A stretch of DNA of 64,000 bases from a bacterium HR37. Lineage in GTDB: Bacteria; Desulfobacterota_D; UBA1144; Nemesobacterales; CSP1-2. The number at the start of each line of letters is the position of its first letter. Position 1 is the stretch's first letter. Below are positions 1-64,000 of the stretch, piece by piece. The position numbers and the translations under genes were made by a program. The notes beneath the pieces were generated by a model. The model did no database searches. It was not told the DNA's origin and saw only the letters and a program-made list of their open reading frames with translations. The stretch spans positions 1 through 64,000 of the forward strand of contig BEIN01000003.1 of assembly GCA_002898375.1 (NCBI GenBank), in the 5' to 3' direction.

Positions 1-177
1 CTGTGGGGTTGAGTTACCAAGAGACCTAAATTCTGCATTAAACATTTGGAGATTAGCAGGGTGGGGACCACCCGAAGAGCCTGTGGAGAGGAGAGCAATG
101 CCTGCTGAGTTGGTTCTCAGTGGGCAACTCAACTCTTGGAAGCAGGAAGTTCCCTGCGCAAGCTGGGAGTAGTTCAC
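1..177 (+). mobile_element. Right end of an IS200/IS605-type element with putative omega RNA
   Basis: The tnpB 3' end runs into a structured right end that finishes with GTAGTTCAC (169-177), the typical terminal motif of IS605-group right ends. Visible structure: a hairpin with arms GGGTGG (59-64) and CCACCC (68-73); a long-range pairing of GTTGAGTT (8-15) with AACTCAAC (126-133); and a subterminal hairpin at 151-168 closed by a GCAA tetraloop. In this family the 3' end of the tnpB transcript is the omega RNA, and the roughly 16 nt beyond the element end (178-193) act as guide. The element boundary at 177 is inferred from the motif; the left end is outside the window. Confidence 0.7.
2..172 (+). 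CDS. tnpB: TnpB (RNA-guided nuclease of IS200/IS605 elements), C-terminal fragment
   Basis: Partial gene cut by the left edge of the window; 56 codons remain in frame 2, ending at TAG 170-172. The fragment begins CGVELPRDLNSALNIW, which matches the last RuvC segment of TnpB/OrfB proteins: the final zinc-finger cysteine followed by the RDxNxAxNI motif with the third catalytic aspartate. The tail after the motif is rich in Pro, Glu and Arg, as is usual for these proteins. TnpB is an RNA-guided endonuclease that helps the transposon persist by cutting the emptied donor site. The stop codon lies inside the transposon right end, as expected for this family. Whether the gene is intact upstream cannot be seen. 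Confidence 0.85.
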   Translation, partial: CGVELPRDLNSALNIWRLAGWGPPEEPVERRAMPAELVLSGQLNSWKQEVPCASWE

Positions 178-219
178 TTCGTTTTTGTGTTATCTTTATC
201 TTGAGGAGGTGCTGGCAAG

Positions 220-735
220 ATGAGAGTGGGAATTAATGTCTTTTTTGTTTTTTCTATTCTTATTTTAATAAGTACCTTTTGTGTTTTTGCTGAGGATAAG
301 GTAGATAAATCTGAAGAGGAGATGTTTATATCTGGAATAGGATTTGATAGGCAGGCTCAAACTCCCGTTGTTTTGCTTTTGGGTAAGGAGAGCAAAAAGA
401 TACTGCCTATCTGGATTGGTTTGTGTGAAGCAAGATCCATTGAATTAAGCCTATCTGGGGAAGTAGCTCCTCGTCCTCTTACGTATGATATGGTTGCAGC
501 TCTTATAAGAACGCTTAAGGCAAAGGTGGAGAGGGTAACCATTGTTGATTTACGTGATCGTGTCTACTATGCTCAAATAGAGGTTTCATTAAACGGTAAT
601 GTCTCAAAAATAGATGCACGTCCAAGTGATGCCCTTGCTCTTGGGTTAAGAATGGGGGTACCTATATTTGTAAAGAAATCGGTTCTTGATAAGGCTACTT
701 CGTTTGAGGGGCAGGGAGAGAAGAGAGGAATATAG
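220..735 (+). CDS. Bifunctional nuclease (DUF151) family protein with signal peptide
   Basis: 171 residues. After an N-terminal hydrophobic segment (about residues 5-24, ending CVFAED) that looks like a signal peptide, the protein carries the DUF151/BFN fold: it contains the family signature DARPSDALALGLR near residue 132 and the lead-in PVVLLLGKESKKILPIWIG. BFN domains are linked to nuclease activity in plants and are widespread in bacteria, usually as cytoplasmic proteins. The export signal here is therefore notable. The start at 220 follows a strong GAGGAGGTG ribosome site. The transposon right end lies only 43 bp upstream, so its promoter may have been altered by the insertion. Activity in this host is not established. 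Confidence 0.8.
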   Translation: MRVGINVFFVFSILILISTFCVFAEDKVDKSEEEMFISGIGFDRQAQTPVVLLLGKESKKILPIWIGLCEARSIELSLSGEVAPRPLTYDMVAALIRTLKAKVERVTIVDLRDRVYYAQIEVSLNGNVSKIDARPSDALALGLRMGVPIFVKKSVLDKATSFEGQGEKRGI

Positions 736-760
736 TTTAATTCGGCTAACAGTTTGCAAT

Positions 761-789
761 TTGACATATTTTTCTCATATTGCTATCAT
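761..789 (+). promoter_or_regulatory. Sigma-70 promoter of pheA operon
   Basis: TTGACA at 761-766 and TATCAT at 784-789, separated by 17 nt. Transcription should start near 796, so the TTG at 780 that opens the longest reading frame lies inside the promoter and cannot be the start. This favours ATG 813 or ATG 819 for pheA. Confidence 0.75.
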
Positions 790-812
790 TCTCTTCAAAT
801 TTTCTTTCGTGG

Positions 813-1907
813 ATGGGTATGGGATCCTCAGAAGAACTGGAAATACTTAGAAGAAAGATAGACGAGGTTGACAGAAAGATACTGGAGCTTCTAAATGAGC
901 GGGGAAGTATAGCGGTTAAAATCAGGGAACTAAAACAGGAAAATTCTTTTCACATTTATGATCCGGTAAGGGAAAGGGAGATTGAGGAAAACCTCAAAAA
1001 GATGAATAAAGGTCCTCTTTCTACCGAGTCTATTGTATCCATATTTCGCGAGATAATATCTGGTTGTCGTTCCCTGCAACATACACTTAAGGTTGCCTAC
1101 CTGGGGCCTGAAGGAAGCTTTTCACACCAGTTGGCGTTTAAAGAATTTGGGAGCCTGGCAGAGCTTATACCTTTGGATAGCGTTGAGGAGGTTTTTGAAG
1201 AGGTTGAAAAGGGTAAGGCTAATTACGGGGTAGTTCCTGTAGAGAATTCGGTTGAGGGTTCGATAGGTACGGTGCTTGATATGTTTTTAAAATCTGAACT
1301 TAGGATCTACTCAGAGTCTTTTGAAAGGATAAACCACTTTCTTCTTTCCAAAACTGGTAACTTTGGGGACATAAAGGTAGTTGCCTCTCATCCACAGGCA
1401 CTGGGTCAGTGTAGAAAGTGGTTAAGTAAGCATCTAAAGAATGTAGAGATTAGGGAAATGCCAAGTACAGCAAAAGCTGCCCAGGTTGCATCGCGTGACA
1501 AAAAAGTAGCTGCAATAGCAGGTAAGATTGCTGCCTCTATTTACAAGTTACGCATCGTGGAAGAACACATAGAGGATAATCCCTTAAATACAACAAGGTT
1601 CTTTGTTATAGGAAAGGAAAGTGCCCGTCCCACAGGAGATGATAAAACATCTATAGTGTTTTCACTAAAGGATGAGCCCGGGAAGCTTCACAAGGCACTT
1701 TTACCATTTGCTGAAGCAGGGATAAACCTTACGAAAATAGAGTCTAGACCTTCCAAGGAGAGACCCTGGGAGTATGTTTTCTTTGTCGATTTTGAAGGAC
1801 ATATATGCAGTGAAGAGGTTAAAAAAGTCCTTTCAGAGGTTCAAAAAAACTCCATCTTTTTAAAGATTCTTGGCTCCTATCCCAAGGGTAAAAAAGAGAG
1901 GTTCTAG
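813..1907 (+). CDS. pheA: Bifunctional chorismate mutase / prephenate dehydratase (P-protein)
   Basis: 364 residues from ATG 813. Domain order: an AroQ-type chorismate mutase helix bundle (about residues 5-85, with LRRKIDEVDRKILELLNER), prephenate dehydratase (about 95-270, with YLGPEGSFSHQLAF, VPVENSVEGSIG and the NTTRFFVIG motif), and a C-terminal ACT domain with ESRPSK, the phenylalanine-binding type. It converts chorismate through prephenate to phenylpyruvate and is probably feedback-inhibited by phenylalanine. The frame is open upstream to a TTG at 780, but that codon lies inside the promoter. It is the first gene of a plus-strand run with hisC and tyrA, which together cover phenylalanine and tyrosine synthesis. 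Confidence 0.95.
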   Translation: MGMGSSEELEILRRKIDEVDRKILELLNERGSIAVKIRELKQENSFHIYDPVREREIEENLKKMNKGPLSTESIVSIFREIISGCRSLQHTLKVAYLGPEGSFSHQLAFKEFGSLAELIPLDSVEEVFEEVEKGKANYGVVPVENSVEGSIGTVLDMFLKSELRIYSESFERINHFLLSKTGNFGDIKVVASHPQALGQCRKWLSKHLKNVEIREMPSTAKAAQVASRDKKVAAIAGKIAASIYKLRIVEEHIEDNPLNTTRFFVIGKESARPTGDDKTSIVFSLKDEPGKLHKALLPFAEAGINLTKIESRPSKERPWEYVFFVDFEGHICSEEVKKVLSEVQKNSIFLKILGSYPKGKKERF

Positions 1908-1937
1908 GGAGTTTGTTTAGAAAAAGGAGGTTTGGTT

Positions 1938-3026
1938 TTGGTAAGGCCAAATGAATTTGTAAAGGATCTTGTTCCATATATACCTGGAAAGCCGGTTGAG
2001 GAGCTTGAACGTGAGCTTGGAATTCGAGATGCGGTAAAATTAGCTTCAAATGAAAATCCCCTTGGTCCTTCTCCCCTTGCCGTTCGTGCTTTGTTGGAGG
2101 TGGTTGGCAATATCAATCGTTATCCCGATGGTGATGCCTTTTATTTAAGACACAAGCTTGCTATGAAACTTGGGGTTAAACCTGAGAACCTAATTTTTGG
2201 AAACGGCTCGAATGAGGTAATAGAGATTGCAGCAAGGACTTTTTTGAAACCAGGCGATGAGGCGGTTATGGGGGAGTTTGCTTTTATTGTCTTTCCCTTG
2301 GTAACCAAGGCTGTTGGGGCGCATGCCATTTTATCTCCCATGCCCAATCTGGTTCATGACCTAAAAGATATGCTTGGACGGATAACACCTAAAACAAGGA
2401 TGGTTTTTCTTGCAAATCCTAATAACCCTACAGGTACTATGGTAAGAAGAGAGGAGCTTGAGTGGTTTTTAGAAAGGATTCCGGAGGAGATAGTTGTTCT
2501 TATAGATGAAGCTTACTTTGACTACGTTGATGATCCAGAGTATCCAAACTCTCTTGATTACCACTCTCTTGGAAAGCCTATTATAACTGTTAGGACGTTT
2601 TCAAAGATCTACGGGCTTGCTGGACTGAGACTGGGTTTTGGTATCTCATCGGAAGAGATCATATCCTATATGAATCGCGTAAGAGAGCCCTTTAATGTTA
2701 ATTCCCTTGCCCAGGTTGCTGCGTTTGCTGCTCTTGACGATACGGAGCACATAAGAAGGTCGAAAGAGGAGAATAAAAGGGGACTTAGGTATCTGGAGGA
2801 GGAACTTAGAAAGTTAAAAATCAGGTTTATCCCTTCTTTTACCAACTTTATTCTTGTGGATTTGGGTTCAGATCCCATTCCGGTCTACAATGCGCTTCTA
2901 AGGGAGGGGGTTATAGTAAGGCCAGTGGTTAACTATGGGCTGAAAACACATATTAGGGTAACTGTAGGATTGAGGGAGGAGAATGAAAGGTTTATATGTG
3001 CACTTAGGAAGGTTTTAAGAAGGTAG
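1938..3026 (+). CDS. hisC: Histidinol-phosphate aminotransferase family (HisC), probable aromatic aminotransferase role
   Basis: A fold-type I PLP aminotransferase of about 362 residues. Visible features: KLASNENPLGPSP near the N-terminus, NPNNPTGTM, the EAYFDY aspartate region, and the PLP-lysine segment TFSKIYGLAGLRLGF near residue 222. I place the start at TTG 1938, because the ribosome site AAGGAGG at 1924-1930 is well spaced for it and too close to the TTG at 1932. The family transfers amino groups to imidazole acetol phosphate in histidine synthesis. The place between pheA and tyrA suggests that this copy also, or mainly, aminates phenylpyruvate and hydroxyphenylpyruvate. The window also holds hisB and hisH elsewhere, so both roles are possible. 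Confidence 0.92.
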   Translation: MVRPNEFVKDLVPYIPGKPVEELERELGIRDAVKLASNENPLGPSPLAVRALLEVVGNINRYPDGDAFYLRHKLAMKLGVKPENLIFGNGSNEVIEIAARTFLKPGDEAVMGEFAFIVFPLVTKAVGAHAILSPMPNLVHDLKDMLGRITPKTRMVFLANPNNPTGTMVRREELEWFLERIPEEIVVLIDEAYFDYVDDPEYPNSLDYHSLGKPIITVRTFSKIYGLAGLRLGFGISSEEIISYMNRVREPFNVNSLAQVAAFAALDDTEHIRRSKEENKRGLRYLEEELRKLKIRFIPSFTNFILVDLGSDPIPVYNALLREGVIVRPVVNYGLKTHIRVTVGLREENERFICALRKVLRR

Positions 3027-3030
3027 GTAA

Positions 3031-3882
3031 ATGCATTTTAAAAAGGTAGCTGTAGTTGGAATTGGTTTAATAGGTGGTTCCCTTGCTTGGGCTTTAAGGA
3101 AGTCTGGAAGGGTTGGGGAGGTTTTTGGTGTTGATGTGGATGAGAGGGCTCTAAGCTATGCAATAGATAAAGGGATAGTAGATAGGGGCTCCAACAAAAT
3201 TGATGAGGTTAGGGATTCAGAGGTTGTTGTGGTTGCAACCCATGTGAGATTTATACCCGAGATTGTAAGCTCGCTTTCTTGTATTGGCTTAAAGGATACA
3301 GTACTAACGGATGTGGGAAGTGTAAAAGAGAGTATAGTAAAGGAGGTGGAAAGAAGGCTTCCTTCTGATGTTTACTTTGTTGGAGGACACCCTATAGCTG
3401 GAACGGAGAACTCTGGTGTTTGGTTTTCTGATTTTGCTTTATTCAAGAATAAAAGGTGCGTTCTTACTCCTACTGAAAGGACTCATATGCGTGCCTTGGA
3501 GATTGTAACAGCAATGTGGGAGATTGTTGGAGCAGAGGTTTTTATCATGGATCCAAAAACCCACGATCGTGTTTTTGGTTTTTTAAGTCATCTTCCTCAT
3601 GTTGTTGCATACGCTTTACTAAACTCTACAGAGCTTGATGAGGACTCCAGAAATTTTGTTGGCTTTGCAGGAGGGGGGCTTAGGGATTATACGAGGATAG
3701 GTGCAAGCTCACCGGATATGTGGAGCGACATATTTCTTGCAAACAAAGAAAATGTTCTCTTAGCTATACACAGGTTTAAGGAGGCTTTGGAAAGGATAGA
3801 AGTTGCTATAAAGAAAGAGGATGAAAAAGAGCTAAAAAGTGAGCTTGGAAAGGCTGTAGGGGTTAAGAGAAGGATGGAGTAG
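3031..3882 (+). CDS. tyrA: Prephenate dehydrogenase
   Basis: 283 residues, a typical stand-alone TyrA. The N-terminal Rossmann domain has the NAD(P) motif GIGLIGGSLA (about residues 10-19). The catalytic region has GGHPIAGTE (about 121-129) and the helical C-terminal domain contains HLPHVVAYAL and GGLRDYTRIGASSP. It oxidatively decarboxylates prephenate to 4-hydroxyphenylpyruvate. There is no fused chorismate mutase or ACT domain, so regulation by tyrosine through an ACT domain is not expected. It starts 4 nt after the hisC stop and is clearly co-transcribed with it. Confidence 0.95.
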   Translation: MHFKKVAVVGIGLIGGSLAWALRKSGRVGEVFGVDVDERALSYAIDKGIVDRGSNKIDEVRDSEVVVVATHVRFIPEIVSSLSCIGLKDTVLTDVGSVKESIVKEVERRLPSDVYFVGGHPIAGTENSGVWFSDFALFKNKRCVLTPTERTHMRALEIVTAMWEIVGAEVFIMDPKTHDRVFGFLSHLPHVVAYALLNSTELDEDSRNFVGFAGGGLRDYTRIGASSPDMWSDIFLANKENVLLAIHRFKEALERIEVAIKKEDEKELKSELGKAVGVKRRME

Positions 3883-3894
3883 AGGGGGGGTATC

Positions 3895-4491
3895 GTGGTT
3901 ATACAACCTTTAAAACCAGATGCGGATAGGCTTTATAAACCTAGGCTTCTCTGTAAGTGGATTCTTCATATTATATACGAGCTTTCCGGTGGAGAGAAAA
4001 GACCCTCGGAGTTAAAGAGGAATATAAGGGGTATTACAGAGAGGGTACTATACGATAGGCTAAAGCTGCTTTTAAAGCTTGGGTTGGTCAGGAGATCTTC
4101 AGATGGGAGATACCCTTTGACCACATACTACGAGTTAAACTCTTCTTGTTTGGATTCTCTTCTTTCGCTTATAAGAAAAACCAGACTTTCAATTGAGGAT
4201 GTCGTTTCTGTGCTTTCGTGCAAGTGGATGATTCCCATTATGGAGTGTTTAAGGGATCAAAAACCTCCAAAAGAGATTCTAAAGGAGATACCTGATCTAT
4301 CTGAAAGGATGCTCTATGTTAGGATTGATAAACTTCAATCCATGGGGCTTGTAAGTAGGGAAGTTATACTTGATAAACCTGTAAAGGTTGTCTATACCCT
4401 AAGCCCCATGGGTAGGAAAGAAATAAAGGTACTTAAAGAGTTACGTGACCTTATTGCGTCCATTGAGAAAAGACATAGTCCTTGCTTTTAA
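3895..4491 (+). CDS. Tandem HxlR-type winged-helix regulator (two HTH domains in one chain)
   Basis: 198 residues starting at GTG 3895 behind a GAGGGGGGG ribosome site. It contains two copies of an HxlR-like winged helix. Copy 1 (about residues 15-90) has CKWILHIIYEL, then LKRNIRGITERVLYDRLKLL and GLVRR. Copy 2 (about 105-185) has CKWMIPIMECL, then LKEIPDLSERMLYVRIDKL and GLVSRE. HxlR proteins normally have one such domain and bind DNA as dimers, so this looks like a fused pseudo-dimer. Both copies keep a cysteine in the CKW motif, where redox-sensing HxlR members carry theirs; this is suggestive only. It is 12 nt downstream of tyrA and overlaps the convergent cytochrome P460 gene by 41 bp. 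Confidence 0.75.
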   Translation: MVIQPLKPDADRLYKPRLLCKWILHIIYELSGGEKRPSELKRNIRGITERVLYDRLKLLLKLGLVRRSSDGRYPLTTYYELNSSCLDSLLSLIRKTRLSIEDVVSVLSCKWMIPIMECLRDQKPPKEILKEIPDLSERMLYVRIDKLQSMGLVSREVILDKPVKVVYTLSPMGRKEIKVLKELRDLIASIEKRHSPCF

Positions 4492-4945
4492 CCTGTGCAT
4501 GGCAGTTGAAGCACTCGTTCTTCATGTCGCTTACTATTGATTTTCCATCGGCTCCATAGGCATAGAAACCCCATCCAGCAGTATCTTTGTACTTTTTGCT
4601 GTCTTTTACCATAAAGGCTTCAATTTTTTTCTTACCTTCCAGGTAGGCACCATTATCCTCAACGTGTTCGTATAGAACAAAGGCAAGGACAGAGCCGTCT
4701 GGAAACACCCTGCCTTCACCCTGTTTGACGGTGTCTAGGGCTTCTTTGTTTGCATAAACATGGTGTATTCCTCCAAAAGGGTTATATAGGGGGTGGTTTT
4801 CATCGAAAATGACCATACTCTTTACGTGATTCCACCCTCTGTAGGTTTTTGAATCTACCCTGTATTGAGCAAATGCTATGAGAGTTGTTATGAAAAAAAC
4901 AAGTACCCATGCTGAAGCTGCAAGAATTTTTTTCCTTTTGCCCAT
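4451..4945 (-). CDS. Cytochrome P460 family protein (exported c-type haem protein)
   Basis: 164 residues. It has an N-terminal signal anchor (about residues 7-26, WVLVFFITTLIAFAQ), then a P460-type domain with YRGWNHVKSM, NPFGGIHHVYAN, FPDGSVLAFVLYE and WGFYAYGADGKS. The haem motif near the C-terminus is CFNCHAQ (CxxCH). P460 cytochromes are periplasmic and oxidise hydroxylamine or handle nitric oxide; the substrate here cannot be read from sequence. A TTGACC-N17-TAAAAT promoter and an AAGGAGG ribosome site precede the start. Its 3' end overlaps the convergent tandem HxlR gene, so antisense interaction between the two transcripts is likely. Confidence 0.85.
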   Translation of the reverse strand: MGKRKKILAASAWVLVFFITTLIAFAQYRVDSKTYRGWNHVKSMVIFDENHPLYNPFGGIHHVYANKEALDTVKQGEGRVFPDGSVLAFVLYEHVEDNGAYLEGKKKIEAFMVKDSKKYKDTAGWGFYAYGADGKSIVSDMKNECFNCHAQVKSKDYVFSQWTQ

Positions 4946-4987
4946 GATTTTACCCTCCTTTTGGTTTAGCGTTTCTCCTTAAGTTCC

Positions 4988-5016
4988 ATTTTATTTGCCT
5001 GCAGGAGTGGGGTCAA
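4988..5016 (-). promoter_or_regulatory. Promoter of cytochrome P460 gene
   Basis: Read on the minus strand: TTGACC (5016-5011), 17 nt spacer, TAAAAT (4993-4988). It lies about 40 bp upstream of the ATG at 4945, leaving room for the AAGGAGG ribosome site. Confidence 0.55.
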
Positions 5017-5076
5017 TTTCTGGTTTTTTTATCAGATACTTACAAAAAAATCAGGGTGGGCTGCTTTGAGACAACC

Positions 5077-5104
5077 TTGAAAGTGGGTCTTATCGTGATA
5101 TAAT
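5077..5104 (+). promoter_or_regulatory. Promoter of tRNA-Met
   Basis: TTGAAA at 5077-5082, 16 nt spacer, TATAAT at 5099-5104. The predicted start near 5111 lies just ahead of the tRNA 5' end at 5116. Confidence 0.65.
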
Positions 5105-5115
5105 CTTTTTGATTT

Positions 5116-5190
5116 GGCGGCGTAGCTCAGAGGTAGAGCAGGGCTCTCATAAGGCCTTTGTCGGGGGTTCGATTCCCTCCGCCGCCACCA
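5116..5190 (+). tRNA. tRNA-Met (CAT anticodon)
   Basis: A full cloverleaf can be drawn. Acceptor GGCGGCG pairs with CGCCGCC, the D arm has GCTC/GAGC, the anticodon loop is CTCATAA giving CAT, the T arm is GGGGG-TTCGATT-CCCTC (last pair imperfect), and the 3' CCA is encoded. G1-C72 pairs normally, so it is not the initiator tRNA. It is elongator Met or, less likely, tRNA-Ile2 whose C34 would be modified to lysidine; the sequence alone does not settle this. Confidence 0.93.
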
Positions 5191-5191
5191 G

Positions 5192-5410
5192 CTATAACTG
5201 GTCTTTGCTTTCAATCTCTTTAAAGTTGCACTTTATATAGTAGTTGCCCCCTTGGGTAATAATCTGTCCGCTGTAGTAGGGGCAGATAGTTGCTTTTCTT
5301 TTAGGTGCCCACCTGACCGCACAAAAAGGGCGTTCTATGTAGCATGAAACAGGTTTTATCCAAAAGGTATCGTTTGAAGATTCAACCGATATGGAACACA
5401 ATACATACAT
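5192..5410 (-). CDS. Small cysteine-containing protein, unknown function
   Basis: 72 residues, ending 2 nt from the 3' end of the convergent tRNA-Met. It contains five cysteines, including CYIERPFC and CPYY, spaced in a way that could bind a metal or cluster. The start at 5410 has an AGAAAGG ribosome site about 5 nt upstream. I do not recognise the family. The frame is short, but the ribosome site and cysteine spacing make it more likely real than chance. Confidence 0.5.
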   Translation of the reverse strand: MYVLCSISVESSNDTFWIKPVSCYIERPFCAVRWAPKRKATICPYYSGQIITQGGNYYIKCNFKEIESKDQL

Positions 5411-5481
5411 GAGCCCTTTCTAGTTTTTACTACACACTTTGTGTTTTGTCAATTCCGGTTAAGCTTCAAATAACTTTAGTG

Positions 5482-5751
5482 TTATGAAGTGGTCTCTAAG
5501 GAAATTGCCTTTTTTAGCAGCCCCTGGGCAGAAGGGACGTCTATTGATACCATGGAGGGCTGTTTGCACCGAGGACATATTTCATACTTATTTGTTATGT
5601 TCCATATTGGATAGGCAAATGCAGGAATTATAAGTGAAACCCAGGGAACCGAATCTACAAGAAAGCTAAACTTTATCTCGGGGGAACCAACATAATAACA
5701 CATTGTGCAGATCTTTTTCTCAGTATCCTTAAGCGAACCGTTATCTTTCAT
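5482..5751 (-). CDS. Small zinc-ribbon membrane protein, unknown function
   Basis: 89 residues with two CxxC pairs, CTMC near residue 15 and CPRC near residue 59, which together could form a zinc ribbon. Between them is a hydrophobic stretch (about residues 33-50, VDSVPWVSLIIPAFAYPIW) able to span or dip into the membrane. The start follows a GAGGAGAT ribosome site. No family is recognised. It sits on the same strand as its DUF434 and small-cysteine neighbours but with gaps of about 70-80 bp. Confidence 0.6.
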   Translation of the reverse strand: MKDNGSLKDTEKKICTMCYYVGSPEIKFSFLVDSVPWVSLIIPAFAYPIWNITNKYEICPRCKQPSMVSIDVPSAQGLLKKAISLETTS

Positions 5752-5833
5752 CTTTATCTCCTCGGAAAGTTAGGTTTTTTAACGCATCTGTGTCTACAGT
5801 ACTTAACTTAATCATTTTTTAATTGGTTTTCAA

Positions 5834-6502
5834 TCAGTTATACACTCTTCTAAAATCTGTAAGCCTTGCTCTCCATACACGACGCAAAAACCATCCTGCT
5901 AGGTCGAATACACTCTCTGCTTTATCTATTATTACCGAATCTGAGGTTGCCACAAGCTCTGCTGTTTTCAGTATGTAGTCAGGAGAGTTAACAGTCTGTG
6001 CTCTTCCCTTTATGCCTTGTTTCTCTAGAAGCATGTTTATTATTTTGCATAACTCACCGGAAAACGATATAGGTTTATCAAAGTAAAACTCTATAGCTTC
6101 AAGCTCAAGGTTGCTAAGTTCTTTTACAACCAGATTTAGTACCTCTTCTGTAAAGGGACTGAGTTTATAGGAACGATAGACAGCAGCGGAGTCTCTTACC
6201 AGTCCATCGGTTGCAATAAAAACGAAATTACCCTTTCTGTAAGATTCTATTGTAATTAGCTGGTTGTACCCATCTACCTTTAATATCCTTCCTTTTAGGT
6301 GCTTTTCATCTACTGTCTTTTTCATTCGTTCTCTTATCTCTCTTGTTGTGAAAAAACCCCGGTACAGGGTGTTCCTCTCGTTTGTGTTAAGCTGGTAGTG
6401 ATTTCCTACCAGTTCAAGAACCGAGCGTATGGAGTAGCCCCTTCTTTTTAAATACAGGTAATCTCTACTGGCCCTAATTATCTTTTCTGTATTTACAGAC
6501 AT
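5834..6502 (-). CDS. DUF434 family protein
   Basis: 222 residues. The N-terminal half has the DUF434 pattern with SRDYLYLKRRGYSIRSVLELVGNHYQL. The centre has VDGYNQLITIESYRKG and ATDGLVRDSAAVYRSYK, and the C-terminal region has DSVIIDKAESVFDLAGWFL. The conserved acidic residues (VDGYN, TDG, DKAES, DLAG) suggest a metal-dependent nuclease-like fold, but no activity is established for the family that I can name. It is a full-length member found in archaea and some bacteria. Confidence 0.75.
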   Translation of the reverse strand: MSVNTEKIIRASRDYLYLKRRGYSIRSVLELVGNHYQLNTNERNTLYRGFFTTREIRERMKKTVDEKHLKGRILKVDGYNQLITIESYRKGNFVFIATDGLVRDSAAVYRSYKLSPFTEEVLNLVVKELSNLELEAIEFYFDKPISFSGELCKIINMLLEKQGIKGRAQTVNSPDYILKTAELVATSDSVIIDKAESVFDLAGWFLRRVWRARLTDFRRVYN

Positions 6503-6591
6503 ACATTTACTCTGGTTTGTCTAGACTTCAAGCTTAGAGAACAATTTGCCCTGATTCTTAGTATAATACACTTGATGGGTTTTATCTGGTT

Positions 6592-6996
6592 CTAATCTGA
6601 GCTGTCCTTTTTAAATCGAAGGGCTACAGAGTTTATACAGTAGCGAAGACCGGTGGGAGGAGGCCCATCATTAAAGACATGTCCAAGGTGAGCATCACAT
6701 CTACTGCATAGCACCTCTATTCGGATCATTCCGTGACTGTAGTCTGGTTGTGTTCTTACTCTGTCTTCAGCAATTGGTTTCCAGAAACTCGGCCAGCCTG
6801 TACCGGATTCGTACTTTGTTTCAGAGCTAAATAGCTCATTGCCACAACACACGCAAAGATAGATGCCTTTTTCCTTATGGTTGTAGTATTTTCCGGAAAA
6901 GGGCCTTTCAGTTCCTTTCTTTCTGGTAACATAGTATTCTTCAGGGGTAAGTATCTTTTGCCATTCCTCGTCTGTTTTTATAACCTTTTCAACCAT
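6592..6996 (-). CDS. msrB: Peptide-methionine (R)-S-oxide reductase
   Basis: 134 residues, the usual length for a cytoplasmic stand-alone MsrB. It has both zinc-binding CxxC pairs (CVCC near residue 48, CSRC near residue 97), [10 protein letters not shown], and the catalytic segment [13 protein letters not shown] with the active-site cysteine. It reduces methionine-R-sulfoxide in proteins with electrons from thioredoxin. There is no signal peptide and no fused MsrA. It lies about 70 bp downstream of nadA and may share its transcript. Confidence 0.95.
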
Positions 6997-7067
6997 TACT
7001 TGTTTAACCCCCTTTTATTTAATGTTTATTATGAAGATTAGGGGAGATGGCCCTTTGTAAAGTGTGT

Positions 7068-8039
7068 TTAGTTAGCAAGAGAAAGCATTCTTTCTATAGA
7101 TTTTCTGGCTCTTGCTGCTATTTCCTCGGGTACCTTTACTTCGTATACCTCTTCCTTAAGCGAGTTTAAGACCTTTTCAAGGGTAATCATCTTCATGAAT
7201 TTACACACGGCGTTTTCACTTACAGGGTAGAAGGTTTTATCAGGGTTTTCTTTTTTTAGCCTGTGAAGTATTCCTATCTCAGTGGCTACTATAAACTCCT
7301 TTGCTCTTGAGCGTTTTGCGTGGCTTATCATACCACCTGTTGATAGAAAGTAGGTGTTTTTGTTTTCAACAGGGTCACAGGCTGAGTAGTACATATATGA
7401 AGTTGTGCAGCCACACTCAGGATGTATTAACATATCTGCTTCAGGGTGTGCCTCTCTCATTTTTCTTATGTTTTCAGGTCTTATGCCAGCATGAACATGG
7501 CATTCCCCAGGCCAGATGTGAATTTTTCTTCCCGTCACCTTTGCAACATAGGCTCCAAGGAACATATCGGGAAGAAAAAGAATTTCTCTGTCTTCGGGAA
7601 TTGCTTTTATAACCTGTACCGCATTTGAAGAGGTGCAACAGTAGTCGCTTTCGGCTTTGATATCAGCAGTGGTATTAACGTAGGAGACCACAACAGCATT
7701 TGGATGCTCTTTTTTCCACTCTCTTAGTTCTTCAACGTTGATTGAGGCAGCAAGAGAACATCCTGCTTTTAAATCTGGGATGAGTACCTTCTTCTCAGGG
7801 CATATTATGGAGGCAGTTTCTGCCATAAAATGAACCCCACAGAATACAATAACATCAGCATCCGTTTTGGCAGCTTCCTGGGAAAGGGCTAGGGAATCAC
7901 CAATAAAGTCTGCTATATCCTGCACTTCGGGTATCTGATAGTTGTGTGCAAGGATTACAGCATTCTTCTCCCTCTTTAAACGGTTAATCTCTTCTATTAT
8001 CCACTCCTTTTTTTCCATTTCCATTAGCATAGCATTCAC
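7068..8039 (-). CDS. nadA: Quinolinate synthase
   Basis: 323 residues. It has the expected segments AVILAHNYQIPEVQDIADFIGDS, CGVHFMAETASI, LKAGCSLA, CHVHAGI and HPECGC. Three conserved cysteines (in CGVHF, TTSY-region EC-GC and MKMI-adjacent CKF) are placed to ligate the single 4Fe-4S cluster. NadA condenses iminoaspartate with dihydroxyacetone phosphate to make quinolinate, the second step of bacterial NAD synthesis. It is 20 nt downstream of nadC in the nadB-korAB-nadC-nadA run. The enzyme is oxygen-sensitive, which suits an anaerobe or microaerophile. Confidence 0.95.
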   Translation of the reverse strand: MNAMLMEMEKKEWIIEEINRLKREKNAVILAHNYQIPEVQDIADFIGDSLALSQEAAKTDADVIVFCGVHFMAETASIICPEKKVLIPDLKAGCSLAASINVEELREWKKEHPNAVVVSYVNTTADIKAESDYCCTSSNAVQVIKAIPEDREILFLPDMFLGAYVAKVTGRKIHIWPGECHVHAGIRPENIRKMREAHPEADMLIHPECGCTTSYMYYSACDPVENKNTYFLSTGGMISHAKRSRAKEFIVATEIGILHRLKKENPDKTFYPVSENAVCKFMKMITLEKVLNSLKEEVYEVKVPEEIAARARKSIERMLSLAN

Positions 8040-8059
8040 CCAAATTCTTAAATCAAATA

Positions 8060-8899
8060 TTATACCATATAGAGGGCTATATCTAAAGCAGGAGGAGAAT
8101 GGGTAAGTGCACCAATGGATATAAAATCAACACCTGTTTCTGCAATCTTTCTTACGTTTTCAAGATTAATACCTCCGGAGACCTCCGTAAGTGCTCTTCC
8201 CTTTATTATTTCAAGAGCCTCTTTTATGGTTTCAATGGGCATATTATCAAGCATTATTATATCGGCTCCTGCAGAAAGGGCCTCTTTTACCTCTTCAAGG
8301 TTTTTTGTCTCAACCTCTATCTTGAGCAGATGAGGGCCTCTTTCACGAACAGACCTTACTGCCTCTGTTATGCTACCTGCAAGCTTTATGTGGTTCTCTT
8401 TTATAAGTATTCCATCGAAAAGCCCAAACCTGTGGTTGCTTCCGCCACCTATACGCACGGCATATTTATCCAGTATCCTGAGTCCCGGTACGGTTTTTCT
8501 TGTATCAAGTATCTTTACCGGCAATCCTTCTACGGAGTTTACAAACTTAGAGGTAAGGGTTGCTATACCTGAAAGCCTTTGAAGGAAATTTAGGGCTACA
8601 CGTTCCCCTTTGAGTATGGCCTTCTGTAAGCCTTCAATCTCGGCTAGTATATCTTGTGGTTCTACCCTGTCTCCATCCCTTTTTTTTTCATGCCATACTA
8701 TGTTTTGATCCAGTTTCTTAAAAACCCTTTCGGCTACAGAAAGACCAGCTACTACGCCGCTTTCTTTAGCGGTGATTACAGCTTTTGTCTTTTTATCTGT
8801 TGGGAAAAGCGATTCTGTGGTTATATCACCGCTTCCTATATCTTCTTGGAGGGCAGTTTCTATTATCTGTTCGATACGAAGCCAGTCTGGTTCTCTCAT
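8060..8899 (-). CDS. nadC: Nicotinate-nucleotide pyrophosphorylase (carboxylating)
   Basis: 279 residues, family-typical length. It contains EDIGSGDITTE, ERVALNFLQRLSGIATLT, LDTRKTVPGLRILDKYAVRIGGG and NHRFGLFDGILIKENHI, then EVETKNLEE, IMLDNM and EVSGGI. These form the quinolinate and PRPP sites. It turns quinolinate and PRPP into nicotinate mononucleotide, following NadA. It starts 17 nt after korB and ends 20 nt before nadA, so it is transcriptionally linked to both. Confidence 0.96.
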   Translation of the reverse strand: MREPDWLRIEQIIETALQEDIGSGDITTESLFPTDKKTKAVITAKESGVVAGLSVAERVFKKLDQNIVWHEKKRDGDRVEPQDILAEIEGLQKAILKGERVALNFLQRLSGIATLTSKFVNSVEGLPVKILDTRKTVPGLRILDKYAVRIGGGSNHRFGLFDGILIKENHIKLAGSITEAVRSVRERGPHLLKIEVETKNLEEVKEALSAGADIIMLDNMPIETIKEALEIIKGRALTEVSGGINLENVRKIAETGVDFISIGALTHSPPALDIALYMV

Positions 8900-8916
8900 G
8901 CAGGAGGGGTGGGTGA

Positions 8917-9939
8917 TTATCTTACTTCCCAGATATCTCCTGAGTAGAGGAGTTTTGCAATATCCGTTTGAAATCTCTCCTTTGCCTTTTCAATCTGCGT
9001 ATAGAGCATCTCCTCAAATGAGGGTTGAGAAACCCTTCTAAATATTCCCATTGGTACGGGGTATTCAGGCCAGTAGAGCTTTGAGAGTGCAAAAGCAAGG
9101 GAAAGGTTAGTTTCATCGTGAACTGTTAGGTCCTCAGGAGGGTTTTTGGGATCAAACTCCACAATCTCAAACCTTCCGTTCTTAAACCTAAGCCCCTTGT
9201 CTCTGTTCTTACCAAATATAAGCGGTTTTCCGTGCTCAAGAATGAGATTTCTCTCCTCTCTTACCTCTTTTCTGGTAAAGTCGTCAAATACACCGTCATT
9301 ATAGATGTAACAGTTCTGGTATATGTGTATAAAAGATGTCCCTTTGTGTTTGTGAGCTTCCTTTATAAGTTCGGTAAGGTGCTTTACATACGCTGCAGAT
9401 GTTCTTGCCACAAAGGTTGCACCTGATGCAAGGGCTAGTGCTACAGGTTCTGCAGGTTCCTCAATTGTCCCAAAGGGGGCCGATTTATTTACAGTTCCCT
9501 TATTGCTTGTGGGTGAGTACTGTCCCTTTGTCAGTCCATAGACCTTGTTGTCAAAAAGAAGTATGTTTATATCTACGTTTCTTCTCATAACGTGAATCAG
9601 ATGGTTCCCTCCGATGGATATCCCATCTCCATCTCCGGTTATCACCCACACTGAAAGCTCAGGATTTGCTATCTTAACACCAGTGGCAATTGGTATAGGT
9701 CTTCCGTGTATTGTGTGGAATCCATATGTGGACATATAGTAGGGAAGACGTGCAGCACAACCTATTCCTGATATCACCGCATGCTTTTCTTTGGGGATAC
9801 CTAGCTCTGCAAGTGCTGTTTGGAACGCTTTAATAATTGCGTAGTCCTCACAACCTGGACACCATCTTGGTTCCTGGTCAGATTTAAAATCTGAGGGTTT
9901 ATATGTCTTTTCCTCTATTTGTTTTTCTAACGTACTCAT
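8917..9939 (-). CDS. korB: 2-oxoacid:ferredoxin oxidoreductase, beta subunit (KorB-type)
   Basis: 340 residues. It has the cluster and thiamine pyrophosphate motifs of the beta subunit: WCPGCEDYAIIKAFQ, GIGCAARLPYYMSTYGFHTIHGR, GDGDGISIGGNHLIH and FDNKVYGLTKGQYSPTS. A fourth conserved cysteine is in YQNCYIYN. With KorA it would oxidatively decarboxylate 2-oxoglutarate (or run in reverse in CO2 fixation), reducing ferredoxin. There is no separate delta ferredoxin subunit nearby, so this is the two-subunit form. Substrate choice (2-oxoglutarate rather than pyruvate) is inferred from family resemblance. Confidence 0.9.
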   Translation of the reverse strand: MSTLEKQIEEKTYKPSDFKSDQEPRWCPGCEDYAIIKAFQTALAELGIPKEKHAVISGIGCAARLPYYMSTYGFHTIHGRPIPIATGVKIANPELSVWVITGDGDGISIGGNHLIHVMRRNVDINILLFDNKVYGLTKGQYSPTSNKGTVNKSAPFGTIEEPAEPVALALASGATFVARTSAAYVKHLTELIKEAHKHKGTSFIHIYQNCYIYNDGVFDDFTRKEVREERNLILEHGKPLIFGKNRDKGLRFKNGRFEIVEFDPKNPPEDLTVHDETNLSLAFALSKLYWPEYPVPMGIFRRVSQPSFEEMLYTQIEKAKERFQTDIAKLLYSGDIWEVR

Positions 9940-9949
9940 CTATTCTCCG

Positions 9950-11791
9950 TTAATGGGTTTTTAAACCCTTGTATTCTTCTTTTATAAAGCTTAGAAGTTC
10001 TGATACATTAAAGGGTTTTCCAGTAACCCTGTTGTATCCTATTGCATCAACCAGGTATCTTGCCCTGATTACATATGAGAGTTGCCCTAAATTGAGCTCA
10101 GGGACAACCACCTTTTTAAATTTCCTCAGTACCTCACCTAGGTTCTTAGGGAGGGGATTTAGGTGTCTAAGGTGTATCATTGACACCTTCATGCCCTCAC
10201 TGTTTGCAAGCTCAACAGCCGCCTTTATATGTCCGTATGTGCTACCCCATCCCACCACCAGAATCTCCCCATCTGGTGGGCCCATAATCTGGACATCCGG
10301 TATATCTTGAACTGCTCTTTGAACCTTCTGTGCCCTAAGCTTTGTCATAAGGTCGTGGTTTTCGGGGTCATAGGAAACATTTCCATAGATATGGCTTTTT
10401 TCAAGCCCTCCAATTCTGTGTTCGAGCCCGGGGGTACCAACCTTTACCCATGGTCTTGCAAGTGTTTTTTCATCGCGTATGTAAGGGTAGAACCCCTCGG
10501 GATTTTTTCTGAACTCTATTTCTATATTGGGTATATTCTCTAACTCTGGTAGCTTCCATGGCTCGGAGGAATGGATAAGGAACTGATCAGAGAGTACCAA
10601 AACAGGGGTCATGTATTTTGTGGTAAGCTTTACAGCTTCTATTGCTGTCCAGAAACAGTCTGAAGGTGAACATGGAGCAAGTATTATTACGTGTGAGTCT
10701 GAGGGCCTTCCAAAAAGGGCAAACAGGAGATCCCCTTGCTCGGTTTTTGTGGGCATCCCGGTGGATATCCCGGCTCTCTGGTAATCAAACACAACCAGCG
10801 GGATCTCAGCCATAACAGCAAGGTTTAGGGATTCAATCTTAAGTGCAAGCCCCGGCCCACTTGTTCCTGTTATACCCAAGGCGCCTGCATAGGAAGCCCC
10901 TATTGCCATTGTTATTGCTGCTATTTCGTCTTCGGTTTGAATCGAGATTACCCCGTAGTGCTTTAATGCTGAGAGTATGTGTAGAACCTCACTTGCAGGG
11001 GTTATAGGGTATCCGCAGTATACGATTGGAAGACCAGATTTATGAGAGGCAACAACAAGCCCATATGCAGTTGCAAGTGCACCGTTTATGTTTCTGTATT
11101 TTCCTGGCTCCAGCCTTGCTGGAGGTACTTGGTAGTGTACTGGAAATATCTCCATAGTGTCACAGATGTTGTATCCTGCCTTTAGGGCCTTGATATTGGC
11201 TCCTAAGATTTCAGGCTTTGATGCAAAACGTTTGTTAAGGAAGCTTATAATTGGATCAAGAGGTCTTGAAAAGAGCCAGGAAATCATTCCCAGTGCAAAG
11301 AAGTTCTTACACCTTAGCTTTTCCCTATGTCCAATTGGCTCTTCTTTTAGTGCTTCCAGAGTAAGCCTGGTTATCGGTACCCTGTAGATTCTATAGGAGT
11401 TTAGAGAACCATCCTCTAGTGGATTTGATTCAAAACCTGCCTTCCTAAGGTTTTGCTCTGTAAACTCATCTTCATTTGCTATTATTATCCCCCCCGGTTT
11501 TAGCGTCGGAAGATTCACTTTTAGCGCAGCCGGATTAAAAGCTACAAGGACATCAGGGTTATCTCCAGGGGTGTATATATCGTATGCAGCAAATTGAATC
11601 TGATAGGATGAGACACCATAGGTGGTTCCCTGGGGAGCCCTTATCTCTGCAGGGTAGTCAGGCAGTGTGGCAAAGTCATTACCAACAACAGCGGTGACGT
11701 TTCCAAACTGCTCACCCATAATCTGTACTCCATCTCCTGAGTCCCCTGCAAACTTTACCGTTACTTTATCAAGCTTTTCTATATTATCCAT
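9950..11791 (-). CDS. korA: 2-oxoacid:ferredoxin oxidoreductase, fused gamma-alpha subunit (KorA-type)
   Basis: 613 residues. The first roughly 190 residues form the gamma domain, with FAGDSGDGVQIMGEQFGN and PAEIRAPQGTTYGVSSYQIQ. The rest is the alpha domain, with YCGYPITPASEVLHILS, TEDEIAAITMAIGASYAGA, TGTSGPGLALKIE and IVGWG-like segments near the C-terminus. This gamma-alpha fusion is typical of two-subunit 2-oxoglutarate synthases and absent from the four-subunit enzymes. It is 10 nt upstream of korB. The gene pair lies between nadB and nadC on one strand. Confidence 0.92.
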   Translation of the reverse strand: MDNIEKLDKVTVKFAGDSGDGVQIMGEQFGNVTAVVGNDFATLPDYPAEIRAPQGTTYGVSSYQIQFAAYDIYTPGDNPDVLVAFNPAALKVNLPTLKPGGIIIANEDEFTEQNLRKAGFESNPLEDGSLNSYRIYRVPITRLTLEALKEEPIGHREKLRCKNFFALGMISWLFSRPLDPIISFLNKRFASKPEILGANIKALKAGYNICDTMEIFPVHYQVPPARLEPGKYRNINGALATAYGLVVASHKSGLPIVYCGYPITPASEVLHILSALKHYGVISIQTEDEIAAITMAIGASYAGALGITGTSGPGLALKIESLNLAVMAEIPLVVFDYQRAGISTGMPTKTEQGDLLFALFGRPSDSHVIILAPCSPSDCFWTAIEAVKLTTKYMTPVLVLSDQFLIHSSEPWKLPELENIPNIEIEFRKNPEGFYPYIRDEKTLARPWVKVGTPGLEHRIGGLEKSHIYGNVSYDPENHDLMTKLRAQKVQRAVQDIPDVQIMGPPDGEILVVGWGSTYGHIKAAVELANSEGMKVSMIHLRHLNPLPKNLGEVLRKFKKVVVPELNLGQLSYVIRARYLVDAIGYNRVTGKPFNVSELLSFIKEEYKGLKTH

Positions 11792-11878
11792 TTTATATGC
11801 TTCTTTTACGAATTATATAAAACCTTTATTAAGGTGATGTTATAATTGTATCATCCTTAAAATTATTTTCAAACCTGC

Positions 11879-13477
11879 TTAAACCTCTATCAGTACAGGT
11901 TCTGAATCTCTTTTCCATACTATATGGACTCTCCACATGGGATTTTCCTCCGGAAAGTCCTCCCTTATATGTACCCCTCTTGATTCTGTTCTAATAAGAG
12001 CAGATCTGGCAATAAGGAGTGAAACATCAATTATATTTTGCATTCTGAGTTTGTATTCCCCGTTTAATTCTTTAGCTTCCTCTGAAATGTTCTCTAGCTC
12101 AGCTATTGCCTTTTTTAAATCTCCTTCGTTTCTTACAATTCCAACACAGTTTGTCATAATTGTGGAAATACGGTCCTTTAAACTTAAAAATGCTTCCCGG
12201 GATTTACCTGAAAGTATGGGGGATATAAATTGGTCTTCATCGTATTTTGGATCTGTCTTGTAAGCTTTATTTTCCAGTGCGCCGTCAACTGCCCTTTTGG
12301 CAAAGACAATACACTCAAGCAGAGAGTTGCTTGCAAGTCTGTTTGCTCCATGCACACCTGTACATGCAACCTCTCCACAGGCAAAAAGATACTTTATATT
12401 TGTCTCAGCCATTAAACCAGTTCTAACCCCACCTATTGTGTAGTGTGCTGCAGGTGCTACCGGTACCAGATCCTTTGTTATGTCTATTCCGTACTTTAAA
12501 CATGCACTGTATATATTTGAGAACCTTTTTTTTACAAACTCCGGATTGAGATGTCTAAGTGTTAAGAATACAAAGTTCTTACCGGATTTTCTCATCTCGT
12601 TATATATAGCACGGGAAACTATATCGCGTGGGGCAAGCTCAGCAAGCTCATGGTAGTCAAGCATGAATCTGTATCCGTCATGGTTTAGAAGGTAAGCCCC
12701 TTCTCCCCTTACCGCCTCACTTATAAGAAAAACCTCTCCTCCTTCAACATATAGGGCGGTTGGGTGAAACTGTATAAATTCCATATCCATAATCTCTGCT
12801 CCAGCTTGGTAGGCAAGGGCAATTCCATCTCCGACGGTGCCTGGAGGATTTGTTGTGCGTTTATACAGTGCTGCGGCTCCACCTGTTGCAAGTATGGTAG
12901 ATCTGGAAATGAAGGCCAGTTGCTCAGAAAGGTTTTTTTTAAAGGCAAGAGCACCAAAGCATCTCTCTCCGTCTGAGATAAGCTTGGTCACTGTTGTGTT
13001 CTCAAACACCTCTACGTTGGGGCTTTTCTGCACAGAAGACATAAGGAACCTGACGATCTCTCTACCTGTTGAGCTTCCCCCTGCATGAAGTACCCGTCTT
13101 TTGCTGTGCCCTCCCTCAATCCCAAGTTCTAGTCCCCACTCACTCATATCAAACCTCATGCCTAAAGCTATGAGGTCTAAAACCCTTTCTTTCCCCTCCT
13201 TTACAAGTATTTCTACAGCTTTCCTGTTACAAAGCCCCCTTCCTGCGTTTATCGTGTCTTCTAGGTGAAAAACTGGGGAGTCTTCGGGATCCAGGGCAGC
13301 TGCAATACCCCCTTGAGCCCAGAAGGAGTTGCTCTCTTCAAGAGTAGATTTTGTAATTAGTGCAACTTTTCCAAATCTTGAGGCATAAAGAGCAGCATAG
13401 AGCCCAGCAAGTCCGCTTCCTATTACTAGGAAGTCGGTGTTAATCTTTGGCATTCTTTCACAGTAAGATTTGCCCAT
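11879..13477 (-). CDS. nadB: L-aspartate oxidase
   Basis: 532 residues. It has the FAD motif VIGSGLAGLYAALYA near the N-terminus, NSFWAQGGIAAALD, HSKRRVLHAGG, FHPTALY, APRDIVSRAI, HYTIGGVRT and LFACGEVACTGVHGANRLASNSLLE. It oxidises L-aspartate to iminoaspartate for NadA, using fumarate or oxygen as acceptor. The frame begins MGKSYCERMPKIN; an internal ATG at 13453 (MPKINTDF) is closer to the usual NadB start and may be the true one. It is the first gene of the nad/kor run, 87 nt upstream of korA. Confidence 0.95.
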   Translation of the reverse strand: MGKSYCERMPKINTDFLVIGSGLAGLYAALYASRFGKVALITKSTLEESNSFWAQGGIAAALDPEDSPVFHLEDTINAGRGLCNRKAVEILVKEGKERVLDLIALGMRFDMSEWGLELGIEGGHSKRRVLHAGGSSTGREIVRFLMSSVQKSPNVEVFENTTVTKLISDGERCFGALAFKKNLSEQLAFISRSTILATGGAAALYKRTTNPPGTVGDGIALAYQAGAEIMDMEFIQFHPTALYVEGGEVFLISEAVRGEGAYLLNHDGYRFMLDYHELAELAPRDIVSRAIYNEMRKSGKNFVFLTLRHLNPEFVKKRFSNIYSACLKYGIDITKDLVPVAPAAHYTIGGVRTGLMAETNIKYLFACGEVACTGVHGANRLASNSLLECIVFAKRAVDGALENKAYKTDPKYDEDQFISPILSGKSREAFLSLKDRISTIMTNCVGIVRNEGDLKKAIAELENISEEAKELNGEYKLRMQNIIDVSLLIARSALIRTESRGVHIREDFPEENPMWRVHIVWKRDSEPVLIEV

Positions 13478-13576
13478 GTAGGTATTAAAGGCAAAGTTAT
13501 CCTAAACTATAGTAACACCAGTTCCTTAAACAGATAATCTAATTTGGTTTTAGCAAGCTGTCAATTAACGGGTTTT

Positions 13577-14209
13577 TTAACCTGTCTTCTCTTCACCACA
13601 CACAAGAGCAAAGTTCTCAAGTAGTTTAAGGCCAAAGGAGCTGCTCTTTTCAGGATGAAACTGACAGGCAAATACGTTTTCTCTCTGGATTGCTGAAGTG
13701 AATTCTAATCCATAGGTGGTTTTTCCTATAACGATTTCTCTATCCTTTGGCTCAGGAAAGTATGAGTGTACAAAATAAAACCAACTTCCCTGAGGTATAC
13801 CTTTTAAAAAGGGGGTTTGTCCTCTAAAGTTAACCTGATTCCAACCCATGTGTGGAACCTTTAGTCTTTCCATATAGGGGCCTGAAAACTTTTTAACTCT
13901 GCCTTCAAAAACCCCAAGTCCCTTTATTCCAGGGGATTCTTCACTTTCTTCAAAAAGAAGCTGGAGTCCAAGACATATTCCTAAAAACGGTTTTCCAGTT
14001 TTCAAAAAGCCTTTTATAACCTCTATTAGGTTGTATTCGTTGAGGTTTCTGATACAGTCTCCAAAAGCTCCTACTCCCGGAAGAACCAAGCCACTTGAGT
14101 TTAAGATGCTATCTCTATCTCTTGTTACCACTGCCTTAAAACCCAGTTTCTCAAAGGCCTTTTTTACACTTTTTAAATTGCCCATTCCGTAATCAACTAT
14201 GCTAATCAT
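13577..14209 (-). CDS. hisH: Imidazole glycerol phosphate synthase, glutaminase subunit
   Basis: 210 residues of a class I glutamine amidotransferase. It has GMGNLKSVKKAFEKLG, VLPGVGAFGDC, the nucleophile segment FLGICLGLQLLFEES and the His-Glu dyad in FHPEKSSSFG. It supplies ammonia from glutamine to HisF, which makes imidazole glycerol phosphate and AICAR. HisF is not in this window. It sits 24 nt downstream of hisB. Confidence 0.95.
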   Translation of the reverse strand: MISIVDYGMGNLKSVKKAFEKLGFKAVVTRDRDSILNSSGLVLPGVGAFGDCIRNLNEYNLIEVIKGFLKTGKPFLGICLGLQLLFEESEESPGIKGLGVFEGRVKKFSGPYMERLKVPHMGWNQVNFRGQTPFLKGIPQGSWFYFVHSYFPEPKDREIVIGKTTYGLEFTSAIQRENVFACQFHPEKSSSFGLKLLENFALVCGEEKTG

Positions 14210-14233
14210 CTGTTCCCTCTTACAGATTTTTAA

Positions 14234-14821
14234 CTAAAGCATACCTTTAGTAGAGGGGATCTCCTCAGAGCGTGGATCAATCCTTGATGCTTTATCTAGG
14301 GCCCGGCCCACAGCTTTAAACATCGCCTCTACTATGTGGTGCAGGTTTTCCCCGTATTTCAGCTCTATATGCAGGTTACATCGCAGGGCATTTGAGAGGG
14401 ATTTAAAAAACTCTTCTGCCAGTTCTACATCAAAGCTTCCTATTTTACCTTTTGGTATCGAAACCCTATAAATAAAGTAGGGCCTTCCACTTAGGTCAAC
14501 TGCTGCAAAAACAAGCGTTTCATCAAATGGAACAAAGGCTTCTCCAAACCTGGCAATTCCCTTTTTATCTCCTAGAGCCTCTAAAAAGGCTTCTCCAAGT
14601 GTAAGCCCAACGTCTTCTACTGTGTGGTGGTAATCTACTTCAATGTCCCCTTTTGCCTTGATCACCAAATCAAAGTAGCCGTGCTTTGCAAACTGTGAGA
14701 GCATGTGGTCAAAGAAAGGGATTCCGGTCTCTATGCTGTAGTTTCCCTTTCCATCAAGGCCAAGCTCAACAAAGACCTCTACTTCAGATGTTTTTCGTTT
14801 TGCCTTTACTTTTCTTTTCAT
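14234..14821 (-). CDS. hisB: Imidazoleglycerol-phosphate dehydratase
   Basis: 195 residues, the monofunctional form without a phosphatase domain. It contains the paired metal-binding histidine motifs DYHHTVEDVGL and LHIELKYGENLHHIVEA, plus FDHMLSQFAKHGYFD, and two conserved DE-rich segments. It dehydrates imidazole glycerol phosphate to imidazole acetol phosphate, the HisC substrate. The start at 14821 fits the family. Confidence 0.95.
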   Translation of the reverse strand: MKRKVKAKRKTSEVEVFVELGLDGKGNYSIETGIPFFDHMLSQFAKHGYFDLVIKAKGDIEVDYHHTVEDVGLTLGEAFLEALGDKKGIARFGEAFVPFDETLVFAAVDLSGRPYFIYRVSIPKGKIGSFDVELAEEFFKSLSNALRCNLHIELKYGENLHHIVEAMFKAVGRALDKASRIDPRSEEIPSTKGML

Positions 14822-15064
14822 CTTCTTTGGTAATTAAAAGCATATCAGATATTCTCCTCATATCCAATATCTTAACTTTTGGTTCTAGACCTAAAGTATT
14901 AGAAGAGAGGTGGTTCCAAAATACTACAAAAGTAGTATTGATTCTGTGTCTAAAACGAAGATAGAAATTTAGCAGTCAGAGACCATTTTATATGCTTTGC
15001 CTTAACATAACGCATCAAAAAATGGGATTTCTTATTTGTTTTAGATGTTATAAAATAAGGTATC
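14822..15064. other. Intergenic region between hisB and the type I R-M island
   Basis: 243 bp. It holds a perfect inverted repeat, AATACTAC (14920-14927) and GTAGTATT (14932-14939) with a 4 nt centre, not followed by a T run, so an operator is more likely than a terminator. A TATAAA at 15049-15054 sits 10 bp ahead of the hsdR ATG at 15065, but no good -35 is seen. AT-rich host-type sequence changes to GC-rich sequence at about 15065, marking the left border of the island. Confidence 0.5.
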
Positions 15065-17425
15065 ATGAACAACAGACAGCAGTTCATCAATGGAATGACC
15101 CTAATGAGGGCTATCAACGAAAGTGAAGCTGAGCTGGTTATCGAAGAACATCTCCGTGAACGCGGCTGGAACATCACTGACTTCACGGTTACCCGTAAGC
15201 ACTGGCGTGATCATCTGGATGGTGAGGAAGCCGACCGTGTGTTCCTACACGACGGCCGTGTTGTCGCCATCCTGGAGGCAAAAAAGCCGGGTAAAGACCT
15301 TTGGGCTGCCCTTGAGCAAGCTAAGCGCTATGCACGAACCTACAAGAGGAATACAGGACATGATGTCTCGCTAATCTTCGCGAGTGACGGCACGATCTTC
15401 CTCCGACAAAACCTTAAGGCAAACACCTTACCAGAACGCATTCAGAATTTTCCAACTCCTGCTGAGTTTAAGGAGTTTTTCCAACCGCAAGTGGCACAGC
15501 TCCAAGGAACCCTTCGGGACTATCAGCGAGTAGCTGTGTCTCAGGTTCTCGCTTCGGTACAGGCAGGTCGCCGCCGAATGTATCTACAAATGGCTACAGG
15601 TACCGGCAAAACCATCACAGCGGCTGGCGTGATTGCCAAACTTTGGTCGGTGGGTCTCATTCGGCGAACTTTGTTCTTGGTGGACCGTGACGCCTTGGCT
15701 GCTCAGACCGTTAGGAAATTTAAGACGCATCTTGGCGACAACTTCAATATCGAGCGGGCCACTGGAGGCAACGAAGACAAGCATAGGGATGTGCTCGTGG
15801 CTACAATTCAGCACTTGGCAGTGCGCAACAAGTATCTTTCCTTTCCTAAAGACCACTTCAGCCTTGTAATACTCGACGAGTGCCATCGGTCCTATTTCGG
15901 AGACTGGTATCCCGTTCTTGAGCACTTCGCCAGTGGCGGTGCGATCCTCCTGGGTTTGACCGCAACCCCGGCCGACAAAGAGACAATCAACACCGATCGT
16001 TTCTTTACCGACCCCGGCCAGTATCCGGGACCCATTTATCGTTATACCATACGTCAAGCCGAAACAAACCCAGAAGTGCCGGAGTGGGAGCGGCTGGCAC
16101 AGTGCATTCATTTTAAGTTTCAAACTAACGTCGACCTCGAAGGCGTCCACGACATGGGCTTCGACTTCGAGCCTGAGCAACTGGGTCGGGCTGTGGACGT
16201 CCCGCAGAGAAACCGGCTCATTGCTGAAAAGTACTTCGAGATTCTGGGCACACGTCAGCCTGTCAAAACCATAGTCTTTGCTGCCTCCATAGCGCACGCC
16301 AAGAACTTGCGCTACGCGCTTATTGAGAAATACAACGAGCTCAACAATCTCCCGCCCAATGACGCCTCGGCGGAGAAGTTCATCGTGGCGGTCCACAACC
16401 AGATGCCCGGCGCAAGCGCTTTGATTGAGGAGTTCCAAAAGATTACTACCGCTGAGGAGCGCAAAGCGATCATCGAGCAGGCGCACAAGGATCCAAACAT
16501 GGCGCCGCGGCCGATTGTTCTGGTGGGCGTCGGCATGTTGGACACCGGGATTGATGCCCCGGATGTGGAAGTCCTGCTCATGGCGCGCCCGACCAAATCC
16601 AAGGTGCTTTACGTCCAGATGAAGGGTCGTGGCACCCGCAAGTGCCGCGAAACCGGCAAGGAGTTTTATAAGCTCGTGGACTTTGTGGACATCACGAGGC
16701 TTGAACCTGTGATTACCAATGACACGCCAGGCGTGGTGGATGAGCCTCTTGAGGAGGAAGAAGAGCAACTCATTCAGCAGGAGCGCGGGGAGCTCCAAGA
16801 AACTCAATCCGGCGCTACGGCTCGCCAGAAGGTTGGGACCGAGCAGCAGATGGTTATCGCCGATGTCCCCGTGCATCTTGTCTTTTCGGAAACCATCTCC
16901 CCGGCCGTTCTGGAAGAGCTCCGTCGTCAGGTTGAAGCCCAGCTTAAGGGTGGCATGGAGCGCGAGGCGCTTAGGCAGCGGTTCGCGCAGACCCTTCTCT
17001 GCTGGCGCTACTTCAAAGGCGCAACCCCGCCTGACCATTCCTTCCTTGCGACGATGGGCTTTGACCTCTCCACCCTTCGAGACCTCTACGGAGAACCCGA
17101 AGCGACCCTTGAGGACTTCATCGCCGTCGCTATGGGCGAAGCCGACTTCGAGACCCTGCAACGCCGGCGTGAGTTTGAAAAGTGGGCGCTGGGCAAAAGT
17201 CTCAACAGCGCACAGCGAGAAATGGTTTTGATGATCTGCGATTTCAAGCGAGCAAACCCGGGCATTACCCCTGAGCAGATTCTCCGCAGTCACCTGCTCG
17301 AGCAGGCAGGTGGATTGCCACGCATCAAAGCCCTTTTCGGTGGACTTGACCGCCTTTTGCAGCTTGCGGATGAAGCATTGTCTTTGGAAATTGGTGCACC
17401 ACTAAAGGAGGAAAGCCATGGCTAA
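15065..17425 (+). CDS. hsdR: Type I restriction enzyme, R subunit
   Basis: 786 residues. Order of features: an N-terminal nuclease domain with EADRVFLHDGR and ILEAKKPGKD (the D..ExK type), then a superfamily 2 helicase with Walker A MATGTGKTITAAG (about residue 176), LFLVDRDALAAQT, DECHRSYFGDW (about 268) and GLTATPADKET, then the second RecA lobe with MLDTGIDAPDVEVLLM and GRGTRKC, and a C-terminal coiled region that contacts the methylase. It belongs to the EcoEI-like group. Codon use and GC content are clearly unlike the host core, indicating transfer. It overlaps hsdM by 8 bp. Confidence 0.95.
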   Translation: MNNRQQFINGMTLMRAINESEAELVIEEHLRERGWNITDFTVTRKHWRDHLDGEEADRVFLHDGRVVAILEAKKPGKDLWAALEQAKRYARTYKRNTGHDVSLIFASDGTIFLRQNLKANTLPERIQNFPTPAEFKEFFQPQVAQLQGTLRDYQRVAVSQVLASVQAGRRRMYLQMATGTGKTITAAGVIAKLWSVGLIRRTLFLVDRDALAAQTVRKFKTHLGDNFNIERATGGNEDKHRDVLVATIQHLAVRNKYLSFPKDHFSLVILDECHRSYFGDWYPVLEHFASGGAILLGLTATPADKETINTDRFFTDPGQYPGPIYRYTIRQAETNPEVPEWERLAQCIHFKFQTNVDLEGVHDMGFDFEPEQLGRAVDVPQRNRLIAEKYFEILGTRQPVKTIVFAASIAHAKNLRYALIEKYNELNNLPPNDASAEKFIVAVHNQMPGASALIEEFQKITTAEERKAIIEQAHKDPNMAPRPIVLVGVGMLDTGIDAPDVEVLLMARPTKSKVLYVQMKGRGTRKCRETGKEFYKLVDFVDITRLEPVITNDTPGVVDEPLEEEEEQLIQQERGELQETQSGATARQKVGTEQQMVIADVPVHLVFSETISPAVLEELRRQVEAQLKGGMEREALRQRFAQTLLCWRYFKGATPPDHSFLATMGFDLSTLRDLYGEPEATLEDFIAVAMGEADFETLQRRREFEKWALGKSLNSAQREMVLMICDFKRANPGITPEQILRSHLLEQAGGLPRIKALFGGLDRLLQLADEALSLEIGAPLKEESHG

Positions 17426-19067
17426 CACACCGGACTTCAATCAGTTTGGCGAAGAACTCTGGGAAATCGCCAACGTCTTCCGTGACGACGCCCTTCACGC
17501 CACGGAACGCCTGGAAACGTTTAGCCTCTTTCTGTTTCTCAAACTCTGGGACGAGATGGCACTGGAGCAAGAGGAGGCCCTGGGCCGCAAACTGACAGAC
17601 GATGAGCTGGCTATCCCCGAAAAATATCGCTTCCACAAATGGGCGTCAGATCCGGACAAGTACGCCAAAGAAAACGGCTTCGACGACAGCGTGGATTTCT
17701 GCCGACGGATGTTCGACGACCTGGCAAAGCGCAAAGTGCTTGATAAGCATGGCAAGGATATCACCTTTGATGTACGCAGGCTTTTCGGCGGTACCGTGTT
17801 TCGCCTGCGCTACACCACCACCATCCGGCAACTTGTCTCCAAGCTGAACGAGCTCAACCTCCGCGAGATCATGATGCGCGGAGTAGGTGAAACCGGCGAG
17901 CGCTTTGACATCTTCGGGCGTGCCTACGAATACCTGCTCCAGCAGTTCGGCCAGAACAAGGAGTTTGCCGAATACTTCACGCCTCGCCACATCGTGGACC
18001 GCATGGTGCAAATCATTGACCCAGAAATCGGGGAAACCATCTACGACCCCGCCTGTGGCACCGGTGGCTTCATCGTGCGCGCCTTTGAGTGGGTCAAAAA
18101 GAAGATTGAGCGGAAGAAAATCTCAGCCACGGAGAAGGAGCGTTTGCTGCGCACGCTCAAGGAAAAGCATCTCGTTGGCGTGGAGCATGTTCCGCTGGTC
18201 TTCAAGCTCGCCCTGATGAACATGATCCTCCACAAGGACGGCTCCAGCCAGCTGCATAACGACGACAGCCTTTCCAACAAAGCGCAGGACCTCCACAAGA
18301 ACAAGTACGACATCATCCTCGCTAACCCGCCCTTTGGACCCACTAAGCAGGAGCGGCTAGCGCAGTTTGAGTATCACATCAAACTCTACGAAGCGCTCTT
18401 TATCCAGCACATGATGAACGCCTTGCGGCCAGGCGGACGGGCGGCGGTCGTGCTCAAGGAAGGGCTCCTTTTCGATTCCAAGAAGATGCTCCGCAACATC
18501 TGCCGCAAACTCGTGGAACAGTTTGAGGTGCTGGCCGTGATCAGTCTGCCGAACGGCGTCTTCAACCCCTATAGTGGCGCCAAGACCAGCATCGTGGTCT
18601 TCCGCAAGCCGCTCGGGAAGGACGATGTGCGCACCTCGAAGGTCTGGTTCTACCGGGTGGAGAGCGACGGCCGCGACCTGGGCGCTACCCGCAGACCCTT
18701 GCCCGACTTTGCCACCGACGGCGACCTTAAGCATATGGTTTCCCTTTTCCCTTACACCTGGCGCCACGAAAAGGACGGGGGCGTGCGGGCCATTCTCAAG
18801 GCTGACGACCTTAAGCGGTTTGAAAGGGAAAAATCCTGGTGGGCCACCATAGACCAGATTCGCGCCACGGACTACAACCTCACCGCTGGCCGTTACTGCC
18901 CGCACCAGGCGGAAGCCGTCGAGCACGAGAAGCCCGAAGTCCTCATCAATCGCCTGCTAGAGCTGGAGGAGGAGATCACCGAAGACCTGCGCCAACTTTT
19001 GGCGATGGTGTCGGGAAGTAATCTTGCCGAAGTATCACAAACAAACCAAAACGGAGGTGAACTATGA
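17418..19067 (+). CDS. hsdM: Type I DNA methyltransferase, M subunit
   Basis: 549 residues. The N-terminal helical domain carries LETFSLFLFLKLWDEMALEQ. The N6-adenine methylase domain has AEYFTPRHIVDRMV, the AdoMet motif DPACGTGGFIV near residue 210 and the catalytic NPPFG near residue 302. Together with HsdS it modifies one adenine on each strand of a bipartite target. The start ATG at 17418 lies inside hsdR, behind an AAAGGAGGAAA ribosome site. Its TGA overlaps the ATG of the next gene as ATGA. Confidence 0.97.
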   Translation: MANTPDFNQFGEELWEIANVFRDDALHATERLETFSLFLFLKLWDEMALEQEEALGRKLTDDELAIPEKYRFHKWASDPDKYAKENGFDDSVDFCRRMFDDLAKRKVLDKHGKDITFDVRRLFGGTVFRLRYTTTIRQLVSKLNELNLREIMMRGVGETGERFDIFGRAYEYLLQQFGQNKEFAEYFTPRHIVDRMVQIIDPEIGETIYDPACGTGGFIVRAFEWVKKKIERKKISATEKERLLRTLKEKHLVGVEHVPLVFKLALMNMILHKDGSSQLHNDDSLSNKAQDLHKNKYDIILANPPFGPTKQERLAQFEYHIKLYEALFIQHMMNALRPGGRAAVVLKEGLLFDSKKMLRNICRKLVEQFEVLAVISLPNGVFNPYSGAKTSIVVFRKPLGKDDVRTSKVWFYRVESDGRDLGATRRPLPDFATDGDLKHMVSLFPYTWRHEKDGGVRAILKADDLKRFEREKSWWATIDQIRATDYNLTAGRYCPHQAEAVEHEKPEVLINRLLELEEEITEDLRQLLAMVSGSNLAEVSQTNQNGGEL

Positions 19068-19372
19068 GCATCACAATTGGTAAGTACAGCTTCGAAGGGC
19101 CTTATGACTCGACAGATTCGCTCCAGGATCGCTCAGGCGTGTATGCAATCCTGGATCAGCGGCCAGATGGGTATCATCTCATCGACGTAGGCGAATCGTC
19201 CCAGGTGAAAACGCGGGTTGAGACTCATGACCGCGAAGGCTGCTGGCAGCGTCATTCACTCGGGACGCTAATGGTTGCGGTCTTATACACACCGCACTTG
19301 CAGCAACCAGGGCGTTGGGCAATCGAGCAGGAAATCCGACGGCAATACAACCCGCCCTGTGGCGAACGATGA
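19064..19372 (+). CDS. GIY-YIG-like small protein in R-M operon
   Basis: 102 residues. It has SGVYAILDQ followed about 10 residues later by HLIDVGESSQVKTRVETHDR, which resembles the paired GIY and YIG strands, the arginine of the nuclease core and a possible late glutamate (EQEI). The tyrosine of YIG is replaced by an aspartate (IDVGES), and catalytic competence is unclear. It starts in an ATGA overlap with the hsdM stop and is therefore translationally coupled. GIY-YIG-like proteins occur beside some type I R-M systems; the role here is unknown. Confidence 0.6.
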   Translation: MSITIGKYSFEGPYDSTDSLQDRSGVYAILDQRPDGYHLIDVGESSQVKTRVETHDREGCWQRHSLGTLMVAVLYTPHLQQPGRWAIEQEIRRQYNPPCGER

Positions 19373-19485
19373 GAATGGACATCGTTTGGGAATTTGCTGG
19401 ATCCTATCGCGCGGGCCGCGTGCCCAGATACCTGAAAGCCGCCGACACGCTGGCTTTCCTGGATCAAGCGAAGAACGTTTTCTGA
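19369..19485 (+). CDS. 38-codon ORF between GIY-YIG-like gene and hsdS
   Basis: The ORF reads 38 residues (starting MRMDIVWEFAGSYRAG, ending DQAKNVF). Its ATG overlaps the previous stop as ATGA. Its own TGA overlaps an in-frame ATG of the hsdS frame (19485), with the GGAGG of hsdS just beyond. The codons are GC3-rich, like the rest of the island. No ribosome site of its own is visible, so translation would depend on coupling. I recognise no family. It could be a small accessory protein, an inhibitor or a coupling device. Confidence 0.4.
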   Translation: MRMDIVWEFAGSYRAGRVPRYLKAADTLAFLDQAKNVF

Positions 19486-19499
19486 TGGGAGGACGGGCG

Positions 19500-21170
19500 A
19501 TGACCAGGAAGAAGCTACCCAAGGGATGGCGGTGGGCTAGGCTGGGAGCGAGGGAAATTGCAACTGTCATTATGGGGCAGTCGCCGCCGGGGAGCACATA
19601 CAACGGAGAAGGCCGCGGACTGCCGTTCTATCAAGGAAAAGCCGACTTTGGAGATGTGTCACCCACTCCCAGGGTGTGGTGCTCAGCACCCCGGAAAACT
19701 GCGGAAGTGGGAGATATCCTCCTCTCTGTTCGGGCGCCCGTCGGACCGACGAACCTCGCGAGTGAGCAGTGCTGTATTGGACGGGGACTTGCCGCGATAC
19801 GAGGTGAAAGAAACGCGCTGACGCTCTACTTGTACTTCTGGTTCAAGCACGTAGAACCGTGGCTCAGCGGGCAAGGAGAAGGCAGCACGTTCACAGCGAT
19901 CGGGAAAGAGAGGATCGAGAGCCTTTCTGTTCCCCTCCCCCCGCTCCCCGTCCAGGAGCGGATTGTGCAGATCCTTCAGAAGGCCGACCAGATCCGCCGC
20001 AAGCGCAAAGAGGCGCTGGAGCTGGCGGATAAGATACTGCCGGCCCTCTTTCTGGAAATGTTCGGCGACCCAGCGACCAATCCAAAGGGGTGGCCGACGG
20101 CACCAATAGGCGCTTTGGTGCATTTTGACACATTTCAGATTAGGCCAGAACCAGGGAAGACGTATCTCTATTTGGCCCCAGAACACATCGAGTCACACAC
20201 TGGTAACTATAGTGGGCCTCATCCCACTGACGGTCGAGAGCTTGGTAGTGCGAAACATCCATTTACTTCGGAGCACGTGCTTTATTGTAAGCTTCGTCCC
20301 TACCTGAATAAAGTTGCCTTACCGCATACTGATGGCATCTGCAGCACCGAACTGGTGCCTCTCCGCCCTGGCCCTAAACTATTGAGGGAGTTTTTGGCTA
20401 TCTACCTTCGCCTTCCGTTCTTTGTTGCTACCGCTGTGCACAAATCACAGGGAACAAAAATGCCCCGCTTTGGCCCAGAGCTCATGAAACAAGAGATGAT
20501 GATCGTTCCGCCTCTTCCATTACAACATTCATTTTGTCAACAAGTGAACCAGCTCATGGAGGCTTCGCGCTGGTTAAAAGAGGGCTTGAGCCTGTCTTCC
20601 AGTTCTTTTGATGGACTCTTGGCCCGCGCCTTCACTGGCGAGCTGACTGCCGAATGGGAAGCCGCCAACGCCGACTGGATTGCCGAGCGGCAAGCCCTGT
20701 ACGAGCGCCTGCCCCGGTTGCTCCTCTTGGCGCTGCTCGTGGAAAAGGCGAGGCGTGCGGGTCGAGCGGCGGCCGAGGTACTGGTGACGGCGCTGATGAA
20801 GTACGCCTTCCTCCTCCAGATGGAGGGAAGCGCCTCACGCCGACGGTTCTACCACTTCGTCCCGTATCACTACGGACCCTTTGCCAAAGAGCTTTACACG
20901 GACCTGGAGGCGCTTCAAAAAGAGGGCCTTGTGCGGGTAGACCACGACACCGAAGAGGACAAAACAAGGATCAAAGTGATTGACCCCGCCAAAGCTGAAG
21001 AAGCCCTCTCCGCCCTGCCCGATGACCTCAAGGAGGACGCGGCAACCATTGTTGAAACCTACGGCGACCTCGATCACAGTGCCTTGCTGGAGGCGGTTTA
21101 TGAGAAATATCCTGCCTACGCCCGCAAAAGCCGCCTCAAACAGAACAAGAGAAAAGCACCAAGGGGGTGA
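19500..21170 (+). CDS. hsdS: Type I specificity subunit (HsdS) with extra C-terminal Panacea/SocA-like domain
   Basis: About 556 residues from ATG 19500, chosen because GGAGG at 19488-19492 is well spaced; the open frame goes further upstream without support. Target recognition domain 1 is about residues 1-150, followed by the conserved spacer helix (QERIVQILQKADQIRRKRKEAL). Domain 2 is about 195-340, followed by the second helical part ending DGLLARAFTGELTAEW. A domain of about 155 residues then follows, with ALMKYAFLLQMEG, FVPYHYGPFAKELYTDLEAL and GLVRV. This resembles the Panacea/DUF4065 antitoxin-type fold and is not part of ordinary HsdS. The fusion assignment is by pattern only. Confidence 0.85.
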   Translation: MTRKKLPKGWRWARLGAREIATVIMGQSPPGSTYNGEGRGLPFYQGKADFGDVSPTPRVWCSAPRKTAEVGDILLSVRAPVGPTNLASEQCCIGRGLAAIRGERNALTLYLYFWFKHVEPWLSGQGEGSTFTAIGKERIESLSVPLPPLPVQERIVQILQKADQIRRKRKEALELADKILPALFLEMFGDPATNPKGWPTAPIGALVHFDTFQIRPEPGKTYLYLAPEHIESHTGNYSGPHPTDGRELGSAKHPFTSEHVLYCKLRPYLNKVALPHTDGICSTELVPLRPGPKLLREFLAIYLRLPFFVATAVHKSQGTKMPRFGPELMKQEMMIVPPLPLQHSFCQQVNQLMEASRWLKEGLSLSSSSFDGLLARAFTGELTAEWEAANADWIAERQALYERLPRLLLLALLVEKARRAGRAAAEVLVTALMKYAFLLQMEGSASRRRFYHFVPYHYGPFAKELYTDLEALQKEGLVRVDHDTEEDKTRIKVIDPAKAEEALSALPDDLKEDAATIVETYGDLDHSALLEAVYEKYPAYARKSRLKQNKRKAPRG

Positions 21171-21174
21171 AACA

Positions 21175-21744
21175 ATGGAAAGCAACGAAGTCAACACGGC
21201 TTTCGAGATTCTCCTGGAAGAAATCGAGCTTGTCGCCAACCAGCTCAACGAAGACGGCGCGCACGCCTTCAAGGAAGGCGATTACGATAGGGCTCGGCAC
21301 GCCATAGAGGAAGCAACTCGACTGGCAGACTTCCGCGAGAAGGTCAAGGCGCTTCAAAAAGAGTGGGCCTCTCTCCTGAGCAAGAAACCCCAGCGCCTAA
21401 AAAAGACTGTTCGCACGGTTAAAAGCCGCTTGCCGCGAGGACTGCGTACCCCAGAGGAGGCTTTTCGTCGGCCCATCCTGGAAGCGCTCGTAGAGCTCGG
21501 CGGAAAAGGTTCCATCGGCGATGTCCTCGACCTAGTGGAGGAAAAAATGCGCGCTCATTTGACGAAGTACGATTTTGAGCCGTTGCCGTCGGATCCCAAG
21601 TCCATTCGTTGGCGCAACACAGCCCAGTGGTGCCGCAATAACCTTGTTCGCGAGGGCTTAATGAAAGCGGATTCGCCTTACGGAATATGGGAGATATCAG
21701 AGTTAGGACGAAAGGCATTGCAAAATGAAAGTGCGCTATCGTGA
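21175..21744 (+). CDS. Winged-helix protein with Mrr-N-like C-terminal domain
   Basis: 189 residues from ATG 21175, preceded by AAGGGGGTGA. The N-terminal half is helical and charged (ELVANQLNEDGAHAFKEGD, then RHAIEEATRLADFREKVKAL), like a small coiled-coil or TPR-like hairpin. The C-terminal half (about residues 95-185) reads ALVELGGKGSIGDVLDLVE and WRNTAQWCRNNLVREGLM, then GIWEISELGRKAL. This is the winged helix seen at the N-terminus of Mrr-type restriction proteins, here without a nuclease. It begins 4 nt after hsdS and overlaps the DUF3644 gene by 20 bp. A DNA-binding accessory or regulatory role is inferred. Confidence 0.65.
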   Translation: MESNEVNTAFEILLEEIELVANQLNEDGAHAFKEGDYDRARHAIEEATRLADFREKVKALQKEWASLLSKKPQRLKKTVRTVKSRLPRGLRTPEEAFRRPILEALVELGGKGSIGDVLDLVEEKMRAHLTKYDFEPLPSDPKSIRWRNTAQWCRNNLVREGLMKADSPYGIWEISELGRKALQNESALS

Positions 21745-22675
21745 GCTTCTGGATCGAGCCATTGCTGCCACGGTGGCAGCAATTGATGTTTACAACAAGC
21801 CTGACTTCCCATACCGGGCTGAGTCCTTCACGATTCTGGCTCTAAACGGCTGGGAGCTTCTTCTCCAAGCGAAATGGCTCCAAGGTAATGGCAATCGGTT
21901 AACCAGCCTTTATGTGTTAACTGGCAAGGGAAGACCTAAATACAAGCGAACTCGCTCACGTAACTTCATGATGTACAACCTCAACTATCTAGCCCAGAAG
22001 CTAACGGAGCAAAGGCAGCTCGATGAAAACGCCCGGCGGAATCTTGAGGTGCTTGCAGAACTGCGTGACACAGCGGTGCACTTTTATCATCGCAGTCCCA
22101 AACTGGCTAAGCGGGTGCAAGAGGTAGGGATGGCCTGCCTGAAGAACTTCGTTGCTGCCGTTCAGGACTGGTTCGGCGAGGACCTATCGCGGTTTAACTT
22201 TTACCTGATGCCCCTTTCGTTTGTGACCCCACCGCCGAGCGTGGAAACGATTCAGCTAAATAAAGCAGAGAAAGCGTTTCTCCGATTCTTAGAGACCCTG
22301 ACCCAGCAGGACGACAACCCAACAAACCGCTACTCGGTAGCCGTCAATATTGAGGTTCGCTTCGTGCGGTCCAAGTTGGTCTCTGCAACACCGGTGCGAG
22401 TTACAAATGACTCTGATGCCCCCGCTGTTCAACTAACGGAAGAAGACCTTCGCGCACGGTACCCTTGGGACTATGCCGAACTTACCCACCAGTGCAAGCA
22501 GCGTTATCCGGGATTTAAGGTTAACAAGTCGTATCACGAGCGTCGTAAGTGCTTAGCACAAGATCAAAGATATGCTTACGTTCGAGCATTAGATCCACAC
22601 AATCCGAAATCAACCAAGAAGACCTTTTACAGCCAGGCGATTCTTGAAAAGTTGGATCCAAACATTACTTCTTAG
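21725..22675 (+). CDS. DUF3644 family protein
   Basis: 316 residues. The N-terminal part has the DUF3644 pattern, with YRAESFTILALNGWELLLQAKWL and then LAELRDTAVHFYHRSPKLAKRVQEVG. The C-terminal part (about residues 230-316) is a basic region with LRARYPWDYAELTHQCKQRYPGFKVNK, resembling a helix-turn-helix. DUF3644 genes often lie beside R-M and other defence genes; the fold recalls HEPN-like helical ribonucleases, but no RX4-6H motif is certain here (RDTAVHF is the closest). It ends the coupled operon. Function unknown. Confidence 0.75.
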   Translation: MKVRYRELLDRAIAATVAAIDVYNKPDFPYRAESFTILALNGWELLLQAKWLQGNGNRLTSLYVLTGKGRPKYKRTRSRNFMMYNLNYLAQKLTEQRQLDENARRNLEVLAELRDTAVHFYHRSPKLAKRVQEVGMACLKNFVAAVQDWFGEDLSRFNFYLMPLSFVTPPPSVETIQLNKAEKAFLRFLETLTQQDDNPTNRYSVAVNIEVRFVRSKLVSATPVRVTNDSDAPAVQLTEEDLRARYPWDYAELTHQCKQRYPGFKVNKSYHERRKCLAQDQRYAYVRALDPHNPKSTKKTFYSQAILEKLDPNITS

Positions 22676-22856
22676 GATAAGTATTGACCTGCAGAAGATA
22701 ATTCTTACTTAAGGTTTTCTCAAAGTGATTTGAGAGTGGAGCTTTGCTCTCTTTGAAGCTGGGCAAGACGGCCAGCCGTTGCGTTGGTGCGGGGTAGAGG
22801 TGATGACCGGCACGATTGAAGACTGCCCTGTCGGGTTGTCACAAAAATAGTTCTAG
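22676..22856. other. Right-hand flank of R-M island, no gene seen
   Basis: Intermediate base composition, no open frame with homology and no clear hairpin terminator. It appears to be decayed island DNA between the DUF3644 gene and the DUF3883-like remnant. Confidence 0.4.
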
Positions 22857-23098
22857 TGGGCACAGCAACATAAGAGTGCTTACTGGCTCTACATCGTGGA
22901 GAAAGCTGGAACGAATTAGGTCTATATCATTAAGATTCAGAATCCATTGGGTAAGGCACAGAACTTCCTGTTCAATCGAGGATAGGGGGAAGTAGCCAAA
23001 GTATATCCTTTTCTTCGATCTTTGGAGGCAGAGTAGAGAGTCAAGATTGAGCTCAACAAGGTCAAGTTGGTTTGGGCGGGTAAGTTAACAAATATGTA
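22857..23098 (+). pseudogene. Decayed DUF3883-like protein fragment
   Basis: In one plus-strand frame the sequence reads AYWLYIVEKAGTN, stop, VYIIKIQNPLGKAQNFLFNRG, stop (broken here by length), then EVAKVYPFLRSLEAE, stop, RVKIELNKVKLVWAG. The first part resembles the YWLYVV...IQNP core of DUF3883 domains found at the end of defence-associated helicases. All three interruptions are TAG, two of them where tryptophan would be plausible. It has no start and is clearly not translated as one protein. It marks the decayed right flank of the R-M island. Confidence 0.45.
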
Positions 23099-23146
23099 AC
23101 TTTGCAACAAACACCTTCCCATTCATGCTAAAATAAATAGAACCAT

Positions 23147-24370
23147 ATGACTTTAATGAAGCAATCCGTAAGTTTAAGAGAGATTAAAAAGGCGGCCCTA
23201 AGACTTAAAAATGTGGTTTATAAAACTCCTCTTGTTTATTCTTACTCATTAAGTGAGGTATCCGGAGCAAATCTTTATCTAAAGCTTGAAAACCTTCAAA
23301 GAACAGGTTCATTTAAGATTCGGGGTGCTTACAATAAGCTCTATTCCCTTAGGGGAAAAGCAAACTGTGTGGTAGCAGCATCAGCAGGTAACCATGCTCA
23401 AGGGGTGGCTCTTGCTGCAAGACTCCTTGGAATAAAAGCAATACTTGTTATGCCTGAGGGAACACCTATAAATAAGGTTTTAGGGGTCAGGCGTTATGGG
23501 GCTGAGATTATCCTTTATGGGGACACATTTGATGACGCATACAGTTATGCAAAGCAACTGGAAGTTAATCATGGTTACGTTTTTATACATGCCTTTGATG
23601 ACCCTGAGGTTATATCAGGTCAGGGAACTATAGGACTAGAGATAGTTGAATCTCTTAAAAACGTAGAGGCCGTTTTGGTTCCTGTGGGTGGAGGTGGTTT
23701 GATTTCGGGAATCTCTGTAGCACTTAAAGAAAGAAACCCGGGAATTAAAGTGGTAGGTGTTCAATCAAGCAGTGTACCTTCGATGTTTATGTCTGTTAAA
23801 AAGGGAAAGATTGTAGAGACTAGAGGCTTTGTACAAACAATTGCTGATGGGATTGCTGTTAAAAGGGTAGGGGAGATAACTTACAACATAGTTAAGCGTT
23901 ATGTGGATGACATTTATACAGTTGATGAGGATGAGATTGAGGATGCTTTGCTTCTACTTACGGAAAGAAAAAGAGTGGTTGTTGAAGGAGCGGGAACCGT
24001 AGGTCTTGCGGGGTTACTTAAAAAGAAAAACGAGTTTAAGAATAAAAACACTGTAGTTGTTATAAGCGGTGGTAACATCGATATAAACGTGCTTGCAAGG
24101 ATCATAGAAAGAGGGCTTGTAAAAAGCGGTAGACTCTTAAGGCTTGTAGTTGAACTTCCAGATGTCCCTGGTTCTCTGGGAAAGCTTGCTTCACTTCTTG
24201 GGGAGGTAAAGGCAAATATTGTACAGATATTTCATGACAGGTTTTCAAGAAACATACCGATTGACAAGGCAATTGTTGAGATAACTCTTGAGACAAAAAG
24301 CTTTAATCACCAAGAAGAGATCTTAAAGCTTTTAAGACAAAGCGGATACAACCCTATACAAAAGGGATAA
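23147..24370 (+). CDS. ilvA: Threonine dehydratase (threonine ammonia-lyase)
   Basis: 407 residues. The PLP fold has the lysine segment RTGSFKIRGAYNKL (about residue 54), SAGNHAQGVALAA, and the phosphate-binding glycine loop VPVGGGGLISGI. A single ACT domain follows (about residues 325-400, with VELPDVPGSLGKLASLL). This length and the single C-terminal ACT match the shorter TdcB/IlvA-like type rather than the 500-residue IlvA. It deaminates threonine to 2-oxobutanoate for isoleucine synthesis, in line with leuA and ilvD in the window. The start is ATG 23147, with ATG 23156 also possible; no strong ribosome site is visible. Confidence 0.93.
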   Translation: MTLMKQSVSLREIKKAALRLKNVVYKTPLVYSYSLSEVSGANLYLKLENLQRTGSFKIRGAYNKLYSLRGKANCVVAASAGNHAQGVALAARLLGIKAILVMPEGTPINKVLGVRRYGAEIILYGDTFDDAYSYAKQLEVNHGYVFIHAFDDPEVISGQGTIGLEIVESLKNVEAVLVPVGGGGLISGISVALKERNPGIKVVGVQSSSVPSMFMSVKKGKIVETRGFVQTIADGIAVKRVGEITYNIVKRYVDDIYTVDEDEIEDALLLLTERKRVVVEGAGTVGLAGLLKKKNEFKNKNTVVVISGGNIDINVLARIIERGLVKSGRLLRLVVELPDVPGSLGKLASLLGEVKANIVQIFHDRFSRNIPIDKAIVEITLETKSFNHQEEILKLLRQSGYNPIQKG

Positions 24371-24382
24371 TACCAATAGGGT

Positions 24383-24414
24383 TCTCTACCTAGCACATGC
24401 GTACTAGGTAGAGA
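24383..24414. terminator. Long hairpin between convergent ilvA and HU genes
   Basis: Perfect 11 bp arms TCTCTACCTAG (24383-24393) and CTAGGTAGAGA (24404-24414) with a 10 nt loop. It lies 13 bp after the ilvA stop and about 40 bp from the convergent HU gene end. It lacks a T run on either side, so a Rho-independent terminator is only partly supported; a 3'-end protecting hairpin is the alternative. Confidence 0.55.
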
Positions 24415-24454
24415 CAACTTAAAACAGAAGAAAAGAGGACTCCTAGGTGATTGG

Positions 24455-24742
24455 CTATTTTTTCCCTAAAATTGCATCCTTACACACTTTGGAGACCCTG
24501 AATTTAACCACCTTTTTAGCAGGAATCTTTATTTGCTCACCCGTTTGTGGGTTCCTTCCTATACGTGCTTTACGGTTGACAAGTACCAGTTTTCCAATAC
24601 CTGGTATTGTAAAGGTATTTTTGGCTTCCTTGTAAGCAAGTGCGGCAAGCTCATCGAGAATCTGAACGGCAGTTTTTTTGGTTATACCGGTTTTCTTGGC
24701 CAGATGGTCTGCTATTTGGGACTTTGTCATGGGTTTTGCCAT
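24455..24742 (-). CDS. HU-family DNA-binding protein
   Basis: 95 residues. It has KSQIADHLAKKTGITKKTAVQILDELA at the N-terminus, FTIPGIGKLVLVNRKARIGRNPQTGEQIKIPAKKVVKF across the beta-arm, and a short C-terminal helix. This matches the HU/IHF family, with GRNP in the DNA-intercalating loop. It bends and compacts DNA as a dimer. AAGGAGGCGGG precedes the start. Upstream (24780-24880) is very AT-rich. Confidence 0.95.
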   Translation of the reverse strand: MAKPMTKSQIADHLAKKTGITKKTAVQILDELAALAYKEAKNTFTIPGIGKLVLVNRKARIGRNPQTGEQIKIPAKKVVKFRVSKVCKDAILGKK

Positions 24743-24891
24743 ATCTTTTCCCGCCTCCTTTAAGATAAGTTTTTAATTCGTTGTCAATATGACAGAATTT
24801 TTGCTAAAAATCAATATTTTCTTTGATTTTTTTATTTTTTTTGAATCTTTGAAACCCAAACTCTAATTTGAGTCAGTGCCTGGCTTTTAGC

Positions 24892-25185
24892 TCAGGGGGT
24901 AAAATCCAGATTAAGAGAAGATACTAGAGTAAAGCCAATTTCTTTGGCGATTTCCTCTACCTCTCTTTTAAGTTTACTAACCCCCTGAGCATGAAGATAG
25001 GTGTTCTCCTCATCTGTAAAGGAGATAAACTCTATATTGGGTACAAACTTTACAAGCCAGGTCCAACTCCCTACGGTCTTTTCGTAGCCCGGATTGCCAT
25101 CTATCTTTATTGGCCTCCAGCCACGTGCCTCAAGAGCCCCTGATAGGGCTTCTTTATCTACTGAATCGGGAATTACTATACCCAC
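24892..25185 (-). CDS. Small conserved protein at the end of the sulfate assimilation operon
   Basis: 97 residues, not recognised. It is soluble, with an alpha-beta pattern (ALEARGWRPIKIDGNPGYEKT, then WTWLVKFVPNIEFISFTDEE) and a C-terminal helix (LKREVEEIAKEIGF). It starts 2 nt after the cysH stop and is surely co-transcribed with it, which suggests a role in sulfur assimilation, but nothing in the sequence says which. Confidence 0.6.
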   Translation of the reverse strand: MGIVIPDSVDKEALSGALEARGWRPIKIDGNPGYEKTVGSWTWLVKFVPNIEFISFTDEENTYLHAQGVSKLKREVEEIAKEIGFTLVSSLNLDFTP

Positions 25186-25187
25186 TT

Positions 25188-25979
25188 TTAGTCCCTTCTG
25201 GCTTCAGCCCTCTGGAGGATTGAGTCCATAATCTTTTCAAACCCTCCAGTTTCTATGCTACAGTGAATTCCGCACTCTTTAGGGGCATTTACTTCCCACC
25301 ACCATCTTCCAGCCCTTGGGTCTTCTCCTGGTTTTACAGGTCTTGTACAGGGTGCGCATCCTATACTGGTAAACCCTTTATCGTAAAGCTCGTTGTAGGG
25401 AACATCGTTTTCTCTTATGTAGTTCCAAACATCTTCATGTGACCAGTCAGCAAGGGGGTTAATCTTAACTATCTGACCATGGTCATGGTCTATCTCTATT
25501 TTCCTTATGTTTTGACGACTTGCCCATTGCTCTCTTCTCATACCTGTAAACCAGCCATCTATTTTAGATAAAGCCCGTATAAGGGGTCTAACCTTCCTTA
25601 TTTCACAGCAGAGGTGTCTGTAGGCAACGTCTCTGTACATGAGGTTCACACCGTATTCGTTTACCATTTCCTCCACTTCTCTCTGGTTTGGAAAGAATAT
25701 CTCTATTTTTGTTCCGTATTTTTCCCTGACTTTCTCTATTAGCTCATAGGTTTCGTTATGCATTCTTCCAGTATCCAGAGCAAAAGCCCTGACTTCCGGG
25801 TTTATCTTATGCGCTATATCCAGTATAACCATATCTTCTGCTTGTCCGCTCCAGGCTATGTATATCCGTGGATGAAACTCATCCAGAGCCCATTTTATTA
25901 CATCTTGAGCCTCTTTATCCTCAAACTCCATTGCAAGCTCGTTTACCTCTAATTCATCTAGGGTCTTTCTCTCGGTCAT
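25188..25979 (-). CDS. cysH: Adenylylsulfate (APS) reductase, thioredoxin-dependent
   Basis: 263 residues. The PP-loop-type domain includes YIAWSGQAEDMVILDIA, and ALDTGRMHNETYELIEKV lies after it. Two cysteine pairs, CCEIRKVRP and GCAPCTRPV, would hold a 4Fe-4S cluster. This marks the enzyme as APS reductase rather than the cluster-free PAPS reductase. The C-terminal catalytic cysteine is in ECGIHC. It reduces APS to sulfite and AMP with thioredoxin. The operon has sat but no cysC (APS kinase) in view, in agreement with direct use of APS. Confidence 0.93.
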   Translation of the reverse strand: MTERKTLDELEVNELAMEFEDKEAQDVIKWALDEFHPRIYIAWSGQAEDMVILDIAHKINPEVRAFALDTGRMHNETYELIEKVREKYGTKIEIFFPNQREVEEMVNEYGVNLMYRDVAYRHLCCEIRKVRPLIRALSKIDGWFTGMRREQWASRQNIRKIEIDHDHGQIVKINPLADWSHEDVWNYIRENDVPYNELYDKGFTSIGCAPCTRPVKPGEDPRAGRWWWEVNAPKECGIHCSIETGGFEKIMDSILQRAEARRD

Positions 25980-25980
25980 T

Positions 25981-27603
25981 TTAAATTGCCTCCTCTTTTT
26001 GTTTTTTTTCTCCTTTCATAATTGAATTTAGTTCTTCATCTGAATAAGATAAACAGAACTCTCTAAAGGTTTTATCTTGACCTTCTTCCCTGTACCTTCT
26101 TATAAGGTTTTCAAGGTAGAGTTTTGCTTCCTCTACAGGGACTCTTTTTGCTACCACACGTGATATGCTTGCCTCTTTACCGTATCCACCACCAAGCATT
26201 ATCATTAAAGCACTCTCAACTGAGCCATCAGGTTTTCTCTGGTAAGAGGCCTGAAGCCCTATATCACCTACCCAATGGTGGGCACAGGCATGCGGACACC
26301 CATCTGCACCTATAACTATATCTCCCAAAGAACCTAACCTTTCTTCCAGGTAATCCATTATCGATAGAAGGACGTCTTTACTTGAGTTAAGGGAGTAATT
26401 ACAGTAGGGATCGCTGGTGCAGGCTATTGATGAAGCTCTAAATGGGCTCACATTTAGCTTAAATCCAAGCTGTTCCATTCTGTTGATTACGTAATTAACC
26501 CGGTCTTTTGGTATGTTTGCAAGAATAACATTTTGCCTTTGTGAAAGCCTTATTGCTAGGTTTTCCTCCTCCGCAAGTTCAGCTATGGATAGGATCTGCT
26601 CCCCATTAAGTTTTCCTGCTATAACCGGGAATCCTATATAAAAGAGGCCTTTCTGTTTCTGTTCCCTCAGACCTATGTGAAAGTCTCTGGCAATGGGTTT
26701 TGGTATTTCATGGTAGTCTTCTAATTTCTTGCCCAGCCTCTCCTCTATTAAACTCCTGTACCTTTCGGGTCCGATCTTATCCACAAAGAACTTGATTCGA
26801 GCCTTTACAAATGACTGCCTGTTTTCGGGAGCTTCTCTCCAGCAGTCAAGTATGGCTCTGGCTACCTGAACTACCTCTTTGGGTTCTATAAAGATTCCCA
26901 GGGGCTTTGCTATTCTTGGGTTAGAAGAAAGCCCACCGCCAATCCAAACTGTAAAGCCTGTTCTTTCTCCTTTTCTTACCCCAACAAACGAGATATCATG
27001 GATTTCAGGATAATTGCAGTGATATGCACATGCAGAAAGTGTTATCTTGTGTTTTCGTGGCAGGTTAAAGTAGTCTCTGTTATGTGGGTTGTAGAAGAAA
27101 CTCACAAGCTCATTTATGTACTCAGTGGTTTCAAAGAGTTCGTCTCTGTCAAAGCCGGTTACCGGGCATCCCGTTATGTTTCTTATGGTATCTCCGCATC
27201 CACCTATCGTGGTTAATCCGCTTTCCCTGAGAATGGAAAAGACTTCGGGTAAGTCATCCAGCCTAATCCAGTGAAGTTGGATGTTCTGTCTTGTGGTTAT
27301 TTCAGCATAGTCACCAAACCTTTTTGCAAGCTTTCCTATGGTTTTTAATTGCAGTGGGGTAAGAATTCCGTTTGGCCGCTTTATCCTTAGCATAAAATAG
27401 CCTATTCTGGGTTTATCGTGATAGAGGCCATACCACTGAAGCCTTACCAAGTCCTCTTCAGGCAGGTTCTCATATCCCGTTTTGATAAGCCGGTCAAGCT
27501 CGTTTATTATGTCAAGAGGGTGTTTTTCAAGTTTCATCCTCTCCCGTGGATTTCTCTTGTATACGTCCTCCCAACTTATGTTTTTCCCTTTTGTGTCTGT
27601 CAT
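25981..27603 (-). CDS. Ferredoxin-dependent sulfite (or nitrite) reductase, sirohaem type
   Basis: 540 residues from ATG 27603, favoured by the AGGGAGG ribosome site just upstream; the longer frame to 27642 would overlap sat and has no such site. It has two ferrodoxin-like half domains and two sirohaem half domains, with ITTRQNIQLHWI and GCGDTIRNITGCPVTG in the first and ACTSDPYCNYSL and GADGCPHACAHHWVGDIGLQ in the second, giving the cysteines for the 4Fe-4S/sirohaem site. In the operon with sat and APS reductase, sulfite to sulfide reduction is the likely reaction. The family also includes ferredoxin-nitrite reductases, so the assignment is by context. Confidence 0.88.
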   Translation of the reverse strand: MTDTKGKNISWEDVYKRNPRERMKLEKHPLDIINELDRLIKTGYENLPEEDLVRLQWYGLYHDKPRIGYFMLRIKRPNGILTPLQLKTIGKLAKRFGDYAEITTRQNIQLHWIRLDDLPEVFSILRESGLTTIGGCGDTIRNITGCPVTGFDRDELFETTEYINELVSFFYNPHNRDYFNLPRKHKITLSACAYHCNYPEIHDISFVGVRKGERTGFTVWIGGGLSSNPRIAKPLGIFIEPKEVVQVARAILDCWREAPENRQSFVKARIKFFVDKIGPERYRSLIEERLGKKLEDYHEIPKPIARDFHIGLREQKQKGLFYIGFPVIAGKLNGEQILSIAELAEEENLAIRLSQRQNVILANIPKDRVNYVINRMEQLGFKLNVSPFRASSIACTSDPYCNYSLNSSKDVLLSIMDYLEERLGSLGDIVIGADGCPHACAHHWVGDIGLQASYQRKPDGSVESALMIMLGGGYGKEASISRVVAKRVPVEEAKLYLENLIRRYREEGQDKTFREFCLSYSDEELNSIMKGEKKQKEEAI

Positions 27604-27628
27604 CCCCAAATAACCTCCCTTTAATTTT

Positions 27629-28792
27629 TTAGAAGCTCTCATAGGCTTCCATAAGAATCCTTGCCACCTCTGGTCTGGTAAACTCAGGAGGAAGGTCCTT
27701 TTTAGCCTTAAGCAGCTCTCTTACCTTTGTTCCGCTTAGATGAAGGTGAAACTCAGCAGGGTGGGGACAGGTTTTTGTTGTTGCCATTCCAAGGCACCTT
27801 CTGCAGTAGAAAGCGTGTTCAAAGAAAAGGGGTGTAATCCCTATTTCTTCGGGTTTGAAGTTATCAAATATCCTGTGGGCATCGTATGTCCCATAGTAGT
27901 TTCCAACACCTGCATGGTCACGTCCTACGATAAAATGGGTACATCCGTAGTTTTTTCTTATAATGGCGTGGAATATGGCTTCTCTTGGACCTGCGTATCT
28001 CATTGCCGCTGGTAGGACAGAAAGCATTACCCTGTCTTTTGGATAGTAGTTTTCTATAAGTACCTCATAGCATCTTATCCTCACATCGGCAGGGACATCA
28101 TCACTTTTTGTCTCTCCTACAATCGGGTGTATTAAGAGGCCATCAACTATCTCGAGAGCACATTTTTGCAAGTACTCATGTGCTCTGTGTATTGGATTTC
28201 TCGTCTGAAATGCAACTACCCTTTTCCATCCCCTTTCTATAAAGGAGCATCTGGTCTGTAGTGGGGTTAGCCGATACTCTATGAACTCAATATCGGATGG
28301 TAAGTTTACAAGGCTTATCTTACCACCTATAAGGACATCCCCCTGGGAGTAAAGTACCTTTACACCGGGGTGGTTTTCATCCGTTGTTTTATAAACCTCC
28401 TTTGCTTCTCTTTTCTTATCGTATGTAAACTTTTCTTCGGTGTGGAGTATGGCAATGGGATTGCCCAAGGTATCGAGAAGTGCAATATCTTGTCCTTCTT
28501 TAATCTCTTTTGATACGTCTTTTTCCACCGGAAGCGTAATGGGTATGCTCCAGGGAAGGCCGTTTTTAAGTCTCATATCCCTTACAACACTTTCGTAGTC
28601 CTCTCTTCCCATAAAACCTTCAAGCGGGCTCATAGCACCATTGGATATAAGCTCTATATCGGAGATAACTCGAGAAGAAACAAATATGCTTTTTAGTTCC
28701 CTTACCCTCTTTAGAGCTTCTTCTCTCTCTTCCCCCTCAAGTATCCTACTTACCAGTTTACCTCCATGGGGCTCTATAGTTGTGTTTTTCAT
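27629..28792 (-). CDS. sat: Sulfate adenylyltransferase (ATP sulfurylase)
   Basis: 387 residues. It has [16 protein letters not shown] (the HxGH-like nucleotide motif), [41 protein letters not shown] and the C-terminal RR-type SGTKVRELL. It makes APS from sulfate and ATP. It is the monofunctional form, without an APS kinase domain. It lies between the PiT-type permease and the sulfite reductase on one strand, with close spacing. Confidence 0.95.
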
Positions 28793-28812
28793 GTCACCTC
28801 TCCCAAGATAGA

Positions 28813-29820
28813 CTATAGGTTAGTGTTTAACATGGATAAGATTCCATACTTAAAGTAAATCGAAGACAGCACATAACTTGCAACCACAGCAAAAAATGGG
28901 GCTATAAACCAGAAGAAAGCAATTCTAAGCACGTGCTTGTTTTCAGCTGTTGCCGAAAAACCATCGTTTGCACAGGAAAAACCTATTATACCCGAGGTTA
29001 TAATCTCTGCTAGGGATACCGGGATGCCAAATATTGATGCGATAAGTATTATGGTGGAGCCTGTAAACTCAACCGAGATTGCCCTTAAGATGCAGATCTC
29101 TGTGATCTGTTTTCCCACGGTATCAAGAACTCTTCCACCAAAGAGAATGGCTCCTATTCCCATGCCTAATCCTGCAAGGATGGCTCCAACAGATGGATTT
29201 ATAAGCCCCATACCCACCAGGGGACCTACGGAGTTTGCAGAGTTATTTGCACCTGCTGAGAAGGCAACATAACACCCAGATAAGGTAAGTAAAAGGCTAA
29301 GTATCCTCCTTATACTCGCCTCTGAGTAGCGATCTGTAAGAAACTTTAGGATCTTAAAGTATAGGTATTTCCCAATCAGGTAGTTTACAAACCACGCAAT
29401 AAATGGAGTAACTACCCACCATGCAACTATACTTAAAAACTTTCCAGTGTTTAGCTCTTTTGCGTAAAGTCCAACCCCTGCTATTGCACAAACCAGTGCG
29501 TGGGTAGTTGCAACCGGAACTCGGGCAATGTTTGCCCAGGAGATAAAGAGTACCGCTATCAGCAAGACCACAAGAACAAGTGCTATGTGTGAGGAGAGAA
29601 CAGATTCAGGAACCAGTCCTTTCCCAAGGGTTGTAATCACAGGTTTTCCAGCAAGGAACGCACCAAGGAGTGCAAATACTGCGATAAGGGTTACGGCCTC
29701 TCTCTTGGATCTAACCCCGGCTCCGTAAGCAGTGGCCATTGAGGCAGCTGAGTTGTTGGCTCCTATATTAAGTGCAAGAAATACTGAAAGAACTATTGCA
29801 ATCGGTAAGGCAAGCTCCAA
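28813..29820 (-). CDS. PiT-family permease, probable sulfate transporter
   Basis: 335 residues and about ten hydrophobic segments. The PiT signature appears twice, as [16 protein letters not shown] (near residue 21) and [16 protein letters not shown] (near residue 190). PiT proteins carry phosphate, but the CysP branch carries sulfate. Its place as first gene of the sat-sulfite reductase-cysH run makes sulfate the likelier cargo here. It starts with TTG at 29820 after a GAAGAGG ribosome site. Confidence 0.85.
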
Positions 29821-29981
29821 GTTAGATACCTCTTCCGTTGTTTTTAGGTTTAGATTTTATGCAAATTGTATGCCATAATAAAACTGCCGTTTTTGCTTGC
29901 TTAAGCTCCTAAAAAGTTTGTTTTCTTGATTATGTTATAATCACCCTGTATATTTTTGTTACAATTATACGGAGAGAAGAG

Positions 29982-31385
29982 ATGAGAGGAAAGGTTATAC
30001 TTTTAAGCAGGGATGAAAGGCTAAGAAGGGAATTTGAAAGAGCTCTTACGGAGGATATAGAGTTTTATGCTTTCAGCGAGGTTGAAGTTGAAAAGATAGG
30101 GAATGCAGATGTTATCTTCCTAGATGTAGATAGCTTTGGGCTCAGTAGCTTGGGTTTGTTAAAGGAAAAGGCTTTTGTAATCATAGTTACGGCTCAGAGA
30201 GGGGCCAGATATCTTATTGAGTCTATGATCTTTGGTGCTTTTGACTGTGTTTTTAGGCCTCTTGACCGTTCTAAGGTACGGGAATCACTTGAGCGTGCTC
30301 TGGGTATAAGGTCAGAGCTAGAGGGTGAGTTAATAGAGTTTCCTGGAGAGATAGAGGGGAGCAGTGTTACCTGTGCTATTGTTGGAAATTCCCCGGCTCT
30401 TCAGGAGATATGTAAGTTAATAGGGCAGGTTGGGAGGGTGGATGTTCCGGTGCTTATAACCGGTGAGAGTGGAACCGGTAAAGACCTGGTTGCGGAATCT
30501 ATATGGAAGGTAAGCACAAGGTGGGAGAAGCCATTTGTTGTAATAAACTGTGCTGCTATTCCGGAGACGCTGCTTGAAGCAGAGCTTTTTGGATACGAAA
30601 AGGGAGCCTTTACCGGGGCAACAACCTCACGTATAGGAAAGTTTGAAGAGGCAAATGGAGGAGTGGTCTTTCTTGATGAAATCGGGGATATGTCCCTTCC
30701 ACTACAGGCAAAGGTTCTTAGGGTACTTCAAAACGGAACCTTTACAAGGCTTGGTGATAACAGGGAAATCAAGGTTGATATTCGCATAATTGCCGCTACA
30801 AACAAGAACCTTGAGGAGCTGGTACGTCAGGGTAAGTTCCGGGAGGACCTTTACTTTCGTATAAACGTTGTAAGAATCCATCTTCCCACACTTACGGAAA
30901 GAAAGGAAGATATACCACTTCTTCTTGAGTGCTTTACGCGTAGGTATAGTGTTCAGATGGGTAAGGAAATTAAAGGGGCAACTGCTAAGTTTCTTAACAG
31001 ACTTATGGAATACGATTGGCCAGGCAACATACGGGAACTGGAAAACACGGTAAGAAAGGCTATAGCTTTTGCAAAAACTCCGTATCTTACTTCCTATGAT
31101 TTAGACCTTGGTAGTTCTTTTTCTATGGTAATGCAGGAGCCCTCATCCTTTGTTGAGCCTCTTCGCAATTCTGTAAGGAGTCTTTTGTATTCTAGGAAAA
31201 AGAATGGAAACATATACGGTGAGATTCTAAAAGAAACCGAGAAGGTTCTTCTTGAAGAAGCACTTAGTGCAAGTGGATGGAATAGGTCAAAGGCTGCAAG
31301 GCTTCTTGGAATTAACCGTCTTACCCTGCGTAGAAAGCTTGAGGAGTACAGGTTGGATTTTCCAAAGACCCTTTCTCAAAAGTAA
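29982..31385 (+). CDS. Sigma-54-dependent transcriptional activator (NtrC family)
   Basis: 467 residues. The N-terminal domain (about residues 1-120) is receiver-like, with an aspartate in VIFLDVDSF at the phosphoacceptor place but otherwise divergent. Then comes the AAA+ domain with GESGTGKDLVAES, GAFTGATTSR (the sigma-54 contact loop) and VVFLDEIGDM, and a C-terminal Fis-type HTH (ASGWNRSKAARLLGINRLTLRRKLEEY). It activates RNA polymerase with sigma-54 at enhancer-type sites. No histidine kinase gene is adjacent. It is divergent from the sulfate operon, with about 160 bp between them; whether it controls that operon is untested. Confidence 0.92.
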   Translation: MRGKVILLSRDERLRREFERALTEDIEFYAFSEVEVEKIGNADVIFLDVDSFGLSSLGLLKEKAFVIIVTAQRGARYLIESMIFGAFDCVFRPLDRSKVRESLERALGIRSELEGELIEFPGEIEGSSVTCAIVGNSPALQEICKLIGQVGRVDVPVLITGESGTGKDLVAESIWKVSTRWEKPFVVINCAAIPETLLEAELFGYEKGAFTGATTSRIGKFEEANGGVVFLDEIGDMSLPLQAKVLRVLQNGTFTRLGDNREIKVDIRIIAATNKNLEELVRQGKFREDLYFRINVVRIHLPTLTERKEDIPLLLECFTRRYSVQMGKEIKGATAKFLNRLMEYDWPGNIRELENTVRKAIAFAKTPYLTSYDLDLGSSFSMVMQEPSSFVEPLRNSVRSLLYSRKKNGNIYGEILKETEKVLLEEALSASGWNRSKAARLLGINRLTLRRKLEEYRLDFPKTLSQK

Positions 31386-31402
31386 AGCAAGCCATTAACC
31401 GG

Positions 31403-31957
31403 TTAGGAGATTAGCTCATCTATATCAAATATGGAAAAGAAATCATATCCCATATTTTGAAGCCTCTCTCTTGCTCCCTCTTTCCTGTCTACTACGACCA
31501 ATACCTTTTCCGTGTAAACCCCATTTGTACTTAAAGCTTCTATGGCTTTTAGGATGGAGTTACCTGTGGTTACCACATCCTCTACAACAGCTACTCTGTC
31601 TCCAGGCTGGAGGCTCCCCTCAATCAGTTTTCCGGTACCGTGTTGTTTTTCCCCTTTTCTTACTAGAAAGCCCTTTAGAGGGTGTCCTGTTTGGTAGCTT
31701 AGTGAGACGATAGAGCCTACTATTGGGTCTGCACCTATTGAGGGACCACCTACAGCCTTAATTACGGGGTGTTTTGCTATCTCACCAAGTAGTATCTTTC
31801 CTATAAGATAGAGCCCTTCTGGGTGAAGGGTTGTAAGCCTTGCGTCTATATAGTAGTGGCTCTTTTTACCAGAAGAGAGCCTAAACTCCCCAAAGAGGAT
31901 TGAGTTTTCCTTTATTATGGCCTTTAACCTTTCCCTTTCTCTGGTTGAAAACTCCAT
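31403..31957 (-). CDS. pyrE: Orotate phosphoribosyltransferase
   Basis: 184 residues. It has the PRPP motif VAVVEDVVTTGNSILKAIEAL near residue 120, FRLSSGKKSHYYIDARLTTLHP and FLVRKGEKQHGTGKLIEG. It makes OMP from orotate and PRPP in pyrimidine synthesis. It overlaps the end of the DedA gene by one base, so the two are co-transcribed. Confidence 0.94.
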   Translation of the reverse strand: MEFSTRERERLKAIIKENSILFGEFRLSSGKKSHYYIDARLTTLHPEGLYLIGKILLGEIAKHPVIKAVGGPSIGADPIVGSIVSLSYQTGHPLKGFLVRKGEKQHGTGKLIEGSLQPGDRVAVVEDVVTTGNSILKAIEALSTNGVYTEKVLVVVDRKEGARERLQNMGYDFFSIFDIDELIS

Positions 31958-32601
31958 TATACGTATTTTACCTGTTTATACACAAACCTGATTATACCCG
32001 GAAGTACCGGAATTAGAATAATAGCCAGTATAACAAAAATGAAGTTGTTTTTTACAACCGGTATCCTTCCAAAGAAGTAGCCACCCAGAGAAAAAGTTAA
32101 AACCCATAGGATACCTCCAGCAATGTCATAGACTGTAAATCTCTTGTAAGACATACGTCCAATACCTGCTACAAAAGGCGAAAATGTTCTGATAAAGGGG
32201 ATAAATCGAGCAATTATTATGGCTTTACCGCCGTATTTTTCATAGAACTGGTGTGTTCGTTCAAGGTACTTTTTGTTGAAAAATAGAGAGCCCTTCTTGC
32301 TAAATGCCTTTGGGCCTATATAGTAGCCTATCCAGTAGTTCATGCTGTCTCCTGCAACTGCAGACGCGCTTAGAAGGATAATTACCCATTCGATTTCCAG
32401 CAAACCCAGTGCAGCAAAGGTTCCGGCAGCAAAGAGTAGTGTATCTCCCGGAAGAAAAGGGGTTAAAACAACAAGACCGGTTTCGCAGAAGATGATAAGT
32501 GAAAGAATAACGTATGTCCATACACCGTAACTGCGGATAAATACACCGAGGTACCTATCGAAATGAACAATGATCTCAAAGATGTCTTTTGTTATTTCCA
32601 T
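31957..32601 (-). CDS. DedA family membrane protein
   Basis: 214 residues with about five hydrophobic segments. It has the SNARE-associated/VTT signature: FLPGDTLLFAAGTFAALG, FYEKYGGKAIIIARFIPFIRTFSPFVAGIGRMSYKRF and WVLTFSLGGYFFG. DedA proteins are linked to lipid carrier recycling and membrane potential. The family assignment is secure; the specific substrate is not known. Confidence 0.92.
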   Translation of the reverse strand: MEITKDIFEIIVHFDRYLGVFIRSYGVWTYVILSLIIFCETGLVVLTPFLPGDTLLFAAGTFAALGLLEIEWVIILLSASAVAGDSMNYWIGYYIGPKAFSKKGSLFFNKKYLERTHQFYEKYGGKAIIIARFIPFIRTFSPFVAGIGRMSYKRFTVYDIAGGILWVLTFSLGGYFFGRIPVVKNNFIFVILAIILIPVLPGIIRFVYKQVKYV

Positions 32602-32680
32602 TCTCTTTTAGTATATATTTAAAACCCTATCTTAACGAGAAAAGGAACGATTCGACAGGGATTTTAAATAGTTGGGTACT

Positions 32681-32723
32681 ATAAAGGCTATAAGGCTAGG
32701 AGAAGGAACCTTATAGCCTTTAT
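32681..32723. terminator. Long hairpin downstream of htrA
   Basis: Perfect 15 bp arms, ATAAAGGCTATAAGG (32681-32695) and CCTTATAGCCTTTAT (32709-32723), with a 13 nt loop. It lies 20 bp after the htrA stop (minus strand) and before the dedA start. There is no run of T after it on the minus strand. It is like the hairpin after ilvA and may be a U-poor terminator. Confidence 0.55.
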
Positions 32724-32742
32724 GTTGCATAGCTCAAGGCAA

Positions 32743-34179
32743 CTACTCAACCTTTAATGCTATGTAGATGGTGTTTTCTCCCCTTTTAACAAGAAACAGA
32801 ATGGGTTTTTCCTTATCGCTTCTTTCAAGTACCTTTGTGTAGTCATCCGTGCTGGTTATGGGTTCTCCATTTATCTCAAGGATTATATCTCCTGGCTGAA
32901 ATCCTGCCATCGCTGCAACACTTCCCCTTTCAACATCTGTAACAACTACTCCTCTTCGGTCTTTAAGTCCGTATCTGGATGCGATCTCAGGGGTTATATC
33001 GCTTACACTGAGTCCTATATCTCTATTTGAGATGTTTTCGTGTCTTGAGAACCTCTCCTCCTTTAGTTCTCCAACTCTTAGCTTTAGCTCTTTTTGCTGT
33101 CCTTGCCTTATTATCTTGATTTCAACCTCTTTTCCGGGAGGAGTTATGGCAACCAGTTTGGGAAGATCAGGCATCTCTTTTATCTTATGACCATCAAACT
33201 CAACTATTACATCTCCCCTCTTTATCCCCGCTTTCTCCGCAGGGCTACCGGGGGTAACATCTGATACAAGAGCACCCTGTGGTTCCTTTAAACCAAGGCT
33301 CTCTGCAATCTCAGGGGTTACCTGTTGTACTAAAACACCTAACCAACCACGTATTACCCTTCCTTTGGTTTTAAGTTGTTCGATTACATACTTTGCCATG
33401 TTAGATGGTATCGCAAAACCTATTCCCTGTCCGCCTGCAACTATAGCTGTGTTTACCCCCACCACTTCTCCCTTAAGGTTAAACAGCGGGCCACCGCTAT
33501 TACCGGGATTTATAGGTGCGTCCGTCTGTATGAAATCGTCGTATTGTCCAAGACCAAGGGACCTTCCCTTTGCGCTGACTATTCCTGCGGTAACGGTATG
33601 TCCAAGACCAAACGGGTTCCCTATGGCTATAACCCAATCTCCTATTCTTAAGCTGTCGGAGTCTCCAAATGTTACTGCCTTTAGGTCTTTTTTGGGGTTA
33701 ATCTTAAGAAGTGCTAGATCCGTTTTTGGGTCCTTACCTACAACCTTTGCGTCATAGCTCTGACCATCCTCAAGAATTACCTGTATCTCTTTTGCCCTCT
33801 CCACCACGTGGTTGTTGGTCACTATGTATCCATCTTTGCTAATTATAAACCCTGAACCAAGCCCTCTTTGCCTGTATTCTCTCTGTGGAACCTCTCCAAA
33901 GAACCTTCTAAAGAACTCTTCAAAGGGGTCATGTTCCCCAAATGGGGACTCAAACGGGAAAAATCCCCTTATGCGAACCACACTTGTTGTGCTTATGTTT
34001 ACTACCGAAGGCTTTAGTCTTTCTACCAGATCCGCAAACGAGGGGAGGGAGATGTCTTTGTGTACCTCTAAATCTTGGTTTTCCACCTCTGGATTTTTTT
34101 CTTCTGGTTTTGCACATGCTGTTAGGGTTACGGAAAGTATTAAAAAAATAGAGATTAAATTGTATAAGAAACGTTTCAT
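32743..34179 (-). CDS. Do-like serine protease (HtrA/DegP family), lipoprotein
   Basis: 478 residues. It has a lipoprotein signal with lipobox LTAC at about residue 21, then the trypsin-like domain with catalytic His (TNNHVVE), Asp (KTDLALLK) and Ser (NPGNSGGP), and two PDZ domains (about residues 285-375 with GALVSDVTPGSPAEKAGI, and 385-478 with GVVVTDVERGSVAAMAGF). It degrades or refolds misfolded envelope proteins. The lipid anchor would tether it to a membrane. The ribosome site is AAGGAGGAAAAG. Confidence 0.95.
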   Translation of the reverse strand: MKRFLYNLISIFLILSVTLTACAKPEEKNPEVENQDLEVHKDISLPSFADLVERLKPSVVNISTTSVVRIRGFFPFESPFGEHDPFEEFFRRFFGEVPQREYRQRGLGSGFIISKDGYIVTNNHVVERAKEIQVILEDGQSYDAKVVGKDPKTDLALLKINPKKDLKAVTFGDSDSLRIGDWVIAIGNPFGLGHTVTAGIVSAKGRSLGLGQYDDFIQTDAPINPGNSGGPLFNLKGEVVGVNTAIVAGGQGIGFAIPSNMAKYVIEQLKTKGRVIRGWLGVLVQQVTPEIAESLGLKEPQGALVSDVTPGSPAEKAGIKRGDVIVEFDGHKIKEMPDLPKLVAITPPGKEVEIKIIRQGQQKELKLRVGELKEERFSRHENISNRDIGLSVSDITPEIASRYGLKDRRGVVVTDVERGSVAAMAGFQPGDIILEINGEPITSTDDYTKVLERSDKEKPILFLVKRGENTIYIALKVE

Positions 34180-34247
34180 CTTTTCCTCCTTTTGTCGTTG
34201 ATTTTTGGGTTGGATGTGGATCTTAGAGGGAAGTGGGAGGAGATCTC

Positions 34248-34298
34248 ATGGAGGGAATAGTAAGAATTGTTTTGTGTGTTATAGGATCTTGTAAGTAA
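34248..34298 (+). other. 16-codon ORF with strong ribosome site in intergenic region
   Basis: ATG 34248 after GGGAGG (34235-34240), 16 codons to TAA 34298. The peptide is MEGIVRIVLCVIGSCK. It lies about 370 bp upstream of the nitroreductase-like gene and about 105 bp ahead of a terminator-like hairpin. It could be a leader peptide or chance. No codon repeats suggest amino-acid attenuation. Confidence 0.25.
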
Positions 34299-34403
34299 GG
34301 TAAGCTTGCCCACCAAGTAGTTGGGATAAGCAGTGACCTATTTTCTAGGAGCAGGTATTTGTTTTTGGAATCTACCTGTTCTGTGGTGTATACTTGCCAG
34401 AGT

Positions 34404-34450
34404 CCGTTATCGGTGTAAAAAAAAACTGTTTATATAACGGTTTTGTATTT
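34404..34450 (+). terminator. Terminator-like hairpin in the htrA-nitroreductase intergenic region
   Basis: CCGTTAT (34404-34410) pairs with ATAACGG (34434-34440), followed by the T-rich stretch TTTTGTATTTTTA. It reads as a plus-strand terminator, but no annotated plus-strand gene ends just upstream, so it would end an unannotated short transcript from about 34200. Confidence 0.5.
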
Positions 34451-34664
34451 TTATAGCTTCCATAGCATAGGGGTAGTATTCCTATGGCACTTAAGAAAAA
34501 GGTAACTACCAGAAGTTGCCTTTTGGTAAGCATCCTACTATAGAAAGTATACTTGGCTTTTTTTGGGTTTCTATAAATTTTGTTTTACCTTATACGCTAT
34601 TGGATATGGCTGTTTCATTAGCTAAACTAACATTTAAATTAAGTATACGTGAGAAGGAGAAGAC

Positions 34665-35972
34665 ATGAGCAAGTATCCTAAGGGACTAGATACCTTTATA
34701 AACTATACATTTATTGACACGGTCTTTCAGAGAAGGTCAAGAAGGTTTGGAATGGGTATGGAGATAGACAGAGGGCCTCTTAAGTTTAAATCAAGGCACA
34801 AGCCAGTTCCCCTCACCGAACTTGAGGAGGCTTTGCTTGTCTGGACTGGACTTGGGATAAAGAGTATAAACCTTTCTGATTTCCCTCCACATGTGGGTCT
34901 TGATCTTGAGTTGCAGTTTACAAGTAAAACCATTCCCGCTCTTGGCGATGTTCACAGAACCGAGCTTTTCTATACAAATGACGAGGGCACTTACATGGTA
35001 AAGATGCACGATAAGAAGCCCGACGATTTTAAGGGACTTGAGGGACTAAGCCGGGAGGAAAGGGTTAACAGGATGCTTGAGCTGTTTAGGGAATCAAGAA
35101 TTAAGATTGAGGACAAAAGGGCTGACCTTCCCAATCGTCCCCCTGGTCTTGCCTCGCATAATACCTGGAATGTAAACAAACCAGGTACAACGGTTTTTAT
35201 GCCTGTAACTGACCTTTCAGCCTGTATAATAAATCTCTTCTTCTTCTATATGAGGCCAGACCACAGGTTTAACTTTGTAGATGAACTCCACGGTATGAGA
35301 CCCCCTGGAACCGCTGGATGGATTAAGAAGGGATTTATAGATGAGAGCAAGCGCATGCCTCTTATTGAGGCTGAGCTAAGGTTTGCAAACGGTTACATAG
35401 CTGAGCAGGCTTTTATGGGCCAGAATATGGTTCTTGCACTTCAGGCTCTTGGTTTGGGGGGGTGGTTGTTTAGCGGTTTTGCAAGCATGTTTGTGCTCGG
35501 TGGAACCCCCTTCTTTAAAGGGCTTGGGTTCCGGTTTGTAACTCCCAAGATAAAAGGGGAAATAGGAAATCCCAACCCTGTAGCTGTTGGTAAAGATGGG
35601 TTGTTTGAGGCTTTTTGCCCACCATACTACAAGGATATGGGTGAGGCTGTGGAGGCTTTTAATGAATTAAAGTGGAGCAAATGGGCGACGCATAAGTTGC
35701 CGTATAAGAACGCAGAAGCGGTGCTTAAAGAGGTGGAAAGACCAAGTAAAGAGGAGATTCAGATTGTAAAAGACATTTGCAATTACATCTATGATACCTA
35801 TGGCCGGTTCCCTGCTTTTTCAGATCCAATGTTTCTCAGGTTTATGGTTCAGGCTCATCATCTTGATCTGGAGTTCTACGACGAGTACTATCCGGAGGGG
35901 GCATATACTGAAAACCATAAAAACCACTTTAAACTATGGCATCCGGATATGCCTGACCCTTTTGAGAAGTAA
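34665..35972 (+). CDS. Uncharacterised protein with nitroreductase-like N-terminal pattern
   Basis: 435 residues, cytoplasmic. The N-terminal part has FQRRSRRFGMGMEIDRGPLKFKSR, then VPLTELEEALLVWTGLG, which resembles the RRSxR start and helix pattern of flavin-dependent nitroreductase-like proteins. The middle has NTWNVNKPGTTVFMPVTDL and the C-terminal part MVQAHHLDLEFYDEYYPEGAY. It is longer than a typical nitroreductase and I cannot assign a substrate. It follows a GAGAAGGAGAAG ribosome site and ends at a clear terminator. Confidence 0.5.
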   Translation: MSKYPKGLDTFINYTFIDTVFQRRSRRFGMGMEIDRGPLKFKSRHKPVPLTELEEALLVWTGLGIKSINLSDFPPHVGLDLELQFTSKTIPALGDVHRTELFYTNDEGTYMVKMHDKKPDDFKGLEGLSREERVNRMLELFRESRIKIEDKRADLPNRPPGLASHNTWNVNKPGTTVFMPVTDLSACIINLFFFYMRPDHRFNFVDELHGMRPPGTAGWIKKGFIDESKRMPLIEAELRFANGYIAEQAFMGQNMVLALQALGLGGWLFSGFASMFVLGGTPFFKGLGFRFVTPKIKGEIGNPNPVAVGKDGLFEAFCPPYYKDMGEAVEAFNELKWSKWATHKLPYKNAEAVLKEVERPSKEEIQIVKDICNYIYDTYGRFPAFSDPMFLRFMVQAHHLDLEFYDEYYPEGAYTENHKNHFKLWHPDMPDPFEK

Positions 35973-36008
35973 AAAAAGACCTCCTTCTTAGGTGGGAGGT
36001 CCTTTTTA
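35971..36008. terminator. Bidirectional terminator between convergent genes
   Basis: An A run, GACCTCC (35979-35985) and GGAGGTC (35995-36001), then CTTTTT. The arms are flanked by A and T runs, so it works as an intrinsic terminator in both directions, for the nitroreductase-like gene and for the convergent gene at 36011. Confidence 0.85.
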
Positions 36009-36010
36009 GG

Positions 36011-36499
36011 CTAAGAGGAAGATAGGCTGGGGAGGGGGTTTTTCCCTCCAGTTAGCTTCTGCATGGTTTTAAATACATCGCTTTCTTCAAACTCTGAGGG
36101 ATGAATGGGTTCTCCGTTTTCATCCTCAAACTGCCTTTCGTATGAGATTATAAAGGCCTTTGCTTTAGCTATCTGAAGCTTTAAGGATTCCTGGTCCACT
36201 CTGCCTAGTATAAGCTCTACAAGCTGTTTTCCCTTCTCCTCCCCGTAGAGCTTTATGGCCTCTTCCATTATTTTCTGATGAACATCGGGCTCTATCTTCT
36301 TTAGCTTCTCCATGTTATGTTGTATGGGCTCGTATATAGAGACCAGCTTCTTACAGAGTTCCTTAATTGTTCTCATGTTCTCGTGAATTAGGTCAATTTT
36401 CTCCATCACCTCAGAGAGGTCCTTTTCGTCAACGTCGGAGAGATCAAAACCCTTATAATTACTTGGGCTGAGGTACTCATCATCAAAATCATCCCTCAT
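36011..36499 (-). CDS. Helical protein of unknown function
   Basis: 162 residues, strongly charged and helical, with a likely coiled coil at about residues 25-75 (VMEKIDLIHENMRTIKELCK). An acidic N-terminus and a linker containing a proline-serine tail are visible. No domain is recognised. The ribosome site is AGGAGGAG, so translation is likely. Upstream lies aroE on the same strand, about 100 bp away. Confidence 0.6.
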   Translation of the reverse strand: MRDDFDDEYLSPSNYKGFDLSDVDEKDLSEVMEKIDLIHENMRTIKELCKKLVSIYEPIQHNMEKLKKIEPDVHQKIMEEAIKLYGEEKGKQLVELILGRVDQESLKLQIAKAKAFIISYERQFEDENGEPIHPSEFEESDVFKTMQKLTGGKNPLPSLSSS

Positions 36500-36599
36500 G
36501 TTTGTGCCTCCTCCTTTTATAGGGGAGTTAGCTATTTATTAATTCTAAGCATATTTACACTACTTTTCAAGCTAAGGGGTTTGTAGCCAGCGGTTGAAA

Positions 36600-37472
36600 T
36601 CATTGTGTTGTGCCTGATAATTCCTTTTCTATAACCTCTCTCATGACCTCAATTGGGGCCCTTTTGCCAGTCCATATCTCAAAGCTCTCTGCACCCTGGT
36701 AAAGGAGCATATTAAGACCACCTGCAGCTCTATATCCAAGTTGTTTTGCTCGCTTTACAAGCTCGGTTTCACGTGGGGTATAAATCAGATCGTATATCAC
36801 AGCATCTTTTGGCAGAAGCTCAAGAGGGATCTGGGGGGAAGCTGTCCCCTTCATCCCTGCAGAAGTTGAGTTTACAAGGAGGGTAGATTTGCTTAGGGCT
36901 TCTTCAAGTCCGTTTTTGTCGTATAGGGAGATTCCTTCAATGAAAACGTCTTTAAAGGCTTTCTTAAACTCTGAGGCAAGTTTCTTTGCCTTATCCAGTG
37001 TTCTGTTTGCAATATAGATTCTTGTAGCCCCCTTCATACACATTCCGGAGAGAACGGCTCTTGCTGCACCTCCTGCTCCAATAAGTACAAGGCTGATTCC
37101 TTTTGGATTGACACCAAGGTCTTCTTCAATTGCTCTTAAAAAGCCAGCTACATCGGTGTTGTACCCTACCAACTTCCCCTCTTCATTTTTTATGGTATTT
37201 ACGGCCCCTGTTAGGGCTGCCTCCTGTGATACCTCATCCAGGAAGAACAGAATGCTCTCTTTATAAGGGATGGTAACGTTTACACCCGAAATTCCAAAAG
37301 CCCTTATTGCGCGGGCAGCAGGTTCAAGATCCCGTGGTTGGATATCAAAGGCTACGTATACACAGTCAAGAGAGAGCGATTCAAAAGCTGCATTGTGCAT
37401 TACGGGAGAGAGGCTGTGGGATACTGGGTGTCCAATTATAGCATAGACTTTTGTTGTGGCTTTTACCTTCAA
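36600..37472 (-). CDS. aroE: Shikimate dehydrogenase
   Basis: 290 residues. It has HPVSHSLSPVMHNAAF (substrate-binding), NVTIPYKESI, the catalytic lysine region, the NADP motif LIGAGGAARAVLSG, ANRTLDKAKKLA and the C-terminal LLYQGAESFEIWTG. It reduces 3-dehydroshikimate to shikimate, ahead of the chorismate used by PheA and TyrA in this window. Confidence 0.95.
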   Translation of the reverse strand: MKVKATTKVYAIIGHPVSHSLSPVMHNAAFESLSLDCVYVAFDIQPRDLEPAARAIRAFGISGVNVTIPYKESILFFLDEVSQEAALTGAVNTIKNEEGKLVGYNTDVAGFLRAIEEDLGVNPKGISLVLIGAGGAARAVLSGMCMKGATRIYIANRTLDKAKKLASEFKKAFKDVFIEGISLYDKNGLEEALSKSTLLVNSTSAGMKGTASPQIPLELLPKDAVIYDLIYTPRETELVKRAKQLGYRAAGGLNMLLYQGAESFEIWTGKRAPIEVMREVIEKELSGTTQ

Positions 37473-37502
37473 TTTCTTCCCCTGGTTAACTGAAGGTTCT
37501 TT

Positions 37503-38426
37503 TTATTCACTTAATTCAGATAGAACCTCTTTTGCCTTTTCTACATCTTTTGCAATCTGTGCTGCAAGCGCACTAGCGCTTTCAAACTTTCTTTCGTCTC
37601 TTAGCCTTTCTATAAACTCTATCTTTATCTGCTTCCCGTATATATCACCGTTAAAGTCGAATATGTGTGTTTCTATAAGAAGCTGACTTGCGTTAAATGT
37701 GGGACGGATACCAACATTGGTAATGCTTTCAAACCTCTTTCCTTCTACATGGGCTAGTGTAGCGTAGACACCTTTTTTGGGAAAAAGTTCCCAGTCTGTG
37801 TCAAGGTTTGCTGTTGGAAATCCAATTTTTCTTCCCCTCTTTTCACCTTCTTTAACTTTGCCCTCGATGTAGAAATGATAACCCAGGAATTTTGCACATT
37901 TTCTCATTAAACCTTCTTCTATAGAGTTTCTTATTGCGGTGCTGCTTACTACCTCACCGTTAATTGAAACTGGCTGGACTACTTTTGTATCGAAATCGTA
38001 TAATTTCCCCATCTGTTCTAATAGATTTACATTCCCCTCCCTCTTTCTTCCAAAAAAGAAATCAGGTCCCACAAATAGGCTTTTTATTCCTATCGTTTTT
38101 ACAAGTATGTTTGTTACAAAGTCCTTGGCTGAGATTTGAGCAAACTCCCTTGTAAAATTGTAGCAAACGGTTATCTCTATTCCTTCCTTTTCCAGAAGCC
38201 GAAGTCTTTCCCTAAATGGAACTATAAGCGGTATATCTATACCGCGAAGCACCTTTTGAGGATGAGGGTGAAAAGTTATAACGCATGGACTAACGCCTTT
38301 TCTTATAGCCTCTTCCTTTACATAATTGATTATTTTTTTGTGTCCAAGGTGAACTCCGTCAAATATTCCTATAGTAGCTGAAGTTAGAAAACCTATAGGT
38401 TCTGTTGGGTCAAAGATTACCTTCAT
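37503..38426 (-). CDS. ribF: Bifunctional riboflavin kinase / FAD synthetase
   Basis: 307 residues. The N-terminal nucleotidyltransferase has TIGIFDGVHLGHKKII, ITFHPHPQKVL and LFVGPDFFFGRKREGN, with the SSTAIRNSI signature. The C-terminal flavokinase domain has KIGFPTANLD and GVYATLAHVEG. It phosphorylates riboflavin to FMN and then makes FAD. The start at 38426 fits the family. Confidence 0.95.
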   Translation of the reverse strand: MKVIFDPTEPIGFLTSATIGIFDGVHLGHKKIINYVKEEAIRKGVSPCVITFHPHPQKVLRGIDIPLIVPFRERLRLLEKEGIEITVCYNFTREFAQISAKDFVTNILVKTIGIKSLFVGPDFFFGRKREGNVNLLEQMGKLYDFDTKVVQPVSINGEVVSSTAIRNSIEEGLMRKCAKFLGYHFYIEGKVKEGEKRGRKIGFPTANLDTDWELFPKKGVYATLAHVEGKRFESITNVGIRPTFNASQLLIETHIFDFNGDIYGKQIKIEFIERLRDERKFESASALAAQIAKDVEKAKEVLSELSE

Positions 38427-38652
38427 TGCTTAAACCTTAATGGAGTTTTTCTCAACTAGAGATGGAAAGCTCATGTTTCCGGTCATTTATCTTTGGTTTG
38501 TTACTAAGGTTTTGTGCTCTCTTTATGTGCATACCTTTTGTAGCTAAAATAGAAAAGAGGTTTTAACTTTTAAGAGCATAGCAAAGATTACCACATTTTT
38601 ACCAAAAGTCGAAGGTAGAGGATTAAAAACCTGTTTTTATATTTTCCCTGGT

Positions 38653-40104
38653 CTATTTTTTCCAGAAGGCAGGGATAAAAAGAACGAGGATGGTAAAGAG
38701 TTCAAGTCTTCCAAGGAGCATAAGTAACGAGAGTACAAACTTAGAGAGGTTTGAGAGTCCAGAGTAATTCATGGCAGGACCCACCAGCTCTAAACCCGGT
38801 CCCACATTACCTATGGTTGCGGCACAGGCGGATATGGCTGTTATAAGTGGAACACCTTCAGCCATTACAAGGAGAGTTCCGATTAGGAAAACTAGTATGT
38901 ATAGATAAAAAAAGCTCATTATGCTTGAGGTAACCTCTTCGCTTACCACCCTGTTTGCCACCCGTATGGGTAAGACAGCTTTTGGATATATGAGTCTTTG
39001 AAGTTCACGATGGGCCTTTTTAAATAGGATTATTATGCGGATGTTTTTAATCGCACCAGAGGTTGAACCTGCACATCCACCTACAAACATAAGGATTAAA
39101 AGTAGCCATTTGGAAAAGGATGGCCATAGGTCAAAGTTGTCCGTAGCATAACCTGTGGTTGTGCTTATCGAGATTACCTGGAAAGAAGCAAACCTGAGGG
39201 CCTCAAAAATGCTAGGGTATTTTTTCAACCATAGCTCCAAGGATATAAGGATAATGGAGACTGCATTTAATAGCACGTAGAAACGAAATTCAGTATCCTT
39301 TAGCAGTTTTACTGGGTTCCCTCTAAATACCCAGTAGAGAAGTGCAAAGTTTGTACCTGCAATCATCATAAAAAACACCACTATAACCTCTATAACCGGG
39401 CTTCCATAAGCACCGATGCTTAGGTTTTTGGATGAGTATCCCCCTGTTGACATGGTGCTAAACATGTGTATAACGGAGTCAAATAAAGGCATCCCGGCAA
39501 TAAAGAGAAGGAAGACCTCTATCAGGGAGAATATAAGGTATATACCCCAGAGTTTTTTTGCAGTCTCAGCTATTCTGGGGGTGAGTTTCTCGGTTGTAGG
39601 ACCGGGTGCCTCAAGTGCCATAAGTTGCATTCCCCCAACGGCTAGCCTTGGAAGAATAGCAATTCCAAGAAGTATTATTCCCATACCACCTAGCCACTGG
39701 GTAAAGTTTCGCCAGAATAGGATTCCATGTGGGAGAACCTCTACGTTTTTAATGACACTTGCTCCGGTTGTGGTAAATCCTGCTACGGCTTCAAAAAAGG
39801 CATCAACCGGATTGGAAAGGGCGCCGTAAATTATATAGGGGAGTGCACCAAATATACTTGCCGTAAACCAGCACATGCTTGCTATAAAGAAGCCGTCTTT
39901 TCTTTCCAGTTCTTCGGGTCTGTCAGCTACCTTTGTTATACCTTCTAGTACCATCCCAAAGGTGGAGGTAAGAAGGGCAGAGGCTAAAAACACCCAGAGA
40001 TCATCTTCTCTGTATATCAAAGAGCATACAGCTGGTAGGAGCATTAAAAGTCCCAGGAATTTCAGGAAATGACCTATTATGTTAAGAGACAATCTCAGAT
40101 TCAC
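38653..40104 (-). CDS. trkH: Potassium uptake protein, TrkH family
   Basis: 483 residues and many hydrophobic segments arranged as four M1-P-M2 repeats. Pore-type segments are seen at TTTGASV, STGGYSS, TTTGYAT and IGNVGPG. The gate region has MFVGGCAGSTSGAIKNIR. It transports K+ (with Na+ or H+ depending on the member) together with TrkA, whose stop overlaps the trkH start. Confidence 0.94.
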   Translation of the reverse strand: MNLRLSLNIIGHFLKFLGLLMLLPAVCSLIYREDDLWVFLASALLTSTFGMVLEGITKVADRPEELERKDGFFIASMCWFTASIFGALPYIIYGALSNPVDAFFEAVAGFTTTGASVIKNVEVLPHGILFWRNFTQWLGGMGIILLGIAILPRLAVGGMQLMALEAPGPTTEKLTPRIAETAKKLWGIYLIFSLIEVFLLFIAGMPLFDSVIHMFSTMSTGGYSSKNLSIGAYGSPVIEVIVVFFMMIAGTNFALLYWVFRGNPVKLLKDTEFRFYVLLNAVSIILISLELWLKKYPSIFEALRFASFQVISISTTTGYATDNFDLWPSFSKWLLLILMFVGGCAGSTSGAIKNIRIIILFKKAHRELQRLIYPKAVLPIRVANRVVSEEVTSSIMSFFYLYILVFLIGTLLVMAEGVPLITAISACAATIGNVGPGLELVGPAMNYSGLSNLSKFVLSLLMLLGRLELFTILVLFIPAFWKK

Positions 40105-41429
40105 TGGATGCTAAAGATTTTCTCCACCTTTTTTACTGCTTGTGGAAGAGCAAAAACAACCAGTCTATCTCCCACCATTGGAACGTAGTCTCCCCTGGGT
40201 ATGATTATATCGTTTCCACGTGCCACAATCCCAACAATTGCTCCGGATGGGAAGCCAACGTCCTTAAGAGCAATACCTGCTATCTTGGTATCCTTTGTTA
40301 TGTCAAACTCAAGAACTTCAGCCTTTCCTTCTTCAACAAGCGCAACGTGTGCTACGCCCCCAATTCTAAGTAGGCTTAGAATCTCGTTTGCCGTAGCAAG
40401 CCTTACACTAATAGCCCGGTCAACCCCTATTGCCTCGATAACGTTTATGTAATCTGACTTGTAGTAGAGAACTGTTGCCCTTTTTGCCCCAAGGTGTTTT
40501 GCAAGGAGTGCACTTAGCACGTTGTTTTCATCATCACCCGTTAGGGCCAGGAAGTAATCAGCTGAGGATACCCCTGCTTCTTTAAGGGTTTCACTATCGG
40601 TAGCATCACCGTTAAAAACCATTACATCTGGAAGCTCTTCAGCTATTTCTTTGGCACGTTCACGGTCATGCTCTATCAGTTTTACAGAGATGCCAAGCTC
40701 AGAGAGATTCTTTGCCACCTTTGTTCCTACCTTTCCTCCTCCTACAATAATTACAGAATCTACCTTTTCTTCCTTTACCCCAAGTAGTGCTTCTAATCTT
40801 TCAAGAACGGAAGGTATTCCAAAAGCAAATATGTAGTCTCCTGCTCTGAGTTCAGTTTCTCCACTTGGTATCTCTATCTTTCCATTTCGAGAGATTGCTA
40901 CAAATATCCAGGCTTTAGGGGAACCAAGCTCTGAGAGTTTTTTCCCAACAAGAGGGGCTCCTTCTTCAACCTTAAGCTTTAACATCTGTACTTTTCCCTT
41001 GGCAAAGGTTTCTGCTTTCCACGCAAAAGGTGTGCTTATAAGACCTGTTATCTTCTCTGCCACGATTGTTCCTGTGTTTACCACAAGGATATCGGGTTTT
41101 TTTAAAAAGCTAGGGTACTCCAGGTAACGCATATCATCTATTCTCGCAATTATTCTTGGAACGCCAATAGATTGAGAGTAGAGGGTAGCAAGGATGTTGG
41201 TTCTATCATCTCCAGAGACTGCAATGACAACTTCTGCTTTTTCAACCTCTGCTTCCTTTAGTACAGCAGGGTTATCCCCTTCTCCCAGTATGGTAAAAAC
41301 ATCAAGGGTCTCCTTTATTCTTTCTACAGTGTCTTTGTTTTTATCTATGATGATAATGTCGTGTTCCTCTGATAGGTTTTTGGCAAGGAAACTCCCTATT
41401 TGTCCAGCCCCTATGATAACTATTCTCAT
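40101..41429 (-). CDS. trkA: Trk potassium uptake regulatory NAD-binding subunit
   Basis: 442 residues with the double RCK arrangement: an N-terminal Rossmann domain with IIGAGQIGSFLAKNL, TrkA-C, a second Rossmann domain with IVGGGKVGTKVAKNL, and a second TrkA-C. It gates TrkH in response to nucleotides. It overlaps trkH by 4 bp and lgt by 4 bp, so lgt, trkA and trkH are one transcript. Confidence 0.95.
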   Translation of the reverse strand: MRIVIIGAGQIGSFLAKNLSEEHDIIIIDKNKDTVERIKETLDVFTILGEGDNPAVLKEAEVEKAEVVIAVSGDDRTNILATLYSQSIGVPRIIARIDDMRYLEYPSFLKKPDILVVNTGTIVAEKITGLISTPFAWKAETFAKGKVQMLKLKVEEGAPLVGKKLSELGSPKAWIFVAISRNGKIEIPSGETELRAGDYIFAFGIPSVLERLEALLGVKEEKVDSVIIVGGGKVGTKVAKNLSELGISVKLIEHDRERAKEIAEELPDVMVFNGDATDSETLKEAGVSSADYFLALTGDDENNVLSALLAKHLGAKRATVLYYKSDYINVIEAIGVDRAISVRLATANEILSLLRIGGVAHVALVEEGKAEVLEFDITKDTKIAGIALKDVGFPSGAIVGIVARGNDIIIPRGDYVPMVGDRLVVFALPQAVKKVEKIFSIQ

Positions 41430-42187
41430 TGTTTAGTTTTTAGTTTAACAACCTTATTGGAGTTTACAAACTTGAAAAAGCCTATGGCTACTAATGCAAT
41501 TGATATAAGTTGAGCCTGTGACAGCCCTGGAATAAAACTTGGAGTTGTAGTCCTTATAAACTCGATAAGAAATCTCTCTATACCCATTAACATAAAGGTA
41601 ATTCCCGTAAGCCAGCCTGGAGCAGGGCTTTGTTTTCTAATTCTCCAGAGGAAGGCAAATACCACCGCCATAGCGATTGTTTCGTATATCTGTGTTGGGT
41701 GAACCCTCTGGGTGGTTGGTGGAGCTCCTTGTGGAAAGGCAACAGCCCAGGGGAGGTTTGAGGGTGTTCCATAGTCATCTCCAACGAGAAAACACCCTAT
41801 TCTACCTATTGAGTAAGCTATTGTGAGGGAAGGTGCTATTGCATCTAGAACAGACCAGAAAACCAGTTTCCTTCTCCATGTAATAAGCCAGATAAGGATG
41901 GTTGCACCTATAAATCCTCCAAAGAATGTAAGGCCGGAAGAGAGGTATCTTAGGGGGTTTGAAATAAGTTCATATATTGTTGCATTCTGGAGGAGAAAAA
42001 GAACCTTTGCCCCTACAAGTCCACCGATTACACAGGCTATTAAAAGTAAGTCAACCAGTCCTTCCTCAAAGCCTTTTCTTCTAAACTCCATTTCAGAGAT
42101 CTTGTAGGCTACAAGAAAGGCGATAATTACCATAACGGAGAAGGAAGAAATTCCAATGCTGCCTATTTTAAAGAGTGTGGGATACAT
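41426..42187 (-). CDS. lgt: Prolipoprotein diacylglyceryl transferase
   Basis: Start taken at ATG 42187, since MYPTLFKIGSIGISSF matches the usual Lgt N-terminus; the longer frame to 42253 adds an unusual 22-residue lead. It has about seven membrane segments, the signature GRIGCFLVGDDYGTPSNLPWAV and the conserved histidine in RVHPTQIYE. It adds diacylglycerol to lipoprotein cysteines, such as the htrA lipobox above. No clear ribosome site is visible before 42187. Confidence 0.9.
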   Translation of the reverse strand: MYPTLFKIGSIGISSFSVMVIIAFLVAYKISEMEFRRKGFEEGLVDLLLIACVIGGLVGAKVLFLLQNATIYELISNPLRYLSSGLTFFGGFIGATILIWLITWRRKLVFWSVLDAIAPSLTIAYSIGRIGCFLVGDDYGTPSNLPWAVAFPQGAPPTTQRVHPTQIYETIAMAVVFAFLWRIRKQSPAPGWLTGITFMLMGIERFLIEFIRTTTPSFIPGLSQAQLISIALVAIGFFKFVNSNKVVKLKTKQ

Positions 42188-42295
42188 TATTTTGGTAAAT
42201 AAATTAACACGGTTTGAATTACCATACAAACACCCAAAAATAGATGCAGTCAAATTAATACTGGTTTTTCCTTATATTTGGCTGTTGGGAAGTAA

Positions 42296-42324
42296 TTGAC
42301 AAATTATTTTCCAAGCCTTAGAAT
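42296..42324 (+). promoter_or_regulatory. Promoter of leuA
   Basis: TTGACA at 42296-42301 and TAGAAT at 42319-42324 with a 17 nt spacer. The start near 42331 leaves about 33 nt of leader with the ribosome site ACGGAGG before ATG 42364. There is no room for a long attenuator leader. Confidence 0.7.
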
Positions 42325-42363
42325 AGAGTTTGTTGTGTTGTTTTAAAACGGAGGCAAGTTAAG

Positions 42364-43908
42364 ATGGGTGAGGAGATAGTAAAGATATTTGATACGACTC
42401 TTAGAGATGGAGAACAGGCTCCTGGTTGCGGTATGACTGCGGAAGAAAAGCTTAAGGTTGCCTACCAGCTTGAGAAGCTGGGCGTTGATATAATTGAGGC
42501 AGGGTTTCCGATCTCTTCAGAGGGTGATTTTCAAGCTGTAAGGCTAATTGCTGAAAAGATTAGAAACTGTGAGATAGCGGCTCTTTGTCGGGCAAATTTT
42601 AAAGATATAGATAGGGGATGGGAGGCAATAAAGGTAGCTGAGTGTCCCCGTATCCATACCTTTATAGCCACCTCAGACATTCACCTTAAATACAAGCTTA
42701 GGAAAACAAGGGAAGAGGTGCTGGAAATAATAGATGCTGCTGTAAGGTATGCAAAGCGTTATACTGAAAATGTAGAGTTTTCCTGTGAAGATGCAACAAG
42801 AACTGATCTTGACTATCTTTGCCAAGCAGTTGAGGTAGCTATAAAGGCAGGGGCTACAACTATCAACATACCTGATACTGTGGGGTATACGATTCCGGAG
42901 GAGTTTGCTTACATAATAAGGGTTCTTAGAGAAAGGGTAAGCGGACTCGATAAGGTTACATTAAGCGTTCACTGTCACAACGATTTGGGTCTTGCCGTTG
43001 CAAATTCGCTTGCTGCTATAAAGGAGGGGGCAAGACAGGTTGAGTGTACGATAAACGGTATTGGGGAGAGGGCAGGGAATGCCTCCTTGGAAGAGATAGT
43101 GATGGCATTAAAAGTACGTCATGACCGTCATCCATTTAAAACAAGGATTGTTACCGAGCAGATTTATCCTACAAGCAGGCTTGTATCCCAGGTAACTGGG
43201 GTAAATGTTCAACCCAATAAAGCCATAGTTGGAGCAAACGCATTTGCCCATGAAGCTGGAATTCACCAGGATGGTGTTCTTAAAGAAAGGATGACGTATG
43301 AGATAATGAGGCCTGAAGAGGTTGGTATCCCTTCAAATAAGATAATCCTTGGGAAGCACTCCGGAAGACATGCATTCAGGAAAAGGCTTGAGGAGTTTGG
43401 GTATTTCCTAAACGATAAGGATTTTGAGATAGCCTTTCAGAGGTTTAAGGATCTGGCGGATAAGAAGAAATATGTGTTTGATGAAGATATAGAGGCTCTA
43501 ATAGGTGAGCAGTTCGTTCGATCATCGGATTTCTATAAGCTTATTTCGGTAAACTTTGCCAGCGGAACGGATATGCAGCCTGTTGCCACGGTAAGGCTGT
43601 TGATAGACGGGAAAGAGGTTACGGCATCTGAATACGGTGATGGTCCCGTTGATGCTGTATATAAGGCAATTTCTAAAGCAACAGGTATGCATCCAAATCT
43701 TGAGCACTACGTTGTATCTGCAATTACGGGTGGTACGGATGCCCAGGGTGAGGTGACCGTAAGGGTTGAAGAAGATGGAGTGGTTTCTCAAGGACAGGGA
43801 GCAAGTACGGATATTGTTGTGGCAAGTGCAAAGGCCTTTATAAATGCACTTAACAAGTTGCGTTGGCGTAAGGAGCATCCAAGAAGGGCTTCATCAAAGG
43901 GGATATAG
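42364..43908 (+). CDS. leuA: 2-isopropylmalate synthase
   Basis: 514 residues. The TIM barrel has [48 protein letters not shown] and [18 protein letters not shown]. The C-terminal regulatory domain (about residues 390-510) is the leucine-feedback type. It also has [14 protein letters not shown]. It condenses acetyl-CoA with 2-oxoisovalerate. Its homologues include citramalate synthase, but the GIGERAGN and HQDG motifs and full length favour LeuA. Confidence 0.93.
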
Positions 43909-43935
43909 AGTCCCTTCTACCTTTAAGGTAAAAAC

Positions 43936-45426
43936 ATGCCTTTCCCCGCTAATGATATAAAGAGTTTTGTTAAGGCAGGATATCCAGTGCTTTATCTGGT
44001 TTCCTGGGAAGAGGAACGTGTTGAGAACAAATTAAGGGTTATAGGTAAAGAGCTATATGGAGACTCTTTTAAGTTCTACACATGGTCATGCACAGACGGT
44101 TTGGTAACTTATGAGGAGGGCGGAGTAGAAGAGACCAGGGATGTTTGCAGGGCCTTGGATAGGGTTATAAGCATTAACGAAGAGGCCTTTTTTCTTTTTA
44201 AAGACCTGAGTTTTTTTATAAATGAGCCCCAGACAATCAGGAGGTTAAAGGACATCCAGAGAACGCAAAGAGGGGCTTCAAAAACCCTTTTTGTTTTATC
44301 TTCAAGTTTAAATCTTCCCGGTGAACTGGAAAATCTGGTGCCCGTAGTGGATATAGATCTTCCTGACGCTGATGAGATAGGGGATGTTTTTGATAGTGTT
44401 GTGAATCAGTATGTAAAAGAGGACGTTTTTAGCTCCATAACACCTGAATTTAGGGAAAGGTGTATTCGTGCACTGCTTGGGCTTGGGACAGCAGAGATAG
44501 AACTTGCTTTAAAGAGGGTGCTAATTGGGATAGAGGAATTGGACGAAGACAGAGTGATTGAGTTGCTTTTGGAAGAAAAGGCCCAGTTTATAAGAAAATC
44601 TGGCACTCTGGAGTTTGTAAGGATGCGTATAAGCTTAGACAGTATTGGAGGGCTCGATAATCTTAAGGAGTGGCTTAAGATAAGGTCACTGGCATTTTCT
44701 CCAGATGCCAAGGAGTTTGGGCTTGATGTTCCAAAGGGTGTGCTTATTATGGGGATAAGTGGTTGTGGAAAGAGTCTCTGTGCCAAGGCTATAGCAACGG
44801 TGTGGGGGCTTCCACTTTTAAGGCTTGACCTCAATCAGGTATATAGTGGTTCGTTTGGAACACCTGAGGAGGCTTTTAGGAAGGCAATAAAAACCGTTGA
44901 GGCTGTAGCTCCCTGTGTTCTTTGGATTGATGAGATAGAGGCAGGAATTACAAGAAGCGGTGAAAAAACAGGTGATAGCCCGACTTCGAGGATCTTTGGT
45001 TATTTTCTTACATGGATGCAGGAAAAGGATAAGATGGTCTTTATTGCAGCCACTGCAAATCAGATTGATCTCCTTCCCCCAGAGCTTTTGAGAAAAGGGA
45101 GGTTTGATGAGATCTTTTTTGTTTCCCTTCCCTCCAGAGAGGAAAGAAAAGAGATCTTCAGGATACATCTTGCCAAAAGAGGTAAGAACCCCGATCTTTT
45201 TGATCTTGACTCCCTTGCAAAGAATACAGAGGGACTAAGTGGGGCTGAGATAGAACAGGCAGTTGTATCTGCGCTTTTTGAATCCTTCTCAAAGCAAAAG
45301 GAGTTAGATGATAGGGACCTTATCATAGCTGCTTCCACTATAGTCCCCCTCTCCACTACAATGCGAGAGGAGATCTCAAAGCTTGAGAGATGGGCAGCAA
45401 ACCGTGCTGTAAGGGCATCAAAGTAG
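43936..45426 (+). CDS. Ycf46-like AAA ATPase
   Basis: 496 residues. The N-terminal half has FVKAGYPVLYLVSWEEERVENKL and a conserved helical region. The AAA domain has Walker A GISGCGKSLCAKAIA (about residue 276), Walker B CVLWIDEIEAG (about 330) and FRK-type arginines in ELLRKGRFDEIFFV. The C-terminus VPLSTTMREEISKLERWA matches the family. Ycf46 is linked to carbon uptake in cyanobacteria and is otherwise unassigned. It follows leuA by 28 nt. Confidence 0.85.
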   Translation: MPFPANDIKSFVKAGYPVLYLVSWEEERVENKLRVIGKELYGDSFKFYTWSCTDGLVTYEEGGVEETRDVCRALDRVISINEEAFFLFKDLSFFINEPQTIRRLKDIQRTQRGASKTLFVLSSSLNLPGELENLVPVVDIDLPDADEIGDVFDSVVNQYVKEDVFSSITPEFRERCIRALLGLGTAEIELALKRVLIGIEELDEDRVIELLLEEKAQFIRKSGTLEFVRMRISLDSIGGLDNLKEWLKIRSLAFSPDAKEFGLDVPKGVLIMGISGCGKSLCAKAIATVWGLPLLRLDLNQVYSGSFGTPEEAFRKAIKTVEAVAPCVLWIDEIEAGITRSGEKTGDSPTSRIFGYFLTWMQEKDKMVFIAATANQIDLLPPELLRKGRFDEIFFVSLPSREERKEIFRIHLAKRGKNPDLFDLDSLAKNTEGLSGAEIEQAVVSALFESFSKQKELDDRDLIIAASTIVPLSTTMREEISKLERWAANRAVRASK

Positions 45427-45450
45427 GATTGTTTTCTGGGGGTTTTATGC

Positions 45451-45479
45451 TTGAAGGTGTATGTATCTTATGTTATAAA
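45451..45479 (+). promoter_or_regulatory. Promoter of tRNA-Ala
   Basis: TTGAAG (45451-45456), 17 nt spacer, TATAAA (45474-45479). The start near 45486 is about 20 nt ahead of the tRNA. Confidence 0.6.
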
Positions 45480-45505
45480 GTTGAGTGTAGTTTGAGTGCA
45501 TAAGT

Positions 45506-45579
45506 GGGGATGTAGCTCAGTTTGGGAGAGCGCCGCCTTCGCAAGGCGGAGGTCGGGGGTTCGATTCCCCTCATCTCCA
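45506..45579 (+). tRNA. tRNA-Ala (CGC)
   Basis: Acceptor GGGGATG with CATCTCC includes the G3-U70 pair that identifies alanine tRNA. The anticodon stem CCGCC/GGCGG encloses TTCGCAA, so the anticodon is CGC. The T arm is GGGGG-TTCGATT-CCCCT. The 3' bases after the discriminator A are CTA, so CCA is not encoded, unlike the other two tRNAs here. An integrase fragment follows at once, making this a likely integration site. Confidence 0.93.
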
Positions 45580-45602
45580 CTAGTGATTTCAGGGAGTTAC
45601 GC

Positions 45603-46435
45603 TTAGTTCTTCTTCGCTCTTCTGTTTAAACGTTCCTCAAGCTTTCCTATAGCTGTTCTCTTTGCCTCTTCTCCTGTATGGCTGTAACGCTTAAGCATCC
45701 GGATATCCTTGTGCCCGCTAAGCCCCATAACGGTTGTTGGATCCTCTTTCTCCCCCACAACAAGATTTGATACAAAGGTATGTCTAAGATCATGAAACCT
45801 GCAATATGCTATTCCTGATTTCTTAAGGGCTGTCTTCCAAGCCCTCTTCCATGCATCAGGATGGGCTTCCCCTCATGGGTGGTAAATACATACTCACATG
45901 TTGTCTTTTCCCTAAGCTCTATTAAGGTGTCCATTAAAGGCTTTGCTAAGGGAATTGCCCTTGACTCATTGTTTTTGCTCTCTTTCACATAAATATATCC
46001 ACGCTCAAAATCAACATCACTCCACTTAAGCTTTGCTATCTCTCCCCTTCTCATTCCAGTTAGATAAGCACAAAGTAGGATTGGCTTAAAGTGAGGTGAT
46101 GCTGATTGGTAAAGCCTTTTAAACTCTTCCTCAGTTAAAACCCTGGGTAAATACTTTTGAACCTTAACAAGCTTTATTCCCTGGATAGGGTTCTTTGTTA
46201 TAAGCTTCCGTTCTAAAGCAAGGTTAAACATCCTTCTTAAAACTCCAAGCTCTTTGTTTATGGTTTCAGGTTTCCTTCCCTGAGCCTTCCTCCTAGCTTT
46301 GTATTTCTCAACAAGCCAGAGGTTTAGCTCACCCACATACTTACCGCCAAAGAATGAAAGCAAGGGTTTTGATGCTGCAATATCTCTTTCTGGTGCCCTG
46401 TGGTGAGCTTTTGCCCATTCAAGGTATTTTTCCAT
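45603..46435 (-). pseudogene. Tyrosine recombinase (integrase), frameshifted
   Basis: The open frame 46435-45809 gives a SAM-like core-binding domain (LEWAKAHHRAPERDIAASKPLL) and the first part of the catalytic domain (LTGMRRGEIAKLKWSDVDF, with the first catalytic Arg), up to EGKPI. The rest (HDLRHTFVSNL, LSGHKDIRMLKRYSH, ending RRAKKN at 45603) is in another frame, including His, Arg, His and Tyr of the catalytic set. Adding one base at the GG pair 45859-45860 joins them as GKPIPDAWK. The N-terminus also seems truncated. It lies just after tRNA-Ala, convergent to it. It could be a true pseudogene or a base-calling error. Confidence 0.85.
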
Positions 46436-46458
46436 AAGGGTATCAAGATGTACAGAGA

Positions 46459-46590
46459 AGGTTCTTTGATCTCGTATCCTTCTCTTTTCATAACTTCATG
46501 GATCCATCCCCTTAAAAGCTCACTTACGGTGAGATAGTTCTTTTTTGCATACTCTTTAACTTTTCTATTTATACTCGAAAGTGAAACTAT
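46459..46590 (-). pseudogene. Ribbon-helix-helix protein remnant
   Basis: In one minus-strand frame the sequence reads VSLSSINRKVKEYAKK, then NYLTVSELLRGWIHEVMKREG. This has the strand-helix-helix pattern of CopG-like DNA-binding proteins, but there is no start codon at its upstream end. It overlaps the N-terminal area of the integrase in a different frame. It could be the rest of an antitoxin or excisionase-type gene. Confidence 0.4.
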
Positions 46591-46636
46591 ATGCTAATCG
46601 TAGTAAAATAAGTTAATTTATAGCTTTATAGCGAAC

Positions 46637-46654
46637 TTACAATTTTAATTGTAA
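46637..46654. promoter_or_regulatory. Palindromic operator-like site upstream of the methyltransferase gene
   Basis: TTACAATT and AATTGTAA flank a TT centre, a perfect 18 bp palindrome about 90 bp ahead of the methyltransferase start. A TATAAT at 46707-46712 lies between. A small DNA-binding regulator could control the R-M pair here; none is encoded intact nearby. Confidence 0.35.
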
Positions 46655-46745
46655 TATGTAATCTAAAAAACTATGTACAGGCTATTTAAACGGGATCGGT
46701 TAGAGATATAATAATAAAGTAAAGAGATGTAAAAGGAAATAAAGT

Positions 46746-47681
46746 ATGCAAGAAGTCAATTTAGCCAAAAAATACATCCCTATGAAAGAAGTAACCCATG
46801 AAGATTATCTGGAGCTTATCAAAGGAAGGAGTTCAGTAGTTATTGAGGATGTGGAGATAAAGCTTCAAAAAGTATGGGACATAAAATCATATGCACCACC
46901 TGATGATTATACTCCTGAACGCACAACTGTATGGAGTTTTCCTGACAGAGGGGATTGGGCAACACATCAAGGAAACTACAGGGGAAACTGGTCCCCTTAT
47001 ATTCCAAGAAATCTTATCCTAAAGTACACTCAGAAGGGTGATTGGGTTTTGGATCAGATGATGGGAAGCGGAACTACCCTTGTTGAAGCTAAGCTGCTGG
47101 AGAGGAATGCAATTGGTGTAGATATTAACCTTGATGCTGTAATAGTTGCAAGGAATCGTTTGGATTTCTTCTACAATCCTCTTTTCCCGGAATACAGAGA
47201 GCCGGAAATTCTGACCTATTGGGGAGATGCAAGGAATCTGGATAAGATAGAAGACGAAAGCATTGATCTTATTGCCACTCATCCTCCATATGCAAGCATA
47301 ATTTCATATACTAAAAGCAAAAGGCTTGAGGACGATCTATCTCAACTTCCTTTTGAAGAGTACTTGGGGGAGATGAGGAAAGTAGCAGAAGAGTCATTCA
47401 GAGTATTAAAACCAAATAAGATCTGTGCAATTCTTATAGGGGATACAAGGAAGCACAAACATTATATACCCATTGCATTCAGGGTAATGGAAGCTTTCTT
47501 GGATACAGGTTTTATCTTGAAAGAAGATATTATCAAGCTTCAGTGGAACATGAAAACTACAAGGGAGAGATGGCGGGCAAAAGAGTATGAGTTTTATCTA
47601 ATAGGGCATGAACATATCTTCATTTTTAGAAAACCGGAAAGCGAAAAAGAATATAAGAAATATAAATTTAGCACAAAGTGA
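46746..47681 (+). CDS. DNA methyltransferase of type II R-M system
   Basis: 311 residues. The AdoMet motif VLDQMMGSGTTLVEAKLL (about residue 100) precedes the catalytic-type motif THPPYASII (about residue 178), then FEEYLGEMRKVAEESFRVLKPN. The order is motif I before motif IV, while the GSGTT form of motif I is typical of beta-class enzymes, where it comes last. This suggests a permuted beta-like enzyme. Whether the product is m6A or m4C is not clear (HPPY rather than DPPY or SPPY). It overlaps the endonuclease gene by GTGA. Confidence 0.85.
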   Translation: MQEVNLAKKYIPMKEVTHEDYLELIKGRSSVVIEDVEIKLQKVWDIKSYAPPDDYTPERTTVWSFPDRGDWATHQGNYRGNWSPYIPRNLILKYTQKGDWVLDQMMGSGTTLVEAKLLERNAIGVDINLDAVIVARNRLDFFYNPLFPEYREPEILTYWGDARNLDKIEDESIDLIATHPPYASIISYTKSKRLEDDLSQLPFEEYLGEMRKVAEESFRVLKPNKICAILIGDTRKHKHYIPIAFRVMEAFLDTGFILKEDIIKLQWNMKTTRERWRAKEYEFYLIGHEHIFIFRKPESEKEYKKYKFSTK

Positions 47682-47683
47682 TA

Positions 47684-48574
47684 ATGGTCAGATTCAAAGA
47701 GCTTGGCTTTAAAAACTTTGTGGAGTATAGAGATTATTTTTTTAATACCTTGCTACCTTCTAATAAGACATACAAGTATTTTGTTGATTGGAGTAAAGTT
47801 AAAAAGGTTATTAACAGATATTTAGATGAAATTTCTTTATTAAATTCCTTAACAAAAGTAAATACTAAAGAAAGAGAAAAGCGTTTATGCAAATTGTTAC
47901 TAACCTATCCAAAAGTGGTGAAGGTTATTCCTCTTCTCATAGCTGAAAGAGTTCAAAAGGGCAAGGTTGATATTTTTGATACTAGAAATGAGGAATTTGT
48001 TACAATTGAGTTTAATCCCGCAAAGATAAGCAGGGAAGATGTAAATAAAATCATAGAGTTTTGTGTTAAATCCAGTGTTATAAATTTATTTCAGGAAGTA
48101 AAGGATCTGCATGATTACCTTCTTGGTGTAGAAGTTGGTTTAGATACTAATGCTAGAAAAAATAGAAGCGGATATATCTTTGAAGAAATGTGTAAACAGA
48201 AAATTAAAAGAATCATTGGAGGGAGATATACTATAAAAAGTAACGACCCCAGTTTTTCTCTTTATGAAGTAATAACAAAAGGTAAAAGTAAAGGAAAAAC
48301 ACATGATTTTATTATTTACAAAGACAGCGATCCCTTGTTAATCGTTGAATGTAATTTCTACAATGTCTCTGGAAGCAAGCCGGTCTCTATATCTGAGAGC
48401 TATATAGAAATGCATAGAGAAGCTAAAAAGCGAGGAGTTAACTTTTTATGGATAACAGATGGCCCTGCATGGCATAAGATGAAAGAACCTCTATTAAGAA
48501 GCATAAAGGAAATGGATTGGATATTAAATTTTAGAATGCTAAACTTGGTTGAGAAAATCCTTAATCAAGAGTAA
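47684..48574 (+). CDS. DpnII-family type II restriction endonuclease
   Basis: 296 residues from ATG 47684 (a GTG at 47678 is possible and would overlap the methyltransferase stop). The family signature GVEVGLDTNARKNRSG lies near residue 148, followed by EEMCKQKIKRII, and a D-type nuclease core is suggested by THDFIIYKDSDPLLIVECNFY (D then ExN). DpnII/MboI members cut GATC. Here the partner is not the usual Dam-like enzyme, so the target may differ. AT-rich codon use, especially compared with the type I island. Confidence 0.8.
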   Translation: MVRFKELGFKNFVEYRDYFFNTLLPSNKTYKYFVDWSKVKKVINRYLDEISLLNSLTKVNTKEREKRLCKLLLTYPKVVKVIPLLIAERVQKGKVDIFDTRNEEFVTIEFNPAKISREDVNKIIEFCVKSSVINLFQEVKDLHDYLLGVEVGLDTNARKNRSGYIFEEMCKQKIKRIIGGRYTIKSNDPSFSLYEVITKGKSKGKTHDFIIYKDSDPLLIVECNFYNVSGSKPVSISESYIEMHREAKKRGVNFLWITDGPAWHKMKEPLLRSIKEMDWILNFRMLNLVEKILNQE

Positions 48575-48942
48575 CCATGACTATAAAACTTTTATAATTC
48601 TAGTATACTCTGTTGCAAAGGAAGGGATAAAAAGTCTCCCTAAAGTATAAGTTAGATATGTGCCTTAGCAAATTATTTAAACCTGTCTCGTGCTTATGCA
48701 ATGCCAATTCATACGCTTTTTAGTTGCTTGTACTGCCCCATAAGGGGTTATACTCCTCTCTGAGTAAGCAACCAAAGCTTCTTTACTTATTCAAGAACAT
48801 TAAGAATAGTGCTTCTCACTTTACTAATACCATTGAGTGAAATAGCTTCTAACCCTAGCCAAATCCTAGAAATTCCTCGCATAAGGTATTTAAAGTTACT
48901 GCGAATTTAAATCAGAGATGAGTTAAGATATAATCTGTTTTT
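48575..48942. other. Intergenic region, probable gene remnant on minus strand
   Basis: 368 bp. On the minus strand from about 48772 to 48600 one frame reads EEYNPLWGSTSN, stop, then KAYELALHKHETGLNNLLRH and continues to a TAG at 48602. It looks like a decayed coding segment, possibly a transposase, but I cannot assign it. The AT-rich final part contains the promoter of the ArsC-like gene. Confidence 0.3.
48906..48934 (+). promoter_or_regulatory. Promoter of ArsC-like gene, probable leaderless start
   Basis: TTTAAA (48906-48911), 17 nt, TATAAT (48929-48934). The ATG of the gene is at 48943, only 8 nt beyond the -10, so the mRNA would have almost no leader and no Shine-Dalgarno site. Confidence 0.5.
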
Positions 48943-49299
48943 ATGAGCAAAGAAAAGGTTAAAATCTATGTTAAACCAACCTGCACTACTTGCAGGAAGG
49001 CATTAAGGATTCTAAAGGACAGAGGAGTGGATTTTGAGGTAATAGATTACTACAGAAAGCCTTTAACAGTAGAAAAACTCAGACAACTGTTAAAAAAGCT
49101 CGGTCTTTCTCCAGGAGAGATTCTAAGAAAAAGCGGGGAAATGTATAAAAGACTAGGTTTGTCTAAAGGGGACTTATCCGATTCTGAGGTTTTGGATTTA
49201 ATGCTAAAATATCCGGATTTAATCCAGCGTCCAATTGTTGAGAAGGGAAATAAAGCAATACTTGCAAGACCAGTAGAGAAGATTTATGAACTACTTTAG
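48943..49299 (+). CDS. ArsC/Spx-like thioredoxin-fold protein
   Basis: 118 residues. It has the CTTCRKALRIL motif (CxxC, about residue 14-17), DYYRKPLTVEKL, ILRKSGEMYKRLGL and the LIQRPIVEKGNKAILARP block of the ArsC family. Arsenate reductases of this type use glutathione or glutaredoxin; Spx-like and YffB-like relatives do not reduce arsenate. The arginines of RPIV and ARP are present, so arsenate reduction is possible. The neighbours give no arsenic context. Confidence 0.8.
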   Translation: MSKEKVKIYVKPTCTTCRKALRILKDRGVDFEVIDYYRKPLTVEKLRQLLKKLGLSPGEILRKSGEMYKRLGLSKGDLSDSEVLDLMLKYPDLIQRPIVEKGNKAILARPVEKIYELL

Positions 49300-49447
49300 T
49301 TTGATTTCCGCTCCTTGTAATACGAATTCCTGATAAAATTTTAACTCTTTGATAGGGGAAAAACCACTTAATTTATAAATTACCCCTTGTTAGCTTACAC
49401 AACTTAGGTAGAATTATGTTGCCTTCTACTAGATGGATATGTCTAGA

Positions 49448-49504
49448 GAGTTCCCTGAGAGAGCCTCCCGAGTGGTAAATACGCTTTAAGCTCTCAGGGA
49501 ACTC
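49448..49504. repeat. Hairpin 1 in intergenic region
   Basis: Perfect 14 bp arms, GAGTTCCCTGAGAG (49448-49461) and CTCTCAGGGAACTC (49491-49504), with a 29 nt loop. The stem is G/C-rich against an AT-rich background and is followed by CTTTATTATG. It could be a terminator or part of a structured RNA. Confidence 0.6.
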
Positions 49505-49714
49505 CTTTATTATGAAGGGGAAGAAAAAGCTTTAAAAAAATATCACAAACAGTCGTTTTTTCCAAGACCGCTTCCTTATTCCTTAAATAATTTGCCGTGT
49601 CTTTTTTATAAAGGGTAAAGGCTTAGGTGCCTCTGGCTTTAGCAGGAAGACAGTAAAGTAGAGAATCTTTGCGGATCTTTAATACTTATGATATTTTTGT
49701 GGTAACTGTATAAA

Positions 49715-49771
49715 GGGAGCTCCTTGAGGCCTTTGTTACCAGCGTAGAGGTTATGCCTCAAGGAAACTCCC
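49715..49771. repeat. Hairpin 2 in intergenic region, with pseudoknot potential
   Basis: Arms GGGAGCTCCTTGAGGC (49715-49730) and GCCTCAAGGAAACTCCC (49755-49771), with one internal mismatch or bulge. The loop holds GTTACC (49735-49740), which is complementary to GGTAAC at both 49701-49706 and 49776-49781, so alternative or pseudoknotted folds are possible. The stem resembles hairpin 1 in sequence (GAGTTCCCTGAG and GAGCTCCTTGAG). Confidence 0.55.
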
Positions 49772-49912
49772 TGGAGGTAACAGACATCTTTACAGAGATC
49801 CCTGTTATTCTACCTGAGTTATCCTCACTAACAAGTATAAAAACATTTCAGCTTAACTTTTTATTGAGTTTTATTTACAATTTGTATTAAGAAAAAAAAG
49901 GGGGGAGCTATC

Positions 49913-50110
49913 TTGGCAAAGGCAAAAGCAAAAGCTAGTCCTAAAAGAAAGGTTACTTCGGCAAAGAAAAAGCCAAAGCTTGAGGACGTTATAAGTGAGA
50001 TAAAGAAGATTAACGAAAGATTGGATAAGGTTGAAAGTGATATACTTGCTCTTCGTGGTATTGCTCAACCGCAGACTGTTCCATCTCAGGAGGAGGCAGG
50101 ACAGCAATAA
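49913..50110 (+). CDS. Small lysine-rich coiled-coil protein
   Basis: 65 residues starting at TTG 49913, with the ribosome site GGGGGGAGC 4-5 nt upstream. The N-terminal third is KAKAKASPKRKVTSAKKK, a basic tail like that of histone H1-like proteins. The rest (about residues 22-50, LEDVISEIKKINERLDKVE) is a heptad-patterned coiled coil. It is likely a nucleic-acid-associated or scaffold protein. No family is recognised. Confidence 0.65.
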   Translation: MAKAKAKASPKRKVTSAKKKPKLEDVISEIKKINERLDKVESDILALRGIAQPQTVPSQEEAGQQ

Positions 50111-50147
50111 AGATTTAGGTAATTACGCTTTTATTGCTTTTAACCAG

Positions 50148-52621
50148 CTAGATGGTTCTATTTATAGAACATAGGGGGGGTTCCTGCATTATAACCTTAT
50201 ACAGTGTGTTTAAGAGGGACTCCTTGTTGTATGGCTTTAAGAGGAATTCACTTGCTCCAAGGCTTTTTGAGAGACTTTCCTTTTCCTTTAAGCCACTTGT
50301 TGCAATTATTTTAACATCCGGGTTAAATGCTTTTAGCTTTTGAATAACTTCTACTCCATCCATAATGGGCATTATCATATCCACAACCACAGCCTTTACA
50401 AGCTTCTTATTCCTTAGGTAAAGCTCTATACCTTCTGCTCCGTTATTTGCCGCAATTACCCTGTATCCGTAATCTTTTAGTATGGAGGTTGTAACCTCAG
50501 ATATAGAGGGCTCATCCTCGATTAAAAGCACAAGCTCCCCTCTACCTCTAAGGGCTTTTATTGCTTCTTCTTCTGGGCCTTGCTCTTTTTCTGATTCGTT
50601 TAATGCTGGTATGTAAACTTTAAAGGTGGTTCCTTTGCCCTCCTCACTGTAGACTTTTATAAAACCTTTGTGGTCTTTTACTATTCTATAGACCGTTGAT
50701 AGGCCAAGTCCGGTTCCTTTTTCGGCTTTTGTAGAGAAGAATGGCTCAAAAATCCTATCGATTATACCGGAGGGGATTCCGGTTCCAGTATCAGATACCG
50801 TTAATGTTACGTATGGCCCAACCCTTGCATCTATATTCATCCTTACAAAGTGTTCATCTACCCAGGTATTTTCTGCTGCTAAAGTCAGTTTCCCTCCATC
50901 TGGCATGGCGTCTCTTGCATTTACGCAGAGGTTCATTATAACCTGTTGAAGTTGTGTTGGGTTTCCATTTACAGTCCAAAGGTTCTTTGGTGCTTCTACC
51001 GTGATCTCTATAGACCTTGGAAATGTCTCTTTTAAAACCCTTTCAATATCTAGAAGGAGATGTCTTATCTGAACCGTTGCATACTCTCCTTCAAATCCCT
51101 TTGCAAATAAAAGTAGTTGCTTAAGGAGTTGTGCTCCACGCTTAACGTTTGCATCGATTATATCTATCAACTTGTGTAAAGATGCATCTGAGGTTTTCTC
51201 GCGCATTAAACCCGCTGCCATAACTATAGGTTGAAGTACATTGTTGAGGTCATGAGCAATACCTCCTGTAAGCGTTCCTATGCTTTCCATTCGCTGTGCT
51301 CTAAGGAGTTGGGACTCAAGGTGCTTTTTTTCTGTAATATCTGTGTTAACCATAAGTATGGATTTTGGGGTTCCTTTTTCATCAAGTATAAGTGTCCAGC
51401 TGCTCTCTACCGTGATTTCTTTTCCTTCTTTGGTCAGGTGGAAAAGCTCTCCCATCCATTCACCTTTCTCAATCACTGTCTCTCTTGCTTTCAGGAAGCT
51501 GGAAAGACTTTTTCCCGATACGATAAAGTCTTTTTGGTCCATTCCCAGAACCTCTTCAGCGTGCCATCTGTAGAGTTTTTGTGCTCCTCTATTCCAGTAG
51601 ATAACCCTTTGGGTAAGGTCCTCTACAACTATTGCGTCTTTTGCCTTATCAAGAAGTTCGGCTTGTTCCTTAATCTTTATTTCGGCTTTCTTTATATTCT
51701 CTACATGTTTGGCATTGGTAATGGCGATCTCGATTTGCCTTGCAACTGTGTTTAGAAGCTCTAGCTCTTCTTCGTTAAATGCATTTTCCCTTAGAGAGTT
51801 TATGTTTATACAACCTATGGTTTCCCCGTTAAAGTAGATGGGCATGGATGCATAGCTTTTAGTTCCCATCTCTCTTCCAGCAGGTCCTATAACTGTGTCT
51901 TTACTTACTTCCGGACAGTATATAAGTTTTCCTTCGATTATTGTTTTCCATGTAAAACCTTTTGGATAGGGAATCCTTGATACCCGTTTTATAAACCACT
52001 CGGGATAGCCTCTGTAAGATTTTAAAACGGCTTCTTTTCCCTCAACCATGTAAATGGAGACGTTATCTGCTCCTTCTATGTTCTTACTCATGGATTCAAC
52101 CGCGTTTTCAAGGACTTCATCCAGGTTAAGTGAGCTGTGTATTGCATGCATTATTGTGTTTATAATTTCCAGGTACCTGTTTTTCTTAAATAACTTGTTG
52201 AGACTGGTTTTAAGCTCTTCTTCCGCACGTATTCGTTTTAGCTTGTTTTCATACTCTTTGATTGCTCGCTTTACGGCTGGAGCAAGCCTGGATAACCTGT
52301 GTTTAAAAACAAAGTCTGTAGCGCCTTTTTTTAGAATCTCAATTCCTAACTCTTCATCTATTACACCTGATACAACAATAAAGGGAATGTGGGGGCGTTT
52401 TTCCTTTACAATTTCAAGGGCATGAATACAGTTAAAGCTTGGAAGAGAGTAGTCGGCAAGTACTATATTAAATTCGTCGTTTTCAATGTAATATATGAAC
52501 TCGTCTTCGGTTTCAACACGAACCACGTTGCATTTAATGCCGTCTGTGGTAAGGGTCTCTGCAATTAGCTCTGCATCAGTTAAGTTGTCTTCAAGAAGAA
52601 GTACCTTTAAGGGGGGTTCAT
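50148..52621 (-). CDS. Hybrid sensor histidine kinase, start codon separated by a C6-tract frameshift
   Basis: The open frame from GTG 52526 gives 792 residues, but receiver homology continues upstream in frame (LKVLLLEDNLTDAELIAETL), where no start codon exists. A strong GGAGGAGG ribosome site leads to ATG 52621, which is out of frame by one base across a run of six C (52616-52611). Seven Cs would restore the gene. Domains: receiver 1, GAF (about residues 130-270), PAS (about 290-400), HisKA with GGIAHDLNNVLQPI, ATPase with NLCVNARDAMP and GTGLGLSTVYRIV, and a second receiver at the C-terminus (VVVDMIMPIMDG). The frame starts at the stop of the partner kinase gene. A mis-called homopolymer or a phase-variable tract is possible. 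Confidence 0.8.
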
Positions 52622-54906
52622 GGTTTTTTTCCTCCTCCGGAATCTGTGATTTCTTCTTCTACTACGGGCAATGAAAAGTAAAAAGTTGCCCCTTTATTTA
52701 TTTCCCCTTCTGCCCATACTCTGCCTCCATGTCGGCTAATTACTTTTTTTACATTTACAAGGCCTATACCCGTTCCTTCAAATTCCGATTCACTGTGAAG
52801 ACGTTGAAACATGCAAAAAAGCCTGTTAGCGTATCTCATATCAAACCCTACTCCGTTATCTCTTACGAAGTAAACGGTTTCGTCTTTATCAGGTATACAA
52901 CCAATCTCAATATGGGCCCGTTCAATTGTTCTTGTAAACTTAAGTGCGTTTGAGATCAGATTAACAAAGACAAGCCTAAGCAGTAGGGGATCTGCATAGG
53001 CACTTTTTAGATTACCTATCTTCCATACAACTTTCCTTCCTCTGGTTTCTCTCTTTAACTCTGAGATTATCTCTTCTACAAGCTGATTTGTGTTTACATG
53101 GCTCTTTTTTATTTCAAACCGCTCTAATCTGGAAATCTTAAGAACTCCTTCAATCATATTTTCCATTCTTTCTACCGATTCCATGATCTTCTGGATATAC
53201 TGGGCGTTTTTGGTGTTGGTTAAATTAGATATATCTTTGGCAAGAAGCTCTGTAAATCCTCTTATGTGTCTAAGTGGTGCTCTTAGGTCATGGGATATAG
53301 AATATGAGAACATCTCAAGCTCTTTGTTTATTTCTTCAAGCTGTGCTGTGCGTTCAATAACCCTTTGTTCCAGTTCCTCTTTAAGTTTTTGTATTTCTTC
53401 CTTTGATTCTTGGAGACTAGCTATATACTTTGCATTGTTAAATGCTATATCTATTTCTTCCCTTACCACTTCAAGGAGCCTAAGTGTTTCCTGGGTAAAT
53501 GCATTCCTTTTAAAAGAAGCAATTCCTATGCATCCTGATACGTTACTAAGCGGTATGGATATGTAGCTTTTTATTCCCATTTCTTTTCCAGCTGGGCCAA
53601 TTACACTGTCGCTTTCTGTATCCGGGCAGTGTATAGGATGTCCCTGGATTATTGTCCTCCAGACAATGCCCTTTGGGTAAGGTATTTTTTCAAGCCTTTG
53701 AAGAAATTCTCTGGGTATTCCTATTTGAGTTTGAAGTACCGCATCTTCTCTATCTACAGTGTATAGCGCTACGCAATCAGCACTTTCTATATTGTTTTTA
53801 ATTGCTCTAACCGTATTTTCCATAATCTCTCGTATATCAGTTGAACTGTGGATGGTTCGAAGTACGGTACTTACAAGGTTTTCATAGCGGTTCTTTTTTT
53901 CTAGTTCCAGAAGGTGTAAGTTAAATAGTTTCTCTGCTTTATCCTTCTGGGATATATAAGCAACAAGTAGGACTGTGGTAAGCAGCCCGCCTGTAAGCGT
54001 AATTAGTGGATAGGTTGAAAAAGGCTTGTTTCTGTATCTTTTTTTACAGAGTATTAACCACCTGCGTTCTCCTACCTTAAGGCTTGTTTTGTAGATTGGA
54101 TTAAGGAAAGAGGGGTTTTCATATATATCAACCGGTTTTAAGGGGGAATTATCCGGATAGGAAAAAAGAACCTCTTTCTTCTGTGAAAGGGTGTTATCCA
54201 GAAGGTATACTTCAAAGTTCTTTAGTTTAAGAAGAGAAATAGCCTCATTTACTGTGCTTCTAAGATCAATAACACCTATAATAAATCCAGAGATGTCTTT
54301 TGCTTCTTGATTGTCTTTATAAACTGGCCAGATAGCTGTAATTTCCCCATCTGCTCCCCCTCTCTCAGGTGCTATATCGGAAACAATCAAAGGCGCTTTA
54401 ATTTCTTTAAGACCAAGTTTGTTAGCTATAACAGGGTTTGATGTTATATCTACTCCTAAAAAGCCTTTGTTTTTCTTAAATGGCTCAATAAAATAGATGG
54501 GAAAGTGCTCAGATTGTTTCCCGGTCGTTAGAGGATTGTAATCTAGTAAGCCTGCTTCTTTTAATCTTTTAAGCTCATCAGAGCCTTTTATCCTTGGTGC
54601 CCAGGCAATCAATTTGATGCTTGAGTCCTTAAGAACCGTCTCTATAAATTTCCCAAACTCATCCCTTGTAACCTCATACGATGCATTGTATAAAGCTACA
54701 ACTGACTCAATCTTTGAAAAGCTTTTCTCCAGGTTTCTACGTATAAGGGAGGAAACCTTCTGGGCATCAAGATAGAATCTGCTTTCCTTTTTTGTAAGCT
54801 CCAAGTACCAGAGAAGGGCAGCCAGTCCCAGTGAGATAAGTATGCCTGCTGATATAAGAAGTGCTAAGTGAGGTTTAATCTGTCTTAGTGAAACTGATGA
54901 AAACAA
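52618..54906 (-). CDS. Membrane sensor histidine kinase with CHASE-like and GAF domains
   Basis: 762 residues, TTG start at 54906. Order: TM1 (about residues 12-34), an extracytoplasmic region of about 250 residues of CHASE type (ALYNASYEVTRDEFGKFIE, IKLIAWAPRIKGSDEL), TM2 (about 300-322), a GAF domain (about 345-490), a coiled coil, HisKA with SYSISHDLRAPLRHIRGFTEL, and the ATPase with NLISNALKFTR, DNGVGFD and GTGIGLVNVKKVI. The GAF domain is close to that of the next kinase (both have VIGPAGxEMGxKSY). Its stop overlaps the ATG of the hybrid kinase, so the two are co-translated. Confidence 0.9.
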   Translation of the reverse strand: MFSSVSLRQIKPHLALLISAGILISLGLAALLWYLELTKKESRFYLDAQKVSSLIRRNLEKSFSKIESVVALYNASYEVTRDEFGKFIETVLKDSSIKLIAWAPRIKGSDELKRLKEAGLLDYNPLTTGKQSEHFPIYFIEPFKKNKGFLGVDITSNPVIANKLGLKEIKAPLIVSDIAPERGGADGEITAIWPVYKDNQEAKDISGFIIGVIDLRSTVNEAISLLKLKNFEVYLLDNTLSQKKEVLFSYPDNSPLKPVDIYENPSFLNPIYKTSLKVGERRWLILCKKRYRNKPFSTYPLITLTGGLLTTVLLVAYISQKDKAEKLFNLHLLELEKKNRYENLVSTVLRTIHSSTDIREIMENTVRAIKNNIESADCVALYTVDREDAVLQTQIGIPREFLQRLEKIPYPKGIVWRTIIQGHPIHCPDTESDSVIGPAGKEMGIKSYISIPLSNVSGCIGIASFKRNAFTQETLRLLEVVREEIDIAFNNAKYIASLQESKEEIQKLKEELEQRVIERTAQLEEINKELEMFSYSISHDLRAPLRHIRGFTELLAKDISNLTNTKNAQYIQKIMESVERMENMIEGVLKISRLERFEIKKSHVNTNQLVEEIISELKRETRGRKVVWKIGNLKSAYADPLLLRLVFVNLISNALKFTRTIERAHIEIGCIPDKDETVYFVRDNGVGFDMRYANRLFCMFQRLHSESEFEGTGIGLVNVKKVISRHGGRVWAEGEINKGATFYFSLPVVEEEITDSGGGKKP

Positions 54907-54935
54907 CCTAAAAACCTTTAGTATACTTACTTTAA

Positions 54936-54965
54936 ATTATACGGTTGTTTTCTCTTATAAGTCAA
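54936..54965 (-). promoter_or_regulatory. Promoter of the kinase pair
   Basis: On the minus strand TTGACT (54965-54960), 18 nt spacer, TATAAT (54941-54936), about 30 bp ahead of the TTG start at 54906. It faces the divergent pduO promoter. Confidence 0.55.
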
Positions 54966-54977
54966 CAAATGGGTCAA

Positions 54978-55006
54978 TTGCACCCTGTCTTCTGTTGGGT
55001 TAGAAT
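54978..55006 (+). promoter_or_regulatory. Promoter of pduO, probable leaderless start
   Basis: TTGCAC (54978-54983), 17 nt, TAGAAT (55001-55006). ATG 55013 is 6 nt past the -10, so transcription would start at or next to the initiation codon; no ribosome site is seen. Confidence 0.5.
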
Positions 55007-55012
55007 TTTATC

Positions 55013-55570
55013 ATGGCAAAAAAGCGAATAACCAGAGTTTATACGAGAACGGGAGATGATGGGCAAACCTCCCTTATAGGTGGCATAAGGGTTAGTAAGG
55101 CTTCCCCTCGAGTTGAGGCATATGGTGAGGTAGATGAGTTAAACTCAGTTCTTGGAATCGTTAAGCTACAGGCTAAAGATGGTTATATTAAGGAAATAGT
55201 ATCTGAGATTCAAAATGACCTTTTTATAATGGGAGCAGACCTTGCAAGTCCTCCTCAAGTGCAGGTTCCAAGGATAGATGAAGGCAGGGTAAAGAGGCTT
55301 GAAGAATTTATTGACAGGTTCTTGGAAGAACTTGAGCCACTTAAGGAGTTTATCCTTCCCGGTGGAAGTGGTGGGGGGGCTTATCTTCATCTGGCCAGGG
55401 CTGTTTCAAGAAGAGTGGAAAGAAGAATAGTTAAGCTTATGGAAGTGGAAGAGCTAAATAAAAACATTCTTGCCTATATAAACCGTCTTTCAGACCTGCT
55501 TTTTGTTATGGCAAGGATTGAAAATAAGCGTGCAAACTTTGAAGAGACGTATGTAAGGTTTGATAAATAA
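55013..55570 (+). CDS. pduO: Cob(I)yrinic acid a,c-diamide adenosyltransferase, PduO type
   Basis: 185 residues. It has VYTRTGDDGQTSLIGGIRVSK at the N-terminus, EVDELNSVLGI, and the C-terminal FILPGGSGGGAYLHLARAVSRRVER and YINRLSDLLFVMAR. These form the ATP and cobalamin sites of PduO-type enzymes. It makes adenosylcobalamin. It overlaps the next gene by 11 bp. Confidence 0.93.
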   Translation: MAKKRITRVYTRTGDDGQTSLIGGIRVSKASPRVEAYGEVDELNSVLGIVKLQAKDGYIKEIVSEIQNDLFIMGADLASPPQVQVPRIDEGRVKRLEEFIDRFLEELEPLKEFILPGGSGGGAYLHLARAVSRRVERRIVKLMEVEELNKNILAYINRLSDLLFVMARIENKRANFEETYVRFDK

Positions 55571-56219
55571 CCAGAAGGACATGGGTGAGTTTTATATTGT
55601 AAATCCACTAATAGAGAGATACCTAAATGACCTTTTTCCTGTTAGGGATAAGGTTTTAAAAGAGATGGAGGAGCTTGCAGAAAGGAGGGGTTTCCCAATT
55701 ATAGGACCGGTGGTTGGAAGGTTTCTTTATCAGCTTGTTATGGTTTCTCGAGCGAGGAGAATTTTTGAGATGGGCTCAGGTTTTGGCTACTCTGCTTACT
55801 GGTTTGCAAAGGCTTTGGGGGATGGTGGGGTTGTGGTCTGCACCGAGCTCTCTGAGGAGAATGTTTATCTTGCCAGAGAGTTCTTCAGAAAAGGTGGGGT
55901 TGAGAAGAAGATTAGGCTATATACGGGTGATGCAATTGAAGTTCTGGATGGGTTAAATGAGGAGTTTGATATTATCTTTAACGATATAGATAAGGAGTAC
56001 TATCCTTTGGTTGTGGATAGGGCTTATAACAAGCTAAAACACGGGGGGCTTTTTATATCCGATAATGTACTCTGGTCGGGTCGTATCTTAAACGAAAGCG
56101 ACAGTTCCCCTGCAACAAGGGGAATAAGGGAATTTACCAAAATCCTTTTATCTCATAAAGGGTTTATAACCTCTGTGGTTCCGATAAGGGATGGTATATC
56201 GTTGAGTATTAAGGTGTAA
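55560..56219 (+). CDS. O-methyltransferase, class I AdoMet-dependent
   Basis: 219 residues from TTG 55560 or about 212 from ATG 55581; the AGAAGG before the latter is close to the start. It has IFEMGSGFGYSAYWFAKAL (AdoMet motif), VVCTELSEENVYLAREFFRK, DIIFNDIDKEYYPLVVDRAY and LFISDNVLWSGRI. It resembles the catechol O-methyltransferase-like family 3. The natural acceptor is unknown. Confidence 0.85.
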   Translation: MINNQKDMGEFYIVNPLIERYLNDLFPVRDKVLKEMEELAERRGFPIIGPVVGRFLYQLVMVSRARRIFEMGSGFGYSAYWFAKALGDGGVVVCTELSEENVYLAREFFRKGGVEKKIRLYTGDAIEVLDGLNEEFDIIFNDIDKEYYPLVVDRAYNKLKHGGLFISDNVLWSGRILNESDSSPATRGIREFTKILLSHKGFITSVVPIRDGISLSIKV

Positions 56220-56248
56220 GTAATATTTTTAAAGGGACTTATGTAGAT

Positions 56249-58879
56249 ATGCAGGGATTAGAGGTTTTAAAAGGAGAGGAGCTAAAGGGCAGGGCAAGAC
56301 TCTATCTGGAGGAAGCTCAAAAAGAGCTAAGGTATCTCCACGAAAAGGGTTTACTTACCGGTCGTCAGACTGCCAGAAGAAGGGCATGGGTAATGGATAG
56401 TCTTATATCCAGTTCGCTTGTTGCCCTTGGTTTTTCAAAGTTGCAGGGTATTTCAATAGTGGCTATAGGTGGATATGGAAGAAGTGAGCTCTGTCCTTAC
56501 TCCGATATTGACCTTCTGTTCCTTTATCTGCCTGGAAGAGAGTCTCTTGCCAAGGAGGTTGTAGAGGGCCTTCTATACGTCCTTTGGGATTTAAACCTGG
56601 ATATAGGGTATTCGGTAAGAGACATGGATGAGTGTATGGATATAGCCAGGGGAGAGGATACAACCATACTTACCTCGCTTCTTGATGGGCGGTTTTTGTT
56701 TGGTGATAAAAGTGTTTACGAGGAATTTGATAGGAGGCTTTTTAAGGGACTTTTACCTGTGATAGCGGAAAAGTTCATTGAAAGAAAGCTTGAGGAGAAC
56801 AGGCTAAGAATAGAGAGGTTTGGACGCTCTGTTTACCTCCTTGAGCCCCACGTTAAAGAAGGAGAAGGTGGTCTAAGGGATATCCACATGGCTCTTTGGA
56901 TTTCCAAGGCCAAGTTTAAGGTAAGGGATTTTGAGGAAATCCTTAAAAAAGCCATCTTACTTGAGCGGGAGCTAAGGGTCTTTGAAAAGAGCTTGGATTT
57001 TCTCCTTCGTATAAGAACTGAGCTTCATCATTTGGCTGGAAGAAAGGAGGATCGCCTAAGTTTTGAATGGCAGGAAACGGTTGCAAGTTTCCTTGGGTAC
57101 AAGGACGTGGGTGATATAAAGGCTGTAGAGAGGTTTATGAGGATATATTACCTGCGTGCAAATCTCACAAGTGAGTATTCAAAAAGGTTAATAGAGAGGT
57201 GTGTTTCAAAGCCAAAGATAAGCTTTAAAGCTCCAAAAACTGTTTTTCTAGAAAATGGCTTTATCATACAAGGAGGGTTGCTCTCTGTTTCCAACCGTGA
57301 TTTGTTTCGTAAACACCCTGAAAACCTCGTAAAGGCGTATGAGATTGCAGACAGATATAGGGTTAAGATGAGCAAATACCTGGTGGATTTAATAAGAGAC
57401 AATGTAAAGCTGATAGATGACCGTGTCAGAAGAAATCCCGAGTTTAATGCCTCGTTTTTAAGGATACTTAAAGAGGGAAGAGAGGTTGCTGATACCCTAT
57501 TTGAAATGAACCGTGTTCGTCTTCTTAGCTACTACATACCTGAATTTGGGAAAATAGTCTGTATGGTTCAGCACGATGCTTACCATGTTTATACTGTCGA
57601 TGTGCATTCGATATTTATGGTAAGGGAGATTGAGAACCTGATTAAGGGAAGGTACGAAAAGGAGTTTCCCCGCCTTACAAGGATTGCAAGGGAGATTCCC
57701 AAACGTCATATTCTATACCTTGCGTGTTTGTTCCATGACATGGGAAAGGGGGAGGGGAGAAACCATGCTCAACGCGGTGCCGAGATGGTTCCTCGTATTG
57801 CCCAGCGTATGGGACTTTCCAAAGAGGAAAGTGAGCTACTTGAGTTTATGGTAAAGCACCATCTTGTCATGCCACACTTTTCACAGAGAAGGGATCTTCA
57901 CGACGATAGCTTGATTATAAGGTTTGCAAAATCTGTAAAGACACTAGAAACCCTCTCTCTACTCTACCTGCTTTCTTTTGCTGACATCAGATCCGTGGGT
58001 CCGGATGTGTGGACAAACTGGAAGGGCATGCTTCTTGAGGAACTCTATCTAAGAACAGCTCATGTTATTGAGCACGGAAGGTTTCAAAAGGAAAAACCGG
58101 AAGACAGGAAAAGAAGGTTTATTCAGGATGTTGTTCGCATACTGAAAGAGGAGATACCGGAGGAGAAGATAAAGGGGTATCTGGAATGTATGCCCTACCA
58201 CTACTTTTCGGGTTTTTCTCCCCAGAAAATTGCCTATCATATTAAGTTGATAGAAGGATACGGGGATAGCATTGGAATGGATGTTATTTTCCATCCGAGT
58301 GAAGAATACGATGAGTTTACTTTTTGGGGTTATGACGAACCGGGTATCTTTTCAAAGCTCTGCGGTGTTATCGCAGCTGGAGGGATCAATATACTTGGAG
58401 CAAGGATAATAACACGTAGTGATGGAAGGATAATAGATGTGTTTTATGTGAATAGGATGGGTAAGTCGACGTATGAGGAAAAGGAGATTTGGGAAAAGGT
58501 AAAAAGAGATCTCCATGAGGTTATAAGCGGAAAGCTTGATGTCGAGGAGATTGTATCAAGGAAGAAGAGGTACTATAATCCAGCATACGAAAAACCCATT
58601 CCCAGGCATCCTACCAGAATAGAGGTTGATAACGATTCCTCTGATACATACACTGTCATTGATATCTACACACACGATAGGGTTGGTCTCCTATACGATA
58701 TAACAAAAACCCTAACAAGGCTTGGTCTTTCAATTGACTATGCAAAGATTTCTACCAAAGTGGATCAGGTTGCAGATGTTTTCTATGTGCGTGAGATAGG
58801 GAAGGGCAAGATAGTTGATTCTGAAAAGATAGAAGAACTTAAAATGGCTCTGTTTAGTGCAATAGAGGAGTCACCTTAA
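56249..58879 (+). CDS. glnD: Bifunctional uridylyltransferase / uridylyl-removing enzyme
   Basis: 876 residues. The nucleotidyltransferase domain has AIGGYGRSELCPYSDIDLLFL, followed by the GlnD-specific region with GEGGLRDIHMALW, the HD hydrolase domain with LACLFHDMGKGEGRNHAQRGAEM, and two C-terminal ACT domains (about residues 695-770 and 800-870). It adds and removes UMP from PII in response to glutamine. PII itself is not in the window. Confidence 0.95.
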   Translation: MQGLEVLKGEELKGRARLYLEEAQKELRYLHEKGLLTGRQTARRRAWVMDSLISSSLVALGFSKLQGISIVAIGGYGRSELCPYSDIDLLFLYLPGRESLAKEVVEGLLYVLWDLNLDIGYSVRDMDECMDIARGEDTTILTSLLDGRFLFGDKSVYEEFDRRLFKGLLPVIAEKFIERKLEENRLRIERFGRSVYLLEPHVKEGEGGLRDIHMALWISKAKFKVRDFEEILKKAILLERELRVFEKSLDFLLRIRTELHHLAGRKEDRLSFEWQETVASFLGYKDVGDIKAVERFMRIYYLRANLTSEYSKRLIERCVSKPKISFKAPKTVFLENGFIIQGGLLSVSNRDLFRKHPENLVKAYEIADRYRVKMSKYLVDLIRDNVKLIDDRVRRNPEFNASFLRILKEGREVADTLFEMNRVRLLSYYIPEFGKIVCMVQHDAYHVYTVDVHSIFMVREIENLIKGRYEKEFPRLTRIAREIPKRHILYLACLFHDMGKGEGRNHAQRGAEMVPRIAQRMGLSKEESELLEFMVKHHLVMPHFSQRRDLHDDSLIIRFAKSVKTLETLSLLYLLSFADIRSVGPDVWTNWKGMLLEELYLRTAHVIEHGRFQKEKPEDRKRRFIQDVVRILKEEIPEEKIKGYLECMPYHYFSGFSPQKIAYHIKLIEGYGDSIGMDVIFHPSEEYDEFTFWGYDEPGIFSKLCGVIAAGGINILGARIITRSDGRIIDVFYVNRMGKSTYEEKEIWEKVKRDLHEVISGKLDVEEIVSRKKRYYNPAYEKPIPRHPTRIEVDNDSSDTYTVIDIYTHDRVGLLYDITKTLTRLGLSIDYAKISTKVDQVADVFYVREIGKGKIVDSEKIEELKMALFSAIEESP

Positions 58880-58887
58880 TGGTTGGT

Positions 58888-60876
58888 TTATAGAACATTG
58901 CTATCATATACTGTCTTATATACACCATAACTTCTTAGTACCCTTTTAATGTAGTTTCTGGTTTCTTGAAATGGGATTTCCTCTACAAACTCATCAAATT
59001 CGAGCTCTGAAAACCTGTTAAGCCACCTTACCACATTGTATGGACCTGCATTGTAGCTTGCTAGGGCAAGATAGATATTGCCATTAAACTGGTTTAGGAC
59101 TTTTCTTAGGTAAGCTATACCAAGTTCGATGTTTATGCGTGGTACATAGAGCATATCGGTAGTGTATCTTTCAATTTCAACCTCTTTTGCCATGGCTTCT
59201 GCTGTGGTTGGAAGAAGTTGCATAAGTCCTATAGCTCCAGCACGTGATACGGCATTTTTTTGAAATCTACTTTCCTCCCTTATTATCGAGTAAATCATAA
59301 ACTCATCAACTTTGTGCTTACTGGAAAACCCACTGACTATTTCTCTAAACCCCAGTGGATAGGATAGCTTAAGTGCTTCCGGGCCGTCTATTCTCTCAGC
59401 TATCCTTATAGAGTTGTAAAAGTCTCCAATCTTACTGTAAAGCATGCTTGTAGCTAGTAACTCAGATGTGTTCTTTGCCTTTTCCTCTAATTTCTTTATT
59501 TCCAAAGAAGCATCCTCAGATATACCAAGCCTTATAAGGAATTCAGCTTTTTGCAAGTTTTTGCTTATAGTGGGGTTGCTAAACTCCCTTGAATCTTCTA
59601 TAGGCCCTATAGTTGGTCTTGCTCCTGTTTTTAACTGAGCAAGATAAGAGTAGTATGAGGGAAACGCTTCTCTGGAAATGGCCTCATAGATTGAAAGAGC
59701 CTCTTTTTTTTTGCCCATCTTTTCAAGTGTTTTTGCCCTCCAGTATTTTGTTCTCGGAAATTCAAAGGCCGAAAACGTTGCAAGGGCTTCTCTGTAGTTT
59801 CCCATTCTGTAGTAAATCCAGCCCAGATTCCAGGCTGCATCTTCTGTAAACTCACTTTCCGGGTAGATTCTAAGGAGAAGGTCATAGAGTTCGATAGCGT
59901 TTTTAAGATCCGAGTTTATTTGATAGAGACGGGCTGCGTTATACAGTGCCCGCGTAACAAGCCTGCTTTTTGGATAAAGCAGATAAATTCTATAGTAAAG
60001 CTCTGCTGCTTCCCTATCCTTTCCCAGCTTCAGATTTATCCTTGCTCTCCAGTAAAGTGAGTCGGGAGAGCTTATCTGGGAGAGTGTTTTTAGTGCTTCT
60101 TCAAATCTTCCAAGGTAAAACTTTGATATAGCAATTTTGAGCTTAACCTCCTCTGTTTTTGATACCTTTTCAAACTCGCCAAGGGCCAGTTTCCACTTGG
60201 AGAGTTTAAACAGTTTCTCTGCTCTCTTTAGGTAATCTGTTTCATTCAGTTTAAGGGGTATCGATTGGGTTTTACTTATTTGAATGGCCTTTTTAAAGGC
60301 TTCTTCTGCATATACTGATTCAGGAAACTCTAACCACAGTTCCTTATAAACCTTAAGTGCTTCTCTGAACCTGTTTTGCTTTTCAAATGTTTCTCCTATA
60401 CGGTTTAGGAAGTTTGATTTGATTAAAGGGTCTACTTCATCACTGTATAGGACCATAAGTATGTTTCTTGCTTTCTCGTACTCTCCCTTTTCATAATACA
60501 CTTCTGAAAGCTTTACAAGCGCTCTTTTTCTAACACCACTTTCTGGATAGTTTGCCACTAAGGTGCTAAGTGTTTTTTCTGCTTCTTCAAGCTTTCCCAG
60601 CTCTTTTTCTCCAACGCCTATATAGTAGAGTATGTAGTCTGAGATTATGGGGAGCTCCTTCTGTAGCCCTCTAAGCAGGGCAGTACCTTCTTCGAACCTT
60701 CCAAGCTGTATAAGACAGTAGCCTTTTTTGTATCTTTCATCAGGTGACTTATCCGGTGTTTGATTTACCAGCCACTGGCAGTTTATATCTGCTAAAACCT
60801 TAGGGGTTAGAAGGATTACCAAAAGAAGGCAAATACTAAGAACAAACAAAGGCTTTAGGGGTTCTTTTGGTTTCAC
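58888..60876 (-). CDS. Lytic murein transglycosylase with TPR repeats
   Basis: 662 residues. It has a signal peptide (about residues 8-30), a long solenoid of TPR-like helix pairs (about residues 45-490, including GWIYYRMGNYREALATF), and a C-terminal SLT domain with catalytic glutamate in IIREESRFQKNAVSRAGAIGLMQL and ASYNAGPYNVVRWL. It cleaves peptidoglycan with anhydro-muramyl products, like soluble Slt. It ends 8 nt from the glnD stop (convergent). Confidence 0.93.
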   Translation of the reverse strand: MKPKEPLKPLFVLSICLLLVILLTPKVLADINCQWLVNQTPDKSPDERYKKGYCLIQLGRFEEGTALLRGLQKELPIISDYILYYIGVGEKELGKLEEAEKTLSTLVANYPESGVRKRALVKLSEVYYEKGEYEKARNILMVLYSDEVDPLIKSNFLNRIGETFEKQNRFREALKVYKELWLEFPESVYAEEAFKKAIQISKTQSIPLKLNETDYLKRAEKLFKLSKWKLALGEFEKVSKTEEVKLKIAISKFYLGRFEEALKTLSQISSPDSLYWRARINLKLGKDREAAELYYRIYLLYPKSRLVTRALYNAARLYQINSDLKNAIELYDLLLRIYPESEFTEDAAWNLGWIYYRMGNYREALATFSAFEFPRTKYWRAKTLEKMGKKKEALSIYEAISREAFPSYYSYLAQLKTGARPTIGPIEDSREFSNPTISKNLQKAEFLIRLGISEDASLEIKKLEEKAKNTSELLATSMLYSKIGDFYNSIRIAERIDGPEALKLSYPLGFREIVSGFSSKHKVDEFMIYSIIREESRFQKNAVSRAGAIGLMQLLPTTAEAMAKEVEIERYTTDMLYVPRINIELGIAYLRKVLNQFNGNIYLALASYNAGPYNVVRWLNRFSELEFDEFVEEIPFQETRNYIKRVLRSYGVYKTVYDSNVL

Positions 60877-60878
60877 AT

Positions 60879-61691
60879 TTACCTCCTTTTTGTTTGTGGG
60901 TCAAGAATATCTCTTAGTCCCTCACCAAGCAGGTTGAAGGAAAAAGCTGTTATAAATATTGCAAGGCTTGGAAAGACTATAAGATGGGGAAAAGCCCTTA
61001 TACCTTGCCAACCTGTGCTTGCAAGCGTTCCCCAACTTGCCTGAGGAGGAGAGATACCTATTCCAAGAAAGCTAAGTGTGGATTCGGCTATTATAGCATA
61101 CGGTATGGAGAAAGTAAGGGTTACTATAACAGGGCTCAGTATGTTTGGTAAAATATGTACCATAAATATTCTAATCGGTGAGGCCCCAAGGCTCTTTGCC
61201 GATTCGATAAATGCTACGTTTTTTATCTGTATTACGCTTGCCCTTACAATCCTTGCAACCCTCATCCATGCTGTTAGGCTAAGTGATACAACGATTCCCT
61301 CTACTCCCTTTCCTACAAGCAGGGTTATAAGAACTACAAGGAGAAGATCAGGAAGAGAGTAGAAAACATCAACAATTCTCATCATAACTTCATCTGTTTT
61401 TCCTCCAATGTATCCTGAAATTGCCCCATATGTGGTACCTATTAGGAGGGCAACTACAGCGGTTCCAACTGCAACTGCCATAGAGACCCTGGCTCCATAA
61501 AGTATCCTGCTAAAGAGGTCTCTTCCCTCCTGGTCTGTTCCCATTATGTGTTTTTTGCTGGGTGGTTTGAGTGCATTTGCAAAGTCGGTTTCGTCAAACC
61601 CGTAGGGGGAGATATATGGAGCAGCCAGGGCAATGGATATTATTAAGAGTATGATAATTGATGATATCAGTATCTGAAGTTTAAGGAGCAT
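60879..61691 (-). CDS. ABC transporter permease, DppC/OppC type
   Basis: 270 residues and six membrane segments. It has the N-terminal HIMGTDQEGRDLFSRILYGARVSM, typical of dipeptide/nickel DppC-type permeases, and the EAA-loop ESAKSLGASPIRIFMVHILPN. The ATP-binding, DppB and substrate-binding proteins are not next to it, so it may be a partial or orphan system. It is 3 nt upstream of the lytic transglycosylase gene on the same strand. Cargo unknown (peptide or metal). Confidence 0.9.
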   Translation of the reverse strand: MLLKLQILISSIIILLIISIALAAPYISPYGFDETDFANALKPPSKKHIMGTDQEGRDLFSRILYGARVSMAVAVGTAVVALLIGTTYGAISGYIGGKTDEVMMRIVDVFYSLPDLLLVVLITLLVGKGVEGIVVSLSLTAWMRVARIVRASVIQIKNVAFIESAKSLGASPIRIFMVHILPNILSPVIVTLTFSIPYAIIAESTLSFLGIGISPPQASWGTLASTGWQGIRAFPHLIVFPSLAIFITAFSFNLLGEGLRDILDPQTKRR

Positions 61692-61696
61692 GTCCT

Positions 61697-61848
61697 CTAT
61701 TTTGATTGTTCTTTTTCAACCTTTCTCCCTATAACTTTTAAATAAGAGCATTTGGGGTAGTTCTCACATACAACTACCCTACCCCTTTCCGTATCGTATC
61801 CGCTTCTTATGCTCATACCACATATCGGACATTCTCTCCCGTTTTCAT
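61697..61848 (-). CDS. Zinc-ribbon micro-protein, frameshifted near the start
   Basis: About 50 residues. An AAAGGAG ribosome site leads to ATG 61848, which is out of frame by one base with the coding stretch CPICGMSIRSGYDTERG, then VVVCENYPKCSYLKVIG, ending at TAG 61697. One extra A in the run of four (61842-61845) would give MKNGRECPICG. The CxxC pair with later C and C resembles the topoisomerase-type C4 zinc ribbon. It is too short for standard gene callers. It ends 6 bp ahead of the permease start, on the same strand as queF. Confidence 0.55.
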
Positions 61849-61909
61849 TTTCTCCTTTTGTGGACTTAACTTTTTCTATGGATGGAAACCCTCTTCTATT
61901 TTTATTTGC

Positions 61910-62263
61910 TTACTTGCTGTCCTTATCCCTTGAATACGTTGCTTTTACAACTGTTTTTATACCTCCCCTTACATTAAAATCCCCTATTACCTCCGCCCTT
62001 ATGGGTTTGCATGCCTCAACTATATCATCTAGAATCTTGTTTGTAACGTGTTCGTGAAATTCTCCAACGTTTCTGTAGGAAAAGATGTAGAGCTTAAGGG
62101 ATTTTAGCTCTATACAGAGTTCATCGGGTACGTATTTAATTCTTATTACCGCAAAGTCAGGCTGTCCTGTTATGGGGCAAAGACAGGTAAACTCTGGACA
62201 AGTTATCTCAATTTCGTACTCCCTGCCTTGATACCGATTTTTAAAGGTTTCTAGTTTGGCCAT
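61910..62263 (-). CDS. queF: NADPH-dependent 7-cyano-7-deazaguanine reductase
   Basis: 117 residues, the short unimodular type. It has [21 protein letters not shown] with the catalytic cysteine, then [22 protein letters not shown] with the conserved glutamates. It reduces preQ0 to preQ1 in queuosine synthesis. It is the last step before transfer to tRNA. No other queuosine gene is visible in the window. Confidence 0.94.
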
Positions 62264-62288
62264 GGTTTAAGGCACTTCCTTTAAGGGT

Positions 62289-62468
62289 TTAGGAATGAAC
62301 CCATAGCTCTATTTCGTATCCGCCCTTTACCTTCTTTACTCTGCTATCGCTATAACCCTGTTTAACGTATTGAAGACCTCTTCTGGCTGCTTCCTTGAGT
62401 TTCCTTGCCACCTTTTTTTTTAGTTCTTCTTTTGTTTTTGCCCTTACCGTTATCATCATAGCAGGCAT
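62289..62468 (-). CDS. Small basic protein, 59 residues
   Basis: It reads MPAMMITVRAKTKEELKKK..., ending GGYEIELWVHS, with an AAGGAGGAAAGG ribosome site upstream of ATG 62468 (minus strand). It has an alpha-helical basic N-terminal half and a short beta pair. It is shorter than typical gene-calling limits. No family is recognised. The good ribosome site makes translation likely. It lies between queF and the tRNA-Gln promoter. Confidence 0.6.
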   Translation of the reverse strand: MPAMMITVRAKTKEELKKKVARKLKEAARRGLQYVKQGYSDSRVKKVKGGYEIELWVHS

Positions 62469-62546
62469 GCACCCTTTCCTCCTTGCTTGGTTATATATAA
62501 CTGGATAGTTTAAATTCTATCAAATACTTTTTCTCTAGAAAAGAAC

Positions 62547-62575
62547 TTGACTCCGGAATAATTATTATAGATACT
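62547..62575 (+). promoter_or_regulatory. Promoter of tRNA-Gln
   Basis: TTGACT (62547-62552), 17 nt, GATACT (62570-62575). The start near 62582 is 5 nt ahead of the tRNA. Confidence 0.6.
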
Positions 62576-62586
62576 AGAAATTAAAC

Positions 62587-62660
62587 TGGGGGATCGTCTA
62601 ATGGCAGGACGATGGGCTCTGGACCCATTAGTCTAGGTTCGAATCCTAGTCCCCCAGCCA
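62587..62660 (+). tRNA. tRNA-Gln (CTG)
   Basis: Acceptor TGGGGGA with TCCCCCA, anticodon stem ATGGG/CCCAT with loop CTCTGGA (anticodon CTG), T arm CTAGG-TTCGAAT-CCTAG, and discriminator G followed by an encoded CCA. The weak U1-A72 pair is typical of tRNA-Gln. Confidence 0.94.
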
Positions 62661-62668
62661 ACTTAAAA

Positions 62669-63028
62669 TCAGGTTTTAACCTTTTTAAGCCATCCTACAA
62701 ATATTTCGTTACCTTCAACCTTGACCTCATAGGCTGCAACCGAGTGCCCGCCTGGGTGATCAGGAAGACCTGTTCTGACATCAAAGGTCCAACCGTGCCA
62801 GGGACAGGCTACAATGTAGCCTGTAAGCTTTCCCTCTCCTAATGGTCCTCCCATATGTGGGCAAATGTAGTTTATTGCAAAAAACTCACCGTTTACGTTA
62901 AAAAGAGCAATGGGTTTTTCAAAAGGCCCCATAACAAGCTTTCCGGTTCCAGGAGGGATTTCATCAACCGTTGCTACTTTAACAAATCGCACCTTTGACA
63001 TGCTTTCAAAGTATATAACGGAGTCCAT
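62669..63028 (-). CDS. Rieske-type [2Fe-2S] ferredoxin
   Basis: 119 residues. It has the Rieske motifs NYICPHMGGPLGEGKL (CxH) and VACPWHGWTFDVRTG (CxxH). It is soluble and stand-alone, as in the electron-transfer component of dioxygenase-like systems, or a NirD-like protein. No partner oxygenase gene is adjacent. It ends 9 nt from the tRNA-Gln 3' end (convergent). Confidence 0.9.
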   Translation of the reverse strand: MDSVIYFESMSKVRFVKVATVDEIPPGTGKLVMGPFEKPIALFNVNGEFFAINYICPHMGGPLGEGKLTGYIVACPWHGWTFDVRTGLPDHPGGHSVAAYEVKVEGNEIFVGWLKKVKT

Positions 63029-63060
63029 ATCTATTCAAATCCTTTGGACTTTGGTTCCTT

Positions 63061-63513
63061 TTAGAACAACCTTATCTGTAGAATGCCTGCTACTGCTCCC
63101 ACTATGAGTCCGTAAACCACGTGTCCTATGAGGTGGGCTATAGCAACCTCAAATCCTGCTTCACGGAACTTTTCCAGTGGGTGGTGCTCAGCAACGGAAA
63201 CAACTAGAAGAAAGCTAAACGCAACCCCGTGAAATAACCCAATCATAGCTCCTGTGCTTATAAAGGATATCAGGGATTGGGGAGAAAGCAGATTAATAAG
63301 CAGTATGTAAAAAAAACCTATTATAGAGCCAACACCAAAATGGACGATCAAACCTGGAACAAAGGCGTTTTCATAAGAGCGTGTAAAAATGCTACCAATT
63401 GCCCTTATCATATCTGCATTTGCTAGCCCTGAGCGTGTAATAATCCACATAAGTATGCTCATTCCAAGTGTTCCAAGTATTCCTGCAAAGACAGTTTTTA
63501 TAAACGGTTCCAT
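63061..63513 (-). CDS. Small integral membrane protein, unknown function
   Basis: 150 residues with about four hydrophobic helices (roughly residues 5-25, 50-75, 80-105, 122-145). It has conserved-looking histidines within or near membrane segments (IVHFGVG, LFHGVAF, EHHPLEKF, LIGHVVYG). It shares a strand and possibly a transcript with the Rieske protein, with about 30 bp between. I do not recognise the family. Confidence 0.6.
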   Translation of the reverse strand: MEPFIKTVFAGILGTLGMSILMWIITRSGLANADMIRAIGSIFTRSYENAFVPGLIVHFGVGSIIGFFYILLINLLSPQSLISFISTGAMIGLFHGVAFSFLLVVSVAEHHPLEKFREAGFEVAIAHLIGHVVYGLIVGAVAGILQIRLF

Positions 63514-63587
63514 ACTCTTTTTACCCCCTTCCCTAATTTATATCATTATCTCTTAGATTAAATCAATGTCGTTTTGTTGCTAAAAAA

Positions 63588-63616
63588 TTGACATGGTTTT
63601 TTATCCGATGGATAAT
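63588..63616 (+). promoter_or_regulatory. Promoter of ilvD
   Basis: TTGACA (63588-63593), 17 nt, GATAAT (63611-63616). It is followed by the ribosome site AGGAGGAG and TTG start at 63649. Confidence 0.75.
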
Positions 63617-63648
63617 AAAATAACCAAAATATAGGAGGAGAGTATACT

Positions 63649-64000
63649 TTGAAAAAGAGGGCATCCACAGATTTTAAAGTTAACCTGAGAAGGTACTCTT
63701 CCATATATGTAGAAGGGCCTGAGAGGGCTCCAAGCCGTGCCATGCTTCGTGCAGTTGGGTTTAGCGAAGAGGATTTTTCAAAACCCGTAGTTGGAATTGC
63801 TTCTACCTGGAGTATGGTTACGCCGTGTAACATGCATATAGATAAGCTTGCAAACCAAGCGGCTCTTGGTGTAAGTGAGTCTGGTGGTAAACCGGTGGTT
63901 TTTAATACCATTACCGTCTCGGATGGTATATCCATGGGAACCCCCGGTATGCGTTACTCTCTTGTGTCAAGGGAGGTTATTGCTGACTCTATTGAAACAG
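63649..64000 (+). CDS. ilvD: Dihydroxy-acid dehydratase, N-terminal part (cut by window edge)
   Basis: 117 complete codons from TTG 63649, running off the right edge. The visible part has [33 protein letters not shown] with a cluster cysteine, then [20 protein letters not shown]. These match the IlvD/Edd family; the PSRAM and TPCN pattern favours IlvD. It makes 2-oxoisovalerate and 2-oxo-3-methylvalerate, feeding leuA. The TTG start is supported by the AGGAGGAG ribosome site. Confidence 0.9.

Follow-up and report, generated by a model that had tools for sequence, protein, structure and literature searches.

An apparently intact type I restriction-modification operon with variable accessory genes, a SocA/Panacea-like extension on HsdS and a predicted HEPN RNase

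The window, which is the whole stretch of 64,000 nucleotides from bacterium HR37 analysed here (contig BEIN01000003.1), contained a cluster of seven reading frames at positions 15065-22675, all of which were located on the forward strand with a spacing of -20 to +14 bases between neighbours. The order of the genes was hsdR, hsdM, a gene for a GIY-YIG-like protein, a 38-codon ORF, hsdS, a gene for a winged-helix protein of the Mrr_N type, and a gene for a DUF3644 protein. The overlaps amounted to 8 bases between hsdR and hsdM, 4 bases both between hsdM and the GIY-YIG-like gene and between the latter and the 38-codon ORF, and 20 bases between the winged-helix and DUF3644 genes, and a gap of 4 bases separated hsdS from the winged-helix gene. 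Shine-Dalgarno-like sequences (GGAGG or GGGGG) were located upstream of hsdM, the GIY-YIG-like gene, hsdS and the winged-helix gene, and no obvious sequence of this kind was identified upstream of the 38-codon ORF. These coordinates and overlaps bear out the gene order, strand and tight spacing given in the original prediction. Its title referred to five accessory genes; we count four ORFs, and the one of 38 codons is probably a relic.

The three core proteins, HsdR, HsdM and HsdS, were recognised by both Pfam and PADLOC. The hsdR gene (15065..17425) codes for an EcoEI/EcoAI-like type I restriction subunit of 786 amino acids (PF04851, PF08463, PF04313) with a DEAD-like motor and a PD-(D/E)xK nuclease, in which the E-A-K nuclease motif (ILEAK) and the DECH box were retained. 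The HsdR homologs begin at around codon 11-14 of this frame, so that the start at position 15065 may be placed too far upstream by a few codons, and the true start is possibly at 15095 or 15104. The hsdM gene (17418..19067) codes for an N6-adenine methyltransferase of 549 amino acids (PF02384, 9e-60; PADLOC MTase_I, 8e-139) with intact DPACGTG and NPPF motifs. The specificity part of hsdS (19485..20639) contains two target recognition domains (PF01420, 2e-17), and the preferred start is the ATG at 19500 rather than 19485, with GGAGG just upstream. The motor and nuclease domains of HsdR, the DPACGTG and NPPF motifs of HsdM and the target recognition domains of HsdS are the features by which a type I restriction-modification (R-M) system is recognised, and the system is apparently intact, as judged from its sequence. 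Relatives of HsdR and HsdM at 75-85% identity were identified in L008, L034 and L037 (78-85% for HsdR), and more distant relatives were encoded by the Sulfolobus islandicus plasmid pYN01 and the Marinitoga plasmid pMO1. L034, L037, pYN01 and pMO1 were found through HsdM, and these are the 4 relatives referred to below as HsdM-sampled.

Depending on which start is used, the HsdS protein has 556-561 residues, of which residues 386-561 in the numbering from 19485 make up an additional domain of about 175 residues (20640..21170). This C-terminal domain had not been mentioned in the original prediction. The domain in the window scored 16.7 bits against the SocA_Panacea profile (PF13274), for which the Pfam cut-off is 25.7. 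The same profile matched all 6 aligned members of the extension (best value 1.1e-5), as did the DarG model (6/6, best value 1.6e-7), and relatives on plasmids have been annotated at NCBI as SocA-type antitoxin or restriction subunit S. The predicted model was winged-helix-like (pLDDT 79), with no significant match in the PDB. We conclude from this weak but consistent similarity that the extension is probably a relative of the SocA/Panacea domain of antitoxins and of the C-terminal region of DarG. The extension was present in 3 of the 4 HsdM-sampled relatives (L034, L037 and the archaeal Sulfolobus plasmid) and missing in Marinitoga, and it occurred both with and without DUF3644. The PADLOC specificity-subunit model (Specificity_I, PDLC03184) spanned almost the full length of HsdS in the window with a score of 1110 bits, and a very similar HsdS is therefore probably already present in public data.

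The GIY-YIG-like gene (19064..19372) is located in the gap between hsdM and hsdS and codes for a protein of 102 amino acids that had no match in Pfam. The assignment to GIY-YIG is weak; it is based on a low-scoring match to PADLOC PDC-S14 (9.8e-5, residues 22-58), an E-value of 0.05 for the GIY-YIG profile in 1 of 3 homologs, and a residue pattern in which GVY (25-27), R51-x3-H55, E88 and N96 were present and YIG was replaced by DVG (41-43). One homolog was encoded on a plasmid of Sulfitobacter, within a type I operon that is unrelated to the present one and includes a DUF3800 gene, and another on a plasmid of Persicobacter that has no hsd operon. Outside the window, the gene was found only on these plasmids, and it was not identified in any of 11 genomes that carried other parts of the operon.

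The 38-codon ORF (19369..19485) is located in the same gap. Its last 86 bases matched the hsdM-hsdS gap of L034 (75.6% identity, E 4e-13), and 48 bases matched the corresponding gap of L008. In both of these gaps the frame reads ...LDQAKNVLGW...R* and ends on a TGA that overlaps the ATG of hsdS. The sequence in the window has a TGA in place of the GGG of the relatives, after which WEDGR* continues in frame up to the TGA overlapping the start codon of hsdS. The content of the gap varies among the relatives and the 3' tail is shared. The most plausible interpretation of the 38-codon ORF is that of a decayed 3' end, left by an older gene that formerly occupied the hsdM-hsdS slot, and the GIY-YIG-like gene has probably replaced the gene whose relic follows it. 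A functional small protein was considered and rejected, since a frame with a single premature stop runs to the ancestral end, and the same tail in the relatives sits in gaps that are decayed further upstream. Our guess is that the older gene was a DUF3800 gene, given that the L008 gap contains FVVYIDESGDEGF and that the Sulfitobacter operon includes a DUF3800 gene; no Pfam match was obtained for the fragment.

Immediately downstream of hsdS, the winged-helix gene (21175..21744) codes for a protein of 189 amino acids with an Mrr_N domain at residues 96-183 (PF14338, 8.3e-15). The only other copy found was a degraded one in Pyrinomonas methylaliphatogenes K22 (L007; 82/69% identical), where a deletion has fused the N-terminus of HsdR to the tail of HsdS, and where the winged-helix and DUF3644 genes that come next are broken. 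This remnant shows that the order of extended HsdS, winged helix and DUF3644 was once present in a second phylum. Sequence searches of solved structures with the GIY-YIG-like protein, the winged-helix protein and the HsdS extension gave nothing useful.

The last gene in the cluster (21725..22675) codes for a protein of 316 amino acids in which DUF3644 was the sole Pfam domain matched (PF12358, 1e-48), and which has no N-terminal ABC-ATPase sensor. The DUF3644 family has been placed in the HEPN superfamily, in which the R-x4-6-H motif constitutes the RNase site (Anantharaman and others, PMC3710099), and the corresponding residues R114 and H119 (R-x4-H) were invariant in all 7 sequences. The AlphaFold model was of moderate quality (pLDDT 65), and its best PDB matches included several HEPN proteins at values that were not significant (E >= 0.58). 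PADLOC lists DUF3644 as the phage-defence candidate PDC-S19 (PDLC04954, 5e-121). The protein is therefore a predicted HEPN RNase, and no experimental test of a member of the DUF3644/EC042_2821 family was found in the literature searched. The family calls made previously for HsdR, HsdM, HsdS, DUF3644 and Mrr_N could be confirmed, and the GIY-YIG call was the weak one among them.

The GC content of the operon was 50-58%, as compared to about 41% in the surroundings and the genome, and the GC3 values were 0.55-0.75 inside the island versus 0.31-0.40 in the flanking hisB and ilvA-like genes. The C-terminal domain of HsdS was not found in any of 57 further genomes from the same phylum, and none of hsdR, hsdM and DUF3644 was located beside hisB in 6 relatives from the same family. 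These differences in composition and occurrence support a foreign, horizontally acquired origin of the island, as had been proposed from its codon use. The hisB-hisH gene pair was conserved in the 6 relatives; ilvA was not adjacent to it, so that a clean empty site could not be demonstrated there, and no convincing direct repeats were identified at the borders of the island. An origin from a phage or virus was rejected: no relatives of DUF3644, the HsdS extension, the GIY-YIG-like protein or the winged-helix protein were found on viral contigs, and none of the GIY-YIG-like protein in phages.

A genome scan yielded 8 DUF3644 loci at 58-66% identity (L002-L009), and a search of the phylum added a ninth (L029). 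In all 9 of these close-clade loci, which represent several phyla and R-M types, DUF3644 was adjacent to R-M, methylase, specificity or helicase-nuclease genes or to their remnants. The gene orders included R-M-S-DUF3644 in L004, M-DUF5655-S-DUF3644-R in L006, R-M-[relic]-S-DUF3644 in L008, S...R and a DUF3644 fragment in L009, an MmeI-like methylase followed by DUF3644 in L005 and L029, and an SF1 helicase with an MTES_1575 nuclease (helicase-REase) followed by DUF3644 in L003, and there were degraded copies with an HsdS tail in L002 and L007. Within this sample, which is small and was collected through DUF3644 itself, the association with R-M is strong. More distant DUF3644 proteins (<= 41% identity) were mostly encoded outside hsd operons, as in L010-L012, L016 and L023, and the DUF3644 family in general is therefore not bound to R-M.

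The original prediction had suggested that the GIY-YIG-like, winged-helix and DUF3644 genes together with HsdRMS may form a composite defence system, and had proposed a search for their conserved co-occurrence in other genomes. All 3 accessory genes were found together only in the window, and the winged-helix and DUF3644 genes also in L007; none of the 3 was present in the 4 HsdM-sampled relatives, and DUF3644 was also found in type I and MmeI-like systems of other kinds that contained neither of the other two. The slot downstream of hsdS was occupied by winged helix and DUF3644 in the window and L007, by DUF3644 alone in L008, and by an unrelated gene in L034, the counterpart of which in L037 codes for a RecD-like helicase protein. 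Thus, the accessory genes vary independently of each other among the relatives, which largely corresponds to the outcome that the original prediction had named as refuting its proposal, and a conserved 3-gene composite is not supported. The idea of a second layer of defence remains plausible for DUF3644, given its HEPN membership and its recurrence beside R-M-type genes. It was also correct that a classical type I enzyme does not include the accessory proteins, although this is not new, since a description of HEPN proteins encoded in R-M operons dates from 2013.

The reading that we prefer, and to which we give an even chance, is that of an acquired type I R-M system with 2 accessory slots for exchangeable defence cargo, in which DUF3644 would be a latent backup RNase similar to PrrC. 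The R-M system would act as the first line of defence, with methylation by HsdM2S and ATP-dependent restriction in the presence of HsdR. Unrelated defence genes would be exchanged into one slot that separates hsdM from hsdS and another that follows hsdS. In the window, the first slot holds the GIY-YIG-like gene and the relic of the gene that it probably replaced, and the second holds the Mrr_N winged-helix gene and the gene for the predicted DUF3644 HEPN RNase. This RNase would become active once R-M fails or is inhibited, and would cut host or phage RNA and halt growth, as PrrC does in EcoprrI, the precedent for a HEPN RNase that backs up R-M (PMC12707154; PMC3710099). We infer the RNase activity of DUF3644, its latency and its coupling to R-M, and likewise any roles of the GIY-YIG-like, winged-helix and Panacea-like parts. 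The 2 slots show how defence cargo can be exchanged within a single operon, and the 38-codon relic may represent the molecular scar of one such exchange.

The main rival, somewhat less probable in our judgement, is that the accessory genes represent distinct defences acting on their own, which have the promoter and the mobility of the operon in common and are not regulated by the type I complex. Some genes within defence clusters have been reported to act independently in this way, and the independent variation of the accessory genes among the relatives fits such an arrangement, as do the distant DUF3644 proteins outside hsd operons. Moreover, the R-M types of the operons that DUF3644 serves are quite different, so that a specific contact with one type of HsdS would not be needed. 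However, the close-clade DUF3644 genes invariably have methylase, specificity or helicase-nuclease genes, or what remains of them, as neighbours, and the frames often overlap, which suggests selection for stoichiometry or control. The erosion seen in the 38-codon relic and the pseudogenes that represent related copies in Pyrinomonas and Methylacidimicrobium would also be compatible with a recent and passive insertion, the accessory genes of which have no function in this host; but the 6 substantial genes are all open with recognisable catalytic motifs retained, and we regard this as very improbable.

An unlikely but more specific alternative is that the Panacea-like domain of HsdS serves as the antitoxin of the downstream DUF3644 protein, such that HsdS would bind and silence the HEPN RNase and release it when HsdS is lost or sequestered. 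It draws on the relationship of the extension to SocA/Panacea and DarG, on the direct neutralisation of toxins, including predicted RNases, by Panacea domains (PMC8832971), and on the location of the extended HsdS in the window, L007, L008 and L002, where it comes immediately before DUF3644 or is separated from it by one gene. Yet the extension occurred without DUF3644 in L034, L037 and Sulfolobus pYN01, and DUF3644 without the extension in L003-L006, L009 and L029. Because each is found without the other, the two do not form an obligate pair, and a dedicated antitoxin-toxin pair was rejected as the main reading. In a broader form, to which we assign an equally small chance, HsdS would carry a Panacea-type antitoxin or sensor that restrains whichever toxic cargo is encoded in the same operon, here DUF3644 and elsewhere other partners, and the inhibition of R-M by a phage or the loss of the operon would trigger the toxin. 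If true, the DNA-recognition complex would double as an antitoxin. RNase toxins in R-M operons are known, and their silencing and release are understood in few cases; an HsdS that carries a domain of the antitoxin type and is encoded ahead of a predicted HEPN toxin offers a compact locus for testing the coupling of restriction to abortive infection.

Among known systems, the operon resembles EcoprrI-PrrC, a type IC R-M system with a HEPN anticodon nuclease, in that a gene for a HEPN RNase with a proposed backup role is located inside a type I hsd operon. It differs in that PrrC has an ABC-ATPase sensor and belongs to a type IC locus, whereas DUF3644 in the window lacks both the sensor and a known trigger, and in that the window adds a Panacea-like domain on HsdS and 2 further accessory genes. 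Because the sensor is absent, the operon is likened to PrrC solely in its possible way of working and is not classed as PrrC. Unrelated defence genes between hsd genes are also found in the type I locus of VPI-2 in V. cholerae, in which TgvAB is embedded, and in Campylobacter hsd loci with RloF and other Rlo genes (PMC11411939), although the cargo is different (GmrSD-type restriction); together with a 2024 survey of embedded defence genes, as cited in PMC11411939, these cases show that embedding is a known theme. The DUF3644/EC042_2821 HEPN family (PADLOC PDC-S19) is the same protein family, and EC042_2821, which overlaps DUF3644, was listed in R-M operons already in 2013 (PMC3710099); the window differs in the combination with an HsdS-Panacea fusion. 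Compared to SocA/Panacea antitoxins and the C-terminal region of DarG, the domain is here fused to a type I specificity subunit and has no conserved dedicated toxin partner. No paper on the HsdS-Panacea fusion, or on its combination with DUF3644, was found in the literature searched, the coverage of which is incomplete. Thus, the layout of the operon has precedents in PrrC, TgvAB and the Rlo genes, and it is the fusion of HsdS to a Panacea-like domain together with HEPN cargo that is unusual and apparently new.

The stretch of the window at positions 45506-48574, with a GC content of 33% to 37%, contained, in order, a tRNA-Ala gene, a short tyrosine-integrase-like gene on the minus strand (45809-46435) and the genes for an N6/N4 DNA methylase (46746-47681) and a DpnII-type restriction endonuclease (47678-48574). 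The latter 2 genes represent a second acquired R-M system, which was probably carried by an integrated element.

A leftover of the type I operon in the window was identified in Pyrinomonas methylaliphatogenes K22 (L007, 9184-10962), where a clean deletion had joined the N-terminus of HsdR to the C-terminus of HsdS, and where the fusion was followed by the genes for the winged-helix and DUF3644 proteins, both of which were frameshifted. In another type I relative (L008, 7414-14170), the DUF3644 gene was followed immediately on its 3' side by an additional defence-like pair, consisting of a gene for a Swt1-type HEPN and SNF2 helicase protein and a gene for a sacsin-type ATPase. A SIR2-domain gene and a gene for a protein of 545 amino acids were located upstream of a distant DUF3644 gene (L024, 5007-9774), which represents one more defence-like context.

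In 2 relatives, a further gene (L034, 9643-10494; L037, 1320-4871) was located close to that for the HsdS protein with the C-terminal SocA/Panacea-like extension. The products of the 2 copies of this further gene shared the N-terminus MTTHLS(V/A)RLAWHDR..., and the longer copy contained a RecD-like helicase region. The same Panacea-like domain was present in an archaeal type I HsdS encoded by the Sulfolobus islandicus plasmid pYN01 (L013, 6630-8354), and DUF3644 was absent from this locus. Finally, a homolog of the GIY-YIG-like protein, with 46% sequence identity, was encoded within a type I operon on a Sulfitobacter dubius plasmid (L015, 5316-12297). This operon also contained a DUF3800 gene and a short extra hsdS gene.

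Follow-up and report, generated by a model that had tools for sequence, protein, structure and literature searches.

Organization of the type I R-M locus

The window analyzed here, a 64,000-nucleotide stretch of bacterial DNA, carries on its plus strand one operon composed of hsdR, hsdM, a small open reading frame (ORF), hsdS, an Mrr_N gene, and a DUF3644 gene. The presence of hsdR, hsdM, and hsdS in a single operon identifies a type I restriction-modification (R-M) system. The restriction subunit HsdR (786 aa; positions 15065 to 17425) matched the Pfam families ResIII (6.6e-38), HSDR_N, and EcoEI_R_C above the cut-off, and the N6-adenine methyltransferase subunit HsdM (549 aa; 17418 to 19067) matched N6_Mtase (9e-60) and HsdM_N. 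The hsdS ORF (19500 to 21170; 556 aa) has an ATG start with GGGAGG just 5' of it. Its target-recognition part (19500 to 20702), with two domains and conserved helices, matched Methylase_S (1.7e-17) and is followed by a C-terminal winged-helix domain (20703 to 21150). Further downstream lie a gene for a 189-aa winged-helix Mrr_N protein (21175 to 21744; Pfam Mrr_N, 8.3e-15), for which we found no toxin-family match in Pfam, NCBIfam, or PADLOC, and the gene for a 316-aa DUF3644 HEPN protein (21725 to 22675), a predicted RNase toxin; the beginning of its gene shares 20 nt with the end of the Mrr_N gene.

The R-M cassette (15065 to 22675) forms a GC island of 50 to 58% against 38 to 43% in the flanks, so the operon was probably gained horizontally as a cassette. 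The slot between hsdM and hsdS holds a 102-aa ORF (19064 to 19372) that is GIY-YIG-like by eye, had no Pfam match, and matched PADLOC PDC-S14 weakly (1e-4). In genome G068 (PF01850) and in the WOR-3 contig L006, the same slot is occupied by a PIN-domain gene, so it seems to accept different small nucleases.

HsdS ends in a folded domain

An earlier note on this DNA had claimed that HsdS carries about 155 extra residues after its two normal target domains. This extra part is present, with the motifs MKYAFLL near 20796 and YHYGPFAKEL near 20865, but its start, placed by the note at 20760, lies slightly upstream, at about 20703 (VIA range 18..167 of the model). The structure prediction that the note had proposed as a check gave a folded domain of about 150 residues: AlphaFold2, run on 15 sequences, modeled the HsdS C terminus with a pLDDT of 92.5 and a pTM of 0.86, which rules out an extended helical spacer. 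We collected relatives of the domain from genomes, plasmids, and viral contigs. Eleven aligned relatives have K50, F53, L54, F69, P71, G75, P76, and Y82 in common, and conservation across this 11-member family follows the pattern K, FL, F-PY-YGPF, Y, L and a C-terminal L..VY..YP. The domain is 68 to 75% identical to its counterpart in two other HsdS proteins, whereas the entire HsdS is only about 43% identical. Because of these shared residues, the confident fold, and an identity above the level of the whole protein, we consider the extra part a real domain. A chance motif was ruled out by the relatives and by the shuffled-profile controls described below.

The PADLOC Specificity_I model PDLC03184 spans the window HsdS end to end (6 to 552 of 554, 1110 bits), C-terminal domain included; the fused architecture is thus already in the PADLOC library and is more than chance, although the model is labeled as a specificity subunit only and gives the C terminus no function. 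In a full-length HsdS model, the two target domains and long conserved helices (149 to 177 and 339 to 377) precede the C-terminal domain; over the C terminus, this model is of low confidence owing to its shallow alignment. No second copy of the domain was found in the genome from which the window derives.

The domain is related to Panacea and to the DarG C-terminal domain

The earlier note had assigned the extra part to the Panacea/SocA (DUF4065) fold. This assignment holds as a divergent kinship: the window domain scored 17.1 bits (E value, 0.011) against PF13274, below the Pfam gathering cut-off of 25.7 bits, and is therefore a relative of Panacea and not a PF13274 member by Pfam's rule. PF13274 was nevertheless matched by 8 of the 11 family members (best, 1.1e-5), and one member, WP_050049451.1, was listed as a DUF4065 protein by Kurata et al. 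2022 (PMC8832971). A search of the window's own genome with the PF13274 profile found nothing. When the 11-member profile was aligned by hhalign with 28 canonical PF13274 domains, the match reached a probability of 90.3 and a score of 43.6 over 124 columns, covering the whole domain with its YGP motif. All controls scored lower (100 column-shuffled profiles, at most 22.8; reversed profile, 10.0; other window proteins, below 16), so the absence of DUF4065 homology, which the note had named as evidence against its claim, was not borne out. Panacea/SocA is a small antitoxin of a two-gene system, whereas the window domain is a C-terminal fusion to HsdS.

The closest solved relative is the C-terminal domain (CTD) of DarG. 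The DarTG complex 7yk3 was the only PDB match under 1e-3 in Foldseek (E value, 5.6e-4; probability, 1.0), and VIA-align superposed the winged-helix fold on the DarG chain with a Z score of 13.3 over 143 residues; winged helices of ORC (Z, ≤11.8) and MarR-like proteins (Z, about 8) ranked lower. The NCBIfam DarG model matched the window domain at 9.6e-7. Conversely, the DarG of genome G295 matched the family profile at 3.5e-9 in a single-sequence comparison, on the stretch GRT..QK..F..YGPFS. The window protein is not itself a DarG, since HsdS target domains take the place of the N-terminal ADP-ribosyl-glycohydrolase macrodomain. DarT was not found in the window's own genome by a search that was positive in G295, and we discarded it as a hidden target of the HsdS domain.

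Profile and fold together place the domain in the Panacea/DarG-CTD winged-helix superfamily, which contains two experimentally known toxin-neutralizing domains. The sequence comparisons and the predicted model provide good support for its being homologous to antitoxin domains. Standalone Panacea neutralizes toxins directly (PMC10440598), and the DarG CTD occludes the DarT active site by mimicry of single-stranded DNA (PMC11481870).

Distribution of the fusion and of the domain

We found the fusion at four loci: the window, G068, the MAG contig L005, and the archaeal Sulfolobus islandicus plasmid pYN01 (L037). Domain identity to the window was 75% for G068, 68% for L005, and 37% for Sulfolobus. 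Additional genomes searched for fusions returned only G068 again, phage records held no copy of the window domain, and the HsdS relatives found in viral contigs were without the C-terminal domain. In the tree, the four HsdS domains formed one group (88/66) adjoining a DUF488-fused domain (86/91). A single origin of the four fusions is likely on these sequences, the long Sulfolobus branch keeping it short of proof.

In L006, whose HsdR and HsdM are 76% and 75% identical to those of the window, HsdS terminates at ELTAEWEAANADWIAEQVTFHERQASG, just before the domain, which is thus a removable module. This locus bears on the idea that the domain has nothing to do with a toxin and serves the R-M enzyme itself, contributing an additional winged helix that contacts DNA or helps HsdM and HsdR assemble. 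The winged-helix fold with its ORC and MarR matches would suit such a role, as would the L005 domain, conserved about as well as its HsdM (68% versus 75% identity to the window), and the presence of the domain at loci with no toxin seen nearby. However, L006 indicates that this enzyme lineage can exist without the domain, and the best structural match is to a domain that binds a toxin rather than DNA. Moreover, the recognition helix and wing are acidic in the HsdS members (net charge, −2 to −6), which argues against a plain DNA-binding wing. We regard service to the enzyme as unlikely.

Relatives of the domain also occur in other settings. In viral contigs and one genome, we repeatedly found a member of the family as a separate protein whose gene is followed by one for a proteasome-fold protein (L042, 4854 to 6073; L046, 4956 to 6184; L004, 264 to 1459), the partner being PF00227 in L042 and L004. 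This two-gene pair is not known from the literature. In L034 (1435 to 3155), and also in L003, L044, L085 to L087, L090, and L097, the domain is fused to DUF488. The L034 fusion and the next gene match the PADLOC candidate PDC-M19A/B; in the tree, the N-terminal half of PDC-M19A (PADLOC, 5.9e-20) groups as sister to the HsdS domain, but its partners are DUF488 and PDC-M19B, whereas that of the window domain is an R-M system.

Such different company (DUF488 fusions, proteasome-fold pairs, DarG) favors the main rival to the silencing model presented below, namely, that the domain senses a factor from phage or host, or offers it a docking site, and regulates the R-M complex itself or several effectors, DUF3644 being one of several interchangeable neighbors. 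In multidomain PanA proteins, neutralization often falls to a domain other than Panacea, for which a sensory role has been proposed (Ernits et al., PMC10440598). Retention of the domain without DUF3644 in L005 and Sulfolobus points the same way. On the other side, the ligand is purely putative, and the overlapping hsdS and DUF3644 reading frames in G068 suggest a specific partner there. We consider a sensor or docking role possible, if on the unlikely side.

The DUF3644 protein is a candidate toxin partner

The window DUF3644 protein matched Pfam DUF3644 at 1.1e-48 (165.7 bits against a cut-off of 27.6) and PADLOC PDC-S19 at 5e-121; no PDB homologue was found by sequence. DUF3644 is a HEPN family (PMC3710099), and residues 114 to 119, RDTAVH, form an Rx4H motif, with R and H invariant among the 12 proteins compared. 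By sequence, a role as a HEPN RNase toxin is credible for this protein, which is the likeliest partner of the HsdS domain.

A DUF3644 gene is present at two of the four fused-HsdS loci. In G068, it comes directly after the fused hsdS without Mrr_N, its first 4 nt shared with the end of hsdS. L005 and pYN01 retain the domain without DUF3644 nearby, and in G205 and G349, DUF3644 follows an HsdS without the domain. L006 is without both. Plasmid DUF3644 genes have no R-M neighbors and neither a fused HsdS nor Mrr_N. Canonical Panacea was not found next to the DUF3644 loci that we fetched, nor were close DUF3644 relatives found in viral contigs. The domain and DUF3644 each being found without the other at several loci, an obligate pairing is ruled out. 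The association is suggestive and rests on few, related loci: the two loci with both partners are recently related (HsdM, 91.5% identical), so they amount to nearly one observation. Between these two, identity is similar for the domain (75%) and DUF3644 (71%) and lower than for HsdM or HsdR (87%), a pattern that may simply reflect an exchange of hsdS and its downstream gene as one block.

Two further DUF3644 settings were observed. At L074 of G205 (5772 to 9269), a gene for a TIR-domain protein (TIR_2, 1.2e-14) comes after those for the domain-less HsdS and DUF3644. At L163 of G295 (2 to 2770), a DUF3644 HEPN gene lies immediately upstream of DarT-DarG, and that DarG carries a domain of the HsdS-domain family.

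At L070 of G068 (5688 to 9699), genes for Mrr_N and DUF3644 proteins, 47% and 61% identical to those of the window, follow an MZB helicase gene in one operon. This second setting makes Mrr_N-DUF3644 a transferable pair, as expected if DUF3644 were in fact neutralized or regulated by the Mrr_N protein, with the HsdS domain neutralizing something else, encoded elsewhere or lost. Yet at the fused locus of G068, hsdS is followed by DUF3644 with no Mrr_N, and the plasmid genes dispense with both, making this explanation very unlikely in our estimate.

A model for toxin silencing by the R-M complex

We favor a model, to which we give a probability of about 0.4, in which the R-M complex silences the DUF3644 RNase via the HsdS domain in a PrrC-like manner. 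Its starting points are the homology and the gene order; binding, toxicity, silencing, and release would be as follows. The HsdS C-terminal domain would be a toxin-docking module that, in the intact HsdR/HsdM/HsdS complex, binds the downstream-encoded HEPN RNase and keeps it inactive, perhaps by mimicking nucleic acid with acidic residues as DarG does; the acidic recognition helix and wing would fit this. Once a phage had bound, degraded, or inactivated the R-M complex, the RNase would be released and could then act as a second line of defense by abortive infection, as in PrrC/EcoprrI. For this model we count the shared operon in the window, the 4-nt overlap in G068, the joint absence in L006, the parallel divergence of domain and DUF3644, the G295 arrangement beside DarT-DarG, and the failure to find DarT in the window's genome. 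Against it we count the loci at which either partner stands alone and the sensory role proposed for multidomain PanA. The antitoxin role and addiction raised by the earlier note, together with PrrC-like guarding, make a plausible hypothesis, if short of an even chance. That HsdS itself is the antitoxin of the HEPN RNase, uniting sequence recognition and toxin lock in one protein so that a phage removing the R-M complex frees the toxin, is a tentative proposal.

The EcoprrI type I R-M system silences the co-encoded HEPN RNase PrrC (PMC3710099; PMC2610378). The window likewise encodes a HEPN protein with a type I R-M system. PrrC is an ABC ATPase fused to HEPN, whereas Pfam matched only DUF3644, with no ABC ATPase part, in the window protein. 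The antitoxin-like domain built into HsdS is a feature of the window; EcoprrI is not known to have one.

A literature search (open-licence papers) for HsdS together with Panacea returned unrelated matches only, none describing the fusion. An R-M-linked HEPN toxin was already known, and the fused architecture was present without comment in the PADLOC specificity model; what is new is the placement of an antitoxin-like module inside HsdS, together with a connection to a HEPN toxin that can be tested. The fusion is common to bacteria and an archaeal plasmid, and Panacea and the DarG CTD come together in a single superfamily whose members are partnered with R-M systems, DUF488, or proteasome-fold proteins. 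That R-M complexes restrain HEPN toxins is a long-standing idea, well known only for PrrC. If our model is true, the HsdS domain would give this idea a direct physical link, one that could be tested with two genes in E. coli.
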